DNA of 64,000 nt. It comes from Saccharothrix obliqua (lineage in GTDB: Bacteria > Actinomycetota > Actinomycetes > Mycobacteriales > Pseudonocardiaceae). The position numbers and the translations under genes are program-made. The DNA is taken from assembly GCF_019375475.1 (NCBI RefSeq), contig NZ_JAHXGQ010000010.1, positions 1 through 64,000 on the forward strand, given 5' to 3'. The notes beneath the pieces are model-generated. The model searched no databases. It saw only the letters and a list, made by a program, of their open reading frames with translations, and was not told where the DNA came from. Shown piece after piece: positions 1 to 64,000 of this stretch; within the stretch, counting starts at the first letter, position 1; each line of letters opens with the position of its first letter.

Positions 1-93
1 CTTACACGAGAGTCCCCGGATAGTGAAATCGGGGGGTCGACTTCGGCATCTTCGCAGCTAGACGTGGTGCGGCGACCGGAGACGGAGGATGCT

Positions 94-1074
94 GTGCGGG
101 TGCTGCTCTCCCCTCGCCTACGCCCGTGGGGCACGTACGGCCTCCGCCTCGCGTTGGTCGCCGCTTACTACTACGCGGGTGCACGCCTGGGACTGCTCCA
201 GGCGTTGATCAACGACCAGGTGACCCCGCTGTGGCCGCCCACGGGCGTCGCGCTGCTCGCCCTGATGCTCGGCGGGGTGCGGATGTGGCCGGGGATCGCG
301 GTGGCGGCGTTCGTCGTGAACGCGACGCTCGGCGACAGCAGCTCGGCGTTCCTCATCAGCGTCGGCAACACGCTCGGCCCCGTGGTGGCGTTCCTGCTCC
401 TGCGCCACTCCGGCTTCCGGCTGGAGCTGGACCGCACGCGGGACGCGCTCGCCCTGGTCTTCCTCGGCGCGTTCGCGGGCATGGCGGTGAGCGCGACCGT
501 AGGGACGGGCGCGTTGATGTGGGTGCACGCGATCGACGACACCGGGTTCTGGGTGACGTGGTCGGTGTGGTGGACGGGCGACGCGATGGGCGTGCTGGTG
601 TTCGTGCCGCTGGTGCTGGCGTTGCGGCGACTGCGCTTCCCGGCGCCACCGGCACGTGTGGTGGAGGCGGCGGCCTTGCTGGTGTCCATGTCGGTGGTGA
701 TGGTCATCGCCGCGACCAGCCCGATGCGGCTGCTGTACCTGGTGTTCCCGTTCGCGATATGGGGTGCGCTGCGCTTCCAGCACCTGGGTGCGGCGCCGTG
801 CGCGCTCGTCGCGACGATGATGGCGGCACGAGGGGCGGCGGCCGGTATCGGTCCGTTCGCGCACATGGACGTGTTGGCGAGGATGGTGACGTTGCAGGCG
901 TTCAACGGCACGGTGGCGCTGACGACGCTGGTGTTGAGCGCCGTGATCGCCGAGCGCAACGAGGCGCGCAAGGCGATCGAGCGGACGTGCGCGCAGTTGT
1001 CGGAGGTGGTGGCCGCGTACCAGCCGTTGCTGTTGGGCGATGGGTTGCCGACGAAGCGACCGGACGCGCGTTAG
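94..1074 (+). CDS. Standalone MASE1-type membrane sensor protein
   Basis: The 326-residue product is mostly hydrophobic, with roughly eight predicted membrane segments. The TPLWPPTG motif at residues 44-51 is characteristic of MASE1 sensor domains, which normally sit in front of GGDEF, EAL or histidine kinase modules. Here the chain ends in a short charged linker (ERNEARKAIERT) after the last helix, so no output domain is present. I chose GTG 94 because GGAGG lies 5 nt upstream; GTG 64 is a longer in-frame alternative. The stop codon shares one base with the start of the lycopene cyclase (TAGTG), which suggests coupled translation. The ligand is unknown. Confidence 0.8.
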   Translation: MRVLLSPRLRPWGTYGLRLALVAAYYYAGARLGLLQALINDQVTPLWPPTGVALLALMLGGVRMWPGIAVAAFVVNATLGDSSSAFLISVGNTLGPVVAFLLLRHSGFRLELDRTRDALALVFLGAFAGMAVSATVGTGALMWVHAIDDTGFWVTWSVWWTGDAMGVLVFVPLVLALRRLRFPAPPARVVEAAALLVSMSVVMVIAATSPMRLLYLVFPFAIWGALRFQHLGAAPCALVATMMAARGAAAGIGPFAHMDVLARMVTLQAFNGTVALTTLVLSAVIAERNEARKAIERTCAQLSEVVAAYQPLLLGDGLPTKRPDAR

Positions 1075-2159
1075 TGGATGTCGTGGTGGTGGGCGGCGGC
1101 CCGGCGGGTCGTGCGTTGGCGTCGTCGTGCTCGGCGGTCGGGTTGGCGACGTTGCTCGTGGACCCGCACCCGGAGCGGCCGTGGCGGGCGACCTACGCGG
1201 CTTGGGCGGACGAGTTGCCGGCGGGTGCGCCGGTGGCGGTGGTCGCGGCGAAGGCGCGGGCCGTGGCGGTCGGCGCACACCGGATCGGGCGCGCGTACGC
1301 GGTGTTGGACAACGAACGGCTGCGACGGCTGCCCGAGGACGTCGTGGTGGTCCGCGGCTCGGTGGTCGACCGCGGGCGCAACCACGTGCGGTTGGCGGAC
1401 GGGCGTGTGCTGGCCGCGGGTGTCGTGGTGAACGCGGCGGGCTCGACGGGTGGCGGTGCGGCGCAGCACGCGGTGGGCGTGGTGGTGCCGAAGGCGTCGG
1501 CAACACCGTTCGTGGGGGACGACGAGGCGTTGGTCATGGACTGGCGCAAGCCGCCGGACGCCGGCTCGCCGGACCCGACGTTCCTGTACTCGGTGCCGCT
1601 GCCGGGCGACCGGGTGCTGCTGGAGGAGACGTCGTTGGCACGTCGACCCGGCGCGCCGTTGGCGGAGTTGCGGCTGCGGCTGCACGCCCGGCTCGCCGCG
1701 CACGGCATCGCGGTGCCGGAGGGCGAGGAGCGGGTGCGGATACCGCTGGCGGGTCGCCCGGTGGCGGGCGCGTTCGGCGCGGCGGCGGGGATGGTGCACC
1801 CGGCGACCGGGTACAGCGTCGCGGACGCGTTGCGGCTCGCGCCGGAGGTGGCGCGCGGCATCGCGGCCGGAACGCCGGTGGAACGGGTGGTGTGGCCGCC
1901 CGCCGCACGGGCCGTGCACGCGTTGCGGCGACACGGGCTGCGAGTGCTGCTCGGGCTTCACCCCGAACAGGTGCCGAACTTTTTCGACCTATTCTTCCAA
2001 TTGCCGGAGAATCAGCAACGGAACTACCTGGGCGGTCGATCCGACCTGGTCGGAGCGGTGCGGGCGATGGCGGCGCTGTTCGGCGCGGCCCCGCCGGCGC
2101 TGCGTGCCCGGTTGGCATTCCCGGGGCCGGCGGTCAAACGTACCCGAACATCAGGTTAA
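1074..2159 (+). CDS. crtY: Lycopene beta-cyclase family flavoprotein
   Basis: A 361-residue CrtY/CrtL-type cyclase, expected to close beta-ionone rings on lycopene to give gamma- or beta-carotene at the membrane. The N-terminus carries the dinucleotide-binding motif GGGPAG (residues 7-12) followed by the typical WRATYAAWADELP stretch. The family motifs FLYSVPLP and LLEETSLARRP lie mid-protein, and GMVHPATGYSVADALR follows near residue 245. Length is close to family norm. GTG 1074 overlaps the MASE1 stop, and the EAL/GGDEF gene begins 41 bp downstream. No other carotenoid genes (crtE, crtB, crtI) are in the window, so its substrate must be supplied from another locus. Confidence 0.85.
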   Translation: MDVVVVGGGPAGRALASSCSAVGLATLLVDPHPERPWRATYAAWADELPAGAPVAVVAAKARAVAVGAHRIGRAYAVLDNERLRRLPEDVVVVRGSVVDRGRNHVRLADGRVLAAGVVVNAAGSTGGGAAQHAVGVVVPKASATPFVGDDEALVMDWRKPPDAGSPDPTFLYSVPLPGDRVLLEETSLARRPGAPLAELRLRLHARLAAHGIAVPEGEERVRIPLAGRPVAGAFGAAAGMVHPATGYSVADALRLAPEVARGIAAGTPVERVVWPPAARAVHALRRHGLRVLLGLHPEQVPNFFDLFFQLPENQQRNYLGGRSDLVGAVRAMAALFGAAPPALRARLAFPGPAVKRTRTSG

Positions 2160-2199
2160 CGGGCTGGGCTTTCGAAGATCGACCGGGCAGTATCGTCGT

Positions 2200-3903
2200 G
2201 TGCCCGCCTTGCTGGATGACGTTCGCTTCGCCTTCCAGCCGCTGTTCAACCTCCACACCGGGGGTGTCGTCGCGGTCGAGGCACTGGCCCGGCCCCACGA
2301 CGGCAGCGTGCAGGACCTGCTCCGCACGGCTTTCCGCGCGGGGTACCTGGCGAACACCGACGTGGCCCTCGCCTGCCGCGCGATCCGCCACGCCGCCGAC
2401 CACGACGTCCGGCTGCCGCTGCACGTCAACCTCCTCGCGATGACCATCGCGGACAAGCCCGAGCAGCTCGCGCCCCTCTACGGCGCGTTGCGCGACACCG
2501 GCAGGCAGCCGGCGGACCTGGTGGTGGAGGTCGGCACGCCGTACTCGCGCGCGCCGCGCCACCGCGTGGTCCGGGGCCTGGACCGGCTGCGCCAGGACGG
2601 GTTCAGGATCGGGCTGGACGGGGTGGGCGAGGGTGACGCGCCGCTGTCACTGCTGGCCGAGGTGCAGCCGGACGTGGTGAAGCTGGACCGCGAGGTGGTG
2701 GTCGAGCTGCCCGCGGACCCGGCGCGGGTCGCGCTGGTCCAGGCGTTGCTGCACCTGTGCGAGGCGACCAACTCGCAGGTGGTCGCCGAGGGCGTGGAGA
2801 CGGAGGCGCAGCTGGCCGCGCTGCGCCGGGTGGGCGTGCGGCTCGCGCAGGGCAACCTCCTGGCGGCGGCGCAGCGCCGGCCGCGGGTGGACGCGACCAT
2901 CTCGGCCGTGCTCAGCGAGGTCAACGACCCGGAGGCCACCAACAAGACGATCACCGCGCCGCTGCGCCGCAAGGCGGGCCCGAAGGTCACCGACTTCCTG
3001 CACCCGGCGACGACGCTGCCCGAGTCGGCGACGTCGGAGGAGGTGCGGGACGTGCTGGCGGCGCAGCCGACGGTGAACGGCGTGGTGCTGGTGGACGAGG
3101 ACAACCGCCCGTGCTGGACGGTGGACCGCAACCGGTTCCTGCTCGCGGTGACCGGTCCGTTCGGGCACGCGCTGCACGCCAAGCGGGAGGCGGCCCGGCT
3201 CGCGGACAAGCCCCGGGTGATCGGCGCGGACTCGACGGCGCTGGAGATGCTGGACGTGGTCGCGCACATCAACCGGGAGCGCACCAACGACGACCTGGTG
3301 GTCGTGGACGACGAGGACCGCTGCCTGGGCGTGGTGCGGGTGGCGGACGTGGTGCGCGGCATCGCGGAGATGAAGGTGGAGCAGGCCGCCGCGTTGAACC
3401 CGCTGACGCGGCTGCCGGGCAGCGACTCGATCGCCCGCGAGGTGGACCGCCGCATCCTCAACGGCGAGATCTTCGCGGTGGGCTGGCTGGACGTGGATGC
3501 ATTCAAACGGGTGAACGACACCGTGGGGTTCGCGGCGGGTGACGACCTCATCCGCGCGTTGGGCCGGACGCTGTCGGAGGGCGCGGCGGCGTTCCCCGGT
3601 ATCCAGGTCGGTCACGTCGGCGGTGACGACTTCCTGGTGGTCGCGGGCCTGAACGAGGTGGTGCCGTTCGCGGCGGGCGTGCTGGACAAGCCGCTCGACG
3701 CCGAGGGGCACGCGGTGACGCTGTCGCTGGCGACGCTGGTGTGCGCGGCGGGCTCGGCGACTTCCTACCGCGAGGTGTCCCGGCTGCTCGCACCGCTGAA
3801 GGAGCACGCGAAGTCGTTGCGCGGCAACAGCTGGGTGTTGGGCCGGCCGGGCAGCGACCACGTGGACGTGCTGCGTGGCGGCGCTCATTTGGCCGTCAGC
3901 TAG
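2200..3903 (+). CDS. EAL-CBS pair-GGDEF cyclic-di-GMP protein
   Basis: A 567-residue soluble protein with reversed domain order: an EAL domain (about 1-230), a CBS-like pair (about 265-390) and a GGDEF domain (about 398-560). The cyclase signature is intact as GGDDF at 474-478, with the metal-site LDVDAF at 430-435, so diguanylate cyclase activity is plausible. No RxxD inhibitory site precedes it. The phosphodiesterase half keeps EAL (27-29) and AEGVE (196-200), but the usual DDFGTG loop reads DGVGEG (140-145) and so lacks one metal-ligand aspartate. The EAL half may therefore be a binding domain. CBS pairs usually sense adenine nucleotides. GTG 2200 is the first in-frame start next to the EAL fold. 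Confidence 0.85.
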   Translation: MPALLDDVRFAFQPLFNLHTGGVVAVEALARPHDGSVQDLLRTAFRAGYLANTDVALACRAIRHAADHDVRLPLHVNLLAMTIADKPEQLAPLYGALRDTGRQPADLVVEVGTPYSRAPRHRVVRGLDRLRQDGFRIGLDGVGEGDAPLSLLAEVQPDVVKLDREVVVELPADPARVALVQALLHLCEATNSQVVAEGVETEAQLAALRRVGVRLAQGNLLAAAQRRPRVDATISAVLSEVNDPEATNKTITAPLRRKAGPKVTDFLHPATTLPESATSEEVRDVLAAQPTVNGVVLVDEDNRPCWTVDRNRFLLAVTGPFGHALHAKREAARLADKPRVIGADSTALEMLDVVAHINRERTNDDLVVVDDEDRCLGVVRVADVVRGIAEMKVEQAAALNPLTRLPGSDSIAREVDRRILNGEIFAVGWLDVDAFKRVNDTVGFAAGDDLIRALGRTLSEGAAAFPGIQVGHVGGDDFLVVAGLNEVVPFAAGVLDKPLDAEGHAVTLSLATLVCAAGSATSYREVSRLLAPLKEHAKSLRGNSWVLGRPGSDHVDVLRGGAHLAVS

Positions 3904-3993
3904 CCGGACGGGAAGTTCACCGCAACGATGCCTGTGCACCCCTGCTGATCACTCATAGCATCAGGGTGACTACCCACCGCTGGGAGGTCCCTG

Positions 3994-5115
3994 GTGAGCG
4001 AAGTCGACGTCAGCGCCGCACCGCGTCCCCGAACCGGGTTTCACACCGCGTTGACGGTGGGGGTGGAAGAGGAGTTCCTGTTGGTGGACGCCGGTACCAG
4101 GAAGTTGGTGCCGCTCGCCGCGGCGGTCCTGGACCGGGCGGACGGGGTGCTGGACCTCCAGGCCGAGATGACCCGCTTCCAGGTGGAGAGCGCCACCCCC
4201 GTGTGCCGGACGATGGACGAGGTGCGGCAGCAGATCGTGCTGGGCCGTCACACGCTCAGTGCGCTCGCCGGTGAGCACAACGCCCGGATCGTGGCAACGG
4301 GAACACCCGTCCTGGGCGGACATCGCCCGCCGCCGTTGACGGACCGTCAGCGCTACCGCGAGATCGCCCACCGGTACGGCTCGCTCATCGACGGGTTGAC
4401 GATCTGCGGTTGCCACGTGCACGTCGGCATCCCCGACGAGGAGACCGGGGTGCTGATCTCGAACCACCTGCGGCAGTGGCTGCCGGTGCTGCTCGCGATC
4501 AGCGCGAACTCCCCGTTCTCCGAGGGGCGCGACACCGGGTACGCGAGCTGGCGGTACCTGTCGTGGAGCCCGTGGCCGTCCGCGGGCGCGCCGCCGTGGT
4601 TCGGTTCCGCCGACGAGTACCGCGCGGGCACGCGGACACTGCACACGTCCGGGGCGGTGATGGACGCCGGGATGATCTACTGGGACGTCCGGTTGTCCGC
4701 CAGCCACCCGACCGTCGAGGTGCGCGTGTGCGACGTGGCGGGCACCGTGGAGGAAGCGGTGCTGATCGCCGCCCTGGTGCGGGCGATCGCGGTGGTCGCG
4801 ATGTCGGGTGAACCTGCCTACCCGGTGCCGGACCTGCTGCTGCGGACGGCGTTGTGGCGTGCCGCGCGGGACGGCGTGGAGGGCGCGGGGGTGGAGCCGC
4901 GCACCGGGCGGCTGGTGCCGGCCGTGGACCTGGTGCGGGGGCTGGTGGAGTGGACGCGGCCCGCGCTGCGTGCCGACGGGGACGAGGACCTGGTGGTGGA
5001 CGGGGTGGCCCGGCTGCTCGCCGACGGCGGCGGCGCGGCGCGGCAGCGGCGGGCCTACGCGCGGCGCGGGGAGTTGGCCGACGTCGTGGAGATGCTGGTG
5101 GCGCAGACCGTGTGA
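3994..5115 (+). CDS. Glutamate-cysteine ligase type 2 (YbdK-like carboxylate-amine ligase)
   Basis: A 373-residue protein of the GCS2/YbdK family, ATP-dependent ligases that join a carboxylate to an amine. Visible motifs are the N-terminal VGVEEEFLLVD (around residue 24), the CGCHVHVGIPD segment (around 138) that supplies metal and ATP contacts, and ANSPFSEG (around 170). Length matches the family. Actinobacteria using mycothiol rather than glutathione often keep several such ligases, so the true substrate pair is uncertain. GTG 3994 has GGGAGG about 6 nt upstream. It ends 7 bp before the end of the convergent DUF397 gene. Confidence 0.85.
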   Translation: MSEVDVSAAPRPRTGFHTALTVGVEEEFLLVDAGTRKLVPLAAAVLDRADGVLDLQAEMTRFQVESATPVCRTMDEVRQQIVLGRHTLSALAGEHNARIVATGTPVLGGHRPPPLTDRQRYREIAHRYGSLIDGLTICGCHVHVGIPDEETGVLISNHLRQWLPVLLAISANSPFSEGRDTGYASWRYLSWSPWPSAGAPPWFGSADEYRAGTRTLHTSGAVMDAGMIYWDVRLSASHPTVEVRVCDVAGTVEEAVLIAALVRAIAVVAMSGEPAYPVPDLLLRTALWRAARDGVEGAGVEPRTGRLVPAVDLVRGLVEWTRPALRADGDEDLVVDGVARLLADGGGAARQRRAYARRGELADVVEMLVAQTV

Positions 5116-5122
5116 GCCCGTC

Positions 5123-5299
5123 CTATTTCTTGGCCTGGGACAGGAAAGCGGCGAACGAACGCGCCGGGAAGACCAGCGACGGGCCTGGCTGCTTGCTGTC
5201 CCGGACCACCCGACCATCCGCGAGGCACGCCAGCTCAACGCACTGCGGGTCGTTGCCACCGTTGGTGTAACTGCTCTTGCGCCACCTCACCGTGCTCAC
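5123..5299 (-). CDS. DUF397 small protein
   Basis: A 58-residue DUF397 protein. The N-terminus (VRWRKSSYTNGGNDPQCVEL), the VVRDSK motif and the LVFPARSFAAFL ending are all typical of this family, which is abundant in filamentous actinomycetes and nearly always follows a DUF5753 helix-turn-helix gene. Such pairs are thought to act together in developmental or stress control, but the molecular role of DUF397 is not settled. The GTG start overlaps the TGA of the upstream regulator (GTGA), so translation is probably coupled. Confidence 0.9.
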   Translation of the reverse strand: MSTVRWRKSSYTNGGNDPQCVELACLADGRVVRDSKQPGPSLVFPARSFAAFLSQAKK

Positions 5300-6039
5300 C
5301 CCTCCTCGCTGTTGGACAGGGCGGCGATCCCGGCGTCGAGCATCGCCGCCGAATCCTCCTCAGGAGTAGCACGTTCCCAAGCGTCTTGAAAGACCGCGGT
5401 GAACAACTCGGACGCCTTGACGTAGTCACCGCGCAGCGTGGTCGCGACGAACGCGATCGACTTCCCGTCCGCCATGTGGAGGTGGGTGAAGGGGACGCTG
5501 AGCGCGGACACCGTTCCGGCGGACTTGGGCACCAGGCGGAAGCGCACGTTGGGCATGGCCGAGATCTTGCGCAGGTACCGCAACTGGTCGCGCAGCACGG
5601 CCGGTCCCCCGCTCGCGCGTTCGAGTACCTCCTCGCCCAACGCGATCCACAGCCGGGCGCCGTCCGGGCGGATGACGGTGCGGCTGCGCTCGGCGCGCTC
5701 CGCCGCGAGCGGCCCCACCGCGGACGCGGCGACGAGTGGTGACGTGGACAGGGCGGCGTGGGCGTACTCACGGGTCTGGAGCAGGCCGGGGATCTCGTTG
5801 TAGACCATGCGGATCTCCACGGCGAGGCGTTCCAGCGAGAGGTACTGCCTGGCGCGCGGGCCGGGCACGGCGTGGCGGCGCGCGTGGCGGACCAGGACCC
5901 GCAACTCGTCGGTCTGCTCGAGGGCGGGCAGGCACAGGCCGATCATCGCCTCCACGTCCCGCGACGACGGCGGCATCACGCCGTTCTCGATCTTGGTCAG
6001 CTCGGTCGCGTAGAAGCTCTCGGTGGGGAGCCTGCGCAC
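5296..6039 (-). CDS. DUF5753/XRE-family regulator with damaged N-terminus
   Basis: The 247-residue reading frame covers the complete DUF5753 region (for example IPGLLQTREYAHAAL and the FTHLHMADGKSIAFV tail) but only the second half of the XRE helix-turn-helix (SFYATELTKIENG). A well-placed ATG at 6092-6090, preceded by GGAGGGG, opens MADEAVDPVIARFHTA, which looks like a family N-terminus. That ATG is in a different frame from the body, and about ten residues usual for the first HTH helices are missing at the junction near 6040. The annotated GTG 6039 has no clear ribosome site. Either the gene carries a small deletion and frameshift, or the assembly has an error. DNA binding by the product as written is doubtful. 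Confidence 0.65.
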   Translation of the reverse strand: MRRLPTESFYATELTKIENGVMPPSSRDVEAMIGLCLPALEQTDELRVLVRHARRHAVPGPRARQYLSLERLAVEIRMVYNEIPGLLQTREYAHAALSTSPLVAASAVGPLAAERAERSRTVIRPDGARLWIALGEEVLERASGGPAVLRDQLRYLRKISAMPNVRFRLVPKSAGTVSALSVPFTHLHMADGKSIAFVATTLRGDYVKASELFTAVFQDAWERATPEEDSAAMLDAGIAALSNSEEG

Positions 6040-6203
6040 CAGTTCGCCGTGTGGAACCGGGCGATCACCGGGTCGACCGCCTCATCTGCCATGTGCCCCT
6101 CCGGTTCGAATTCTCAGCGCAACCCGTTTGACACGCGGACTGTTCGGTGCGAGGGACATGCGCTCGTCCTGTACGCCGGACATCGCAGGGAGTTGGGAGC
6201 ACT

Positions 6204-6352
6204 GTGTCGAACGCGGTGCTGGAGGTCACGCCGGGGCAGTGGGCGAAGACGGCGGGGTCGAGATGCTGTTCACGCCGCAGGCGTTGGCGAAGCTGGTGCA
6301 CGAAGGGCAGGAGGCGCTGCGGGTGGTCAACGAGGGACGGCCGCGCGGTTGA
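6204..6352 (+). pseudogene. Small unknown gene divergent from the XRE regulator, apparent frameshift
   Basis: GTG 6204 follows a purine-rich GGGAGTTGGGAG and opens VSNAVLEVTPGQWAKTAG. The frame is then lost at the run of four G near 6252-6257. Adding one G restores a 49-residue protein continuing VEMLFTPQALAKLVHEGQE to the TGA at 6350-6352. An alternative is a separate 29-residue peptide from ATG 6263. I do not recognise the family. A strong terminator-like hairpin follows directly. The -35-like TTGACA at 6127-6132 lies between this gene and the regulator. Confidence 0.35.
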
Positions 6353-6370
6353 CCGCGGCCCGCGAACGCG

Positions 6371-6401
6371 CGACGGCCCCTCCGGAGCGGAGGGGCCGTC
6401 G
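6371..6401. terminator. Perfect 14-bp hairpin, likely bidirectional terminator
   Basis: Arms at 6371-6384 and 6388-6401 pair without mismatch around a 3-nt loop (GAG). The hairpin sits between the small plus-strand gene and the end of the SUF operon on the minus strand, followed by a G run rather than a T run. It probably ends the SUF transcript. Confidence 0.75.
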
Positions 6402-6412
6402 GGGGGTGTGGC

Positions 6413-6814
6413 TCAGACGGTGAAGCCCAGGGCGCGCAACTGCTCGCGCCCGTCGTCGGTGATCTTCTCCGGGCCCCACGGCGGCATCCAGACCCAGTTG
6501 ATCCGGAAGTCGTCGACGATGCCGCCGCCCGGACCGCCGACCAGCGCGCTGCGCGTCTGCTCCTCGATCTGGTCGGTCAGCGGGCACGCCGCGGACGTCA
6601 GGGTCATGTCGATCAACGCCACGTTGTCGTCGTCGACGCGGATGTCGTACACCAGGCCGAGGTCCACGACGTTGATGCCCAGTTCGGGGTCGACCACGTC
6701 GCGCATGGCCTCCTCGACGTCGTCCAGCGCCGCCACGTCCGCCTTCGGTGCGGGGGGTTCCGGCATCCCCGCCACGCCGCGGACCACGTCCTCGGTCTGC
6801 TCCGGTGTGGTCAT
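6413..6814 (-). CDS. sufT: Metal-sulfur cluster assembly factor SufT (MIP18/PaaD family)
   Basis: A 133-residue DUF59/MIP18 protein, last gene of the SUF operon, expected to help deliver Fe-S clusters to target proteins. It contains the family core VVDPELGINVVDLGLVYDI and the TSAACPLTDQIEEQ segment with the conserved cysteine; the WMPPWGPEKIT C-terminus is typical of actinobacterial members. ATG 6814 overlaps the sufU stop as ATGA, which fixes this start over a longer upstream reading. About 27 N-terminal residues are Pro/Ala-rich and probably flexible. Confidence 0.92.
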   Translation of the reverse strand: MTTPEQTEDVVRGVAGMPEPPAPKADVAALDDVEEAMRDVVDPELGINVVDLGLVYDIRVDDDNVALIDMTLTSAACPLTDQIEEQTRSALVGGPGGGIVDDFRINWVWMPPWGPEKITDDGREQLRALGFTV

Positions 6815-7253
6815 GCCTGTGCTCCTTCGCTGCGGGCGACCGCGTCCTTGAAAGCCATCCAACCGAGCAGGGCGCACTTCACGCGGGCCGGGTACTTCGC
6901 GACGCCGGCGAAGGCGATGCCGTCCTCCAGCACGTCCTCGTCCGGCTCGATCCGCCCGCGACCCTGCATCAGCTCCACGAACGCGTCCATCTTCTCGAAC
7001 GCCTCGGTCAGCGGCCTGCCCACCACCAGGTCGGTCAGCACCGACGTGGACGCCTGGCTGATGGAGCAGCCCTGGCCGTCGTACGACACGTCCGCCACGG
7101 TGCCGCCGTCCAGCCTGACCCGGAGCGTCACCTCGTCGCCGCAGGTCGGGTTGATCTGGTGCGACTCGGCGTCGAACGGGTCGCGCAGGCCGCGCCCGTG
7201 CGGGTTCTTGTAGTGGTCGAGGATGATTTCCTGGTACATCTGCTGCAACTGCA

Positions 7254-7254
<1 letters not shown>
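6811..7254 (-). CDS. sufU: SufU Fe-S cluster assembly protein
   Basis: A 147-residue SufU, the zinc-containing sulfur acceptor that receives persulfide sulfur from SufS by ligand swapping and feeds it to the SufBCD scaffold. The three expected cysteines are present in NPTCGDEV, GQGCSISQAS and ARVKCALLGW. ATG 7254 shares one base with the sufS TGA, giving tight coupling between the two partner proteins. Length matches Gram-positive SufU and includes the extra central stretch absent from IscU. Confidence 0.94.
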
Positions 7255-8549
<1,295 letters not shown>

Positions 8550-8576
8550 CTACACGAAATCACGACAACGACAACG

Positions 8577-9350
8577 TCAGGCGACGGTCGCCGCTTCCTG
8601 GTTCCCGGTGTACTTCACGTAACCCTGCTCCTCGAGCTGGTCGGCCAGCTCGCGGCCACCGGACTCGACGATGCGGCCGTTGGCGAACACGTGCACGAAG
8701 TCCGGCTCGATGTACTTGAGGATGCGGGTGTAGTGCGTGATCAGCATGACGCCCGCCTCGCCGGACTCCTTGTACCGGTTCACGCCCTCGGACACGACGC
8801 GCAGCGCGTCGACGTCCAGGCCGGAGTCGGTCTCGTCCAGGATCGCGATCTTCGGCTTGAGCAGGCCGAGCTGGAGGATCTCGTGGCGCTTCTTCTCACC
8901 GCCGGAGAAGCCCTCGTTCACCGAGCGCTCGGCGAAGGCCGGGTCGATGTCCAGGTCGGCCATCGCGCCCTTGACCTCCTTCACCCAGTGCCGCAGGTTC
9001 GGGGCCTCGCCGCGGACGGCGGTGGCGGCGGTGCGCAGGAAGTTCGACATGGACACGCCCGGCACCTCCACCGGGTACTGCATGGCGAGGAACAGGCCCG
9101 CGCGGGCGCGCTCGTCCACGCTCATCTCCAGCACGTCCTCGCCGTCGAGGGTGACGGAGCCGGAGGTGATCTGGTACTTGGGGTGACCCGCGATGGCGTA
9201 GGACAGGGTGGACTTGCCCGAGCCGTTCGGACCCATGATCGCGTGCGTCTCGCCCGACTTGATGGTCAGGTCGACGCCCTTGAGGATCTCCTTGGACGTC
9301 TCGTCGGCGGTGACCGAGACGTGCAGGTCCTTGATCTCCAGAGTGGCCAT
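8577..9350 (-). CDS. sufC: SufC ABC-type ATPase of the SUF scaffold
   Basis: A 257-residue cytosolic ABC ATPase that powers the SufB-SufC-SufD scaffold. Walker A is GPNGSGKST, the signature is FSGGEKKR and Walker B is IAILDETDSGLD; the DETDSGLD form is diagnostic for SufC rather than a transporter ATPase. The ATG start lies 50 nt downstream of the ferredoxin gene. The protein is about 10 residues longer than average at the C-terminus. Confidence 0.95.
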   Translation of the reverse strand: MATLEIKDLHVSVTADETSKEILKGVDLTIKSGETHAIMGPNGSGKSTLSYAIAGHPKYQITSGSVTLDGEDVLEMSVDERARAGLFLAMQYPVEVPGVSMSNFLRTAATAVRGEAPNLRHWVKEVKGAMADLDIDPAFAERSVNEGFSGGEKKRHEILQLGLLKPKIAILDETDSGLDVDALRVVSEGVNRYKESGEAGVMLITHYTRILKYIEPDFVHVFANGRIVESGGRELADQLEEQGYVKYTGNQEAATVA

Positions 9351-9400
9351 TGGTGCTCAGTTCTCCTGTGTGCGCCCGCCGTCGCGGGCGCGGTCAAAAG

Positions 9401-9733
9401 TCAGTTCGTGGTGGCGTTCGTCGGCGCGGTGACGTCCACGTAGACGTCGCCGTCGCGGAGGTCGACGGCGAAGACGTCGACCGGTTCGGTGGCGGGCGGG
9501 GAGGACGGGCGGCCGGTGCGCAGGTCGAAGCACGACCCGTGCAGCCAGCACTCGATCCCCTTGCGCGTGATGTCGCCCTCGGACAGCGAGACCTCCGCGT
9601 GCGTGCACAGGTCGCGCAGCGCGTGGACGGCCTCGCCGTCGCGGACCAGGACGACGGGGGTGTACGCGTCGCCGACCTCGAACGCGACCGGTTTGCGGTC
9701 GTCGAGGTCGGACAGCGCGCACACCCGGATCAC
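9401..9733 (-). CDS. Rieske-type [2Fe-2S] ferredoxin embedded in the SUF operon
   Basis: A 110-residue Rieske ferredoxin resembling the small ferredoxins of non-heme oxygenases. The cluster ligands are visible as CTH near residue 43 and CWLH about 17 residues later. Its place between sufD and sufC is a recurrent actinobacterial arrangement and suggests it supplies electrons for cluster assembly, although this role is inferred. GTG 9733 overlaps the sufD stop (GTGA). The stop lies in a stretch ending 50 bp before sufC. Confidence 0.88.
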   Translation of the reverse strand: MIRVCALSDLDDRKPVAFEVGDAYTPVVLVRDGEAVHALRDLCTHAEVSLSEGDITRKGIECWLHGSCFDLRTGRPSSPPATEPVDVFAVDLRDGDVYVDVTAPTNATTN

Positions 9734-10905
9734 GCGCCCACCGCTTCGAGTTCCGCCTCGATCGCGGCCTCCAGGCGCTCGCGCACCTCGGGGACGGAGA
9801 TCTTCAGCAGGATCTCGTGGAAGAAGCCGCGCACCACCAGCCGGCGCGCCTGCTCCTCGGGGATGCCGCGGGCCTGGAGGTAGAACAGCTGCTCGTCGTC
9901 GAACCGGCCGGTGGCGCTGGCGTGACCCGCGCCCTCGATCTCGCCGGTCTCGATCTCCAGGTTCGGCACCGAGTCGGCACGCGCGCCGTCGGTGAGGACC
10001 AGGTTGCGGTTCAGCTCGAAGGTCTCGGTGCCCTCGGCCGCCGCGCGGATCAGCACGTCGCCGATCCACACGGTGTGCGCGTCGTCGCCCTGGAGCGCGC
10101 CCTTGTAGACCACGTTGCTGCGGCAGTTGGGCTGCGCGTGGTCGATGAACGGCCGGTGCTCCAGGTGCTGGCCCGCGTCGGCGAAGTACAGGCCCAGCAG
10201 CTCGGCGTCGCCGCCGCGGCCCGCGTAGGTCACCACGGGGGTGATGCGGACCAGGTCGCCGCCGAGGCTGATCACGGTGTGCCGCAGCGTCGCGTCCTGA
10301 CCCAGCTTCGTGTGGTGCGACGAGACGTGCACCGCGTCGTCGGCCCAGTCCTGGATGGCCACGACGGTGAGGTGCGCGCCGTCGCCGACGACGAACTCCA
10401 CGTTGTCGGCGTACGCGCCGGAGCCGCGGTGGTCGAGCACCACGACGCCCTCGGCGAACTGCTCGGCGCGGACCTGGAGGTGGCCGTAGGCGACCTCGCC
10501 GACGCCGGGACCGGTGATCGTGACCGTGGTCGGCCCGACCTTGGTGTCCTTCGGCAGCGTCACGACGGTGGCGTCGGTGAACGACGTCCACGCCTGCGCC
10601 GCGATCCGGTCGCCGGGGGTGCCCGCGACACCGAGCCGGTCGTCGCCCTTCGCGACGGTCTCCACGCGCACGCCCTCGGGCGCGGACACGTCGACCGCCG
10701 CGACCGCGGTGGCCAGCGCGCCGTTGTGCAGGTTGGCCAGGCGCTTCATCGGCGTGAAGCGCCAGATCTCCTCGCGGCCGCCGGGCACCTCGAACGCGGC
10801 CACGTCGAACGACGCGAAGTGGTCCGCGCGCGAGGAGACCGGGACGCCCGCGCCGTGCGAGTGGGCCGTCAGGCCGTGCTGCTGGTCTTGAGTGGTGACG
10901 GCCAT
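9730..10905 (-). CDS. sufD: SufD scaffold subunit
   Basis: A 391-residue SufBD-family beta-helix protein that pairs with SufB and SufC to assemble nascent Fe-S clusters. The N-terminal REEIWRFTPMKRL, the central HTVISLGGDLVRITP and the C-terminal FDDEQLFYLQARGIPEEQARRL motifs are typical. The conserved histidine needed in SufD-type partners is in RPFIDHAQPNCRSN. The ATG is a single base from the sufB stop. The N-terminal 25 residues are His/Ser-rich and poorly conserved in the family. Confidence 0.94.
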   Translation of the reverse strand: MAVTTQDQQHGLTAHSHGAGVPVSSRADHFASFDVAAFEVPGGREEIWRFTPMKRLANLHNGALATAVAAVDVSAPEGVRVETVAKGDDRLGVAGTPGDRIAAQAWTSFTDATVVTLPKDTKVGPTTVTITGPGVGEVAYGHLQVRAEQFAEGVVVLDHRGSGAYADNVEFVVGDGAHLTVVAIQDWADDAVHVSSHHTKLGQDATLRHTVISLGGDLVRITPVVTYAGRGGDAELLGLYFADAGQHLEHRPFIDHAQPNCRSNVVYKGALQGDDAHTVWIGDVLIRAAAEGTETFELNRNLVLTDGARADSVPNLEIETGEIEGAGHASATGRFDDEQLFYLQARGIPEEQARRLVVRGFFHEILLKISVPEVRERLEAAIEAELEAVGA

Positions 10906-10906
10906 G

Positions 10907-12352
10907 TCAGCCGACGGCCCCTTCCATCTGCAACTCGATCAGGCGGTTCAGCTCCAGGGCGTACTCCATGGGGAGTTCGCGCGCGATGGGCTCCACGAAC
11001 CCGCGCACGATCATCGCCATGGCCTCGTCCTCGTTGAGACCGCGGGACATCAGGTAGAACAGCTGGTCCTCGGAGACCTTCGAGACGGTCGCCTCGTGGC
11101 CCATCGACACGTCGTCCTCGCGGACGTCCACGTACGGGTACGTGTCGGAGCGGCTGATGGTGTCGACCAGCAGCGCGTCGCACTTCACCGTGGACTTCGA
11201 GTGGTGGGCGCGCTTGTTGACCTGCACCAGGCCCCGGTAGGAGGTCCGGCCGCCGCCACGCGCCACCGACTTCGAGACGATCGTGGACGACGTGTGCGGC
11301 GCCATGTGGACCATCTTCGCGCCGGCGTCCTGGTGCTGGCCCTCGCCCGCGAACGCGATCGAGAGGACCTCGCCCTTGGCGTGCTCGCCCATCAGGAACA
11401 CGGCCGGGTACTTCATGGTCACCTTGGAGCCGATGTTGCCGTCGACCCACTCCATGGTCGCGCCCTCTTCGGCCTTGGCGCGCTTGGTGACCAGGTTGTA
11501 GACGTTGTTCGACCAGTTCTGGATGGTCGTGTAGCGGCAGCGGCCGCCCTTCTTCACGATGATCTCCACGACCGCCGAGTGCAGCGAGTCGGAGGAGTAG
11601 ATCGGGGCGGTGCAGCCCTCGACGTAGTGCACGTACGCGCCCTCGTCGACGATGATCAGGGTCCGCTCGAACTGGCCCATGTTCTCGGTATTGATCCGGA
11701 AGTACGCCTGGAGCGGGATCTCCACGTGCACGCCCTTCGGCACGTAGATGAAGGAACCGCCGGACCACACGGCCGAGTTCAGCGCGGAGAACTTGTTGTC
11801 GCCCGACGGGATCACCGAGCCGAAGTATTCCTTGAACAGCTCGGGGTGCTCGCGCAGGCCCGTGTCCGTGTCCAGGAAGATGACGCCCTGCTCCTCCAGG
11901 TCGTCCCGGATCTTGTGGTAGACGACCTCGGACTCGTACTGGGCCGCCACACCGGCGACGAGGCGCTGCTTCTCCGCCTCCGGGATGCCCAGCCGGTCGT
12001 AGGTGTTCTTGATGTCCTCCGGCAGGTCCTCCCAGCTCGCGGCCTGCTTCTCGGTGGACCGGACGAAATACTTGATGTTGTCGAAGTCGATCGACGAGAG
12101 GTCGGAGCCCCAGGTCGGCATCGGCTTGCGGTCGAACAGGCGCAACGCCTTGAGCCGGAAGTCGAGCATCCACTCCGGCTCGTTCTTCTTGGCCGAGATG
12201 TCCCGAACGACGTCCTCGTTCAGGCCCCGACGAGCGCTCGCGCCTGCCACGTCCGAGTCGGACCAGCCGAACTCGTAGTTGCCGATGCTCGCCAGGGTCT
12301 CTTCCTGGGTGAGCGGGGCTGTGGTGGTGCGCTGCTCGGCAGCGGCAGTCAT
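10907..12352 (-). CDS. sufB: SufB scaffold subunit
   Basis: A 481-residue SufB, the core scaffold on which Fe-S clusters form. The sequence runs through the hallmark [10 protein letters not shown]-terminus, [19 protein letters not shown] around residue 235, [14 protein letters not shown], and the C-terminal [24 protein letters not shown] 12352 overlaps the sufR TGA (ATGA), and sufD follows after one base. No intein is present, unlike M. tuberculosis SufB; the frame is uninterrupted and of normal length. Confidence 0.96.
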
Positions 12353-13077
12353 GCGGGCTCCCCTCCATCTGAGGTCCGGTCGTCGGCCTCGCCGACTGTG
12401 ATCGGGGCTGTGTTCGGGATGTGCGTCGTGCACACGGCGTCGCCGCGGGCGATCGTCGCCAAGCGCTGCACGTGGGTGCCGAGCAGCTCGGCGAACGCCG
12501 CCGTCTCGGTCTCGCAGAGCAGCGGGAACTCGGCCGCGACGTGCGCCACGGGGCACAGGTGCTGGCACAGCTGCTCGCCTGCCCCCACGTGGCGCGCCGA
12601 GGCAGCGTAGCCCTCCCGGGTCAACGCGGTCGCCAGGGCCTTGGCCCGCTCGGCGGCGTCGGGCTGCGCCGCGATGGCGGCCCGGTGCTGCTCCACGAGC
12701 GCGGACACCCGGCGTTCGGCGAAGGCGCGCACGGCCTCCTGCCCACCGCGTTCGGCGAGGAACCGGAGCGCGGCCACGGCGAGGTCGTCGTAGGCGTGCC
12801 CGAAGCGGGCGCGCCCCTGCTCGGTGAGCAGGAACAGCTTGGCCGGGCGACCCCGACCGCGCTGACCCCGGCGCGGGGCCTCCCTGCTGACCGCCTCGCC
12901 GTCGGCCACCAGCGCGTCGATGTGCCTGCGCACCGCGGTGGGGCTCAGCCCCAGCTGCTCGGCGACGGACGCGGCGGTGACCGGGCCCTGCTCCAGCAGC
13001 AGCCGGGCGACGGCGTGCCGGGTCCGACCGTCGTGCCCGGCGGGCACGGTCGCGGAATCGGTCCCGACGTTTTTCAC
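12349..13077 (-). CDS. sufR: SufR-type [4Fe-4S] repressor of the SUF operon
   Basis: A 242-residue winged-helix regulator. The DNA-binding part spans about residues 20-80 ([21 protein letters not shown]). Four cysteines, C171, C175, C188 and C216, surround VAHVAAEFP and form the likely cluster site that senses Fe-S status. Established SufR proteins repress suf genes when holding a cluster and release when it is lost. This is the first gene of the operon and overlaps sufB by 4 bases. GTG 13077 is the only sensible start; it has no ribosome site because an inverted repeat abuts it, so the mRNA is probably leaderless. Confidence 0.9.
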
Positions 13078-13090
13078 AACACCAGTGTTG
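13077..13090. promoter_or_regulatory. SufR operator (CAAC-N6-GTTG inverted repeat)
   Basis: On the minus strand the bases read CAACACTGGTGTTG, an inverted repeat with 6-bp arms and a 2-bp centre. It matches CAAC-N6-GTTG, the published SufR site in cyanobacteria. The last base of the repeat is the first base of the sufR GTG, so bound SufR would cover the transcription and translation start at once. Confidence 0.75.
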
Positions 13091-13160
13091 CCTATTTCGC
13101 CCGCGCTCGCAAAGATCGGCCCGATCGGGGTGACCCGAGTCACGCGCCGTGGTCGGTCGC

Positions 13161-13166
13161 TACCCT
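13161..13166 (+). promoter_or_regulatory. -10 box (TACCCT) for leaderless mptB
   Basis: TACCCT ends 6 nt before GTG 13173, the spacing expected when the transcript begins at the start codon. No Shine-Dalgarno sequence precedes this GTG. Confidence 0.5.
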
Positions 13167-13172
13167 TCGGGC

Positions 13173-14756
13173 GTGACGGCGGGCGGATTGGTGATGGCGG
13201 ACCGGGACGGGACGGGCGAGGCAGCACTCCTCGACGCCCGGGAACGGCGGCAGCTCGACATCATCCGCAGGTGGGGCACGGTGGGCGCGCTGCTGATGTT
13301 CGTCGGCTCGCTCGGCGCGGGCGCCGCGCCGGTGTTCAGCCCGCTGCCCGGCACGCCGGTGCTCGGCCTGTTCCCGCGGATGCCCAGCGCGGCCATGGCG
13401 GTGGTCTGGACGGGCGTGTTCCTGGTGGTGTCGGCGTGGCTGTGGCTGGGCCGGTTCGCGCGGCCGGGCAGGCCGCGGCTGGTGTCGCGCAGCCAGCTCG
13501 ACCGCACGCTGCTGATGTGGATCACGCCGCTGGTGTTCGTGCTGCCCATGTTCAGCCGCGACGTCTACAGTTACCTGGCGCAGTCGCAGATCGCGGCCAA
13601 CGGCCAGGACCCGTACGAACTCGGCCCGCAGAGCGCGCTGGGCGTTGACCACCCGCTGACCACGAACGTGCCCAACATCTGGCGCGAGACGCCCGCCCCG
13701 TACGGGCCGCTGTTCCTCGCGTTCGGCCGGGTCATCTCGATGGTGACCGGCGAGAGCGTGCTGCCCGGCGTGTTCCTGCACCGGCTGCTGGTGCTGGTCG
13801 GCCTGGCCATGATCGTGTGGGCGCTGCCCCGCCTGGCGCGGCGGTTCGGCGTGCCGCCGGTGAGCGCGCTGTGGCTCGGCGCGGCGAACCCGCTGGTGTT
13901 GTTCCACCTGGTCGTGGGCGTGCACAACGAGGGCCTGGCGATCGGCCTGATGCTGGTCGGCCTGGAGCTGGCGTTGCGGCGGATGCCGGTCCGGCCGGGC
14001 ACGCCGGTGACCCGCGAGGAGCTGCTGTGGATCGCGCTGGGCGCGACCATGATCACGTTCGGGGCGGCGGTGAAGATCCCGGCGGCGCTGGCGCTGGGCT
14101 TCCTCGGCGTGATGATCGCCCGCCGGCTGGGCGGCTCGTTCCCCGACCTGGTCAAGGCGGCCCTGCTGCTGTCCGCCGTGGCGGGTGTGGTGATGGTCGC
14201 CACCTGCCTGGGCACGGGCCTCGGGTTCGGCTGGGTGTCGACGTTGAACGTGGCCGGGACGGTGAAGAGCTGGATGTCGCCGCCGACCGCGATGGGCTTC
14301 ATGGGCGGCGGGCTCGGGCTGCTGCTCGGGCTGGGCAACCACACCGACTCCATGATCGCGTTGATGCGGCTGGTCACGCAGGCCGTGTCGGTGGTGATCG
14401 TGGCGGTGCTGATGTGGAAGGCGTTCAAGGGGCGGATCAAGGCGGTCAACGGCCTGGGCGCGGGCCTGGGCGCGGTGCTGGTGCTGGGTCCGGTCCTCCA
14501 GCCGTGGTACGTGCTGTGGGCCGCCCTGCCGCTGGCGACGGCCGTGCTGGCGAAGCGGTTCCGGCTGCTCGCGACGACGGCCAGCGCGTTCATCGCGGTC
14601 GTGCTGCCGCCGACCGGGTCGGCGTTCGACGGGCGTGCCTACATCGTGCCGCAGGCCGTGGTGGGCGCGGTGATCGCGTTCGCCGTGTGCGTGTTCGTGG
14701 CACGCAGGCAGGTCATGCCGCTGATCCGCCGCGACCCGTTGCCCGACGCGGCCTGA
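13173..14756 (+). CDS. mptB: Polyprenyl-phosphate mannosyltransferase MptB-like (GT-C)
   Basis: A 527-residue membrane glycosyltransferase of the MptA/MptB group, about 12 hydrophobic segments, using polyprenyl-phospho-mannose to add alpha-1,6-mannose during lipoglycan core synthesis at the outer membrane face. The GT-C signature is in the first large loop (MFSRDVYSYLAQSQ), with ENIWRETPAPYGPLF-like NIWRETPAPYGPLFL and HNEGLAIGLML further on. In M. tuberculosis the ortholog lies next to sufR in the same divergent arrangement. I chose GTG 13173 for its -10 spacing; GTG 13149 and ATG 13194 are alternatives. Confidence 0.85.
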   Translation: MTAGGLVMADRDGTGEAALLDARERRQLDIIRRWGTVGALLMFVGSLGAGAAPVFSPLPGTPVLGLFPRMPSAAMAVVWTGVFLVVSAWLWLGRFARPGRPRLVSRSQLDRTLLMWITPLVFVLPMFSRDVYSYLAQSQIAANGQDPYELGPQSALGVDHPLTTNVPNIWRETPAPYGPLFLAFGRVISMVTGESVLPGVFLHRLLVLVGLAMIVWALPRLARRFGVPPVSALWLGAANPLVLFHLVVGVHNEGLAIGLMLVGLELALRRMPVRPGTPVTREELLWIALGATMITFGAAVKIPAALALGFLGVMIARRLGGSFPDLVKAALLLSAVAGVVMVATCLGTGLGFGWVSTLNVAGTVKSWMSPPTAMGFMGGGLGLLLGLGNHTDSMIALMRLVTQAVSVVIVAVLMWKAFKGRIKAVNGLGAGLGAVLVLGPVLQPWYVLWAALPLATAVLAKRFRLLATTASAFIAVVLPPTGSAFDGRAYIVPQAVVGAVIAFAVCVFVARRQVMPLIRRDPLPDAA

Positions 14757-14765
14757 CGGCCGCGT
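14746..14765. terminator. 8-bp hairpin across the mptB stop codon
   Basis: Arms ACGCGGCC (14746-14753) and GGCCGCGT (14758-14765) enclose TGAC, so the stop codon sits in the loop. No T run follows. It may attenuate read-through into the downstream cassette. Confidence 0.45.
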
Positions 14766-14774
14766 AACGCGGGG

Positions 14775-14796
14775 CCGGGTGACGACGATCACCCGG
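14775..14796. repeat. Inverted repeat just before the caspase/STAND gene
   Basis: Arms CCGGGTGA (14775-14782) and TCACCCGG (14789-14796) are separated by 6 nt and end one base before GTG 14798. The position suits an operator or a translation-blocking hairpin, since no ribosome site is otherwise seen at this start. Confidence 0.5.
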
Positions 14797-14797
14797 C

Positions 14798-17700
14798 GTG
14801 GCGAGGCGGGGGTTGTCCATCGGCGTCGGCGGGTACGACCGGCGGGAGCGGCTGGACTTCGCGCCCGGGCTCGCCCGGCGGCTCGGGCAGGCCCTCGGCG
14901 CGCTGGGCTACCAGGTGTCGACCGTCGCCGAGGAACGCCTGCCCGGCGCGGAGCTGGGCGGTCACGTGCACCACGCGCTGGACGCGGGTGGACCGGACGA
15001 CCTGGCCGTGGTGCACCTGGTCGCGCACGGTGAACGCGCCGACGGGGACGCGACCGTGTTCGCGTTGGGCAGCGACGGCGCGCCGCACCGGGACACGAGC
15101 GTCGCCCACTGGCTGACCATGCAGGAGGCGGGCACGCGCCCACAGGCGTTGTTCCTGCTGGACCTGTGCTCGGCCGGGTTGTCCGCGCGCCTGCCGTGGC
15201 AGCCCCGCGCCGGGGCGCCCGCGCGTGGCTGGGTGATCGCCGCCTGCGGGCCCGACGAGGCCGCCTACGACGGCCGGTTCACCCGGGCCGTGATCACCGT
15301 GCTGGAGGCGTTGCGGGCCGGTGAGCTGGACATCGACCCGGGTGTGCCGCACGTGCCGCTGAGCGCGGTGGCGCGGGCGATCCGGCAGGAGGTCAACCGG
15401 CTCGCCGACGCCGACGACGCCTACCCGCAGCAGGTCACCGCGAGCCTGGTGGACATCAGCGCCGACGGCGACCCGCCGTTCTTCCCCAACCCGGCCTACG
15501 ACCCCACGCCGGGCAGGCGGCTGCGGGCCGGGGTCGACGCGGGCCTGCTGCCGTTCCTGGACGACCTGGACGAGGGCCTGGACGCCCGGCACTTCCTGGA
15601 GCGCGCCACCGGTCTCGGCCGGCTGACCGAGACCGGTGGCCTGGTCGGCTGCTTCACGGGCCGCGACCGGGAGCTGCGGCTGATCTCGCCGTGGCTCAAC
15701 GGCGACGGCGACCACGACCTGCGCGTGGTCACCGGCAGCCCCGGCTCCGGCAAGTCGGCGTTGCTGGGCGTGCTGGTGTGCGCGGCGAGCCCGGCGCTGC
15801 GCGAGGCCACCCGGCCGGTGTGGGGCCGCGTCGCCCAGTTCCCGCTGCCGGTGCCGGACCTGGCGGCCGTGCACGCCCGGCAGCGCGGGGTGGCCGCGGT
15901 GACCGCCTCCGTCGCCCGCCAGCTCGGCCTGCCGGAGAACGCGCCGCCCGCCGCCCTGGTCGCCGCGCTGCGTGCCCGCGACCGGCGGCCGGTGCTGGTG
16001 GTGGACGCGCTGGACGAGGCCGACGACCCGACCGCGCTGATGGAGCAGCTCCTGTTACCCCTGACCGCGCCGGGACGGCCCGTGCGGCTGCTGGTGGGCG
16101 TGCGGCGTTACGACGAGTTCGCGCCGCTGTTCGAGCGGGGTCGGCTGCACGACCTGGACGACGTCGAGGAGAGCGTGCTGGAGGACGACCTCCTCGACTA
16201 CGTGATCCGGTTGCTGCGCACGGTCCCCGAGTACCGGGCCGGCGGCGGTGTGACGGGCGCGTTCGCGCAGGCCGTCGCGCACGCGCTGGCCGCGCCCGGC
16301 GAGGGTGGTCGGCACTGGGGGCCGTTCCTGGTGGCGGGCCTGTACACGCGGCACTTCGTGGCCGCGTACGCCGACGACGTCGTGACCGACCCGGAGGTGG
16401 CGGCGGAACTGGGCCGCGCGGTGCCGGCCGACCTGCGTGGCGTGCTGGAGCTGGACCTGGCACTCGCGCACGACCAGCCGTGGCTGCGGCCCGTGCTGCG
16501 GGCCCTGGCCGCCGCGCGTGGCGCGGGGATGCCGGTGTCGGTGCTGGCGCGGGTCGCGCCCCGGTTCGCGCCGGACCTGCCGCCACCCACCGCGGGCCAG
16601 GTGCGTGCCGCGCTGGCCGCGGCCCGGTTCTACCTGCGCCAGTCGATGGACACCGACCGCAGCAACCTCTACCGGCTGTTCCACCAGGGTTTGGCCGACA
16701 CGCTGGCGAGCGGTTCGGCGTGGGAGGCGGGCGTCGTGCTCGACGGGCTGCTGTCGTCGCTGGGTCCCGAGGGCGCCCGGGACTGGACGGCGGCCGAGCC
16801 GTACCTGTTCCGGCACGTCGCCGCGTACGCCGCCGCGGCGGGGCGGGCGGAGGTGGTGGACGACCCCGGTCTGGTGCTGCACCCGGACTGGCCGCGCGAC
16901 CCCCGGTTCGCCGGCGTCACGACCCCGGCGGAGCTGGCGATGGCCGCCGCGCGGGCGGGCGAGGTCGCGCTGGCGCGACGCGCGGCGAACGCGGTCGGGC
17001 AGCCGCCGCTGCCGTGGCAGCCGCGCTGGGCTATCGGGACGCGGGAACCGGCACGGGTGCGTGTAGCGGGCACGGCCACCGAACCGGGGCTCAACCTGTC
17101 GGTCACGATCTCCGCTGACGGCTCCACCGCGGCGGCCGTGGGCGCCGACGGCGCGACGCTGTGGTCATGGCCTGAGCACGGCCAACCAGAGGCCGAGGCG
17201 GTGTGGCACACCGCCGTCGGTGAGATCGTCGCGCTGGCCCTGGACGGCGGGCTGTGCGTGGTGGCCGACCGGGACCAGGTGCGCGGCCTCGCCGACGGGC
17301 GGCCGACGCTCTTGGAGGACGTCCCGGCCGTCGAGGCGGCGTTGCCGATCGGCAGCTCCACGTTCCTGTGCGTGACCTACGACGGCGTGCTGTGCCTCTA
17401 TGACCACCGGCAGCCGCGATTGGCCCGACTGGCGGACATGGGCCATCCCGGTGGGTCGTGGGCGCTCGGCTACACCATCGACCACGTGCCGGTGGCCATG
17501 GCGCTGAACAAGGGCGGTCAACTGGTCCGGTTCGACCCCGCTAAGCAGAAGTGGTCCCTGCTCGGCTCCGCGCGTGGATTGACGGCACTGGCGTGCGACC
17601 CACGCGGCACCCGGGTCGTGGTGGCCGACGCGGACGGCTTGGTGCGCTCGTCATCCTTGACGGGCGAGGTCGCGTGGCAGCGCGTCAAGCGGTTCGACTC

Positions 17701-18592
17701 GCCACCCACCGCGCTGGCCGTCACCTCGTCCGGCACGGTCGTCGCGGGCTGCCGCAACGGCGTCGTGCACATCGTCCGCGACGATGGGCACGACTCGATC
17801 CACGTCTCCGCCGCGGAGATCACCGCGATCGCCCTGGACGAGACCGGCGACCGCGTCGTCGCACTGGACCAGGAAGGCGGTGTCTCGTTTTACGACCACA
17901 CGATGCGCGAACTGGTCGGGCGGCACCCGGACACCACCCTCGTGGTGGGTTCCCGGAAAGGCGCCGACGACGTCGAGCCGGCCGCCGTCACGGCGTTCAT
18001 CCTCGAAGAGGACACGCTGCTGGCCGGGTTCGCCAACGGGGTCGTGGCGGGGCTGGACGAGCGGACCGGGCGCCTGGAGGCGGAACTGCACACCTCCGCC
18101 GTGCCCACCGGTTTCGCGCGGGTGGCGCTCGGCACGCAGGAGGGGCTGGTGATCGGCACCGCCGACCGGCACCTGCTGGTGGCCGACGACGGGAACGCCC
18201 GGCACGAGCTGGGGAACTCGGAGTGGGCGCGGGCGCGGCTGGTCCGGCAGCCGGCCACGCACCTGGTGGTGGACGGCCGGTTCGTGGAGGTCGGGTGCGC
18301 GAACGACCGGGTGGTCCTCGACTCCCGCGACCTCGGCGAGCCGCTGAAGGTGGACCTCGGCGCGCACCCCGGTGGCGGGGAGGTGCACTGCACGCACGTC
18401 GACGGGCGGCCCACGGCGTTCACCGGCGGCACGGACGGGTGTGTGCGGGTGTGGGACCTGACGGACCGGTGCCTCGTGCACACCATCGACATCGGCAGTT
18501 CGCCGGTGTGGCGGATCGAGTACGTGGGCGGGGAGACGCTGCTCGTCGGCGCGGGTGGCGAGTTGTGGTGGTTCGACCGGGAGAGTGCCTGA
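14798..18592 (+). CDS. Caspase-like protease / STAND NTPase / beta-propeller protein
   Basis: A 1264-residue multidomain protein. Residues 1-230 form a caspase-like (C14) fold with a plausible His77 (VAHGE) and Cys124 (LLDLCSAG) dyad. Residues 285-480 are a P-loop NTPase with Walker A GSPGSGKS (313-320) and Walker B VLVVDALDEAD (399-409), the arrangement of STAND signalling ATPases. A helical region follows to about 740. The remaining 500 residues are beta-rich repeats with WD40-like blades, including GTDGCVRVWDLTDRC near the end. By analogy with apoptosome-like proteins, the propeller would sense a trigger, the NTPase oligomerise and the protease fire. The stop shares a base with the next gene (TGATG). 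No signal peptide or membrane segment is visible. Confidence 0.85.
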   Translation: MARRGLSIGVGGYDRRERLDFAPGLARRLGQALGALGYQVSTVAEERLPGAELGGHVHHALDAGGPDDLAVVHLVAHGERADGDATVFALGSDGAPHRDTSVAHWLTMQEAGTRPQALFLLDLCSAGLSARLPWQPRAGAPARGWVIAACGPDEAAYDGRFTRAVITVLEALRAGELDIDPGVPHVPLSAVARAIRQEVNRLADADDAYPQQVTASLVDISADGDPPFFPNPAYDPTPGRRLRAGVDAGLLPFLDDLDEGLDARHFLERATGLGRLTETGGLVGCFTGRDRELRLISPWLNGDGDHDLRVVTGSPGSGKSALLGVLVCAASPALREATRPVWGRVAQFPLPVPDLAAVHARQRGVAAVTASVARQLGLPENAPPAALVAALRARDRRPVLVVDALDEADDPTALMEQLLLPLTAPGRPVRLLVGVRRYDEFAPLFERGRLHDLDDVEESVLEDDLLDYVIRLLRTVPEYRAGGGVTGAFAQAVAHALAAPGEGGRHWGPFLVAGLYTRHFVAAYADDVVTDPEVAAELGRAVPADLRGVLELDLALAHDQPWLRPVLRALAAARGAGMPVSVLARVAPRFAPDLPPPTAGQVRAALAAARFYLRQSMDTDRSNLYRLFHQGLADTLASGSAWEAGVVLDGLLSSLGPEGARDWTAAEPYLFRHVAAYAAAAGRAEVVDDPGLVLHPDWPRDPRFAGVTTPAELAMAAARAGEVALARRAANAVGQPPLPWQPRWAIGTREPARVRVAGTATEPGLNLSVTISADGSTAAAVGADGATLWSWPEHGQPEAEAVWHTAVGEIVALALDGGLCVVADRDQVRGLADGRPTLLEDVPAVEAALPIGSSTFLCVTYDGVLCLYDHRQPRLARLADMGHPGGSWALGYTIDHVPVAMALNKGGQLVRFDPAKQKWSLLGSARGLTALACDPRGTRVVVADADGLVRSSSLTGEVAWQRVKRFDSPPTALAVTSSGTVVAGCRNGVVHIVRDDGHDSIHVSAAEITAIALDETGDRVVALDQEGGVSFYDHTMRELVGRHPDTTLVVGSRKGADDVEPAAVTAFILEEDTLLAGFANGVVAGLDERTGRLEAELHTSAVPTGFARVALGTQEGLVIGTADRHLLVADDGNARHELGNSEWARARLVRQPATHLVVDGRFVEVGCANDRVVLDSRDLGEPLKVDLGAHPGGGEVHCTHVDGRPTAFTGGTDGCVRVWDLTDRCLVHTIDIGSSPVWRIEYVGGETLLVGAGGELWWFDRESA

Positions 18593-19380
18593 TGCCCCCT
18601 CTGCTCGGCGTGCACGGCGTCGGCAACTACAAGCACTTCCGACAGGCCGGGACGGTGGACGGCGCGGCGGCCGCGCTCGCCGGGCGGTGGAGTGCCGCGC
18701 TCGGCCGTGACTTCGCCGTCGCCTACTACGCGCACCACCTGCACCGCGGCACCCCGCAGGGGCCCGGGGACGACCCGGCGGCGTTGCCCGACGAGGCGCA
18801 GGACCTGCTGGTGGCGTGGGTCGAGGCGCTGCGGGACGGCGTGGCGGTGTCGCAGGGGACGCGCACGGTGCGCGCACGGCAGGCCGCGGACTGGCTCACC
18901 CGCCGGTACGGGGCGGCGGCGCGGGCGTTCGCGGTGGTGTTCTGCCGGGAGGTGCACACGTACCTGGCCAAGCCGGGGTCGCCGCGACGCGTGGCGGCGC
19001 GGCGCGCCGTGGCGGACGCCGTCGCCACGCACCGGCCGAAGGTGGTCGTCGCGCACTCGTTGGGCAGCGTGGTGGCGTACGAGGCGTTGTGGGCGCACCC
19101 GGAACACGACGTGGACCTGCTGGTGACGGTGGGCAGCCCGCTGGGGATGCCGGGCGTGGTCGCGCCGCGGCTGCTGCCCGCCGACGCCGCCCGACCGCCC
19201 CGTGTCGCGCGGTGGGTGAACGTGGCCGACGTGGGCGACCCGGTCGCCGTGCCGCGAACCGGGCTGCGTGACCTGTTCACCGGTGTCGAACGGGACGTGG
19301 CGGTCGTCATGGGCGAGTGGCGTGCCCACGGCGTGTCCTCCTACCTCCGAACGCCGGAGGTGGCCGCGCTCCTCGAGTAA
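18592..19380 (+). CDS. Alpha/beta hydrolase coupled to the caspase/STAND gene
   Basis: A 262-residue protein with an alpha/beta hydrolase layout: the oxyanion-type GVHGVG at 6-11, nucleophile elbow VAHSLGSV with Ser156, acid candidates Asp213 and Asp216 in NVADVGDPVAV, and His245 in WRAHGVSSYL. This is a lipase/esterase-like triad; the substrate is unknown. ATG 18592 overlaps the upstream stop by one base, so it is made with the caspase/STAND protein. Its role as partner, target or effector of that protein is inferred from coupling only. Confidence 0.8.
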   Translation: MPPLLGVHGVGNYKHFRQAGTVDGAAAALAGRWSAALGRDFAVAYYAHHLHRGTPQGPGDDPAALPDEAQDLLVAWVEALRDGVAVSQGTRTVRARQAADWLTRRYGAAARAFAVVFCREVHTYLAKPGSPRRVAARRAVADAVATHRPKVVVAHSLGSVVAYEALWAHPEHDVDLLVTVGSPLGMPGVVAPRLLPADAARPPRVARWVNVADVGDPVAVPRTGLRDLFTGVERDVAVVMGEWRAHGVSSYLRTPEVAALLE

Positions 19381-19467
19381 CCCGTTCGGGGCGTAACCCG
19401 TTGGTTCCGGTGAGCGACCAACCGGTACCTGGGAAAATCCCCGCGCGTCCGGGGGAGGGAGCGGTCG

Positions 19468-22400
19468 ATGGCCGACGTGCCGCAGGAGGAGATCCGGTTC
19501 GCCGTGGTCCTCAACGGCGGGGTCAGCCTCGCCGTGTGGATGGGCGGCGTCGTGCTCGAACTGGACCGGCTGACCAGGGGCGACGGGTCGTACGCCGACC
19601 TGCTCGACCTGGTCGGCAGCACCGCTCGCGCGGACGTGATCACGGGGACGTCGGCGGGTGGCATCAACGGCGCCGCGCTGGCGTTGTCCCAGGTCAACGC
19701 CAACGCGAAGCTGGAGCGGCTGCGGGACCTGTGGGCCGAGCAGGGGCGGATGGAGCAGTTGCTGCGCACCCCGTTCCGGGGTTCGCCGGTGTCGCTGCTC
19801 AAGGGCGACGAGTTCTTCCTGCCGCGGCTGCGCGAGGCGCTGGACCGGCTCACCACCGACTTCTCCCCCACCCGGCCGGAGGCGCGGCCGGTGGACCTGC
19901 GGATCACCACGACGCTGCTGGCGGGCGTGCCCGAGGTGACCTACGACGACCTCGGGCAGCCGCTGGTGCAGTCCAGCCACCAGGGCAGCTTCTCGTTCCG
20001 CCGCGACCCGGCCGGGCGCGACGACTTCGCCGCCGACCGGCTGCCCGGCCTGGTGGACCGGATGGCGTTGGCGGCCCGGTCGTCGGCGTCGTTCCCGTTC
20101 GCGTTCGAACCGTCCTACGTGCCGGTCGGCGCGTCCGGCGGTGAACGGCCGGACATGGCCGACGTGGCGTCGTGGGCGAGCGATGGCGACGACCGGTCCC
20201 GGTACGCCGTGGACGGCGGCGTGCTGGTCAACACGCCCACCAAGGAGGCGTTGGAGGCCATCGACCGGATGCCCGCCGAAGGTCCCGTGCGGCGGGTGAT
20301 GCTGCTGGTGTTCCCCCACGCCCGTGAATCGGCGGCGGACCCGGAGGCGCCCGCGGAGGGCGGGCTGCCCAGCACCCTCGGCACCGGCGCGAAACTGCTC
20401 TCGGCGTTGACCAGCCAGAGCGGCCGGACCTACGTGGAGCGGATCGAGGAGCACAACCGGCTCGCCGCGTCGCGGCGCGGCGGGCGCAGGGCACTGCTGG
20501 ACCGGCTGGCCACCGGCGGGTCGGTGACGGCGAAGCTGTACGCGCTGGCCGCCACCCTGCACGAGCACTACGTGGACATCCGCGTCCGGCAGGCGGCGCG
20601 GGACGTGACGGCCCGGCAGTTCGAGGCGCCCGGCGCGAACGCCGCCGGCTGGACCTTCGAGCGGGTCCGCGCCGCCGCCGAGGCCGCGCAGCGGTCCTAC
20701 CTCGCCAAGCGGGGCGTGCTGCCCTACGTGCCGGGCGAGCCGGAGCCCACCGCGCTGCCCGCACGCGGGTGGCCGTGGGGCATCGGGATGGCCGACCGGC
20801 TCGCGTCCGCCGCGACGGACCTGCTCAAGCGGCTGGTGTGGGTGGCTCCCGACGGGTCGCGGCTGGCCCGCGCGCGCACCGACCTGCACGAGGTGCGGGC
20901 GCGGCTGCGCGCCGCGCGCGTCGAGCTGGACGCGCGGTGGACCACCGGCGAGCCCCGCGCGCTCAACCGGGACTACTGGGAGCAGCGGGTCGAGGCGTTC
21001 GCCGCCGGGATGCTGCCCACCGGCGACGAGGGCGTCGGCGACCGGGTGCGCGCGCAGGTGGACCGGATCGCCGGTGTCCTCGGCGACGCGCGTGACGCCC
21101 TCGACCGGCTCGGCGACGACCGGGTGCGGATGGCCGGGCTGGGCTCGTGGCGCGCGCTGCTGTTCGAGCCGCGGACCGCCGAGGAGGCCGCCGCCGGGCT
21201 GGACGGCGGTGACCTGCTGCTGGCGCGGGCGCTGGCCCTGGAGGTCGCCACCACGTGCCTCGCCGACGACTCGCGCGGCGGCGTCGACCAGGCCGTGGAC
21301 CTGGTGCAGATCAGCCTCCAGACGCGCAACGCGTTCGCCGACTACAGCGTCACGCCCGACGACAAGGCGGGTGGTGCGGCGTTGAGCCGGTTCTCCGGCT
21401 TCCTGAAGCGGTCGTGGCGGGTCAACGACTGGATCTGGGGCCGGATGGACGGCGCGACCATGCTGTGCAAGGTCGTGTTCGACCCGAAGCGGCTGCTGCG
21501 CGTCGACCTGCTCACCGGGTCGGACACCGCCGAACCCGCCGAACGCGCCCGGCAGCGCGTGGACCGGTTGGTGGCGGCGTTGTTCGGCGACGGGCTGCCC
21601 GCGTCGCTCGCGCCGTGCGCCCAGCGCGCGGTGGAGGAGCTGACCGCGCTGTACCGCGACCCGACCGACGACCACGCGCCGACCTGCGACGCGCTCGCCG
21701 AACTCGCCGCCTGGGGCCTGCACGTGCGGATCATCTGCGAGGAGCTGCCCGCGTTGCGGGCCGCGATCCTCGCCGACCGCAACGAGGGCGCGGACCGGCG
21801 GTCGCGTGGCGAGTTGTTCCTGGAGGAGCAGGCGGAGCTGCTGGCGCGGCTGCCGGTGCGCACCGACGCGCAGCGCGTCGAGGTCGGCATGGAGGCGCTG
21901 GCCGCGTTCGACCGGGCCGGGATCGGGCGTGAACCGCTGTCCCAGGAGGCGTCCAGCGACCAGGTGATCCGCACCGCGGCCACCGCGGCGGCGGTCGCGA
22001 TCACCGTGGCGGACAGCGAGCACTCCGGCCTGGGCCCGGCGAAGCCGCTGACCCGCGCCTTGCGCGGCGCGGCGCTGCTGCCGTACTGGACGATCACCGG
22101 GCTGACCCGCGGGAGCCGGTTGGCGCAGTTCCTCGGGCTGCTCGGGTTCGCGCTCGGCGGCGCGCTGCTGGTGCTGGCGTTGTTCGACCTGCTGCCGCCG
22201 TGGGCGGTCGGGCCCGCCGCCGCGTTCGGCACCGCGACCCTGCTGGCGGCGTTCGGGTACGCGGCGCTGCGCACCGGGACCCTGCTGCACGGGCTGGTGC
22301 TGCTGTCGCCGGTGATACCGCTGGCGGCGGTGGCGGTCGACCGGACGCGCAGCGCGCTCACCGCGGGTGAGACCGGCGAGCAGGCCGTGACCGGGATGGT

Positions 22401-23118
22401 CGCGGTGGTCGGCGTGCTGCTCGTGGTGGTGGGGCTGCTGGTGATCGGCAGCCTGCCCGCGCCCGTCGGGACGCCGCTGGCCGTGCTCAAGCGCGTCCGG
22501 CTGCGACCGCGGCTGCTGGTGCGGTTCCTGGCGGTGGCGCTGGTGCTGGGCGTGGTGTGGGCCGTGATGCGGTACCGGCTGTACGACGTGGACGCGACGC
22601 TGGTGGTGATCGGCACCGCCGTGGCGATCCTGGTCGGTGGGCTGGTGTCGTTGCGGCTGGGCCGGTCGTTGCAGCGGTGGCGGCGGGTCGACGGCGCGTG
22701 GTCGACCGAGCACGCCGAACCACCCGCCGCGGCCACCGCCGGGTGGGCCGCCGTCTACGGCGCGTTGCTGCTGTCGCTGGCGGCGTTGCTCCAGCTGTTC
22801 CAGGTGCGGTTCATCGGGTGGGAGGCGGTGCTCGCGACGGCGTTGTCCTTCGGCCTGGTGCTGCTGCTGGTGACCACCTGGTGGGTGCCGTTGCGGGCGC
22901 GTCGGCGGATCGAGCGGAGCCTGGTGGAGCAGTCGGCGTTCGTGGACTTCGAGGGCGACGTGCCGGGCGGCCTGCTGCGCCGCCTGGAGGGCCACGCCAT
23001 GCTGTTCCGCTTCCTGACCACCGTGGACGACCGGGGAAAGCCGGCCCTCGGCCCGCGCGGGCTGCGGGTGGCGCAGCGGATCGCCCGCCGCCAGGCGACC
23101 GGGGCGGACCGCGACTGA
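19468..23118 (+). CDS. Large patatin-like phospholipase with membrane C-terminus
   Basis: A 1216-residue patatin-family protein. The catalytic serine is Ser62 in GTSAGG (60-65), preceded by the NGGVSLAVWMGGV glycine-rich oxyanion region, and the dyad aspartate is Asp249 in VDGG. A long helical middle section (about 400-840) matches the extended actinobacterial patatin group rather than small CapV-type patatins. The last 350 residues hold about eight hydrophobic segments, placing the enzyme at the membrane. ATG 19468 follows GGGGGAGGGAG. It begins 87 bp after the hydrolase gene, where GTTGGT and ACCAAC half-sites flank a possible separate promoter. Confidence 0.85.
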   Translation: MADVPQEEIRFAVVLNGGVSLAVWMGGVVLELDRLTRGDGSYADLLDLVGSTARADVITGTSAGGINGAALALSQVNANAKLERLRDLWAEQGRMEQLLRTPFRGSPVSLLKGDEFFLPRLREALDRLTTDFSPTRPEARPVDLRITTTLLAGVPEVTYDDLGQPLVQSSHQGSFSFRRDPAGRDDFAADRLPGLVDRMALAARSSASFPFAFEPSYVPVGASGGERPDMADVASWASDGDDRSRYAVDGGVLVNTPTKEALEAIDRMPAEGPVRRVMLLVFPHARESAADPEAPAEGGLPSTLGTGAKLLSALTSQSGRTYVERIEEHNRLAASRRGGRRALLDRLATGGSVTAKLYALAATLHEHYVDIRVRQAARDVTARQFEAPGANAAGWTFERVRAAAEAAQRSYLAKRGVLPYVPGEPEPTALPARGWPWGIGMADRLASAATDLLKRLVWVAPDGSRLARARTDLHEVRARLRAARVELDARWTTGEPRALNRDYWEQRVEAFAAGMLPTGDEGVGDRVRAQVDRIAGVLGDARDALDRLGDDRVRMAGLGSWRALLFEPRTAEEAAAGLDGGDLLLARALALEVATTCLADDSRGGVDQAVDLVQISLQTRNAFADYSVTPDDKAGGAALSRFSGFLKRSWRVNDWIWGRMDGATMLCKVVFDPKRLLRVDLLTGSDTAEPAERARQRVDRLVAALFGDGLPASLAPCAQRAVEELTALYRDPTDDHAPTCDALAELAAWGLHVRIICEELPALRAAILADRNEGADRRSRGELFLEEQAELLARLPVRTDAQRVEVGMEALAAFDRAGIGREPLSQEASSDQVIRTAATAAAVAITVADSEHSGLGPAKPLTRALRGAALLPYWTITGLTRGSRLAQFLGLLGFALGGALLVLALFDLLPPWAVGPAAAFGTATLLAAFGYAALRTGTLLHGLVLLSPVIPLAAVAVDRTRSALTAGETGEQAVTGMVAVVGVLLVVVGLLVIGSLPAPVGTPLAVLKRVRLRPRLLVRFLAVALVLGVVWAVMRYRLYDVDATLVVIGTAVAILVGGLVSLRLGRSLQRWRRVDGAWSTEHAEPPAAATAGWAAVYGALLLSLAALLQLFQVRFIGWEAVLATALSFGLVLLLVTTWWVPLRARRRIERSLVEQSAFVDFEGDVPGGLLRRLEGHAMLFRFLTTVDDRGKPALGPRGLRVAQRIARRQATGADRD

Positions 23119-23204
23119 CCGCCGGCGGGCCGAGGACCCGACGACCCGCGATCGGGCGGGCCGAGGGCACCTCGACGGCAAGCGGCTCGGGGTCCAGCCC
23201 GAAA

Positions 23205-23227
23205 CTTTCAGGGAGCCTGCCTGAAAG
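23205..23227. terminator. Hairpin 1 with 7-nt loop GAGCCTG
   Basis: Arms CTTTCAGG (23205-23212) and CCTGAAAG (23220-23227) enclose GAGCCTG. It lies 86 bp after the patatin stop and could end that transcript. Its loop is the exact reverse complement of the loop of hairpin 2. Confidence 0.6.
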
Positions 23228-23237
23228 ATCCGGGCGC

Positions 23238-23268
23238 GTATCTATCAGGCAGGCTCCCTGATAGATAC
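23238..23268. terminator. Hairpin 2 with 7-nt loop CAGGCTC
   Basis: Perfect 12-bp arms at 23238-23249 and 23257-23268, unusually AT-rich for this genome, enclose CAGGCTC. It could serve as the terminator of the minus-strand gene. The central 16 bases repeat hairpin 1 in inverted orientation. Confidence 0.6.
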
Positions 23269-23410
23269 ACCCGCGAAGCTTTCCGGCACCCGGGCGGGCG
23301 ATGGCCAGGCCGCCGCGACCGGGTGGCCGCCCCCGACCAGGCGGGCACCGCGCCGCCGGGACCGGCCGGCGGCAGCGGGTCGCCGAACCGGGTCGGCAGC
23401 AGCGGGTCGC

Positions 23411-23559
23411 CGGAACCGCTCGGGCAGCAGCAGGTCGTCGGAACCGCTCGGGCGGCAGCGAGCCGCCGGGGCCGGGCGGTCCGGATCGGGCCGGCGGCAG
23501 CGGGTCGTCGGAGCCGGGCGGGCGGCAGCGAGCCGCCGGGGCCGGGCCGTCCGGATCGG
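23411..23559. repeat. Imperfect GC-rich tandem repeats
   Basis: CGGAACCGCTCGGGC occurs at 23411-23425 and 23439-23453. A 39-bp unit at 23451-23489 recurs at 23521-23559 with one difference. Shorter variants of the AGCGGGTCG(C/T)CGGA motif fill the gaps and extend upstream to about 23340. No coding role is supported. Confidence 0.65.
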
Positions 23560-23611
23560 ACCGCCGAAACCGCGTGGTCGGGCTGAGCGGTCGGCGGTCC
23601 GGCCGGCTTGG

Positions 23612-25645
23612 TCACGCGGCCGGGGCTCCGGCCAGGGCCGCCGGGCGCAGGACCGCGGGCACCCGCCTCGCGCGGGCGTAGATCGCCTCGAACTTGTCCA
23701 GCGTCGCGTCGATGGCGTGGGCCGAGATCAGCTCCAGGCTGGCCACACCCATGCGGGCCGTGACGGCCGGGTCCGCGGTCACCGAGTGCAGCCGGTCGGC
23801 CAAACCCGCCACGTCGCCGGGCGTGAACAGCCAGCCGTTGCGACCCGGCTCGCACAGGTGCGGCAGGGCCATGGCGTCCGCCACCACCACCGGCTTGCCC
23901 GCCGCCATCGCCTCCATGGTCGCGAGGCTCTGCAACTCCGCGATACCCGGCATGCAGAACACGTCGGCACCCGTGTACGCGTCCAGCAGCTCCTCCTCGC
24001 TCACGAAACCCCGGAACCGGACCCGGTCGGCGATGCCCAGGTGCTCGGCCAGCAGCTCCCACTCCGCGCGGCACGAGCCGTCGCCCACGATGTCGGCGTG
24101 CAGCCGCGGCACGAGGGCCACCGCGCGCAGCAGCTCGTCCACGCGCTTCTCCTCGTCCAGCCGGCCCACGAACAACACCGTCGGCCCCTCGTTGGTGCGC
24201 ACGGCCGGCCGCAGGCGGTAGCGGTCGATGTCGATACCGCACGACACCGGGAGCGCGCGCTCCGGGAAACCGTTGTCGTGCAACAGCTGCACGGCACGGG
24301 GCGTCGGCGCCGTCACCACGTCGGCCGCGCCGAACACGCGGGTCAGGTCGCGCCACGCCCACCGGGACGCCACGCCCTGCAACCACCGCGGGCAGCGGGC
24401 GTGGCCGAACAGGTTCTCCGGCATGAAGTGGTTCGTCGCGACGGTCGGGATGCCGAGCGCCGCCGCCTGCCGCAGCACGTACCGGCCGACCACGAAGTGC
24501 GCCTGGACGTGGACCAGGTCCGGCTTCAGCTCGGTGAGCAGCGCCCGCACGTCCTTGCTCACCTGCCACGGCAGGCCGATCCGGAACGTGCGGTGGAACG
24601 GCGTCCGGTGCGACCGCAGCCGGTGGACGGTGATGCCGTCGAAGCGCTCGGTGCGGGCCTTGCCCTCCGGGTCCACGGCGATGACGTGCACGTCGTGGTC
24701 ACGACCCGCGAGACCCGCGGCGAGGCGGTGGGCGAACCGGGCCGCGCCGTTCACGTCCGGGGGGAACGTCTCCGCGGCGATCACGATCCGCGTGGCGCGT
24801 CCGTCGTTCACAGTGCTCTCCGATCTGAAGGGTGCGAAAGGGTTCTGCACGCGGGCCAGGGCGACCACGCCCGCCACCGCGACCGCGGCGCAGGCGAGTT
24901 CGGCCAGGGCCACCGGCCCGCTGGTACGGGTGGCCTCGCCGAGCAACCCCGCGCCGATGCCGACGGCGACGAGCGGGTCCACCACGGTGAGGCAGGCCAC
25001 CGCCAGGTGCGGCGGCCCACTGGCGTAGGCGTGCTGGATGAACCAGCCGCCGACGAGCAGGGCGGCGGCGATGCCCGCCGCCGACAGGGCGGTCGACCAG
25101 TCGACCCGACCCTGCTGGAGGTCTTGGGAAACCGAGCGCATGAGCACCGACACGTAGCCGTAGGCGACACCGCCCGCCGCGCCGAAGCCGAGGGCACGCA
25201 CCGCGGGCCGCGTGGCCAGCACGCCGACCAGGCCGGGCGCGGCGACCAGGCCGAGCACCAGCAGCCCGGCGGTCAGCTCCGCCTCGGGCGCGACCGGCGT
25301 CGCCGTGGCGCTGCCGGCGGCGAGCAGCACGAACGCGCCCACGCCGAACGTGGTCAACGCCACGGCGGGCAGGTCGCGGCGGCGGCCGTCGAGCACGGCG
25401 GTGACGCCGATCGCCAGCACGCCCACCGGCTGCACCACGCTCAGCGGCGCCATGCCCAGCGCCACCGCGTGCACACCCGCGCCCACCACGAGCAACGCCA
25501 ACCCGGCCAGCCAGCGCGGACGGCGCAGCAGCCGCCCGACCTTCGGCGCGCCGCCACCGGCACGCACCGCGTCGTGCTGGAGCCGGGCGGCGAACGCGAA
25601 GAACACCGCGCCCGCGACCGCGAGGAGCACCGCGAACCAGGTCAT
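23612..25645 (-). CDS. DMT/EamA-like transporter fused to GT4 glycosyltransferase
   Basis: One uninterrupted 677-residue frame. Residues 1-270 hold about nine membrane helices of the drug/metabolite transporter type, starting MTWFAVLLAVAGAVFF. Residues 279-677 are a complete GT4 glycosyltransferase: N-terminal AAETFPPDVNGAARF, acceptor-domain HFMPENLFGH, VLFVGRLDEEKRVDELL, and the nucleotide-sugar EAMAAGKPVVV region with the EX7E-like IAELQSLATMEAM. The glycosyltransferase resembles those acting on phosphatidylinositol or similar lipids. Two ordinary genes may have fused by loss of a stop; an internal GTG at 24811 with its own ribosome site could still give a separate enzyme. ATG 25645 overlaps the DUF998 stop. 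Confidence 0.75.
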   Translation of the reverse strand: MTWFAVLLAVAGAVFFAFAARLQHDAVRAGGGAPKVGRLLRRPRWLAGLALLVVGAGVHAVALGMAPLSVVQPVGVLAIGVTAVLDGRRRDLPAVALTTFGVGAFVLLAAGSATATPVAPEAELTAGLLVLGLVAAPGLVGVLATRPAVRALGFGAAGGVAYGYVSVLMRSVSQDLQQGRVDWSTALSAAGIAAALLVGGWFIQHAYASGPPHLAVACLTVVDPLVAVGIGAGLLGEATRTSGPVALAELACAAVAVAGVVALARVQNPFAPFRSESTVNDGRATRIVIAAETFPPDVNGAARFAHRLAAGLAGRDHDVHVIAVDPEGKARTERFDGITVHRLRSHRTPFHRTFRIGLPWQVSKDVRALLTELKPDLVHVQAHFVVGRYVLRQAAALGIPTVATNHFMPENLFGHARCPRWLQGVASRWAWRDLTRVFGAADVVTAPTPRAVQLLHDNGFPERALPVSCGIDIDRYRLRPAVRTNEGPTVLFVGRLDEEKRVDELLRAVALVPRLHADIVGDGSCRAEWELLAEHLGIADRVRFRGFVSEEELLDAYTGADVFCMPGIAELQSLATMEAMAAGKPVVVADAMALPHLCEPGRNGWLFTPGDVAGLADRLHSVTADPAVTARMGVASLELISAHAIDATLDKFEAIYARARRVPAVLRPAALAGAPAA
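24816..24821 (-). promoter_or_regulatory. Internal ribosome site for a possible stand-alone glycosyltransferase
   Basis: GGAGAG on the minus strand lies 4 nt before GTG 24811-24809, inside the fused frame. It would start VNDGRATRIVIAAETF, a normal GT4 N-terminus, giving a 399-residue enzyme in addition to the fusion. Confidence 0.45.
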
Positions 25646-26262
25646 GACCGCACCTCCCGCCCGACCGCCGCGGCCAGCGCGAACAGCAACCCGTACAACA
25701 GGGCGAACAGGACGCGCTCGAAAAGCCCGAGCAGCGCCGTGCCCTCGTAGGTGAGGGTCACGTGACTGGCCATGAAAGCCACCGAGGTAATACCCGCGGC
25801 GACCGAGAAACGACGCACGGGAGTGCTGGAAATGAACCGCCGGGAAATGAGCCAACCCGCCAGCGGGAGGCTCGCGAACATCACCGCGCCCGCGTACCGG
25901 TGCACGGCGCCGGAGAACGACGTGGGCGCGCCGGTCGGGTCGGTCGGGAACACCGCGGCCACCGCGAGCCCACCCGCCCACAACCCCATCAGCAGCGACA
26001 CCGGCCCCCGCCTGGGCAGCAACCCCCGGCGGACCAGCACGGCCAGCAGCGCGACGGACGCCGCGGCGAGCGACAACGCGGTCACCGCGAGCAGACCGGA
26101 GCCGTTCGCGACGAAGATGTAATCGCTGATCGTGTGCGTGATGGGGCTGAGCTGCCCCACCGAGACCACGTGCAGGTAAACGATCGGGAACAGCGACAGG
26201 ACCAGGCCCGCGACGGCCAGCGGCAGCACCGCCGCGGGTTTTTTCTCCTGAATCTCCGGCAC
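25642..26262 (-). CDS. DUF998 family membrane protein
   Basis: A 206-residue membrane protein with six hydrophobic segments and the DUF998 pattern (HTISDYIFVANGSGLLAV near residue 40, FPTDPTGAPTSFSGAVHRYAG near 100). Function of the family is unknown. GTG 26262 (VPEIQEKK) is the best start; upstream codons in frame lack a start. The stop overlaps the fused transporter gene, so the two form an operon. Confidence 0.75.
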   Translation of the reverse strand: MPEIQEKKPAAVLPLAVAGLVLSLFPIVYLHVVSVGQLSPITHTISDYIFVANGSGLLAVTALSLAAASVALLAVLVRRGLLPRRGPVSLLMGLWAGGLAVAAVFPTDPTGAPTSFSGAVHRYAGAVMFASLPLAGWLISRRFISSTPVRRFSVAAGITSVAFMASHVTLTYEGTALLGLFERVLFALLYGLLFALAAAVGREVRS

Positions 26263-26341
26263 ACCGGAATACTCGCCGCGAACGGGTGGCGGAACTATCC
26301 GGAGTGCCCCCGAGACAACCCTGGGGGAACCCCGATGACCA

Positions 26342-26361
26342 TGGTGGGGTTGACCCCACCA
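26342..26361. promoter_or_regulatory. Perfect 9-bp palindrome between divergent genes
   Basis: TGGTGGGGT (26342-26350) and ACCCCACCA (26353-26361) are separated by TG. It lies 80 bp upstream of the DUF998 start and 37 bp before the ABC ATPase start, just ahead of the TAGGCT at 26384-26389. A dimeric regulator site is the simplest reading; the protein is unknown. Confidence 0.5.
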
Positions 26362-26383
26362 CGGAGGTGGTGCGGGCACGCCC

Positions 26384-26389
26384 TAGGCT
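26384..26389 (+). promoter_or_regulatory. -10 box (TAGGCT) for the ABC exporter genes
   Basis: TAGGCT ends 8 nt before GTG 26398, consistent with a leaderless transcript; no ribosome site is visible before this GTG. Confidence 0.45.
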
Positions 26390-26397
26390 CTGCCGTC

Positions 26398-27326
<929 letters not shown>

Positions 27327-27330
<4 letters not shown>

Positions 27331-28103
27331 CCTTCCCACCCGGCACCTTCACGCCCGCGCCCGGACGCGGCGGGCTGCTCCGGATGCTGTGGGCGCAGGC
27401 CCGCACCGAAGCCGTCCTGACCCTGCGCAACGGTGAGCAGGTCCTGCTCACCGTCCTCATCCCGCTCGCCCTGCTGGTGGCGCTCGCCAAGATGTCGGTG
27501 CTGCCGGTGCCCGAACCCCGGGTCGGCTCGGCCGTCGCGCGGGTGCTGGCGCTGGCCGTGATCTCCTCGGCGTTCACCGGCCAGGCCATCGCCCTCGGCT
27601 TCGACCGGCGGTACGGGGTGCTCAAGCGCCTGGCCGCCACCGCGCTGCCCCGGTGGCTGCTGGTGGCGGGCCGGGTCGCCGCCGCGTTCGCCGTGGTGGC
27701 GGTCCAGGTGGTGCTGCTGGCCGGCGCCGCGCTGCTGCTCGGCTGGGACCTCCCGACACCGGCGGGCGCGTTGTGGGCGGTGCTGCTGCTGGTGCTCGGC
27801 ACGCTGGCGTTCGGCGCCCTCGGCGTGCTGCTGGGCGGCGCGCTGCGGGCGGAGGTCGTCCTCGCCCTGGCGAATATCGTCTGGGTGGTGCTGCTGCTGG
27901 TCGGCGGCGTCGCGCTGGGCGTGGCCGACCTGCCCGGGTGGCTGTCGTCCGTCGTGGGCCTGCTGCCGTCGGCCGCGCTCGCGGAGGGCCTGCACGCCGC
28001 CGTCGTGGACGGCTCCGCGCCCGCGCTCCGGCACGTGCTGGTCCTGCTCGGCTGGGGCGTGGCCGCCGCCGCCCTCGCCACCCGGACCACGCGGCTCGAC
28101 TAG
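27327..28103 (+). CDS. ABC-2 type exporter permease
   Basis: A 258-residue membrane protein with six predicted helices and an ABC-2 permease organisation; it begins with a cytoplasmic segment (LRMLWAQARTEAVLTLRNGEQ) and includes LGFDRRYGVLKRLAATALPRW between the second and third helices. GTG 27327 overlaps the ATPase stop (GTGA), so both subunits are made together. ctaA starts 64 bp downstream from its own promoter. Confidence 0.88.
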
Positions 28104-28153
28104 CGCCCGGACCGCTACGACGACCCGGACGGCGGTTGCCCGCGGCCGGTGCC

Positions 28154-28159
28154 TACCAT
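28154..28159 (+). promoter_or_regulatory. -10 box (TACCAT) for ctaA
   Basis: TACCAT ends 8 nt before GTG 28168, the spacing of a leaderless start, and only 2 nt before the alternative GTG 28162. This decides the chosen ctaA start. Confidence 0.45.
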
Positions 28160-28167
28160 CGGTGACC

Positions 28168-29109
28168 GTGCCAGCCTGGTTGACCGCGTTCCTGCTCAAG
28201 TTCCAGCGCGCCTTCGCCATCGCCGTGGTGGCCGCGCAAGCCGGGATCGCGGTGACCGGCTCCGTGGTCCGGGTGACCGGGTCCGGGCTCGGCTGCCCCA
28301 CCTGGCCCGAGTGCGTGTCCGGCTCCCTGGTCCCCGTCGCCCACCCCGAGATCGGACCCCTGCACCAGTGGGTCGAGTTCGGCAACCGCACGCTCACCGG
28401 CGTCGTCGGCATCATCGCGGGCCTGTGCCTGCTGGCCGCCTGGGTGGACCGGCCGCGCCGGCCGCGCGTGGTGAAGCTGGCGCTGGTGCAGTTCGGCGGC
28501 GTGGTCGTGCAGGCCGGTATCGGCGGCATCACCGTGCTCACCGGTCTGCTGTGGTGGACCGTCGGCATCCACCTCATGGTCTCCATGGGCCTGACCTGGG
28601 CCGCCGTGGTGCTGCTCGCCGCGTTGCGCGAGGGTGACGGACCCGCCGTGCCGCTGGTGTCCGCCAACGCCCAGCGGCTCCAGGTGGTGCAGGCGGGGGT
28701 CCTCGGGTTGCTGGTGCTCGCCGGCACGTTCGTCACGGCCGCCGGGCCGCACGCCGGCGACGCGTCCGCCCCGCGCCTCGACCTGCCGGTGCCCACCCTC
28801 GCCCAGGTGCACGCCGACCTGCTGTTCCTGTTCCTCGGGATGCTGGTCGGGCTCGGCTTCCTGCTCGGCCGCCACGCCCGCCGCCCCTACGCGGTGCTGG
28901 TCGCCACCGTCCTCGCGCAGGGCGTGATCGGCATGGTCCAATACTGGACCGGCGTGCCGGAGGTGCTGGTGTCGGTGCACGTGCTGGGCGCGGGCGCTGT
29001 GGTGATCGCCACCGCCCACCTGTGGACGGCCACCCGCGTCCGGGCTCACCTGGACGAGGTGGGCCTGCGCTCCCAGACCGCGGGCAGCTCCGTCGCCAGC
29101 CACGCGTAG
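28168..29109 (+). CDS. ctaA: Heme A synthase CtaA (COX15 family)
   Basis: A 313-residue membrane protein with eight helices that oxidises the C8 methyl of heme O to give heme A for cytochrome aa3 oxidase. Visible are the extracellular cysteine pair in GCPTWPEC, heme-ligand candidates in GPLHQWVEFGNR and GIHLMVSMGL, and matching histidines in the second half (QVHADLLF, SVHVLGAGAV). It complements ctaB further right in the window. The 3-prime end overlaps the convergent regulator gene by 64 bp. Confidence 0.92.
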   Translation: MPAWLTAFLLKFQRAFAIAVVAAQAGIAVTGSVVRVTGSGLGCPTWPECVSGSLVPVAHPEIGPLHQWVEFGNRTLTGVVGIIAGLCLLAAWVDRPRRPRVVKLALVQFGGVVVQAGIGGITVLTGLLWWTVGIHLMVSMGLTWAAVVLLAALREGDGPAVPLVSANAQRLQVVQAGVLGLLVLAGTFVTAAGPHAGDASAPRLDLPVPTLAQVHADLLFLFLGMLVGLGFLLGRHARRPYAVLVATVLAQGVIGMVQYWTGVPEVLVSVHVLGAGAVVIATAHLWTATRVRAHLDEVGLRSQTAGSSVASHA

Positions 29110-29510
29110 AGGTCGTCCACGGTCCGCAGCCGCGCCGCGCGTTGCGGGTCACCGCTCATCAGGCGCATCCCGGCCTCGGTCAGCTCGCGCACGCCGACCA
29201 GCGCGTCCAGCTTGCGCTGCACCAGGTCGGCCCACTTCTTCTCGTTGATCCGGTACTGGGCGGCCTGCCGGCCGCGCCGCGTCCGCTTCGTCACCAGACC
29301 CGCGTTCACCAGGAACTTCAGGTTCGTGGAGATCGAGCCGCTGGACGCCTCCAGCTCCTGGGACAGCTCCGCCGCGGTCCGCTCGGTCGGCTGGCACACC
29401 AGCAGGTGACCGAGGATGCGCCCGCCGATCAGCGGGATGCCCTCCTCGGCGAAGTGCGCCGCGAACCGCTCGATCCACGCCGACAACCGCGTCTCACGTC
29501 CGACACCCAC
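29046..29510 (-). CDS. GbsR/MarR-family winged-helix regulator
   Basis: A 154-residue regulator with a winged-helix at about residues 35-90 (TAAELSQELEASSGSISTNLKFLVNAGLVTKRTRRGRQAAQYRI). This is the GbsR-like branch of MarR proteins, usually repressors controlling transport or osmolyte genes. GTG 29510 has AGGGGG about 9 nt upstream. TACTAT at 29547-29552 serves as its -10 box, right after the DUF742 stop, so it can be expressed separately from the conservon-like operon it follows. Its target is unknown. Confidence 0.8.
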   Translation of the reverse strand: MGVGRETRLSAWIERFAAHFAEEGIPLIGGRILGHLLVCQPTERTAAELSQELEASSGSISTNLKFLVNAGLVTKRTRRGRQAAQYRINEKKWADLVQRKLDALVGVRELTEAGMRLMSGDPQRAARLRTVDDLYAWLATELPAVWERRPTSSR

Positions 29511-29546
29511 GCTGACCAACCCCCTGATTTGGTCGACACTGAAGCC

Positions 29547-29552
29547 ATAGTA
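29547..29552 (-). promoter_or_regulatory. -10 box (TACTAT) for the GbsR-like gene
   Basis: TACTAT on the minus strand sits 6 bp after the DUF742 stop and about 37 bp before GTG 29510. The same hexamer occurs before the conservon kinase gene at 33171-33176. Confidence 0.4.
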
Positions 29553-29557
29553 GGCAG

Positions 29558-30058
29558 TCAGAGCCGCCGGAGGCCCGCCAACACGCGCTCCATCAGCCCC
29601 AGATCGGGACCGTCCACCGGCGCCGTCTCGTGCACCTCGATCAGGCCACGCTCGGCCATGTCGCCGAGCAGCACCTTCGCCACGCCCAGCGGCAGCCGCA
29701 GCAGCGCCGCGACCTCGGCCACCGACCGCGGGCTGCCCACCAGGTCCACCACCGCCTGGTGCTCCGCGCGCAACGCGGGCGGCGGCTCGTCGTCGACCGC
29801 CGACACCAGGGTCTCGATCTCCAGCTGCCGCTCCGACCTGGTGCGCCCGCCCGTCCACGAGTAGGGGCGCACGATCGACGCGCCCTCGTCGCCGGGGAAC
29901 TCCTCGTCGTCGGCGAACTCGGAGTACACCGGGTGCGGTGCGGTCGGCCGGTCCACCGGGTCGGGTTCGGCCGGGCGCTCGGGCGCGTGCCGCCTGCCGC
30001 CCAGGCTGAACCCGTTGAGCAGGTCCGCGAACGTCTGCTCCTCGTCGTCCTGGGTCAT
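29558..30058 (-). CDS. DUF742 protein (conservon CvnC-like)
   Basis: A 166-residue DUF742 protein. The C-terminal half (SIVRPYSWTGGRT, LRAEHQAVVDLVGSPRSVAEVAALLRLPLGVAKVLLGDM) carries the family domain with a winged-helix-like fold; the N-terminal half is acidic and Pro-rich. In Streptomyces conservons such a protein sits between the Roadblock protein and a Ras-like GTPase. Here no GTPase follows. ATG 30058 has GAGGTG 5 nt upstream; GTG 30064 is two codons longer. Confidence 0.85.
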   Translation of the reverse strand: MTQDDEEQTFADLLNGFSLGGRRHAPERPAEPDPVDRPTAPHPVYSEFADDEEFPGDEGASIVRPYSWTGGRTRSERQLEIETLVSAVDDEPPPALRAEHQAVVDLVGSPRSVAEVAALLRLPLGVAKVLLGDMAERGLIEVHETAPVDGPDLGLMERVLAGLRRL

Positions 30059-30065
30059 GACCACC

Positions 30066-30509
30066 TCACGCCGAGGGGCGGGCCATCATCCGCTGCGCGC
30101 CGTGCAGCTCCGCGCGGAGTTCCGGGGTCAGCAGCTGCCCCACCTGGTCCACCACCACGGTCATCTCGTAGGCAACCTGGCCGACGTCGGAGTCCGGTGC
30201 GGCGAGCACCGCGAGGCACGAACCGTCCCGGATCGACATCAGCAGCATGATCCCGTACTGCATCTCGATCACCGAGCGCAGCACGCCGCCGCCGTCGAAA
30301 CAACGCGACGCGGATTCGGTGAGGCTCGCCACACCCGCCGCGATCGCCGCGAGCTGGTCGGCGCGGTCGTCCGGCAGGCCGTCGGACGCGGTGAGCAGCA
30401 GGCCGTCCACGGAGATGACCACGGCGTGCGCGACGCCCGGCACGCGTTCGGCGAAGTTGCTCACCAGCCACCCGAACTGGTCCACCTGCCGTGATCTCTG
30501 CCCGCTCAT
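30066..30509 (-). CDS. Roadblock/LC7 domain protein (conservon CvnB-like)
   Basis: A 147-residue Roadblock/LC7 protein, the family that acts as a GTPase-activating or scaffolding partner of small GTPases. The core is GVAHAVVISVDGLLLTASDGLP followed by QYGIMLLMSIRDGSCLAVLA. ATG 30509 overlaps the kinase stop (ATGA) and DUF742 begins 7 bp after the end, so the three genes form one unit. Confidence 0.9.
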   Translation of the reverse strand: MSGQRSRQVDQFGWLVSNFAERVPGVAHAVVISVDGLLLTASDGLPDDRADQLAAIAAGVASLTESASRCFDGGGVLRSVIEMQYGIMLLMSIRDGSCLAVLAAPDSDVGQVAYEMTVVVDQVGQLLTPELRAELHGAQRMMARPSA

Positions 30510-33091
30510 GTTCCGCTCTCCCGCCCCGTTCGGTTCTCCCCGGACTCCCGCACACCTTGCCGGACGCCGGTCTGGTAGCTCGCCAAGAACCCGCGTGTCG
30601 CGTTCGGGTCCCTCCGGACGTGTCCCGCCCGCTCGGCGGACGGCCGGTCGGCGGCCAGGTTCGACCGGGGCCGCCGCTTCGGCAGACCCGAGTCGTTCCC
30701 CACCGCCGCCTCCTCCCGCACCGCACCCCCTTGGTCGGGGACGGACACGTGCCCGTTACCTCCAACGTCGTGCGCGCGCGGTGGTTCCGAGCCGGCCGGA
30801 ACCGGTGCGGACCCGAACCACGCCGAGGTCGGTCGGGGCGCGCCGGGTGCGGAGGCCGGCGCGGGCGACCGGGGCGCGGGTTTGGTGAAGAAGGCACCCG
30901 GGGTGCGGGACGGGGCGGTCGGCACAGGGGTCGGCACAGGGGTCGGCGCGGCGGGCGGAGTCGCCGCGGGTGGGGTGGGCGTCGTGGCAGCGGGCCGGGC
31001 GGCGGGCGGCGGGGTCGGGCGGGGCGGGGTCGGCGTGGTGGTGCCGAAGGCGGTGGGTCCCGTCGGGGCGGGTTCGGTGGTGCGGCCCCGGAACGCGGCC
31101 CAGCTGTCGGCGCTCGCCGCCGCGGCCGAGGACACCGGCGTCGGCGGCGTGGCGGGCGCCTTCACCGGCCGCACCAGCTCGACGGGCACGGCGACCACGG
31201 CACGCAGCCCCTCGACCTGTTCCCGCAACGCGACCTGCACGCCGTGCCGCCCGGCGAGCCTGCCCACCACGAACAGGCCGAGCCGACGCGACACCGGCAG
31301 CTCGGCGGAGTCGTCGGCGGCGGCGCGGGCGATCTTGGCGTTGGCCTCGGCCAGGTCCTCCTCGGACATGCCGACGCCCACGTCCACCACGTCCAGCAGG
31401 ACACCGCCGCCGGGCCGGGCCCGCCCGCCGACCACGACCTGCGTGCTCGGCGGGGAGAACGCGGTGGCGTTGTCCATCAGCTCGGCGACCAGCCGCACCA
31501 GGTCGCCCGCCGCGTAACCCACCACCTCGACGGCCGGCGTGGGCTGGATGACGATCCGCTGGTACTGCTCGACCTCGGACGCGGCGGCACGCAGCACGTC
31601 GCCCAGCGGGACCGGGCGGGTGAAGCGGCGGGCCACGTCGCTGCCGGACAACACCATCAGGTTCTCGTTGTTGCGGCGCATCCGGGTGGCGAGGTTGTCC
31701 AGCTTGAACAGGCCCTCCAGCTGCTCGGGGTCGTCCTGCCGCCGCTCCAGCTCCTCCATCAACCGCAGCTGCCGCTCCACCAGGCCCTGGCTGCGGCGCG
31801 ACAGGTTGATGAACGCGTTGCGCATCGCGGTGCGCAGCTCCGCCTCCTCGGCGGCGGACGTGACGGCCTGCCGGTGCACCGCGTCGAACGCGCGCGCCAG
31901 CTCGCCGAACTCCTCCCTGGTGTGCACGGGCACCGGCGCGATGTCGGTGTCCGGCGCGGTGTCCGTGCGCAGCCGCGCCACCAGCGTCGGCAGGCGGTTG
32001 CCCGCCACGTCCAGCGCCGCCACCCGCAGGGCGCGCAGCGACCGCAGCAGGTAGCTGCCGACGACGAACCCGACCGCGACCGCGGCGAACATCGACGCCG
32101 CCAGGATCACCGACGCGAGGCCCGCGCGGTCGCTGGTCTCGTCCTGGAGCCGCGACGAGGTCTCCTTGAGCTGGTCCTCCAGGCCCCGCAGCACGCCGTC
32201 GAGCCGCTTCGCGGTGGCGGTCGCGTGCCCGTCCCACGTGTCGGCGGCCACGCCGCCCACCGCGTCCGGGTCGTTGCGGACCCGTTGGAGCATCGCGTGC
32301 CGGGCGTCCACGTCCGCGCCGGACAACGCGGTGCGGTAGGCGTCCTGCTGCCGCGGCGTGGCGACGGCGGAGAAGTCGGCGAGCTTGTCCTGCTGACGCG
32401 TCCAGGACTCCTCCAGCGCGGTGCGCTCCGCGTCCGACAACCCGCCCCGACCGGCACCGGCGAGCACCGTGGCGTGCTGCCACGACATCTGCTCGCCCGC
32501 CATGGCCAGGTTGTGCAGGGCGGTCGCGGTGCCGGACAGGGCCGCGTCGCCGAAGTCGCCGACCATCGCCTGGTCGAAGTCCAGCAGGGCACGCAGCACG
32601 GCGCTGTAGCCGCCGATGCCGCCCGCGAGGTCGATGCCGCCGGTGAGCACCCGCTCCCGCAGCCCCGGCAGGCTGTCGAGCTGCGCCACCGCGTCGTGGA
32701 ACCGGGCCGTGGCGACCTCGCCGAGCGAGGGACCGGCGCGTTCCATCAGGTTGCGCACACCGGCCGCGGCGGTGTCGGTGATCCGCACCAGCTCCTTGAA
32801 CCGGCGTTGGTCGGCGGGCGCGTTCTCGGCACGACGGGCGGACAGCGCGCGCTCCGCCTGCACACCGGCGAGCAACGGGTCCAGACCGGTACGGAGGGTG
32901 ACCATGCGTTGCATCGCCGAATAACCGTCGGCGGCACGCACGTAGCCGCGGATCTGCACCATGCCCGCGCCCACGGCGACCAGCACCGGCACGGCCAGCA
33001 CGGCGGCGAGCTTGACCGGCAGGCGCCAGTTCCGCCAGTCCGCGACGGCGCCCCACCGGAGCCGGCGTGCGCTGTTGTCGCCAGTCACCAC
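30506..33091 (-). CDS. Conservon-type nitrate/nitrite-sensing sensor kinase, H-box residue replaced
   Basis: An 861-residue CvnA-like protein: membrane helix 24-46, an extracellular helical NIT-type sensor domain to about 310, second helix near 325-350, HAMP-like region, then a kinase region. ATP-site motifs are present (ELMDNATAFSPP, DVGVGMSEEDL, RLGLFVVGRLAGRHGV). At the usual phospho-acceptor position the sequence reads LDNLATRMRR, with Asn466 (codon 31694-31696) where LDHLATR is typical, so autophosphorylation is uncertain. The last 220 residues are a Pro/Thr/Ala-rich tail. I chose GTG 33091; GTG 33088 is adjacent. TACTAT at 33171-33176 is a likely -10 box. Confidence 0.85.
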   Translation of the reverse strand: MVTGDNSARRLRWGAVADWRNWRLPVKLAAVLAVPVLVAVGAGMVQIRGYVRAADGYSAMQRMVTLRTGLDPLLAGVQAERALSARRAENAPADQRRFKELVRITDTAAAGVRNLMERAGPSLGEVATARFHDAVAQLDSLPGLRERVLTGGIDLAGGIGGYSAVLRALLDFDQAMVGDFGDAALSGTATALHNLAMAGEQMSWQHATVLAGAGRGGLSDAERTALEESWTRQQDKLADFSAVATPRQQDAYRTALSGADVDARHAMLQRVRNDPDAVGGVAADTWDGHATATAKRLDGVLRGLEDQLKETSSRLQDETSDRAGLASVILAASMFAAVAVGFVVGSYLLRSLRALRVAALDVAGNRLPTLVARLRTDTAPDTDIAPVPVHTREEFGELARAFDAVHRQAVTSAAEEAELRTAMRNAFINLSRRSQGLVERQLRLMEELERRQDDPEQLEGLFKLDNLATRMRRNNENLMVLSGSDVARRFTRPVPLGDVLRAAASEVEQYQRIVIQPTPAVEVVGYAAGDLVRLVAELMDNATAFSPPSTQVVVGGRARPGGGVLLDVVDVGVGMSEEDLAEANAKIARAAADDSAELPVSRRLGLFVVGRLAGRHGVQVALREQVEGLRAVVAVPVELVRPVKAPATPPTPVSSAAAASADSWAAFRGRTTEPAPTGPTAFGTTTPTPPRPTPPPAARPAATTPTPPAATPPAAPTPVPTPVPTAPSRTPGAFFTKPAPRSPAPASAPGAPRPTSAWFGSAPVPAGSEPPRAHDVGGNGHVSVPDQGGAVREEAAVGNDSGLPKRRPRSNLAADRPSAERAGHVRRDPNATRGFLASYQTGVRQGVRESGENRTGRESGT

Positions 33092-33422
33092 ACATTCCCG
33101 GTCGAGTAGTTGGTCCACCACGCTCGACACCTGCGCGGATGCACGGGCGAGCGGCGGACGCTGATGGGCGATAGTAGGTCGTGATCGGGGCCGGGACAAC
33201 GATCTCCGCGCATGTGCTCAACCGTTCGGACCAGGCACGGAACGTGACCACCCGTGCGCGACGCAATCGAGACCTGCCACCGGGACGGGAGTTGAGCTGC
33301 CGGAACGGTTCCCGCGCCGGTCAGCGGCCCGCGCGGACCGTTGACTGGGAGCCGGCCGCGATTAGGCTGATCGCTCGACCGAGCCGCGCGACCCCTGCGG
33401 TGCAGACCCCGTGGAGGGCTGG
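33092..33422. other. Divergent promoter region of the conservon-like operon and the symporter pair
   Basis: These 331 bases contain no supported gene. On the minus strand TACTAT (33171-33176) lies about 80 bp before the kinase start. On the plus strand a full promoter is visible at 33341-33368. The rest shows no clear repeat. Confidence 0.65.
33341..33368 (+). promoter_or_regulatory. Promoter TTGACT-N16-TAGGCT for the DUF485/symporter operon
   Basis: A -35 TTGACT (33341-33346) and -10 TAGGCT (33363-33368) are 16 bp apart, close to the principal sigma consensus of actinobacteria. The expected start is near 33375, leaving a leader of about 48 nt with GGAGGG before ATG 33423. Confidence 0.6.
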
Positions 33423-33821
33423 ATGACGAAGGCGATCCCGTCCCCGGGGCGGACACGCGGCTTCGCGACGTTCGACGAGCCACCACCGCCGCTGCTGGTG
33501 GACGCGGCGGGCAAACCGGACTTCGCCGCGATCCGCGAGACCCCCGAGTTCCAGGAGCTGCGCCGCCGCACCAGGGCGTTCGTGCTGCCCGCGCTGGTCG
33601 GGTTCCTCGGCTGGTACCTGGGTTACGTGGTGCTCTCGGCGTACGCGCCGGAGTTCATGGGCGCCAAGGTGTTCGGCGCGGTCAACGTGGGCCTGGTGTT
33701 CGGACTGCTCCAGTTCGCCACCACGGTCGCGTTGACGTTGGCCTACGCCCGCTACGCGCGCCGCCGGCTCGACCCGCAGGTGGCGGCGGTCCGGGCGCTC
33801 ACCGCGGAGGACCAGCGGTGA
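33423..33821 (+). CDS. DUF485 membrane protein (YjcH-like symporter partner)
   Basis: A 132-residue protein with two membrane helices (about 53-73 and 86-106) and the DUF485 pattern FQELRRRTRAFVLPALVGFLGWYLGYVVLSAYAP-like core. In many bacteria a DUF485 gene immediately precedes an acetate-type sodium:solute symporter, exactly as here. ATG 33423 has GGAGGG 5 nt upstream; the stop overlaps the symporter start by 4 bases. Confidence 0.88.
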   Translation: MTKAIPSPGRTRGFATFDEPPPPLLVDAAGKPDFAAIRETPEFQELRRRTRAFVLPALVGFLGWYLGYVVLSAYAPEFMGAKVFGAVNVGLVFGLLQFATTVALTLAYARYARRRLDPQVAAVRALTAEDQR

Positions 33822-35395
33822 CCGGTGGCAACACCGCGATCAACCTGGGCGTGTTCGCGGTCTTCGTGGTGATCACGCTGTTCGTGGTGTACCGGGCGGG
33901 TTCGCGCAACACGACCGCGTCGGACTACTACGCGGCGGGCAGCGGTTTCTCCGGGCCGCAGAACGGGATCGCGTTGTCCGGCGACTTCCTGTCGGCGGCG
34001 TCGTTCCTCGGGATCTCCGGCAGCATCGCCGTCAATGGCTACGACGGGTTCCTGTACTCGATCGGCTGGGTGGTGTCCTGGCTGGTGGGTCTGCTGATCA
34101 TCGCCGAGCGGATGCGCAACACCGGCCGGTTCACGCTCGGCGACGTGCTCGCGTACCGGATGCGGCAGCGGCCGGTGCGGGCCGCCGCGGCGAACGTCAC
34201 GCTGGTGATCTCGTTGTTCTACATGATCGCGCAGATGGCGGGCGCGGGCGCGTTGATGGCGCTGCTGCTGGACGTGCACACCAAGGGCGGGCAGGCGCTC
34301 GTCATCGCCGTCGTCGGTGTGGTGATGGTGATGTACGTGCTCGTCGGCGGCATGAAGGGCACCACGTGGGTGCAGATCATCAAGGCCGTGCTGCTGATCC
34401 TGTGCGTGACGCTGATGTCGGTGTTCCTGCTCGGGAAGTTCGGCTTCAGCCTGTCCGAGATCCTGGAGACGGCGACCCGCAACACGCCGCTCGGGCCGGA
34501 ACTGCTGGAGCCCGGCGTCCGGTACGGCGAGACCGCGATCACGCGGTTGGACTTCATCTCGCTGGCGTTGGCGCTCGTGCTGGGCACCGCTTCGCTGCCG
34601 CACGTGCTGATGCGGTTCTACACGGTGCCGAACGCGCGTGAGGCGCGGCGCTCGGTGGTGTGGGCGACGTGGATGATGGCCACGTTCTACCTGTGCACGC
34701 TGGTGATCGGGTTCGGGTCGCTGGCCCTGGTCGGTTCCGACGCCATCAGGTCCGCGCCCGGCGGCGAGAACTCCGCCGCGCCGCTGCTGGCGTTCCGGAT
34801 CGGTGGCGTGGTGCTGCTGGGTGTCGTGTGCGCGGTGGCGTTCGCGACGATCCTCGCCGTGGTGGCCGGGTTGACGTTGACGGCGTCGGCGTCGTTCGCG
34901 CACGACGTGTACGCCAACGTGATCAAGCGCGGTCAGGCCGATCCCCGGGCCGAGGTGCGCGTGGCGCGGCTGACGGCGGTCGGCGTCGGGGTGCTCGCGA
35001 TCGGGGGCGGTATCGCGGCCAACGGGCAGAACGTGGCGTTCCTGGTGGCGCTGGCGTTCGCCCTGGCGGCGTCGGCGAACCTGTCCACGATCATCTACTC
35101 GTTGTTCTGGAAGCGGTTCAACACCAACGGGACGCTGTGGGCGATCTACGGCGGGCTCGGGTCGTGCGTGGTGCTGATCGCCTTCTCGCCCGCCGTGTCC
35201 GGGACGAAGACGTCGGTGTTCCCGGACGTGGACTTCGCCTGGTTCCCGTTGGGCAACCCGGGGTTGGTGTCGATCCCGTTGTCGTTCCTGTGCGGGTGGT
35301 TGGGCACGGTGCTGAGCAAGGAGGAGGCCGACCCCGCGAAGCAGGCCGAGATGGAGGTCCGGGCGCTGACGGGTATCGGCTCCGGCCTCCGGTGA
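33818..35395 (+). CDS. Cation/acetate-type sodium:solute symporter
   Basis: A 525-residue SSS-family symporter with 13 predicted helices. The ActP-like N-terminus (TTASDYYAAGSGFSGPQNG, then SGDFLSAASFLGISG) contains the sodium-site region, and LASLPHVLMRFYTVPNARE-type GTASLPHVLMRFYTV marks the conserved helix. Short monocarboxylates such as acetate are the usual substrates of this branch paired with DUF485 proteins. No acetyl-CoA synthetase gene is nearby. It ends 10 bp from the convergent ATP-grasp gene. Confidence 0.88.
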   Translation: MTGGNTAINLGVFAVFVVITLFVVYRAGSRNTTASDYYAAGSGFSGPQNGIALSGDFLSAASFLGISGSIAVNGYDGFLYSIGWVVSWLVGLLIIAERMRNTGRFTLGDVLAYRMRQRPVRAAAANVTLVISLFYMIAQMAGAGALMALLLDVHTKGGQALVIAVVGVVMVMYVLVGGMKGTTWVQIIKAVLLILCVTLMSVFLLGKFGFSLSEILETATRNTPLGPELLEPGVRYGETAITRLDFISLALALVLGTASLPHVLMRFYTVPNAREARRSVVWATWMMATFYLCTLVIGFGSLALVGSDAIRSAPGGENSAAPLLAFRIGGVVLLGVVCAVAFATILAVVAGLTLTASASFAHDVYANVIKRGQADPRAEVRVARLTAVGVGVLAIGGGIAANGQNVAFLVALAFALAASANLSTIIYSLFWKRFNTNGTLWAIYGGLGSCVVLIAFSPAVSGTKTSVFPDVDFAWFPLGNPGLVSIPLSFLCGWLGTVLSKEEADPAKQAEMEVRALTGIGSGLR

Positions 35396-35405
35396 CGTTC
35401 GACGG

Positions 35406-36254
35406 CTAGGCGCGCAGGGCGTTGCGCACGGCGGACGCGAAGCGCATGGGCGCGGCGGCGTCGGTCTGGCGGAAGCCGAGGGCCGGTTCCACCAGTTCCA
35501 GTTCCAGCAGCAGCGGTGAGCCGTCCGCGGCGGCGAGCAGGTCCACGCGGGCGTAGAGGAAGTCGGTGCGGCGCAGGCCGAGCAGCCCGGCCGCGGCGTC
35601 CAGCACGTCCTCCGCGGTCCGGCGTTGGGGGCCGGTCGGTGACGCGCCGGCGAGCCGTTCCACGATGTAGAGGCCGGACTCGTCGTACGCGGCGTCCGGC
35701 GTGAGCATGGCGGCTTTGGTGAAGGCGTGCGAGTATTGCCCGCCGAGGAAGACCAGCGCCGTTTCCCCCACCCTGTCCACTGTGGACTGGTAGGGCTGCA
35801 CCAACGCCGGGCCGCCGAGGGATTCGAGGTGGTGTGCCGCGACGTCGACGTCGCCCGCCGCGACCCGCAGGGCGCCCCGCGAGCCCGCGCCGACGGTCGG
35901 CTTGACCACGAAGTCGCCGTCGGGCCAGTCGGTGAAGCCCGGTGTGGCGAGGGTGGTGGGCACCACCGGCACGCCGACTTGGGCGAGTTCGACCAGGTAG
36001 GACTTGTCCGTGTTCCAGCGCACGACGTCGGCCGGGTTGGCCAGGGCGGGTACCGAGGAGCACCAGTCGAGGAACTCGCCCAGCCGGTCGGTGTAGTCCC
36101 AGGTGGACCGCAACACCACCAGGTCCGCGGCCTCGTCCGACCCCCAGACCGCCCAGCGGGCGTCGATCCCGACGTCGTTGAGGGCGTCGGCGAGGGCACG
36201 GTCATCGCCGTCTCCGGCGGGCAGCGAGGCACAGGTGGCAAGAAAAACCTTCAC
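35406..36254 (-). CDS. RimK-like ATP-grasp ligase
   Basis: A 282-residue ATP-grasp enzyme. After an N-terminal subdomain (VFLATCASLPAGDGDD, LVVLRSTWDYTDR) come the ATP-grasp elements FVVKPTVGAGSRGALRV (about 127-143) and the metal-site LYARVDLLAAADGSPLLLELELVEP (about 226-250). Related proteins form amide or ester bonds using acyl-phosphates; family members include DcsG of cycloserine biosynthesis, but the substrate here is unknown. GTG 36254 follows TACGCT (36261-36266 on the minus strand) by 6 nt, indicating a leaderless start. Confidence 0.82.
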   Translation of the reverse strand: MKVFLATCASLPAGDGDDRALADALNDVGIDARWAVWGSDEAADLVVLRSTWDYTDRLGEFLDWCSSVPALANPADVVRWNTDKSYLVELAQVGVPVVPTTLATPGFTDWPDGDFVVKPTVGAGSRGALRVAAGDVDVAAHHLESLGGPALVQPYQSTVDRVGETALVFLGGQYSHAFTKAAMLTPDAAYDESGLYIVERLAGASPTGPQRRTAEDVLDAAAGLLGLRRTDFLYARVDLLAAADGSPLLLELELVEPALGFRQTDAAAPMRFASAVRNALRA

Positions 36255-37268
36255 GTCCACAGCGTAAACACCCGCCTGCGCGCACCCCCTCCCCCAGCCC
36301 CTCCCCCAGCCCCTCCCCGCGCCCCGCCACCCCGCTCGGTGCCCCCATTCGCCCGCTTTCCGTTGCGCCACAACAGTTCCCGGCTGCTTCCCCGCTAACG
36401 GCTCCGCGACACCCGACCCGCCGGGACGGCGGGTTCGAGCGGATGGACCAGGCAGCTGGATCTCCCACCGGACGGCGGCACCGACGAAACCCCGCCGCGC
36501 CACCGCGCGGCCCACTCCGCTCCCCCGGCACCCGCTCGGCGCTGGGCAGGGCCAATCACGAGGGCTGGGCAGGTCACGAGGGCTGGGCGGGGCCAATCGC
36601 GAGGTGGACAGGGCCGATCGCGGGCGGCGAAACGCGAGGCAGCGGAGTCGTCGGGAGCTGGCAGGCGGCAGCATCAGCCGCGACAGGCCAGGGCTGGAGG
36701 CCACTCGGGCACCGGCTCGGCATCACCCGCCGGCCGGCGAGCCCGGGTGCGGACCAGCAAGCCGTCCTCATCAGCCCCGCCGGACATGTGGTCGGCCAGC
36801 ACATTGCGGGGGACGCGCTGCGGGTCGGCACGATCTGGCGTCGGATGCGGGCGGGGCCGAGAGCGGACGGTGCAGCGCGGGCAGGTCAGCGCGGGCGGTC
36901 AGGGCAGGCCGTGAGCACTCGGCGGTTGGTGCAACCGGCGGCGTGGCTGGAGCAGCCGGCGGTCAGGACGACGTCCTGGCCTGGGTCGGGCCGCGGTCGC
37001 TGCCGCAGCGGTCAGGCGAGGCGGAGTCTCGCGAGGTTCGCGTGCGTGGGGCGAGAGCGGGCAGGCGGCGGGGGCAGGCGGCGGGCGGGAGCGGGGCGGG
37101 GTCGGGGCGGGTGGGCGTGGCTGTGGTCGGAGCCGCGTGCACGTTGTTCCCGCCAGGCGCCGCCACCTTGTTCTGGCAACGCGAATGGTAAATAAAAAGT
37201 GCCCGAATCCCGCCCACTTCGCCCGAAGGAGTGATCACGCCCCAACGAACCCGCAGGTCACAGGCTGC
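36255..37268. other. 1-kb gene-poor, repeat-containing interval
   Basis: No gene is supported in these 1014 bases on either strand; long open frames here give Arg/Gly/Pro-rich low-complexity products without family motifs. Two CCCTCCCCCAG direct repeats lie at about 36285-36320, and TCACGAGGGCTGGGC recurs at 36556-36570 and 36574-36588. An unusually AT-rich spot (GGTAAATAAAAAGTG) lies near 37184-37201. It may be decayed DNA or the upstream region of the ATP-grasp gene. Confidence 0.6.
36556..36588. repeat. Two 15-bp direct repeats, 18-bp period
   Basis: TCACGAGGGCTGGGC at 36556-36570 is repeated at 36574-36588. A degenerate third copy (CCAATCGCGAGG) follows. They lie in the gene-poor interval. 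Confidence 0.6.
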
Positions 37269-37556
37269 TCAACGGCCGGCCATGCGGTGCCGGTGGGCGG
37301 GGCCGATCTTCAGGGCCTCCGTGGTGTCTCGGTCCCACGTGTGTTCGTCCATGTCGGCCACGGCAGCCACCACGGCTTCCGCCGTCTCCACGTCCGGCAC
37401 CATCACGTCACCCATGGCGCCGTCGGCACCCACCAGCACGATGCGCGCACCGGCCCGCCCGACGTTCTCCACCACGGCCCGCGCGGGCTTGCCGTGGGAC
37501 GCCACGAACTCGTTCGCCGTCTTCACCGCGGCGGCGATCTTCTTCTCCTCAGGCAC
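37269..37556 (-). CDS. Conserved small protein of unknown function
   Basis: A 95-residue protein, VPEEKKIAAAVKTANEFVASHG at the start and a central ARIVLVGADGAMGDVMVPDVETAEAVV stretch that suggests an alpha/beta fold. I do not recognise the family. There are no membrane segments or cysteines. TAGGCT (37563-37568, minus strand) lies 6 nt before GTG 37556, so the mRNA is probably leaderless. It is divergent from the DUF885 gene, sharing a 36-bp promoter region. Confidence 0.7.
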   Translation of the reverse strand: MPEEKKIAAAVKTANEFVASHGKPARAVVENVGRAGARIVLVGADGAMGDVMVPDVETAEAVVAAVADMDEHTWDRDTTEALKIGPAHRHRMAGR

Positions 37557-37592
37557 CCCGCCAGCCTAAGACCTGCGGGTAACTTCCGTCCC
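37557..37592. promoter_or_regulatory. 36-bp bidirectional leaderless promoter
   Basis: The minus-strand -10 TAGGCT (37563-37568) and plus-strand -10 TAACTT (37580-37585) each sit 6-7 nt before a GTG start codon. Two divergent genes therefore appear to share only 36 bp, with overlapping polymerase footprints. Confidence 0.5.
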
Positions 37593-39215
37593 GTGACCGA
37601 AACCACGACACTCCCTCACCTGGTCGAAGACTTCCTCACCTGGCACTTCGACCGCCGTCCGGGTACCGCCGCGATGCTCGGCTCGCTGCGTCACGACCAC
37701 ACGCTGGGCGACTTCTCCGCCACGGCCTTCGAGTCCTACGACCGGGAAGCCGCCGAGTGGCTGCGGAGGTTCGAACGCACGCGCACCGACGACCTGGAGG
37801 AATCCGTCGACCGGGACCTCATCGTCTCCGTCCTGCGTGGCGACCTGGCGGAGTCGTCGTGGCCCTCGTGGCGACGCGACCCGTCCGAATACTCGGGCGC
37901 GGTGCTCTACCCGCTGTTCACCAGCTTCCTGCACCGGCTGCGCCCCGAGGCCGAGCTGGTGGAGCTGGCGGTGCGGCGGCTCGCGGAGGTGCCGGCCCTG
38001 CTCGCCGCGGGCGAGGCCAACCTGGACCCCGCGTTGGCGTCACCTCGGATCGTGCGCCGGGCGGCGGCGCAGGCGCGCACCGGGCGGGACTTCCTGACCC
38101 GCACGCTGCCGGCCGAGGTCGCCGACCCGGCACTGCGGGCACGGGTGGCCGACGCGGCGGAACCGGCGGCGGTGGCGTTCGACCGGTTCGCCGCGTTCCT
38201 CGACAAGCTCGCCGACACCGCGCGTGGTGACTGGCGGATGGGCGAGGAGCTGTACTCGCGCCTGCTGCGGGAGCGGCAGGTCCTCGGTTACGGCGCGGCC
38301 GAGCTGCACGAGCGCGGCCGGGCCGCCTACGCGGAGCTGGAGGACGAGATCCGGTCGCTCGCGGGCACCGCCGACTGGCACGCGGCGATGCTGTCGCTCC
38401 AGGACGACCACCCGCCGACGCCGGCGGCGATGCGCGACGAGTACGAGGCGGAGACGCGCCGGGCGCGGGCGTTCCTGGTGGAGCACGGCCTGGTGACGCT
38501 CCCCGACGGCGAGGAGTGCCGGGTGCTGCCGTCGCCCGCGTTCCAGCGCCCGATCCTCAGCGTCGCCTCCTACATGTCGCCGCCGCCGCTGACGTCCTCC
38601 CGCCTGGGCCACTTCTTCGTCCCGTGGCCGCCGGACGACTTCACGCCGGAGCAGGTCGCGCAGCAGCTCCGGACGAACTCGCGCGCGCAGCTCGCGACGA
38701 TCGCGGTGCACGAGGCGTACCCGGGCCACCACTGGCACCTGTCGTGGCTGGCCGCCCAGAACCGCCCGGTGCGCAAGGTGTTCCGCACGCCGTACTTCTC
38801 CGAGGGCTGGGCGCTGTACGCGGAGAAGTTGTTGCGGGAGAACGGCTACTTCAGCGCGGAGCACGCGGGTGACGCCAAGAGGGCCCGCGCGCAGGAGCTG
38901 GCGCACGTGGAGGCGCGCCTGTTCCGCGCGGCGCGGATCGTCGTGGACACCGCGCTGCACTGCGGCGACATGGACGTGGCGGAGGCGGAGGACTTCATGA
39001 CCACCAAGGCGTCGCTCACGCCGGGCACGGCCCGGGGCGAGGTGTCGCGGTACTGCGCGTGGCCGACGCAGGCACCGTCCTACTTGACCGGTGCGCTGGA
39101 GATCGAGCGCATCCGGGCGGAGTTCACCGGCACGCCACGCGAGTTCCACGACCGCATCGCGGGTTCGGGCGCGCTGCCGCTGGGTCTGGCGCGGAGGGTC
39201 GCACTGGGACGGTGA
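37593..39215 (+). CDS. DUF885 family (putative metallocarboxypeptidase-like) protein
   Basis: A 540-residue DUF885 protein. The zinc-peptidase-like motif HEAYPGHHWH (about 372-381) and the downstream glutamate region FSEGWALYAEKLLRE (about 402-416) are intact; these match gluzincin-type HExxxH active sites. No signal peptide is seen, so the enzyme is likely cytosolic. Substrate is unknown, probably short peptides. It is leaderless from GTG 37593 and ends 64 bp before qor. Confidence 0.88.
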   Translation: MTETTTLPHLVEDFLTWHFDRRPGTAAMLGSLRHDHTLGDFSATAFESYDREAAEWLRRFERTRTDDLEESVDRDLIVSVLRGDLAESSWPSWRRDPSEYSGAVLYPLFTSFLHRLRPEAELVELAVRRLAEVPALLAAGEANLDPALASPRIVRRAAAQARTGRDFLTRTLPAEVADPALRARVADAAEPAAVAFDRFAAFLDKLADTARGDWRMGEELYSRLLRERQVLGYGAAELHERGRAAYAELEDEIRSLAGTADWHAAMLSLQDDHPPTPAAMRDEYEAETRRARAFLVEHGLVTLPDGEECRVLPSPAFQRPILSVASYMSPPPLTSSRLGHFFVPWPPDDFTPEQVAQQLRTNSRAQLATIAVHEAYPGHHWHLSWLAAQNRPVRKVFRTPYFSEGWALYAEKLLRENGYFSAEHAGDAKRARAQELAHVEARLFRAARIVVDTALHCGDMDVAEAEDFMTTKASLTPGTARGEVSRYCAWPTQAPSYLTGALEIERIRAEFTGTPREFHDRIAGSGALPLGLARRVALGR

Positions 39216-39279
39216 CGGGAACACCGGGCGGTGCGGCAGAGTTGGCCTGGAGCGAAACCGAGTGAGCGCGGAGGACGGT

Positions 39280-40251
39280 ATGCCCAAGGCAGTGGTGGTG
39301 CACGCGACCGGCGGCCCCGAGGTGCTGAGGTTCGACGACGTCGAGCCCCGGACGCCGGGTGCGGGCGAACTGGTGGTGGACGTGGCCGCGGCGGGTGTGA
39401 ACTACATCGACACCTACCACCGCGAGGGCCGCTACCCGCTGCCGCTGCCGTTCGGCATCGGGTTGGAGGGCACGGGCCGCGTGGCGGCGGTGGGCCCGGA
39501 CGTGTCCGGGTTCGCGGTCGGCGACCGGGTCGCGTGGGCGGCGGCGCAGGGCAGTTACGCGGAGCAGGTCGTGGTGCGCGCGGAGGTCGCGGTCCGGGTG
39601 CCGGACGGCGTGGACGACGACACGGCGGGCGCGTTGATGCTCCAGGGCCTCACGGCGCACTACCTGGTCTCGTCGACCTACCCGGTGCGCGAGGGCGACA
39701 CGGTCCTGGTGCACGCCGCCGCGGGCGGTGTCGGCCTGCTGCTGGTGCAGTTGGCCAAGGCGCGGGGCGCGCGGGTGATCGGCACCGTGTCGACCGACGC
39801 GAAGGAGGCGTTGGCGCGGGAGGCGGGCGCGGACGAGGTGATCCGCTACGACCGGGTGGACTTCGCGCCGGTGGTGCGGGAGCTGACCGGCGGCGAGGGC
39901 GTGGCCGCCGCGTACGACGGCGTGGGCGCGGCGACGTTCGACGGCAGCCTGGACAGCCTGCGCCCGCGTGGTTTCCTGGTGCTGTTCGGCGCGTCGAGCG
40001 GCGCGGTCGCGCCGGTGGACCCGCTGCGGCTGAACAAGGCGGGTTCGGTGTACCTGACGCGGCCGTCGCTGGTGGCGTACACGGCGACCCGCGCGGAGCT
40101 GGAGCAGCGGGCCCGCGAGCTGTTCGCGGCGGTGGAGAGCGGCGCCCTGGCGGTGCGGGTCGGCGGCCGGTACCCGCTGGCCGAGGCGCGCCGGGCGCAC
40201 GAGGACCTGGAGGGCCGCCGCACCACCGGGAAGCTGCTGCTGATCCCCTGA
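39280..40251 (+). CDS. qor: NADPH:quinone oxidoreductase (zeta-crystallin family)
   Basis: A 323-residue medium-chain dehydrogenase without zinc ligands. It shows the QOR motif GVNYIDTYHREGRYPLPLPFGIGLEGTG and the NADPH-binding HAAAGGVGLLLVQLAKARGARVIGT. It reduces quinones by one or two electrons. M. tuberculosis has its ortholog between ctaA and ctaB, as here. ATG 39280 has GGAGGA 6 nt upstream; GTG 39262 is an in-frame alternative without a ribosome site. Confidence 0.92.
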   Translation: MPKAVVVHATGGPEVLRFDDVEPRTPGAGELVVDVAAAGVNYIDTYHREGRYPLPLPFGIGLEGTGRVAAVGPDVSGFAVGDRVAWAAAQGSYAEQVVVRAEVAVRVPDGVDDDTAGALMLQGLTAHYLVSSTYPVREGDTVLVHAAAGGVGLLLVQLAKARGARVIGTVSTDAKEALAREAGADEVIRYDRVDFAPVVRELTGGEGVAAAYDGVGAATFDGSLDSLRPRGFLVLFGASSGAVAPVDPLRLNKAGSVYLTRPSLVAYTATRAELEQRARELFAAVESGALAVRVGGRYPLAEARRAHEDLEGRRTTGKLLLIP

Positions 40252-40260
40252 CCGGTCGGT

Positions 40261-40284
40261 GGGGTCCCCGGCGCCGGGGACCCC
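40261..40284. terminator. Perfect 24-nt palindrome, bidirectional terminator
   Basis: Twelve-base arms (GGGGTCCCCGGC and its complement) form a hairpin between the convergent stops of qor (40251) and the FKBP gene (40291). No T run; typical of actinobacterial bidirectional terminators. Confidence 0.75.
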
Positions 40285-40290
40285 GCGCGG

Positions 40291-40866
40291 TCAGCCCTCG
40301 ACCTTGACCGCGTCCACCACGAAGACCAGCGTCTCGCCGGGCTGGATGCTGCCGCTGCCCTGCGGGTAGCCCTTGTCGGACGGCACGACGAGCAGGCGGC
40401 GCCCGCCCTCCTTGAGGCCGATCAGGCCCTCGTTCCAGCCCTGGATGACCGACGCCTGGCCGATGTTCTCCAGCGCCAGCGGCTTGCCGTTGTCCCAGGA
40501 CGCCTCGCGGGTCTTGCGGTCGCGGAACGTCGCGAGCACGTAGTGCAGCTCGGCGTTGGAACCGGCCTTGATCTCCGCGCCGGTGCCCTCGGTGATGTCC
40601 TTGACCAGCAGGCCGTCCTGCGGCTTGCAGCCGGTGGGCACGGTGATGGCCGGCTTCTCGCCCGGCGCGCCGGTCACCTGGTACTGGGCGACCTCGCAGG
40701 GCGGGCCGCTCGGCTCGGGGAGCCGCTCGGCGGCCTGCTGCCGGGTGGTCGGCGTGGGGGTGTTGGTCATGGTGGAGGGCCGGTCGCTCGCGGTGCACGC
40801 GGACAGCGCCAGGCCGGCGGACAGCAGCGGGACGAGGACCAGGGCCGTACGGCCGACAGTACGCAT
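40291..40866 (-). CDS. FKBP-type peptidyl-prolyl isomerase lipoprotein
   Basis: A 191-residue exported lipoprotein: signal peptide with lipobox LSAC (cysteine at 24), a Thr/Pro-rich linker, a Cys-containing insert (PPCEVAQYQV, PTGCKPQD, possibly a disulfide) and an FKBP domain from about residue 75. The FKBP pattern includes VIQGWNEGLIGLKEGGRRLLVVP and PGETLVFVVDAVKV. The usual FDSSW reads REASWDNG, so isomerase efficiency is uncertain. It would help fold proteins at the outer membrane face. Confidence 0.88.
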   Translation of the reverse strand: MRTVGRTALVLVPLLSAGLALSACTASDRPSTMTNTPTPTTRQQAAERLPEPSGPPCEVAQYQVTGAPGEKPAITVPTGCKPQDGLLVKDITEGTGAEIKAGSNAELHYVLATFRDRKTREASWDNGKPLALENIGQASVIQGWNEGLIGLKEGGRRLLVVPSDKGYPQGSGSIQPGETLVFVVDAVKVEG

Positions 40867-41089
40867 GGTTGCCGAGCTTATGGTGCGGGCTCGGACGCCG
40901 TACGGCCAGGCCCACCGGCAGGCGCAACGGCGGTCACGGTGCGCTGCCGAACCGGCCGGAATTAATCCGCAAATGTGCCACTAATTACCGCTTCCGAAGT
41001 GAGACACCCGAGCGTACAGTAACTCCGCGCACTTGATCGGATACCCCCGGCGCTCAACCTTTCGGGTGCGCGCCAAGGAGGTGAACACC

Positions 41090-42097
41090 GTGTCCGCGGA
41101 GCCCAGGGGCGAACGCGGCAACCTGTTGCAGGAATTGTTCTGGACCAGGACCGGGCTGCTTCTGCTGATACTCGTGGTGACTTCCGGCACCTGTCTGGTG
41201 GTATCCAGCGGGATGATGCCGGGAGCCGTGCGCAACTTCCTGACGTCGGTGGGCACCGGCACCATGATCTCGGCCGTCGTGGGATTCACGCAGACGTTGG
41301 TGACGAGCAGCGCGGCGCACCGGGCGCTGGTCGCGCCGGTGGTGGCGGAGAGCCGCAAGGCGCTGCACGACCTGACCGCCGAGTACCGCGCGCTGGACCG
41401 CGAGTTCTTCCCCAGCCACGTGTTCGAGCCGACCGCCCGGCCGGACCCGGCGTTCAACCAGGTGATGATGCAGGACCTGGAGCGCACCCGGCTGTACGGC
41501 TTCCGCGGCTTCGCGGGCCGGTACGCGGCGGGCCGGCTGCTGCTGTCCCGGTCGGAGTGCGAGCTGCGGGCGGTGCTGGCGGACCCGCGTGACGCGGACG
41601 CGATCGGCGGCCGGGCCCGCTACCTGCTGCGGCACGAGGGCGCCGACGGCGATTACGACGCGATCGCGGACCGGCTGCGGGAACAGGTCCGGGTCGGCCT
41701 GGTCGGCTTGTTCCTGGCCCGCGGCCGGTGCTCGCGAATCGACCTGACGATGGTGCCGGACCCGCCGCTGGACCGGCTGGAGCTGTTCGACGACAGCGCC
41801 TGGCTGACGCTCTACAGCACGGCCGGGTCGGGCGCCGTGCGCCTCTACCCGCGCACGCTGCGGTTCTCCGACGGCTCCTTCCTGTACGGGATGGAACGCG
41901 CGGAGTTCCTGCGCGTGAGCAATTCCCGGGCCGGGTCGCACGTCGTCATCCACCCGGCCACCACGCGTGCCGAGTTCCGCGGGATGTTCGCGGAGATCAC
42001 CGGCGCGCCGTTGTCCGAAGAGGGTTTCCGCACCCTGGAGGACAAGTTCCACCGCTTTCGCAAGGAATTCTCCGCCTCCGCTCAGTTGGGGAGCTGA
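41090..42097 (+). CDS. Two-helix membrane protein of unknown family
   Basis: A 335-residue protein with two closely spaced membrane helices (about 21-41 and 48-72) followed by a 260-residue soluble part. That part includes LYGFRGFAGRYAAGRLLLS and CELRAVLADPRDADAIG, a pattern reminiscent of phospholipase D-like/DUF5919 folds, but no HxKxxxxD motif is present, so catalysis is not supported. GTG 41090 has AAGGAGG 8 nt upstream. The next gene starts 6 bp after the stop, with a cupin and an HD protein completing an apparent three-gene unit. I do not assign a function. Confidence 0.75.
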   Translation: MSAEPRGERGNLLQELFWTRTGLLLLILVVTSGTCLVVSSGMMPGAVRNFLTSVGTGTMISAVVGFTQTLVTSSAAHRALVAPVVAESRKALHDLTAEYRALDREFFPSHVFEPTARPDPAFNQVMMQDLERTRLYGFRGFAGRYAAGRLLLSRSECELRAVLADPRDADAIGGRARYLLRHEGADGDYDAIADRLREQVRVGLVGLFLARGRCSRIDLTMVPDPPLDRLELFDDSAWLTLYSTAGSGAVRLYPRTLRFSDGSFLYGMERAEFLRVSNSRAGSHVVIHPATTRAEFRGMFAEITGAPLSEEGFRTLEDKFHRFRKEFSASAQLGS

Positions 42098-42103
42098 TAA
42101 GTC

Positions 42104-42751
42104 GTGTCGTCCGAGTCTTCCGGGTCGTCCGCGCTCGCGGAACTGGCCGCGCTCCTGGCCGTGGCCGACCCCCCTGTCGTGGGCCATTGGGAGCACGTCC
42201 GGGGCCATTTCCACGAGTGGGCGGCCCGGCCCGGGCTGCGGGCGCGATTGCGCGCGCACCTGCGGCGGCTGTCGCCGCGCGAGGAAATGCGGGTGGCCGC
42301 GGGATCACGCGAGACCACGACGCACTTCGCGTGGTGCCTGCGGGACGTGCCGGCCGAGCCGTTCACGTTCTGGTTGCACGAGTACAAACCGCAGCGCGAT
42401 TGGCGACCGGGTTACGCCGATTCCATCCACAACCACCGCTACCACTTCTGCACGGTCCTGCTGAAGGGCTCCTACCTGCACGAACGCTTCGACGCGCGGC
42501 TGTCGTCGGACGGCACGTCGATCGCCGGCACGACGCTGCTGCGCAGCACCGAGGCGCACGAGGGTGATTCCGGGACGATGCTCGCGCACGAATTCCACCG
42601 CATCCCGAAAGCGGCGGACGACACGCGGACCTTCCTGGTGAAGAGCCGCGCGGTACAGCCGTGGAGCCTGTCGTTCGACCCCGACACGCGGACCAGCCAC
42701 CGGCACGTGCCGGTGGAGTCCAGGCTGGAGGTCCTCGCGAACTCCCTCTGA
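42104..42751 (+). CDS. Cupin-like protein, possible metal-dependent dioxygenase
   Basis: A 215-residue protein with a cupin-type metal-site pattern: SIHNHRYHF gives H109, H111 and H114, followed by SYLHERFD and later AHEFHRIP (H162, H165). The order HxH...E...H suits an Fe(II) site as in thiol or related dioxygenases, but the family is not recognised and no substrate can be named. GTG 42104 has GGGGAG upstream and only 6 bp separate it from the membrane-protein gene. Confidence 0.7.
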   Translation: MSSESSGSSALAELAALLAVADPPVVGHWEHVRGHFHEWAARPGLRARLRAHLRRLSPREEMRVAAGSRETTTHFAWCLRDVPAEPFTFWLHEYKPQRDWRPGYADSIHNHRYHFCTVLLKGSYLHERFDARLSSDGTSIAGTTLLRSTEAHEGDSGTMLAHEFHRIPKAADDTRTFLVKSRAVQPWSLSFDPDTRTSHRHVPVESRLEVLANSL

Positions 42752-42800
42752 GGACCACCCGACCGCCTTACCATCGGCCCACCCGGCACGGGAGGGTCCC

Positions 42801-43454
42801 ATGAGCACGGTCTCGGCACCGACGATCACGGCGCAGGCGGTCTCCGGAGTGGAGCGCGAGGTGTGGCGGCTGTGCCGCGCGCTGGCCGCGCGGCTGCCGT
42901 TCCACGGCTGGCACCACGTCAGCTTCGTGCGGGACAAGGCGGTCGGCTTCGCCCGGCGCAACGGCGCCGACGTGGCGTTGGTGGAGGTCGCCGCACTGGT
43001 CCACGACGTCAACTACATGGTCCGCCGCAACTCGCTGCCGGTGGACGGCCGCGAACTGCGGCTGACCATCCTGGCCGGCGCGGGCGTGCCGGAGGCCGCG
43101 GCGGCGCGGGTGGACGCGGTGGTGGAGGAGGCGGAGATGCGCACCCGCCACCGGCACATCTCACGGGAGGCGCAGGCGTTGTCGGACGCCGACACGCTGT
43201 TCAAGGCGCTGCCGGTGACGCCGGTGGTGCTCGCGCCCCGCTACCTGGCGGAGAACGGCATCACGCTGCGCGAGCTGGCGCACAAGATCGTCGGCGAGCA
43301 GCAGGCCAAGCACGACGACGGCTACTACTTCTACGACGAGGAGGCGGCGGCCACCTACGCGCGCTGGGCGACGGCGAACCTGGAGCTGTGGCGGTGCATC
43401 GTCGAGTCGTTGGACGACCCGACGGTCGACCGGCTGCTCGCCGAGGTGCCCTGA
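42801..43454 (+). CDS. HD-domain phosphohydrolase
   Basis: A 217-residue HD-superfamily protein. Metal ligands are visible as His38/His39 (GWHHV), the HD pair His68-Asp69 (ALVHDVNY) and the distal aspartate Asp129 or Asp131 (SDADTLF). HD proteins commonly hydrolyse nucleotides, cyclic nucleotides or alarmones; the substrate here is unknown. ATG 42801 follows GGGAGG. It is 49 bp after the cupin gene in the same direction. Confidence 0.82.
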   Translation: MSTVSAPTITAQAVSGVEREVWRLCRALAARLPFHGWHHVSFVRDKAVGFARRNGADVALVEVAALVHDVNYMVRRNSLPVDGRELRLTILAGAGVPEAAAARVDAVVEEAEMRTRHRHISREAQALSDADTLFKALPVTPVVLAPRYLAENGITLRELAHKIVGEQQAKHDDGYYFYDEEAAATYARWATANLELWRCIVESLDDPTVDRLLAEVP

Positions 43455-43477
43455 CGGCCGCTCAAACGCGCACACCG

Positions 43478-43510
43478 CGAAAATACTCCGAAAACCACCC
43501 GAAATTACTC
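43478..43510. repeat. Three 11-bp phased direct repeats upstream of the sigma factor gene
   Basis: CGAAAATACTC, CGAAAACCACC and CGAAATTACTC lie head to tail at 43478-43488, 43489-43499 and 43500-43510, one helical turn apart, about 86 bp before GTG 43596. Their AT-richness stands out. Helix-phased repeats are typical of cooperative activator sites. Confidence 0.55.
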
Positions 43511-43595
43511 CGTTTGCCCGCGTAATGGCCACGGACAGTGCGCGTCCCCCGTGCGACAGCCGCGGTGGGCGCCGCGGCGGGGGCGGAGGTGCGTG

Positions 43596-44183
43596 GTGTT
43601 CGCGGACGACAGGACGGTGCCGTTACGGGAGTCGGTGCCCCCCGAGGTGGTGACGCGGGCCGTGGCGGGCGACCGGGCCGCGGTGGACCGGCTGCTGCGC
43701 GCCGTGCGCCCCGCCGTCCTGCGGTACTGCCGGGCCCGGCTCGGCGGCGCGCTGCCCGCGCCGGACGACGTCGCGCAGGAGGTGTGCCTCGCGGTGCTCC
43801 AGGCCCTGCCGCGCTACCGCGACCAGGGCCGGCCGTTCCTCGCGTTCGTGTACGGCATCGCGGCGCACAAGGTCGCCGACGCCCACCGGTACGGCGCGCG
43901 CAACCGGGTGGACCCGGTGGCGGAGGTGCCGGACGGTCCGGGCGCGGAGGCGGGCCCGGAGCTGGTGCTGCTGCGTGGCGAGCTGTCCGAGGAGATGGCG
44001 CGGCTGCTGGCCGTGCTGCCGCCCAAGCAGCGGGAGATCCTGCTGCTGCGGGTCGTGGTGGGCCTGTCGGCGGAGGAGACCGCCGAGGCGGTCGAGTCGA
44101 CGCCGGGCGCGGTGCGCGTCGCCCAGCACCGCGCCCTGACGAAGCTGCGCAAGGAGTTGGCGGAGCAGCTGGTGGCGCTGTGA
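43596..44183 (+). CDS. shbA: ECF-type sigma factor, ShbA-like
   Basis: A 195-residue sigma-70 family protein with region 2 (about 30-95: DDVAQEVCLAVLQALPRYRDQGRPFLAFVYGIAAHKVADAHR) and region 4 (about 125-190: LPPKQREILLLRVVVGLSAEETAEAVESTPGAVRVAQHRALTKLR). The region 2 wording closely resembles ShbA, which in Streptomyces drives transcription of the principal sigma gene hrdB. I chose GTG 43596, 5 nt after GGAGGT. No anti-sigma gene is adjacent. Confidence 0.8.
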   Translation: MFADDRTVPLRESVPPEVVTRAVAGDRAAVDRLLRAVRPAVLRYCRARLGGALPAPDDVAQEVCLAVLQALPRYRDQGRPFLAFVYGIAAHKVADAHRYGARNRVDPVAEVPDGPGAEAGPELVLLRGELSEEMARLLAVLPPKQREILLLRVVVGLSAEETAEAVESTPGAVRVAQHRALTKLRKELAEQLVAL

Positions 44184-44191
44184 GCGCCACC
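44171..44191. terminator. 9-bp hairpin at the end of the sigma factor gene
   Basis: GGTGGCGCT (44171-44179) and AGCGCCACC (44183-44191) pair around GTG, overlapping the TGA stop. It lies between convergent sigma and ctaB genes. Confidence 0.5.
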
Positions 44192-44208
44192 CGGGCGGCC
44201 CGGCGCGG

Positions 44209-45132
44209 TCAGAACGGCAGGCCGAGCACCGGCAGGCCGACCACCGCGTCCACCGCCAGGCCGCAGAACAACAGCATCAGGTACAGGTTGGACAGGTGGA
44301 AGAACTTCATCGTGTTCGTCGACCCGCCACGGCGCACCACGCCGTGCAGCCGGTGGGCGAACACCGCGAACCACACGCCCGACAGGGCGGCCACCGCCAC
44401 GTAGATCCACGACGTCACGGGCGCGAGCAGGAGGCTGCACACGACGGTGACCCAGGAGTAGATCACGATCTGCCGCGTCACCTGCTGCGCCGTCGCCACC
44501 ACCGGCAGCATCGGCACGCCCGCCCGCGCGTAGTCCTCCTTGAACTTCATCGCCAGCGCCCAGGTGTGCGGCGGGGTCCAGAAGAAGATCACGCCGAACA
44601 TGGCCAGCGCGGGCCACTCGACCCGCCCGGTCACCGCCGACCAGCCGATGATCACCGGCATGCAGCCGGCCATGCCGCCCCAGATGATGTTCTGCGACGT
44701 GCGCCGCTTGAGCACCAGCGTGTAGACGAAGATGTAGAAGAGGATGGTCGCCACCGCGAACACGGCGGAGATCAGGTTCGTGGTCAGCCACAGGAACCCG
44801 AACGACACGACGCCGAGCACGATGCCGAAGATCAGCGCGTTGCGCGGCGGGATGGCGTTCTGGGCCAGCGGCCGGGCCGTGGTCCGCTTCATCACCGAGT
44901 CGATGTCGGCGTCGACGTAGCAGTTCAACGCGTTCGCCGAGCCGGCGGCCAGGGTGCCGCCCGCGAGGGTGCACGCGATCAGCCACAGCGGCGGCAGGCC
45001 CCGGGCCGCGAGCAGCATCGCCGGGATCGTGGTGATCAGCAGCAGCTCGATGACGCGGGGCTTGGTGAGGGCCACGTACGCGCCGACGACCTGTCGGGGC
45101 GACCGCGCCGGAAGCTCGCTGACGGCACTCAT
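44209..45132 (-). CDS. ctaB: Protoheme IX farnesyltransferase (heme O synthase)
   Basis: A 307-residue UbiA-family membrane prenyltransferase that converts heme B to heme O, substrate of CtaA. The first aspartate motif is [18 protein letters not shown] and the second region is [16 protein letters not shown]; about nine helices are predicted. ATG 45132 has AAGGAG 6 nt upstream. It is divergent from tkt, as in M. tuberculosis. Confidence 0.95.
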
Positions 45133-45247
45133 CGCGCTCCTTCTGACCAGGTCGGGGATGAGCAGATCGTAACCGCGGGTTGGAACGACAAGCCGTGCGG
45201 GTACGCCTGAAGGGGACGGAACGCCCGCCCCGCGCACGTGTGAGGCC

Positions 45248-45289
45248 GCCGTGAACACGCTGTGCGTACACCCACAGGATGTTCACGGC
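45248..45289. promoter_or_regulatory. Long interrupted hairpin in the ctaB-tkt divergent region
   Basis: Outer arms GCCGTGAACA (45248-45257) and TGTTCACGGC (45280-45289), a 2x2 internal loop, then CTGTG (45260-45264) and CACAG (45273-45277) around an 8-nt loop. It is centred in the 283-bp divergent gap, just upstream of TAGGCT (45311-45316), a likely tkt -10 box. It could be an operator for both operons. Confidence 0.5.
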
Positions 45290-45415
45290 ACGAGGCTCGG
45301 AGCCGCCGACTAGGCTGGCCGGCGGACGAGGGAAAACCGCGGATCGGGCCTGACGGGATCGATTGAGACGTCCTGTCGAACACCGCCGCCTACGTGAGAC
45401 TGGAGCTGGAAGTCC

Positions 45416-47509
45416 GTGTCCGTCACCGATGACATCACCCGGCTGACCGAGGCCCATCTGCCCGACGACTGGACGGAGCTGGACAAGCGCGCCGTCGACA
45501 CCGCCCGCGTCCTGGCCGCCGATGCCGTGCAGAAGGTCGGCAACGGCCACCCCGGCACCGCGATGAGCCTGGCGCCGCTCGCCTACACGCTCTTCCAGCG
45601 CGTCCTGCGGCACGACCCGGCGGACGCCGACTGGCCGGGCCGCGACCGGTTCGTGCTCAGCGCCGGCCACTCTAGCCTGACCCTCTACATCCAGCTGTAC
45701 CTGTCCGGCTACGGCCTGGAGCTGGACGACCTGAAGGCCCTGCGCACGTGGGGCTCGAAGACGCCCGGCCACCCGGAGCACGGCCACACCCGCGGCGTGG
45801 AGATCACCACCGGCCCGCTCGGGCAGGGCCTGGCCTCGGCGGTCGGCATGGCGATGGGCGCGCGCCGCGAGCGCGGCCTGTTCGACCCGGACGCCGCGCC
45901 CGGCGAGAGCCCGTTCGACCACCAGATCTACGTGATCGCCTCCGACGGCGACATCGAGGAGGGCGTGACCTCCGAGGCGTCGTCGCTGGCCGGCACGCAG
46001 CAGTTGGGCAACCTCACGGTGATCTACGACGACAACAAGATCTCCATCGAGGACGACACGACGATCGCGCTGTCCGAGGACACCGCCAAGCGCTACGAGG
46101 CGTACGGCTGGCACGTGCAGGTCGTCGAGGGCGGCGAGAACGTCACGGGCATCATCGAGGCCCTGGAGAAGGCGCGCGCGGAGACGACGCGGCCGTCGTT
46201 CATCCTGCTGCACACCATCATCGGCTACCCGGCGCCCAACAAGCAGAACACCGGCGCGGCGCACGGCGCGGCGCTGGGCGCGGACGAGGTCGCGGCCGTG
46301 AAGGAGATCCTCGGCTTCGACCCGGAGCAGACGTTCCAGGTGGCCGACGAGGTCCTGGCGCACGCACGCGACGTGGTGCGGCGCGGCGAGGCGGCGCGGG
46401 CCGAGTGGCAGCGGTCGTTCGACGCGTGGGCCGAGGCCAACCCGGAGCACAAGGCGCTGTACGACCGGCTGGTGGCGCGTGAGCTGCCGGAGGGCTGGGC
46501 GGACGTGCTGCCGTCGTGGGACCCGGACCCGAAGGGCGTGCCGACCCGCAAGGCGTCCGGTGCGGCGCTGACCGCGCTGGCGTCGGTGCTGCCCGAGCTG
46601 TGGGGCGGCTCGGCGGACCTCGCCGAGTCGAACCTGACCACCATGAAGGGCGAGGCGTCGTTCGGCCCGGAGTCGATCTCCACGGGCATGTGGAAGGCGC
46701 ACCCGTACGGCCGGACGCTGCACTTCGGCGTCCGCGAGCACGCCATGGGCTCGATCCTCAACGGCATCGCGCTGCACGGCCCGACCCGCCCGTACGGCGG
46801 CACGTTCCTGGTGTTCTCCGACTACATGCGCCCGGCCGTGCGGCTCGCGGCGATCATGAAGTCGCCGGTCACCTACGTGTGGACGCACGACTCGATCGGC
46901 CTGGGCGAGGACGGCCCGACGCACCAGCCGATCGAGCACCTGGCGGCGCTGCGCGCGATCCCCGGCCTGACCGTGGTGCGCCCCGGCGACGCGAACGAGA
47001 CCGCCGCCGCCTGGCGGGCCAACATCGCGCAGACCGACGGCCCGGTGGCCCTGGCGCTGAGCAGGCAGAACCTGCCGGTGCTCGCGGGCACCAAGGAGAA
47101 GGCGGCCGAGGGCGTGCGGCGTGGCGGCTACGTGCTGGAGGGCGAGGGCGAGCCGGAGCTGCTCCTCATCGCCACCGGCTCGGAACTCCAGGTCGCGGTG
47201 GAGGCGCGGAAGGTCTTCGAGGCCGAGGGCGTTGCCACCCGTGTGGTCTCGATGCCGAGCGTCGAGTGGTTCGACGCCCAGGACGAGGCGTACCGGGAAT
47301 CGGTGCTGCCGTCGTCGGTGAAGGCGCGCGTGGTGGTGGAGGCGGGCATCGCCCAGCCGTGGCACCGGTTCGCGGGTGACAAGGGCGAGATCGTGTCGAT
47401 CGAGCACTTCGGCGCCTCCGCCGACTACCAGACGTTGTTCCGGGAGTTCGGCTTCACCACCGAGGACGTCGTCGCGGCGGCCCGCCGGTCGCTGGCCGAG
47501 GCCCGCTAG
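45416..47509 (+). CDS. tkt: Transketolase
   Basis: A 697-residue thiamine-diphosphate enzyme that moves two-carbon units between sugar phosphates in the pentose-phosphate pathway. Motifs include [17 protein letters not shown] near the start, the ThDP/metal motif [36 protein letters not shown], and [15 protein letters not shown] in the pyrimidine domain. GTG 45416 begins [16 protein letters not shown]. It is first in the tkt-tal-pgi-zwf-opcA-pgl operon. Confidence 0.97.
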
Positions 47510-47531
47510 TACCCACAGGGGAGATGACGAG

Positions 47532-48644
47532 ATGACTGCCAACCACCTGGCCGCGCTCAGCGACGCCGGTGTGTCGATCTGGCTGGACGACCTGTCCCGC
47601 GAGCGGCTGAACACCGGCAACCTGGCCGGCCTGATCGCCGACCGGCACGTGGTGGGCGTGACCACCAACCCGACGATCTTCGCGAGCGCCCTGGCCAAGG
47701 GCGAGGCGTACGACGAGCAGGTGCGCGCGCTCGTGGCGCGCGGCGCGGACACCGACGCCGCGGTCCGCGAGATCACCACGACCGACGTGCGCAACGCGTG
47801 CGACCTGTTCCGCTCGGTGTACGAGGCCACGGACGGCGTGGACGGCCGCGTGTCGATCGAGGTGGACCCGCGCCTCGCGCACGACACGGAGGCGACCGTC
47901 ACCGAGGCGCTGGACCTGGCGAAGACCGTGGACCGGCCGAACCTGCTGGTGAAGATCCCGGCGACGGTGGCGGGCCTGCCCGCGATCACCCGCGTGCTCG
48001 CCGAGGGCGTCAGCGTGAACGTGACGCTGATCTTCTCCACCGAGCGCTACCGCGACGTGATGGAGGCGTTCGTGGTCGGCCTGGAGCGGGCCAAGGCCAA
48101 CGGCCACGACCTGCGCGGCATCCACTCCGTGGCGTCGTTCTTCGTGTCCCGCGTGGACACCGAGATCGACAAGCGGCTGGCCGCGCTGGACACGCCGCGC
48201 GCGGCCGAGCTGCGCGGCCAGGCCGCGATCGCCAACGCGCGGCTGGCGTACGCGGCGTTCCAGGAGACGTTCCGGGGCGAGCGCTGGGAGGCGCTGGCCG
48301 CCGCCGGCGCGCGTGCGCAGCGCCCGCTGTGGGCGTCCACCGGTGTCAAGGACCCCGCCTACTCGGACACGCGCTACGTGGACGAGCTGGTCGTAGCCGA
48401 CACAGTCAACACGATGCCGGAGAAGACGCTGCAGGCCGTCGCGGACCACGGCAGGATCACCGGTGACACCGTGACCGGGCGCGCCGCGCAGGCGCAGGAG
48501 GTCTTCGACGGGCTGGCCGAGGTCGGCATCGACCTCGACGACGTGTTCGCCGTGCTGGAGACCGAGGGCGTGGACAAGTTCGAGAAGTCCTGGGCGGAAC
48601 TGCTCGACACGGTGACCGGCCAACTGAACCAGGCTAAGGACTGA
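47532..48644 (+). CDS. tal: Transaldolase
   Basis: A 370-residue actinobacterial-type transaldolase transferring dihydroxyacetone units in the non-oxidative branch. The Schiff-base lysine lies in LLVKIPAT (about residue 141) and the family start [14 protein letters not shown] and [10 protein letters not shown] are present. ATG 47532 has GGGGAG upstream; 22 bp separate it from tkt and 4 bp from pgi. Confidence 0.96.
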
Positions 48645-48648
48645 ACAC

Positions 48649-50265
48649 ATGACCGAGGTGGTCTCCGTGGAGATCGTCCGCTCGCCGAACGAGGACCAGG
48701 TCGCCACCGTGGTGGGCGACCTGGTCCGCGACCGGGTGGCGAGCAAGCTCACCGCAGGCGACGCCACGCTGTGGGGCCCGGACGCGGAGTCCGAGGCGTC
48801 CATCCGGCTCGCCTGGACCACGCTGCACGAGACGTCCCGCCCGCTGGTGGACGAGATCGCGGCGCTGCGCGCCGAACTGCTGGCCGAGGGCGTCGACCGG
48901 GTGGTGCTGGCCGGCATGGGCGGCTCCTCGCTGGCGCCCGAGGTGATCACCGGCACGGCGGGCGTGCCGCTGGTGGTGCTGGACACCACCGACCCCGGCC
49001 AGGTGGCCGACGCGCTGGCGGGCGACCTGGAGCGCACCGTGCTGGTGGTGTCGTCCAAGTCGGGCGGCACCGTGGAGACCGACAGCCACCGCCGCATCTT
49101 CGAGGCCGCGTTCACCGCGGCGGGCGTGGACGCGGCGTCCCGCATCGTCGTGGTCACCGACCCCGGCTCGCCGCTGGCCGCGGCGGCGGAGGAGGCGGGT
49201 TACCGCAAGGTGTTCCTGGCCGACCCGAACGTGGGCGGCCGGTACTCGGCGCTGACCGCGTTCGGCCTCGTGCCGTCCGGGTTGGCGGGCGCGGACGTCG
49301 CGGGCCTGCTGGACGAGGCGGCGGCCGTCGCGCCCCTGGTGGCGGCGGACTCGCCGGACAACCCGGCGGTGGTGCTGGCCGCCACGTTCGCCGTCGCGCA
49401 CGCGCACGGCGCGGAGAAGGTCGTGTTCGCCGACACCGGCTCCGGCATCCGCGGTTTCGGCGACTGGGCGGAGCAGCTGATCGCCGAGTCCACCGGCAAG
49501 GACGGCACCGGCCTGCTGCCGGTGGTCGTGGAGGGCCCCGGCGCGCCCGGTTTCGTGGACGCCCGCTCGGACGCCACGACCGTCGCGATCGGACCGGCGA
49601 CCGGCGCGTCCACGCTGGCCGTCGAGGGCCCGCTGGGCGCGCAGTTCCTGGTGTGGGAGTACGCGACCGCGCTGGTCGGCCGGGTGCTCGACATCAACCC
49701 GTTCGACCAGCCGGACGTGGAGGCGGCGAAGAAGGCCGCCCGGTCGCTGCTGGACGCGCCCACCACGTCCGCCGCCGCGCCCGCGTTCACCGACGGCCCG
49801 ATCGAGGTGCACGCGAGCGGGGACTGGCTGCCGGGTGACGTGAAGACCGTCGCCGAGGCGCTCAAGGCGCTCGTCGCCGCCGCGCCCGACCACGGCTACC
49901 TGTCGGTGCAGGCGTACCTGGACCGGCTCGACGACGCGTCGTTCGCGCTGGTCCGGCCGGAGCTGGCCAAGCGCGCGCACCTCCAGACCACGTTCGGCTG
50001 GGGACCGCGGTTCCTGCACTCGACCGGCCAGTACCACAAGGGCGGTCACCAGAACGGCGTGTTCCTCCAGCTCACCGGGGCGACGGAGGCCGTGCTGGAG
50101 GTGCCGGGCCGCCCGTACGACCTGACCACGCTGCAACTGGCGCAGGCGCTGGGCGACGGCCAGGTGCTGGCCGAGCGCGGCCGGCCGGTGCTGCGGCTGC
50201 ACCTGACCGACCGCGTCGCCGGGCTCGCGCAGCTCGTCGAGGCCATCCAGGAGGACGGTTCGTGA
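48649..50265 (+). CDS. pgi: Glucose-6-phosphate isomerase
   Basis: A 538-residue isomerase interconverting glucose-6-phosphate and fructose-6-phosphate. Sugar-phosphate SIS-domain motifs are GMGGSSLAPEVI (about 85-96) and VSSKSGGTVETDS (about 135-147); FGWGPRFLHSTGQYHKGG near 450 contains the C-terminal active-site residues. This gene is inserted between tal and zwf, an arrangement seen in several actinomycetes but not in M. tuberculosis. The stop overlaps the zwf start by 4 bases. Confidence 0.94.
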   Translation: MTEVVSVEIVRSPNEDQVATVVGDLVRDRVASKLTAGDATLWGPDAESEASIRLAWTTLHETSRPLVDEIAALRAELLAEGVDRVVLAGMGGSSLAPEVITGTAGVPLVVLDTTDPGQVADALAGDLERTVLVVSSKSGGTVETDSHRRIFEAAFTAAGVDAASRIVVVTDPGSPLAAAAEEAGYRKVFLADPNVGGRYSALTAFGLVPSGLAGADVAGLLDEAAAVAPLVAADSPDNPAVVLAATFAVAHAHGAEKVVFADTGSGIRGFGDWAEQLIAESTGKDGTGLLPVVVEGPGAPGFVDARSDATTVAIGPATGASTLAVEGPLGAQFLVWEYATALVGRVLDINPFDQPDVEAAKKAARSLLDAPTTSAAAPAFTDGPIEVHASGDWLPGDVKTVAEALKALVAAAPDHGYLSVQAYLDRLDDASFALVRPELAKRAHLQTTFGWGPRFLHSTGQYHKGGHQNGVFLQLTGATEAVLEVPGRPYDLTTLQLAQALGDGQVLAERGRPVLRLHLTDRVAGLAQLVEAIQEDGS

Positions 50266-51803
50266 CGGCACCGACCAAGCGGAACCCGCTGCGGGATCCG
50301 CGGGACAAGCGGCTGCCCCGGATCGCCGGGCCGTGCGGCCTGGTGATCTTCGGCGTGACCGGCGACCTGTCGCGCAAGAAGCTCATGCCGGCGATCTACG
50401 ACCTGGCCAACCGGGGCCTGCTGCCGCCGGGTTTCGCGCTCGTCGGCTTCGCCCGCCGCGACTGGGCGGACCAGGACTTCATGCAGGTCGTGCACCAGGC
50501 GGTGAAGGAGAACGCGCGGACCCCGTTCCGGCAGGAGGTCTGGGACCAGCTCGCCGAGGGCATCCGGTTCGTGCAGGGCACGTTCGACGACGACGCCGCC
50601 TTCGACACGCTCGCCGCGACCGTGGCCGACCTGGACCGCGAGCGCGGCACCGGCGGCAACCACGCGTTCTACCTGTCCGTGCCGCCGAGCGCGTTCACCA
50701 CCGTGGTGAACCAGCTCAAGCGGGCCGGCCTGGCGACGCCGCCGACCGACAGCGCGGGCCAGTGGCGGCGGGTCGTCATCGAGAAGCCGTTCGGGCACGA
50801 CCTGGCCAGCGCCAAGCACCTGAACAAGATCGTCAACGAGGTCTTCCCCGAGGAGTCGGTGTTCCGCATCGACCACTACCTCGGCAAGGAGACCGTGCAG
50901 AACATCATGGCGTTGCGGTTCGCGAACCAGCTCTACGAGCCGATCTGGAACGCGAACTACGTGGACCACGTGCAGATCACCATGGCCGAGGACATCGGCC
51001 TGGGTGGCCGCGCCGGCTACTACGACGGCATCGGCGCGGCCCGCGACGTGATCCAGAACCACCTGCTCCAGCTGCTGGCGCTGACCGCGATGGAGGAGCC
51101 GGTGTCGTTCCGGCCCGCCGACCTGCGGGCGGAGAAGGTGAAGGTGCTGTCGGCGACGCGGCCGGTCGGCCCGTTCGACGAGACCACCGCCCGCGGCCAG
51201 TACACCGGCGGCTGGCAGGGCGGGCAGCGCGTGCCCGGCCTGCTGGAGGAGGGCGGTTTCGCGAAGGACTCCACCACGGAGACCTACGCGGCGATCACCT
51301 GCGAGATCAACACGCGGCGGTGGGCGGGCGTCCCGTTCTACCTGCGCACCGGCAAGCGGCTGGGTCGCCGGGTCACCGAGGTGGCCGTGGTGTTCAAGCG
51401 CGCGCCGCACCTGCCGTTCGACGACACCGCCACCGAGGAGCTGGGGCAGAACGCCCTGGTGGTGCGCGTGCAGCCGGACGAGGGCGTGACCATGCGGTTC
51501 GGCTCGAAGGTGCCGGGCAACACGATGGAGGTCCGCGACGTCACGATGGACTTCGGCTACGGCCACGCGTTCACCGAGTCGTCCCCCGAGGCGTACGAGC
51601 GGCTGCTGCTGGACGTGCTGCTCGGCGAGCCGTCGCTGTTCCCGAAGAACGACGAGGTCGAGCTGTCCTGGGACATCCTCGACCCGGTGCTGGAGCACTG
51701 GGCCGCCACCGGCGCGCCGGAGAAGTACAAGGCAGGCACCTGGGGGCCGGCGTCGGCGGACGAGATGCTGGCCCGCACCGGTAGGCACTGGAGGCGTCCG
51801 TGA
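50262..51803 (+). CDS. zwf: Glucose-6-phosphate dehydrogenase
   Basis: A 513-residue NADP-dependent enzyme producing 6-phosphogluconolactone, entry to the oxidative pentose-phosphate pathway. The coenzyme motif is GVTGDLSRKKLMPA and the catalytic RIDHYLGKE follows near residue 205. GTG 50262 overlaps the pgi stop; opcA, its allosteric partner, starts within the last 4 bases, so the two are co-translated. Confidence 0.96.
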   Translation: MTAPTKRNPLRDPRDKRLPRIAGPCGLVIFGVTGDLSRKKLMPAIYDLANRGLLPPGFALVGFARRDWADQDFMQVVHQAVKENARTPFRQEVWDQLAEGIRFVQGTFDDDAAFDTLAATVADLDRERGTGGNHAFYLSVPPSAFTTVVNQLKRAGLATPPTDSAGQWRRVVIEKPFGHDLASAKHLNKIVNEVFPEESVFRIDHYLGKETVQNIMALRFANQLYEPIWNANYVDHVQITMAEDIGLGGRAGYYDGIGAARDVIQNHLLQLLALTAMEEPVSFRPADLRAEKVKVLSATRPVGPFDETTARGQYTGGWQGGQRVPGLLEEGGFAKDSTTETYAAITCEINTRRWAGVPFYLRTGKRLGRRVTEVAVVFKRAPHLPFDDTATEELGQNALVVRVQPDEGVTMRFGSKVPGNTMEVRDVTMDFGYGHAFTESSPEAYERLLLDVLLGEPSLFPKNDEVELSWDILDPVLEHWAATGAPEKYKAGTWGPASADEMLARTGRHWRRP

Positions 51804-52921
51804 TCATCGACCTGCCCTCGACGACCACGTCGCAGGTCAACAGCAAGCTCGTGCAGCTGCGCGAGGAGGGTGGCGCGGTCACCCTCGGCCGGGTGCTGAC
51901 CCTGGTGATCGTCACCGACGACGGCGCGAAGACCGAGGACGCCGTGGACGCGGCGAACGACGCGAGCCGCGAGCACCCGTGCCGGGTGATCGTGGTGGCG
52001 CGGGGCGCGCGGAAGGCCGCGCCGCGGCTGGACGCGCAGATCCGCGTCGGCGGCGACGCGGGCGCGTCCGAGGTGATCGTGCTGCGGCTGTACGGGGAGC
52101 TGGCCAACGAGGGCGCGTCGTGCGTCGTGCCGCTGCTGCTGCCGGACACCCCGGTGGTGGCGTGGTGGCCGCACGAAGCGCCCGCGGTGCCCGCGAAGGA
52201 CCCGATCGGGCAGCTCGCGCAGCGGCGGATCACCGACGCGGCGGCCGAGAAGAACCCGATCAAGGCCCTGGAGCAGCGCCGGTCCGGGTACACGCCGGGT
52301 GACACGGACCTGGCGTGGACGCGGCTCACGCTGTGGCGCGCGATGCTCGCGTCCGCGTTGGACCTGCCGCCGTTCGAGCGGGTCACCGCGGCGGAGGTGA
52401 GCGGCGAGGCCGACTCGCCGTCCACGGACCTGCTGGCCGCGTGGCTGGCGGGCGCGTTGAAGGCGCCGGTGAAGCGGGCGAAGGCGACGCGCGGCTCGGG
52501 CATCGTGGACGTGCGGATGGAGCGCCGGTCGGGCGCCGTGGAGCTGGTGCGGCCGGACGGCAAGGTCGGCACGCTCGCCCAGCCGGGCCAGCCGGAGCGG
52601 CGGGTGGCGTTGCAGCGCCGGGAGATCCGCGACTGCCTCGCCGAGGAGCTGCGGCGGCTCGACCCGGACGAGGTGTACGAGTCGGCGCTGCGCTCGCTGG
52701 GCAAGGTCGTGCGTGGCCGGACGCCGGTGAAGGCCACGTCGGCGGCGCGCAAGCCCGCCCGCAAGGCCACCGCGACCGCGGACGCCAAGCCGGCGGACGC
52801 CAAGCCGGCCGAGGCCAAGCCGGCCGAGGCCAAGGCACCGGCCAAGGCACCGGCCAAGGCGGTGCCCGCGAAGGCCGCGGCCAAGGCGAAGCAGGCCAAG
52901 CCCGCCAAGGCCAAGTCGTGA
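51800..52921 (+). CDS. opcA: OpcA glucose-6-phosphate dehydrogenase assembly protein with Lys/Ala tail
   Basis: A 373-residue OpcA. Residues 1-310 are a standard OpcA domain (DLPSTTTSQVNSKLVQLREEGG-like start, PDTPVVAWWPHEAPA, LTLWRAMLASALDLPPFE), known to activate Zwf allosterically. From about 313 onward the chain is almost only Ala, Lys and Pro (repeats of AKPAEAK and APAKAPAK), about 60 residues that OpcA normally lacks. The tail resembles histone H1-like actinobacterial tails and is strongly basic. GTG start and stop both overlap neighbours by 4 bases. Confidence 0.92.
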   Translation: MIIDLPSTTTSQVNSKLVQLREEGGAVTLGRVLTLVIVTDDGAKTEDAVDAANDASREHPCRVIVVARGARKAAPRLDAQIRVGGDAGASEVIVLRLYGELANEGASCVVPLLLPDTPVVAWWPHEAPAVPAKDPIGQLAQRRITDAAAEKNPIKALEQRRSGYTPGDTDLAWTRLTLWRAMLASALDLPPFERVTAAEVSGEADSPSTDLLAAWLAGALKAPVKRAKATRGSGIVDVRMERRSGAVELVRPDGKVGTLAQPGQPERRVALQRREIRDCLAEELRRLDPDEVYESALRSLGKVVRGRTPVKATSAARKPARKATATADAKPADAKPAEAKPAEAKAPAKAPAKAVPAKAAAKAKQAKPAKAKS

Positions 52922-53667
52922 CCCGCCCCGAGGTCGTGGTGCACCGCGACGGCGACCTGCTGGCCGCCGCCGCGGCGGCCCGGCTGATCACGCGGCTGGT
53001 CGACGCGCAGGCGGCACGTGGTACGGCGGCGCTGGTGCTGACCGGCGGCCGGACCGGCACGGCGGTGCTGGAGCAGGTGCGCGTGTCGCCGGCACGGGAC
53101 GCCGTGGACTGGTCGCGGGTTGACCTGTACTGGGGTGACGAGCGGTTCCTGCCGTCCGGGCACGCGGACCGCAACGAGACCCAGGCGCGGACGGCGTTGC
53201 TGGACCACGTGCCGGTCGACCCGGCACGCGTGCACGCCGTGGCGGCGTCGGACGGGCGGTTCGGCGACGACCCGGACGCGGCGGCCGACGCGTACGCCGA
53301 GGTGCTGGCGGCGGCGGGCGGCGGCTCCGTGCCGGCGTTCGACGTGCTGCTGCTCGGCGTGGGCGAGGAGGGCCACACCGCGTCGATCTTCCCCGACTCG
53401 CCCGCGGTCCACGAGCGGGAGCGGTCGGTCGTGGCGGTCCGCGACTGCCCGAAGCCGCCGCCGACCCGGGTCAGCCTCACGCTCCCGGCGATCCGCCGGG
53501 CACGCGAGGTGTGGCTGGTGACGACCGGCGCGGCGAAGGCCGAGGCCGTGGCCGCGGCCCTGACGGGGGCGGACGAGGTGCGGCTGCCCGCGGCGGGCGC
53601 GGTCGGCGACCAGCGCACGCTGTGGTTGCTGGACCAGGCCGCGGCGGCGGACGTCCCCCGCGCCTGA
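52918..53667 (+). CDS. pgl: 6-phosphogluconolactonase
   Basis: A 249-residue lactonase hydrolysing 6-phosphogluconolactone. Family motifs are LVLTGGRTGTAVL, VDLYWGDERFLPSGHADRNE and LLLGVGEEGHTASIFPDSP. GTG 52918 overlaps the opcA stop. It closes the operon and is followed by a strong hairpin terminator. Confidence 0.94.
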   Translation: MTRPEVVVHRDGDLLAAAAAARLITRLVDAQAARGTAALVLTGGRTGTAVLEQVRVSPARDAVDWSRVDLYWGDERFLPSGHADRNETQARTALLDHVPVDPARVHAVAASDGRFGDDPDAAADAYAEVLAAAGGGSVPAFDVLLLGVGEEGHTASIFPDSPAVHERERSVVAVRDCPKPPPTRVSLTLPAIRRAREVWLVTTGAAKAEAVAAALTGADEVRLPAAGAVGDQRTLWLLDQAAAADVPRA

Positions 53668-53670
53668 TCG

Positions 53671-53718
53671 CACGACGAGGCGGCGTCGACCCACCCGGGT
53701 CGGCGCCGCTTCGTCGTG
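53671..53718. terminator. 22-bp hairpin terminator of the pentose-phosphate operon
   Basis: Arms 53671-53692 and 53697-53718 pair almost fully (two G-T wobbles) around the loop ACCC, starting 3 bp after the pgl stop. This is the strongest hairpin in the window. Confidence 0.85.
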
Positions 53719-53881
53719 TCGGGGCAGCACCCGATCCACGTGATAGTGGTCACTCTTTCGGGCGACGAGCACCCGCGCAAGCGTTCGCGCTCGCAACTTT
53801 GTCCCCATCAAGGCGTCCCATTCGGGTAACCGTGTCGTCTCGTTGGGTGAAAAGGGGCGAGCCCCGGGTGGAGGGACGGTC

Positions 53882-55159
53882 ATGCCGAGCGCGATGTCAG
53901 CGCAGTACGGTGACAGGCAGCGGGTGGCTGACACGGGAGGGCGAACCCTGGCCGGCAACGCGGTCGAACGGCTGCCGGGCGGCGGGGCCGGCGGCGTCCC
54001 CACCGGGCGGGTGCCCGGCGCTGCCCGCGACCGGCGGCTCGCGGCCCGCCTCGGCAGGCACCGGCAGCTCGCGGTCGACGCCGCCGCCGTGGCGGTCGGC
54101 GCGTTCGACGTGTGGTTCTGGTTCGCACCCGACGCCCAGTCCTACAACTACGCCCTGTCCGTCGTGGCGGTGGTGGCGCTGGCGTTCCGGCGGCGGTTCC
54201 CGTTCCTGGTGGTGCTGCTGACCGTGCCGGGTTTCCTCGCGGGCATGGCGCAGATCGCCGCGATGATCGCCCTCGGCACCCTGGCGCGGCAACGGCTGCT
54301 GTCCACCCGCACCTGCGTCGCGGCCGGGCTGGTGTGGCTGAGCCGGTTCTTCCTGTGGCCGCCGCAGGAGTTCTTCGCCCTGTCGTGGACCACCCACGTC
54401 CACGACGCCATCTACGGCTGCATCGTGGCGGGTATGCCGATCGCCATCGGGCTGCTCGCCCACGCCCGCGAGGAGCTGTCGGCACGCATCGCGGAACTGG
54501 CCGAGAGCCGCGAGCGGGAGCGGCTGCTGCACGCGCACGCCGTCCGGGCCGACGAGCGGGCCCGGCTCGCCCGCGAGATGCACGACGTGGTGTCGCACCA
54601 GGTGAGCCTGATCGCGATGCAGGCGGGCGCGCTGCGGGTCGCGGTCGCCGACCCGGACGCCCAGCGGGTCGCGGGCACCATCCGCACCCTCAGCACGCGC
54701 ACGCTGGACGAGCTGCGCCAACTGGTGAGCGTGCTGCGCACGACGTCCGGCGACGACTCGCCGCAACCACGCGTGGAGGACCTGCCGCAGCTGGTGGCGG
54801 GCGCGGGCATCCCGGTCTCGCTGGCCGTGCACGGGCCGGTGGGCGACCTGCCCGCGCCGATCTCCGGCGCGGTCTACCGGACCGTTCAGGAGGCGTTGAC
54901 CAACGTCCGCAAGCACGCGGGCTGCGCGGCGACGGACGTGCTGGTGCGGGCCGACACCGACGAGCTGCGCGTGGAGATCCGCAACGAGGAGCCCCAGCAG
55001 CCGCACGAGTGGGCCGCGCTGCCCAGCGGCGGGCACGGGCTGGTCGGCCTCCAGGAGCGGGCGGCGTTGCTGGACGGCAGGTTCGAGGCGGGGCCGTGCG
55101 ACGGCGGCGGCTTCCGGGTGGCCGTCACGTTCCCGCTGGCCCGGCCGCTGGACGGCTGA
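53882..55159 (+). CDS. NarL-type sensor histidine kinase, orphan
   Basis: A 425-residue membrane histidine kinase. Five or six helices (about 65-205) form the sensor region, followed by a coiled linker, the HisKA_3 H-box ERARLAREMHDVVSHQVSLI (His about 238) and an ATPase domain (EALTNVRKHA, GHGLVGLQERAALLDG). No response regulator is adjacent, so its partner is elsewhere or lost. ATG 53882 follows GAGGG; GTG 53843 is 13 codons longer. It ends 1 bp from the convergent membrane-protein gene. Confidence 0.85.
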   Translation: MPSAMSAQYGDRQRVADTGGRTLAGNAVERLPGGGAGGVPTGRVPGAARDRRLAARLGRHRQLAVDAAAVAVGAFDVWFWFAPDAQSYNYALSVVAVVALAFRRRFPFLVVLLTVPGFLAGMAQIAAMIALGTLARQRLLSTRTCVAAGLVWLSRFFLWPPQEFFALSWTTHVHDAIYGCIVAGMPIAIGLLAHAREELSARIAELAESRERERLLHAHAVRADERARLAREMHDVVSHQVSLIAMQAGALRVAVADPDAQRVAGTIRTLSTRTLDELRQLVSVLRTTSGDDSPQPRVEDLPQLVAGAGIPVSLAVHGPVGDLPAPISGAVYRTVQEALTNVRKHAGCAATDVLVRADTDELRVEIRNEEPQQPHEWAALPSGGHGLVGLQERAALLDGRFEAGPCDGGGFRVAVTFPLARPLDG

Positions 55160-55160
55160 G

Positions 55161-55964
55161 TCACGTCCGGCCGGGCACGGGGCGCGGGATGCGTTGCGTC
55201 GCCTCCGGGTCGACGGGCGGCGCCACGACCGGCGGCGGCGTCAGCCAGCCCAGCAGGAACGCCACACCCGCCGCGCCGAGGACGAACCCCGCACCCGCCG
55301 CGGGCGTCGGCGCGACCACGCGCAGCACCGACAGCACGACCACCGCCGCCAGCCCGGTGCCGACACCGGCGGGCAGGAAGTGCGCCGCCCGCCGCCACCG
55401 CCGCGCGGGCAGCCTGCGCCGTGCCGACGCCCACAGCGCACCGGCCCACGCCACCACCGCCAGCACGGCCACCGCGCCGCCGAACACCCCGTACACCGAC
55501 CACAGCGAGCCGCGGACGTCGCCGGTCGTGGCGACGGAGGCGATCACCCGCCGGTCCGCGTCCACGACCTCGATCGCGGTCGGCAGCAGGCCCGTCGCCT
55601 GGCCGCCCAGCCCGCCGAGGTCCAGCGCGAAGGAGCGGGTGGCGCTCTCCCGCGCCGGCACGTCGAACGGGACCGCGGTGTCGAAGGAGAAGAGGGTGAG
55701 CCCCAGTGCCGTGCCGGACAGGCGGATCGCCTTCACGTGGCGGACCTCGTCCGATCCGTTGTGGACGGTCGCGGTGATCTTCACCGACCCGGCCGGGTCG
55801 AGCACCAGCCGCTCGTCGGAGACGCGGCGGCCGTCCACGGTGGCGGCGACGGTGACCCCGGCGGGCGCGGCGGAGACCGGCGGGGCCCAGAGGATCCCGC
55901 TGAGGACCCCACCCAGGATCCCGCAGAGGAGCAGCGGTCCGACGCCGCCCATAATGCGTCTCAC
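55161..55964 (-). CDS. Secreted/membrane protein of unknown function
   Basis: A 267-residue protein with an N-terminal signal peptide (cleavage near VSAAPAG, residue 33), an extracellular beta-rich domain (about 35-145), and three hydrophobic segments after residue 155. A Pro-rich cytosolic tail follows. The domain style (VHNGSDEVRHVKAIRLSG) resembles immunoglobulin-like or DUF916-like folds. GTG 55964 has GAGGTG 5 nt upstream. The gene is divergent from the Thr-rich surface protein with 45 bp between them. Function unknown. Confidence 0.7.
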   Translation of the reverse strand: MRRIMGGVGPLLLCGILGGVLSGILWAPPVSAAPAGVTVAATVDGRRVSDERLVLDPAGSVKITATVHNGSDEVRHVKAIRLSGTALGLTLFSFDTAVPFDVPARESATRSFALDLGGLGGQATGLLPTAIEVVDADRRVIASVATTGDVRGSLWSVYGVFGGAVAVLAVVAWAGALWASARRRLPARRWRRAAHFLPAGVGTGLAAVVVLSVLRVVAPTPAAGAGFVLGAAGVAFLLGWLTPPPVVAPPVDPEATQRIPRPVPGRT

Positions 55965-56009
55965 AGGGGCACCTCGTGGTTCGGGGACGGTCTAGTCCGG
56001 GAGTTCAGG

Positions 56010-56921
56010 ATGCGGTCGGCAGGAACACTAGCTCTACTGGTCGCGCTCGCCTGCGGTGCTGTCGCCGCGGTGCCGGCGAGCGCCGCCCGGCAGGCGCCGT
56101 CGATCACGCTGAGCCCCGCTTCGGGTCCGGCGGGTGGCGCGTTCACCGTCGAGTGGAGCGGTTTCCTGTGGGACCCCGGCTGCTCGCGGCGGATGCAGGT
56201 GCTGTGGGACAGCGCGAGCATGATCCTCTCCACGCCGCCGCAGAGCCACCGCGGCGCGGTGACCGCGTGGGTGCCGGGTGGGGCCGCGCCGGGCCCGCAC
56301 ACCGTCGCGCTGCGGACCGCGTGCCGGGGCAGCATCGCGTACGGCACGTTCACGGTGACGACGGCGGGCGGCACGACCACCGCTCCCCCGCCGGTCACCA
56401 CCGCCGACCCGCCCGCCGTGACGACGACCGCCCCGGCGGCCGACACGACCACGTCCGCACCCGCCACGACCACCACCACGGCCACCACCACGACGACGAC
56501 CACGACCACCACGACCGACAGCTCCGGCCCGCCGACCACCACCACCGCCCCGTTCGAGGGCGGTGACGGCGCGCTGGTCCTCGACCGCGACCACGTCCAG
56601 CCCGGCGACCCGCTCACCGCCGCGGGCACCGGATGCGACCCCGGCGCGGAGGTGCGGCTCAGCTCGCTCGGCCACGACGTGGGCCGCACCCGGGCCGACC
56701 CGTCCGGGACGTTCAGCACGCGGGTCGAGTTCACGGACGTCGAGCCGGGGCGGCAGGTCGTGCGTGCCGACTGCGGCGTCATCCTGGTGGGCAGCGTCGC
56801 CGTGGCGCTGACCAGCTCGACCACGGGCGCCACGTCGACCGCGGTGGTCCTGGCGCTGGTCCTGCTGCTCGGGGTGGTCGTGCTGCGCCGGCAGTTCGGC
56901 AGCTTCCGCCGACCCGCCTGA
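56010..56921 (+). CDS. Thr-rich surface protein with signal peptide and C-terminal anchor
   Basis: A 303-residue exported protein: signal peptide (cleavage near ASA, residue 24), a beta-sandwich domain (ITLSPASGPAGGAFTVEWSG), a stalk of about 60 residues composed mainly of Thr, Ala and Pro (about 120-185), a second beta-domain (LDRDHVQPGDPLTAAGTGC) and a C-terminal helix followed by Arg residues. This is a cell-surface, membrane-anchored layout, the stalk being a likely mannosylation region. The ligand is unknown. ATG 56010 has GGGAG about 7 nt upstream. Confidence 0.78.
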   Translation: MRSAGTLALLVALACGAVAAVPASAARQAPSITLSPASGPAGGAFTVEWSGFLWDPGCSRRMQVLWDSASMILSTPPQSHRGAVTAWVPGGAAPGPHTVALRTACRGSIAYGTFTVTTAGGTTTAPPPVTTADPPAVTTTAPAADTTTSAPATTTTTATTTTTTTTTTTDSSGPPTTTTAPFEGGDGALVLDRDHVQPGDPLTAAGTGCDPGAEVRLSSLGHDVGRTRADPSGTFSTRVEFTDVEPGRQVVRADCGVILVGSVAVALTSSTTGATSTAVVLALVLLLGVVVLRRQFGSFRRPA

Positions 56922-56972
56922 AACCGTTCGGTGTCGCGCCGGCCCGCGGTTCGGGCACCCGCACGGAGCGGG

Positions 56973-57016
56973 ACGCGCGTCGGCCCCCGCGGTTTCCCAC
57001 GGGGGCCGACGCGCGT
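56973..57016. terminator. 17-bp hairpin between convergent surface-protein and rbpA genes
   Basis: Perfect arms 56973-56989 and 57000-57016 with a 10-nt loop. It can terminate both the plus-strand surface-protein gene and minus-strand rbpA, whose stop is 9 bp away. Confidence 0.85.
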
Positions 57017-57024
57017 TCCTGCGG

Positions 57025-57369
57025 CTAGGGCTCTTCGCGCTGCTTGCGCAGCTTGGTCAGCGCCTCTTGGAGGATCGCCTCTCCGTCCGCGTCGGAGCGG
57101 CGCTCCTTCACGTACGCCAAGTGCGTCTTGTACGGCTCGTTGCGTGGAGGAGCAGGCGGGGCCTGCTCGTCCCGACCCGCCGGCAAACCGCACCGCGGAC
57201 AGTCCCAGTTCTCCGGGATCTCCGCTTCGACCGCGAACGACGGACGCGACTCGTGCCCGTTGGCGCACCAGTAAGAGACCCGACGTCGGGGCGCGGACTC
57301 GCCGCGCTCCGACTCGCCCATCGGGCCTGCGCCGACGCGGGTACCGCGAATCGCGTTACCACCAGCCAT
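57025..57369 (-). CDS. rbpA: RNA polymerase-binding protein RbpA
   Basis: A 114-residue RbpA, the actinobacterial activator that binds the principal sigma factor and stabilises open complexes. The central core domain is VSYWCANGHESRPSFAVEAEIPENWDCPRCG with its cysteine/histidine set; the C-terminal sigma-interacting helix is KTHLAYVKERRSDADGEAILQEAL. The N-terminal tail contains RGTRVGAGP, conserved in the family. ATG 57369. Confidence 0.96.
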   Translation of the reverse strand: MAGGNAIRGTRVGAGPMGESERGESAPRRRVSYWCANGHESRPSFAVEAEIPENWDCPRCGLPAGRDEQAPPAPPRNEPYKTHLAYVKERRSDADGEAILQEALTKLRKQREEP

Positions 57370-57406
57370 CGACCCTCACACCCCCACCACGTGGTTATCC
57401 CTGTAG

Positions 57407-57640
57407 TCAGTTGACCTTGAGCATCAGCCCGATGCCGACGATGGCGATGACCCAGATCGCGCCGACGAACAACGTCAGGCGGTCCAGGTTCTTCTCCACC
57501 ACGCTCGAACCGGACAGGCTCGACTGCATGCCGCCGCCGAACAACGAGGACAGACCGCCGCCACGCCCGCGGTGCAGCAGCACCAGCAGGATCAGCAACA
57601 GGCTGGCGACGATCAACAGGATCTGAAGGAACAGGATCAT
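57407..57640 (-). CDS. secG: Preprotein translocase subunit SecG
   Basis: A 77-residue SecG with two membrane helices (about 3-22 and 55-74) and the conserved cytosolic loop LLHRGRGGGLSSLFGG. It assists SecYE-mediated export. It follows tpiA in the conserved gap-pgk-tpiA-secG order. Confidence 0.95.
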   Translation of the reverse strand: MILFLQILLIVASLLLILLVLLHRGRGGGLSSLFGGGMQSSLSGSSVVEKNLDRLTLFVGAIWVIAIVGIGLMLKVN

Positions 57641-57729
57641 TTCATCCTCGCTGTCAGGCAGGTGACGCCACAGAGTACCCGGTCGACTGCCGACCGTGGA
57701 CCACAGTGGTGGCAGGGCTGTTCAACACA

Positions 57730-58515
57730 TCAGGGTAGAGGTCCACCGGCCGCGAGGGCACACAGCTTCGTGAACTCGTCCGAGTCCAGGCTCGCACCGC
57801 CGACCAGAGCGCCGTCGACGTCCTTCTGCGCGACCAGCTCACCGATGTTGCCGGACTTCACCGAACCGCCGTAGAGCACGCGGACGACCGACGCCACGTC
57901 CTCGCCGTGCAGCTCCGCGAGCTTCGCCCGCAGCGCCGCGCACACCTCCTGCGCGTCGGCCGACGACGCCACCTTGCCGGTGCCGATCGCCCACACGGGC
58001 TCGTAGGCGACGACGACGTTCTTCACCTGTTCGGCGGACAGGCCCGCGAGGCCCGCCACCAGCTGGTCCGCGCAGTGCTCGACGTGCCCGCCCGCCTCCC
58101 GGACGTCGACCCGCTCGCCCAGGCAGAAGATCGGGGTGACGCCGTGCTTGAGCGCGGCCTTGACCTTCTTGTTGACGGTGGCGTCGTCCTCGTGGTGGTA
58201 CTCGCGCCGCTCGGAGTGCCCCACGGTCACGTAGGAGCAGCCGAGCTTGGCCAGCATCGGGCCCGACACGTCACCGGTGTACGCGCCCGAGTCGTGCGGC
58301 GACAGGTCCTGCGCGCCGTACTTGAGCAGCAGCTTGTCGCCGTCCACCAGGGTCTGGATGGACCGGATGTCGACGAACGGCGGCAGGACCGCCACCTCGA
58401 CCTTCTTGAGGTACTTCTCCGGCAGCGCGAACGCGATCCGCTGCACCAGGGCGATGGCCTCGAGGTGGTTGAGGTTCATCTTCCAGTTGCCGGCGATGAG
58501 GGTTTGGCGTGGCAC
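57730..58515 (-). CDS. tpiA: Triosephosphate isomerase
   Basis: A 261-residue TIM barrel interconverting glyceraldehyde-3-phosphate and dihydroxyacetone phosphate. Active-site residues: Lys in GNWKMN (about 12), His in VGHSERR (about 100), Glu in [12 protein letters not shown] (about 170); phosphate loop [18 protein letters not shown] start shares one base with the pgk stop (TAGTG). Confidence 0.97.
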
Positions 58516-59690
58516 TAGTCCTCCAGAACCGAGACGCCGGGCAGTTCCTTGCCCTCCAAGAACTCCAGGGACGCGCCGCCGCCGGTCGAGATGTGCGAGA
58601 ACCCGTCCTCGGGCAGGCCGAGGGCGCGCACGGCCGCCGCGGAGTCGCCGCCGCCGACCACGGTGAAGGCGTCGCTCTTGACGAGCGCCTCCGCGACGGC
58701 GCGGGTGCCGCCCGCGAACGCCTCGAACTCGAACACGCCCATCGGGCCGTTCCAGAACACGGTCTTCGCGTCGGCGAGCTTCGCGGCGAACAGCTCGCGC
58801 GACTCCGGGCCGATGTCGAGGCCCTGGCGGTCGGCCGGGATCGCCGACGCGGGCACCACCTCGTAGTCGGCGTCGGGCGCGAAATCGGTCGCGGCGAGCA
58901 CGTCGACCGGGAGCACCAGCTCCACGCCGCGCTCCCGCGCCTGCGCGAGGAAGCCCGCGACCTGCTCCAACTGGTCCTCCTGGAGCAGCGAGCGGCCCAC
59001 CTCGTGGCCCTGCGCCTTGAGGAACGTGTACGCCATGCCGCCGCCGACCAGCAGCCGGTCGACCCTGGTCAGCAGGTTCGCGATGACGCCGAGCTTGTCG
59101 GACACCTTCGCGCCGCCGAGCACCACCACGTACGGGCGCGAGTCCGCGGCGTCGTCGCCGGGGGTCAGCTTGTGCAGCACCTCGACCTCGGCGAGCACCA
59201 GGCCGCCCGCGTAGTGCGGCAGCTTCTTCGCCACGTCGTACACCGACGCCTGCTTGCGGTGCACGACGCCGAAGCCGTCGGACACGAACGCGTCCGCCTT
59301 CGCGGCCAGCTCGTCGGCCAGCGCGGCGCGCTCGGCGTCGTCCTTGCTGGTCTCGCGCGGGTCGAAGCGGATGTTCTCCAGCAGCACCGCGGTGCCGTCG
59401 CCGCCGGCCTCCTCGCCCAGCACCACGTCCTGGCCGAGCAGCTCGCCGAGCCGCTTCGCGACCGGGGCGAGGGACAGCGCCGGGTCGGGCGCGCCCTTGG
59501 GGCGGCCCAGGTGGGCGGCGACGAGGACGCGCGCGCCCGCGTCGACCAACGCCTTGATGGTCGGCACCGACGCCCGGACGCGGCCGTCGTCGGTGATCTT
59601 GTCTCCGTCGAGGGGGACGTTCAGGTCGGCGCGCACCAGCACGCGCCGACCCGACACACCCTCGGCGATCAGGTCGCTGAGAGTCTTCAC
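58515..59690 (-). CDS. pgk: Phosphoglycerate kinase
   Basis: A 391-residue kinase making ATP from 1,3-bisphosphoglycerate. N-terminal [24 protein letters not shown] and RPKGAPDP, and the C-terminal GGGDSAAAV and [18 protein letters not shown] motifs are intact. It starts with GTG 59690, 31 bp after gap, and overlaps tpiA. Confidence 0.97.
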
Positions 59691-59721
59691 AACCGGTCTT
59701 TCCGCTCGGTGGCCGCGCTGG

Positions 59722-60804
<1,083 letters not shown>

Positions 60805-60873
60805 CTATCCCGCGCACTGCGCCCCTGGTCACGTGGATCACCAGGATCTCTTTATCGAACAAGAAAATCCAGC

Positions 60874-60889
60874 GTTACCAAGCGGTAAC
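60874..60889. promoter_or_regulatory. GTTACC-N4-GGTAAC palindrome upstream of gap
   Basis: Arms at 60874-60879 and 60884-60889, with a third GGTAAC half-site at 60900-60905. On the minus strand TTGGTA within the palindrome is 17 bp from TCGATA, a possible -35/-10 pair for gap. A sugar-responsive regulator could act here. Confidence 0.5.
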
Positions 60890-60920
60890 AACCACATCCG
60901 GTAACGCGCCGGACCGCGGG

Positions 60921-61907
60921 CTAGACCTCGGCCTCCAGCATCTCCGCGGTGACCGCCGACTCGGTGTCCGGCATACCCAGCTCCTTGGCGCGCTTGTCGG
61001 CCATCGCGAGCAGCCGCCGGATGCGGCCCGCCACCGCGTCCTTGGTCATCTGCGGGTCGGACAGCTGGCCCAGCTCCTCCAGCGACGCCTGCCGGTGCGC
61101 CAGGCGCAGCTCGCCCGCCGCCGCCAGGTGGTCCGGCGCCTCCGGCCCGAGGATCTCCAACGCCCGCCGCACGCGGGCCGCCGCCGCGACCGCCGCCCGC
61201 GCCGAGCGCCGCAGGTTCGCGTCGTCGAAGTTCGCCAGCCGGTTCGCCGTGGCACGCACCTCGCGCCGCATCCGGCGCTCCTCCCACGCCAGCACGCCGT
61301 CGTGCGCGCCCAGCCTGGTCAGCATCGCGCCGATCGCGTCGCCGTCCCGGATCACCACCCGCTCCGCGCCGCGCACCTCCCGCGACTTCGCGCCGATGCC
61401 CATCCGCCGCGCCGCGCCGACCAGCGCCAGCGCCGCCTCGGGGCCGGGGCAGGTCACCTCCATCGACGACGACCGGCCGGGCTCGGTCAGCGAGCCGTGC
61501 GCGAGGAACGCGCCGCGCCACGCCGCCTCCGCGTCGCACACCCCGCCGGACACCACCGGCGCGGGCAGGCCGCGCACCGGGCGGCCCCGCGGGTCGAGCA
61601 GGCCGGTCTGCCTGGCCAGGCCCTCGCCGTCCTTCACCACCCGCACCACGAACCGGGTGCCCTTGCGCAGCCCGCTGGAGGTGATGGTGAAGACGTCCGA
61701 CTGGTGGCCGTACAGCTCGTGGATCTCCCGCCGCAGCCGCCGGGCGGTCGACCCGAGGTCCAGCTCCGCCTCCACGACGACCCGCCCGCCGACGATGTGC
61801 AGGCCGCCCGCGAAGCGCAGCAGCGACGCGACCTCCGCCCGGCGGCAGCAGGTCTTGGAGACGGCCAGCCTGCTCAGCTCGTCCTTGACCGCCGACGTCA
61901 TCGCCAC
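60921..61907 (-). CDS. whiA: Sporulation/cell-division regulator WhiA
   Basis: A 328-residue WhiA with degenerate LAGLIDADG homing-endonuclease fold (about 1-220, for example [20 protein letters not shown]) and C-terminal helix-turn-helix ([26 protein letters not shown], about 265-300). In Streptomyces it works with WhiB to start sporulation septation. GTG 61907 gives the family start [14 protein letters not shown] and overlaps the yvcK end by 10 bp. Confidence 0.96.
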
Positions 61908-62944
61908 GGCTCATCGCCTCCCCTGGTCTCGCGTTGTTCCTGGAGCGTTGTACTTGACGACACCTCGGGCTCCGCAGGCAGGCCGTCCAACGCGTGGCGG
62001 ATGCCCGTCGCGAGGGCCACCGGGTCGTGGCGGTCCGGCGAGCCCGCCAACGCCACCGGCCACAGGTGCGCCGTGGCCCCGAGAGCTGCGGCGGCGCGCC
62101 GCAGGCGGTCCGGCACCGGCACCGCGTCCGCGTCCGCGATCACCGCGTCCACCCGCAGCGTCGGCGCGTGCGCGCACAGCACGTCCAGGTGCAGCTCCGG
62201 CGAGAAGCCGGCGGTTTCCCCCGGTTGGGGGACGAGGTTCAGCACGACCACCTTCTTCGCCGACGTCCGGGTCAACGCCTCGTGCAGCTCCGGCACCAGC
62301 AGGTGCGGCAGCACGCTGGTGAACCAGGAGCCCGGCCCGAGCAGCACCACGTCCGCGCCCAGCACGGCGTCCACGGCCTCCGCGCAGCCGCGCGGCGGCT
62401 CCCCCGCGCCACCCGGCCCGTGCAGCCGGATGCGCTGCACGCGGCCCGGCGTGGTGGCCACCGCCACCTGGCCCCGGATGCGCCGCACCACGTCGGCGTC
62501 GTCGTCCAGGCCGGTCACGTCGGCCTCGATCTCCAGCGGCTCGGCGCACATCGGCAGCACGCGGCCCCGCACGCCGAGCAGCCTGCCCGCCTCGCGCAGC
62601 ACCGCGACCGGGTCGCCCAGCCGCTCCAGCAGGCCCGCCAGCACCAGGTTGCCCACGGCGTGCCCGGCCAGCGCGCCGGTGCCGCCGAACCGGTGCTGGA
62701 ACAGCTCCGCCCACAACGCGCCCGAGCCGTCGTGGTCGGCCAGCGCCACCATCGCCTTGCGCAGGTCGCCGGGCGGCAGCAGGCCCAGCTCGCGGCGCAG
62801 CCGCCCGGACGACCCGCCGTCGTCGGCGACCGTCACCACCGCCGTCACGTCGTCGGTGAGGCGGCGCAACGCGGTGAGCGTGACGTGCAGCCCGCGCCCA
62901 CCGCCCAGGGCCACCGCCCGCGGACCGGGACCCCGCCCGCTCAC
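61898..62944 (-). CDS. yvcK: YvcK/CofD-family gluconeogenesis factor
   Basis: A 348-residue protein of the YvcK family (UDP-sugar-binding, needed for normal cell shape on gluconeogenic carbon). Motifs: [18 protein letters not shown] at the start, [18 protein letters not shown], and [16 protein letters not shown] near 230. The tail ([15 protein letters not shown]) is short and divergent. GTG 62944 overlaps the rapZ stop by 4 bases. Confidence 0.94.
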
Positions 62945-63828
62945 TCGCGTCCCAGGTCCCGGTGCACGACCTTCACGGCCATCCCGTCCTCGGCGGCCAG
63001 CCGCGACGCCAGCTCCTCGGAGATGGCGACGCTGCGGTGCTTGCCGCCGGTGCAGCCCACGGCCAGCGTGAGGTACCGCTTGCCCTCCCGCCGGTAGCCG
63101 GCCCCGATCAGCCGCAGCAGCTCGTGGTAGCGGTCCAGGAACTCCTCGGCCCCCTCCTGGGTGAGCACGTAGTTGCGCACGTCGCCGTCCAGGCCGGTCT
63201 GCTCGCGCAGCTCCGGTATCCAGAACGGGTTCGGCAGGAACCGCACGTCCATGACCAGGTCGGAGTCCATCGGCAGGCCGTACTTGTAGCCGAAGGACAG
63301 CACGGTGACCCTGGTCCGGGTCGCCGACTCGCTGCCGAACGTGTCCTCGATCTTGGCCCGGAGCTGGTGCACCGACAGCGCGGAGGTGTCCAGCACCAGG
63401 TCGGCCTCCTCGCGCAGCGGCGTGAGCAGCACGCGCTCGGCCTCGATGCCGTCCGCGAGCCGCCCGTCCGCCTGGAGCGGGTGGCCGCGGCGCACCGACT
63501 CGAACCGCCGGATCAGCACGTCGTCGGTGGCCTCCAGGAACAACACCTTCGGCTTGTAGCCGCGGGCGTCCAGGTCCTTGATGACCGCCGCCAGGTCGTC
63601 GGTGAACGCCCGGCTGCGCACGTCCATCACGACGGCGACCCGGGTGATGGCGCCACGCGCCTGCGCGCCCAGCTCCACCATGGTCGCGATCAGCTCCGGC
63701 GGCAGGTTGTCCACCACGAACCAGCCCAGGTCCTCCAGGCACTTCGCGGCGGTGCTGCGGCCCGCGCCGGACAGGCCCGTGACCACGGCGACCTCGATGC
63801 CGGACTTCTCGCCGGCCTGTGCGCTCAC
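62941..63828 (-). CDS. rapZ: RapZ-family nucleotide-binding protein (YvcJ)
   Basis: A 295-residue P-loop protein of the RapZ/YvcJ family. The Walker-like motif is TGLSGAGRST with Arg in place of the usual Lys, a form I believe is common in actinobacteria. The N-terminal FVVDNLPPEL and the C-terminal domain RYLTLAVGCTGGKHRSVAISEELA are typical. In Gram-negatives RapZ adapts GlmY/GlmZ RNAs; its actinobacterial role is less clear. GTG 63828 overlaps the uvrC stop (GTGA). Confidence 0.94.
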   Translation of the reverse strand: MSAQAGEKSGIEVAVVTGLSGAGRSTAAKCLEDLGWFVVDNLPPELIATMVELGAQARGAITRVAVVMDVRSRAFTDDLAAVIKDLDARGYKPKVLFLEATDDVLIRRFESVRRGHPLQADGRLADGIEAERVLLTPLREEADLVLDTSALSVHQLRAKIEDTFGSESATRTRVTVLSFGYKYGLPMDSDLVMDVRFLPNPFWIPELREQTGLDGDVRNYVLTQEGAEEFLDRYHELLRLIGAGYRREGKRYLTLAVGCTGGKHRSVAISEELASRLAAEDGMAVKVVHRDLGRE

Positions 63829-64000
63829 TTTGGCTCCCCTTCGGTACCCGCCGCGCTCAACGTCGCGTGCACGGCCTCCGCGGTGCGCCTGCCCACACCA
63901 GGCACCCCGCTGATCTCCTCGACGCTCGCCGCGCGCAGTTTCCGCAGCGAGCCGAAATGCTTGAGCAGCGCGGCCTTGCGCGCCTGCCCCAGGCCCGGCA
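63825..64000 (-). CDS. uvrC: UvrC excinuclease subunit, C-terminal fragment (cut by window edge)
   Basis: The last 57 residues of a protein ending in a tandem helix-hairpin-helix: PGLGQARKAALLKHFGSLRKL and ISGVPGVGRRTAEAVHATL. This HhH ending, and the conserved uvrC-rapZ-yvcK-whiA order, identify the nucleotide-excision repair nuclease UvrC. The start lies outside the window. Confidence 0.9.
   Translation of the reverse strand, partial: PGLGQARKAALLKHFGSLRKLRAASVEEISGVPGVGRRTAEAVHATLSAAGTEGEPK

Follow-up and report, generated by a model that had tools for sequence, protein, structure and literature searches.

Our results point to a mobile module of two genes that has entered between two conserved genes of the chromosome and may act as a cell-death or defence switch in which a signal would pass from a propeller to a STAND NTPase, then to a caspase and finally to a lipase. 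We put the probability of this reading at slightly better than even (about 0.52). The window is the whole 64,000-nucleotide stretch of Saccharothrix obliqua DNA that was analysed. Sequence or models gave the domains, the catalytic residues, the pairing and mobility of the two genes, the divergence of the sensor and the separate standing of the neighbouring patatin, and from these we infer the function of the module.

The original prediction had described a conflict system of three genes. All three open reading frames were found where it placed them, with the ATG start of the hydrolase gene overlapping the TGA stop of the caspase-STAND-propeller gene as TGATG, and His77 and Cys124 of the first protein, Ser156 of the hydrolase and Ser62 and Asp249 of the patatin stand exactly at the claimed positions. 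The first gene (14798..18592, + strand, GTG start) encodes a protein of 1264 aa. Residues 1-235 (14798..15502, +) make up the caspase domain, with His77 at 15026-15028 and Cys124 at 15167-15169. Its modelled fold resembles that of MALT1 and caspase-9, and the caspase fold together with the His/Cys dyad places the domain in the caspase clan. The Peptidase_C14 model (PF00656) gave no match in the window protein up to an E value of 1, and when used on the window genome it matched three other places, the caspase-STAND-propeller gene not being among them. Residues 262-745 (15581..17032, +) hold the STAND NTPase and a helical/winged-helix region, as judged from Foldseek and the conserved Walker motifs. 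Walker A occupies residues 313-320 (15734-15757, +), as predicted, and Walker B, claimed at 399-409, was seen near residues 399-407 (about 15992-16018, +). The positions G313, G316, G318, K319 and D403 were invariant among the relatives compared. These motifs and a STAND-type fold with a winged helix identify the region as a STAND NTPase; the Pfam scan matched AAA_16 (33.8 bits, cut-off 32.6) and NPHP3_N (26.8 bits, cut-off 24.8) in the protein. The best Foldseek match of the STAND region was full-length Apaf-1 (E 1.7e-7), and the region was modelled as an Apaf-1-like switch.

The predicted C-terminal propeller was recovered as WD40-type Pfam matches in residues 746-1264 (17033..18589, +). When the window was compared with Saccharothrix deserti, identity reached 73% in the caspase, 74% in the STAND domain, 64% in the helical region and 70% in the hydrolase, but just 37% in the propeller. 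Homologues from Lentzea and Actinosynnema displayed the same pattern, with propellers at 27% identity, in a domain type whose sequences generally drift quickly too. The propeller, the fastest-changing domain, is the putative sensor, and its divergence fits a pressure to alter what it binds.

The second gene (18592..19380, +) encodes an alpha/beta hydrolase of 262 aa with the catalytic triad S156/D216/H246. The window protein had no Pfam match above cut-off, and Foldseek returned no PDB match for its model at E 0.001 or better (best 1.3e-3); a VIA-align comparison of the model was clearer. By model and triad, the protein is an alpha/beta hydrolase with a lipase-like fold, and fold resemblance is what suggests a lipid substrate.

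Next, we studied how often the two genes occur together. A search profile built from the window protein together with seven relatives, eight sequences in all, yielded 131 confirmed relatives in GTDB genomes among 594 stretches listed, and the best 80 of these 131 were analysed. A hydrolase was present in 38 of the 52 loci with a caspase N-terminus and in none of the 28 with another N-terminus (Fisher p 3.6e-11, a value that overstates the case because the loci share ancestry). By reading, 26 of these 28 were trypsin-like, some with a degenerate motif; the remaining two were cut short (L151) or different (L162). In 37 of the 38 pairs the hydrolase match lay at most 300 bp from the caspase match or from the end of the STAND frame, and in one at 791 bp. 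The hydrolase was downstream on the same strand in 18 pairs, upstream on the same strand in 11, downstream on the opposite strand in 8 and upstream on the opposite strand in 1. Within the same best-80-of-131 set, the catalytic residues, whose conservation the original prediction had proposed as a check, were kept in 54/54 caspase domains and 38/38 hydrolases. Fourteen caspase-type loci had no hydrolase nearby: in seven the contig was short or ended there, and the other seven had 3.6 kb or more of sequence on each side. When the six genomes holding the latter seven loci were searched whole, four had a hydrolase elsewhere and two gave no match at all; therefore, the hydrolase is not obligatory. 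At the family level, 15 of 32 loci chosen for a hydrolase or STAND match carried the pair, while L087 and L089 had caspase and STAND without hydrolase. Several records appear under two names (L066/L100, L069/L126, L073/L125, L074/L114 and L089/L158) and the family-level loci are partly the same records as the best-80 loci, so counts from the different searches are not additive. Around the pair, no third gene family was seen in more than 6 of the 54 neighbourhoods compared, a set from which three duplicates had been left out and whose genes came from a crude custom gene caller.

The pair is also mobile. A plasmid search matched 10 records, and all seven of those examined carried the pair. In Streptomyces atratus NZ_CP109383.1 and Streptomyces sp. 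NZ_CP109329.1 it is flanked by a Tn3-family transposase and a tyrosine recombinase, and it was also found beside transposase genes. The intact pair was present in only one of seven sampled genomes of the window's genus. We conclude that the caspase-STAND-propeller protein and the hydrolase form a recurrent mobile pair.

Part of these data would also be accounted for if the pair served actinomycetes as a cell-death switch in development or stress signalling, rather than in defence. All 80 records of the best 80 of 131 are actinomycete by title, many of them from filamentous genera, and the phage records searched included none with a relative of the caspase-STAND part. Moreover, the window site is surrounded by core genes (SUF genes, a glycosyltransferase and an ABC transporter) and is not a defence island. 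However, presence of the intact pair in so few genomes of the genus, its occurrence on plasmids and beside transposase genes, and a sensor domain that changes fastest are all more typical of conflict genes, and we consider the developmental alternative unlikely. Somewhat more doubtful is an arrangement in which killing is done by the caspase, with the hydrolase as its regulator or immunity partner instead of the lethal effector. The pairing with caspases and the TGATG overlap would also suit an effector and its antidote, and a remnant hydrolase survives without the STAND gene in a genome of the same genus; yet the varying order and orientation are unusual for toxin-antitoxin pairs, the serine-hydrolase triad retained in every one of the 38 hydrolases points to catalysis, and seven caspase loci do without a nearby hydrolase despite having room for one. 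Finally, the Tn3 transposase and the tyrosine recombinase that enclose the pair on two plasmids of Streptomyces could indicate a maintenance or competition module serving the mobile element and not the host. We regard this as improbable: copies of the pair in L113, L124, L136 and L144 lie on contigs of 1 to 11.6 Mb, although most of the records are drafts, and the scan of the eight flanking window genes (eight of the nine genes called between 8577 and 27330, the patatin aside) revealed no transposase or integrase.

To the left of the mobile pair lies a conserved membrane-protein gene (13173..14756, +), which had no Pfam match at 1e-5 and whose product may be mannosyltransferase-like. To the right, 87 bp after the hydrolase and on the same strand, lies the patatin gene (19468..23118, +; 1216 aa), which scored 391.1 bits on NCBIfam TIGR03607 (cut-off 262.45). 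The predicted membrane C-terminus of the patatin corresponds to seven hydrophobic 19-mers in residues 885-1133. On the CBASS lipase model NF041079 it reached 14.7 bits against a cut-off of 200. In all eight relatives examined with an empty site (six from the same genus, two from other genera), the next gene after 13173..14756 is the patatin, at a gap of 90 to 281 bp; therefore, the caspase/hydrolase pair is an insertion of ~4.6 kb. These empty sites keep the same flanks on the SUF side and on the glycosyltransferase side in 8/8 relatives, and the intergenic sequence upstream of the patatin is, by eye, partly present there too.

The patatin was found in all seven sampled genomes of the genus, and in five of them neither the caspase-STAND nor the hydrolase gene was found. 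In a family-level sample of 150 genomes (threshold E 1e-3, weak matches counted), matches were obtained in 61 genomes with the patatin query, in 39 with the hydrolase and in 21 with the caspase-STAND part. A patatin profile gave no match in 139 related loci, repeated records included, with positive controls at 9/9. Nine pair-bearing genomes were searched whole, and in seven of them a relative of the patatin turned up, with a strong match in four (E 0) and a weak one in three (31-38% identity), never in the locus of the pair. This relative is on another contig than the pair in three genomes (G377, G378 and G379), and in the Lentzea genome it is possibly on the contig of the pair, some 290 kb apart. 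The patatin is thus an unrelated conserved chromosomal neighbour, and we rejected it as a component of the module. A role for it as the third member of the system, adding another lipid effector, is highly improbable: its adjacency on the same strand and the suitability of a patatin for a membrane-damage system are outweighed by its presence without the pair at the eight empty sites and throughout the sampled genus, its absence from the 139 related loci, the position of a relative away from the pair in seven of nine pair-bearing genomes and the upstream intergenic sequence that is partly present at empty sites. The three-gene unit of the original prediction was consequently abandoned, the patatin being a conserved gene found without the other two. 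The expected co-occurrence was borne out for caspase and hydrolase (38/52 in the best 80 of 131) and failed for the patatin; likewise, the idea of a sensor, an NTPase, a protease and a lipid hydrolase acting in series fits the first two genes, without the patatin as effector. For these two genes the pairing, the conserved catalytic residues, the diverging sensor and the mobility fit a role in conflict or cell death.

The two-gene switch might operate as follows. The propeller would recognise an invader or a stress signal, upon which the STAND domain would bind nucleotide and oligomerise, and the caspases thus brought together might activate each other. The targets of the caspase could then be the hydrolase, whose conserved QG loop it might cut or engage, and/or other proteins. 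The hydrolase would attack membrane lipids, and cell death or growth arrest would precede the spread of the invader.

The candidate recognition or docking loop comprises hydrolase residues 88-92 (Q-G-T-R-T; 18853..18867, +). The loop pattern was chosen after inspecting the rows. Among downstream-partnered rows it occurred in 29 of 35, compared with 2 of 23 upstream-partnered ones and 5 of 21 of the rest. In a tree of 75 hydrolase sequences, from which four duplicate records had been removed beforehand, the window hydrolase fell in a clade of 43 rows (support 100/99) with 36 partnered and 7 partnerless members; outside this clade, upstream-partnered hydrolases are without the motif. Within it, the motif around G89 was present in 27/36 partnered rows versus 1/7 partnerless rows, the latter representing three lineages only. 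The single partnerless row that keeps the motif is the remnant hydrolase of G127 (L067), from which the STAND gene is gone. By eye, this remnant is flanked by the genes that also border the intact pair in S. deserti. Another partnerless member, L068, has lost both His246 and the loop motif. These distributions suggest that the loop around G89 may serve the caspase. Glycine occupies the loop position in all 35 downstream rows, and an arginine follows within three residues in only 21/35; therefore, a single Arg cleavage site is unsupported.

Relatives of the hydrolase were also found beside other switch proteins. At L260, a hydrolase with a profile match of 57 bits lies beside a caspase-VMAP protein, in which one scan detected Peptidase_C14 and VMAP-M18, and only another scan VMAP-C. 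At L086 the profile-matched hydrolase adjoins a caspase-STAND-FHA-TPR protein, and at L259 an EAD2-VMAP protein with no caspase match. Among 20 class-level hydrolase loci (the 18 strongest matches, leaving the window itself aside, plus two picked because VMAP-C adjoins them), four carried the pair, four had another caspase or VMAP context and twelve had neither a caspase match nor a VMAP-C neighbour. The hydrolase family is thus not confined to caspase partners. Fourteen family-level VMAP loci gave no caspase or hydrolase match. The hydrolases at the caspase-VMAP and caspase-STAND-FHA-TPR loci agree with Kaur et al. (2020), where, in the part of the text available, an alpha/beta hydrolase is said always to adjoin those VMAP systems that bear a caspase (PMC7159879).

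A caspase with an adjacent alpha/beta hydrolase is shared with the caspase-type MoxR-vWA-VMAP ternary systems, going by that same partial text (PMC7159879), whereas in the window protein the caspase forms one chain with a STAND NTPase and a propeller. VMAP-C had no match in the window genome, so a VMAP ternary system was rejected there, and the Pfam scan found no MoxR or vWA genes among the eight flanking genes. PADLOC defence models identified no system among the window proteins, giving only three weak matches (best 22 bits; propeller and patatin) and none for the hydrolase. The metacaspase-NACHT-WD40 proteins, described as widely distributed in the available portion of Asplund-Samuelsson et al. 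(2012), share the domain order of the window protein, and that portion mentions no alpha/beta-hydrolase partner; the study used the Peptidase_C14 model, which does not match the window caspase (PMC3501461). Both halves of the module had thus already been described separately, as far as these partial texts go (PMC3501461, PMC7159879). The original statement that no named system has this exact trio is true for the sole reason that the three genes do not form a unit; the caspase/hydrolase couple had been reported before (PMC7159879, partial text). Searches of the open-access literature gave no paper in which a caspase-STAND-propeller protein and a hydrolase of this kind are described together as a stand-alone module.

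As a precedent for the proposed mechanism, the accessible part of the work on Canu (2025) describes a caspase that activates a pro-nuclease in phage defence, with caspase-nuclease and trypsin-nuclease pairs (PMC12799240). There too, a protease and its partner enzyme move jointly between immune systems and the caspase is MALT1-like, going by that excerpt (PMC12799240); in the window the partner is, by model and triad, an alpha/beta hydrolase instead of an MBL-fold nuclease. Tentatively, the window protein might be a one-chain bacterial apoptosome that cuts or engages a pro-lipase at the QG loop (G89 in the window) and so turns it into a membrane-killing lipase, as a lipid counterpart of Canu, with one and the same caspase-lipase couple built into three or more kinds of switch (STAND-propeller, STAND-FHA-TPR and MoxR-vWA-VMAP). 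If the caspase does activate a lipase, protease-gated effectors in bacterial immunity would extend from nucleases to lipid hydrolases, and the company that the hydrolase keeps with caspases across different switch systems would be explained. Bacterial CARD-NLR systems (LypABC, gasdermin), in some variants of which phospholipases replace gasdermins, are a further precedent and likewise combine a protease with an NLR-like switch, leading there to lysis, according to the available part of the source (PMC13236601). In contrast, protease and switch are fused in the window protein, the protease being a caspase, and the Pfam scan matched neither CARD nor gasdermin in any of the three proteins of the window. 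Compared with the Apaf-1/caspase-9 apoptosome, the putative sensor, the switch and the caspase are in one chain and the partner is a lipase-like enzyme, so that counterparts of the animal apoptosome parts (an Apaf-1-like switch, a propeller and a caspase) appear to be united in a single bacterial protein.

Directly 5' of the GTG start of the caspase-STAND-propeller gene lies an inverted repeat whose 9-bp arms match perfectly across a spacer of 6 bases (window 14774-14797), a candidate element that could act as an operator or fold into a start-codon hairpin. When the 150 bases upstream of the gene were submitted to simple shuffling, the repeat was matched by 4 of 300 shuffles. Since the best upstream repeat of each of eight relatives was equalled in 32 to 300 of 300 shuffles, the repeat is not common to them.

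Hydrolases of the window family also occur alone. Eight such loci (L241, L243, L244, L246, L247, L249, L250 and L252) carry a lone hydrolase near a gene that we take to be peptide-release-factor-like, and the hydrolase is apparently a conserved chromosomal gene of another actinomycete family. The QG loop motif around G89 (window residues 88-92), a candidate site of caspase recognition or docking, was absent from all five of the lone hydrolases checked in this set. A shortened hydrolase without a caspase-STAND gene was found in a same-genus genome (locus L067, 9299-10009), and by eye its neighbours are those flanking the intact pair of Saccharothrix deserti; it is likely a remnant after loss at a second insertion site.

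On the caspase side, Peptidase_C14 caspases exceed the Pfam cut-off at three further places in the window genome (L001-L003). At another locus (L066) a 1387-residue open frame begins, ahead of the caspase, with a stretch that by eye looks like the N-terminal domain of translation factor IF-2.

Some pairs lie near genes that may belong to other conflict systems. Four Streptomyces pair loci (L120, L134, L135 and L137) have in common a gene, MoxR-like AAA ATPase by eye, adjoining that of a large protein, whose family in locus L099 is NACHT/TPR (Pfam); this subgroup may therefore be linked with another conflict system. On the Streptomyces canus plasmid NZ_CP108066.1 (L265) the pair has a GGDEF gene at a distance of 2 kb and, at ~5 kb, a gene whose annotation is Pycsar system effector; together these genes possibly form a small defence cluster.
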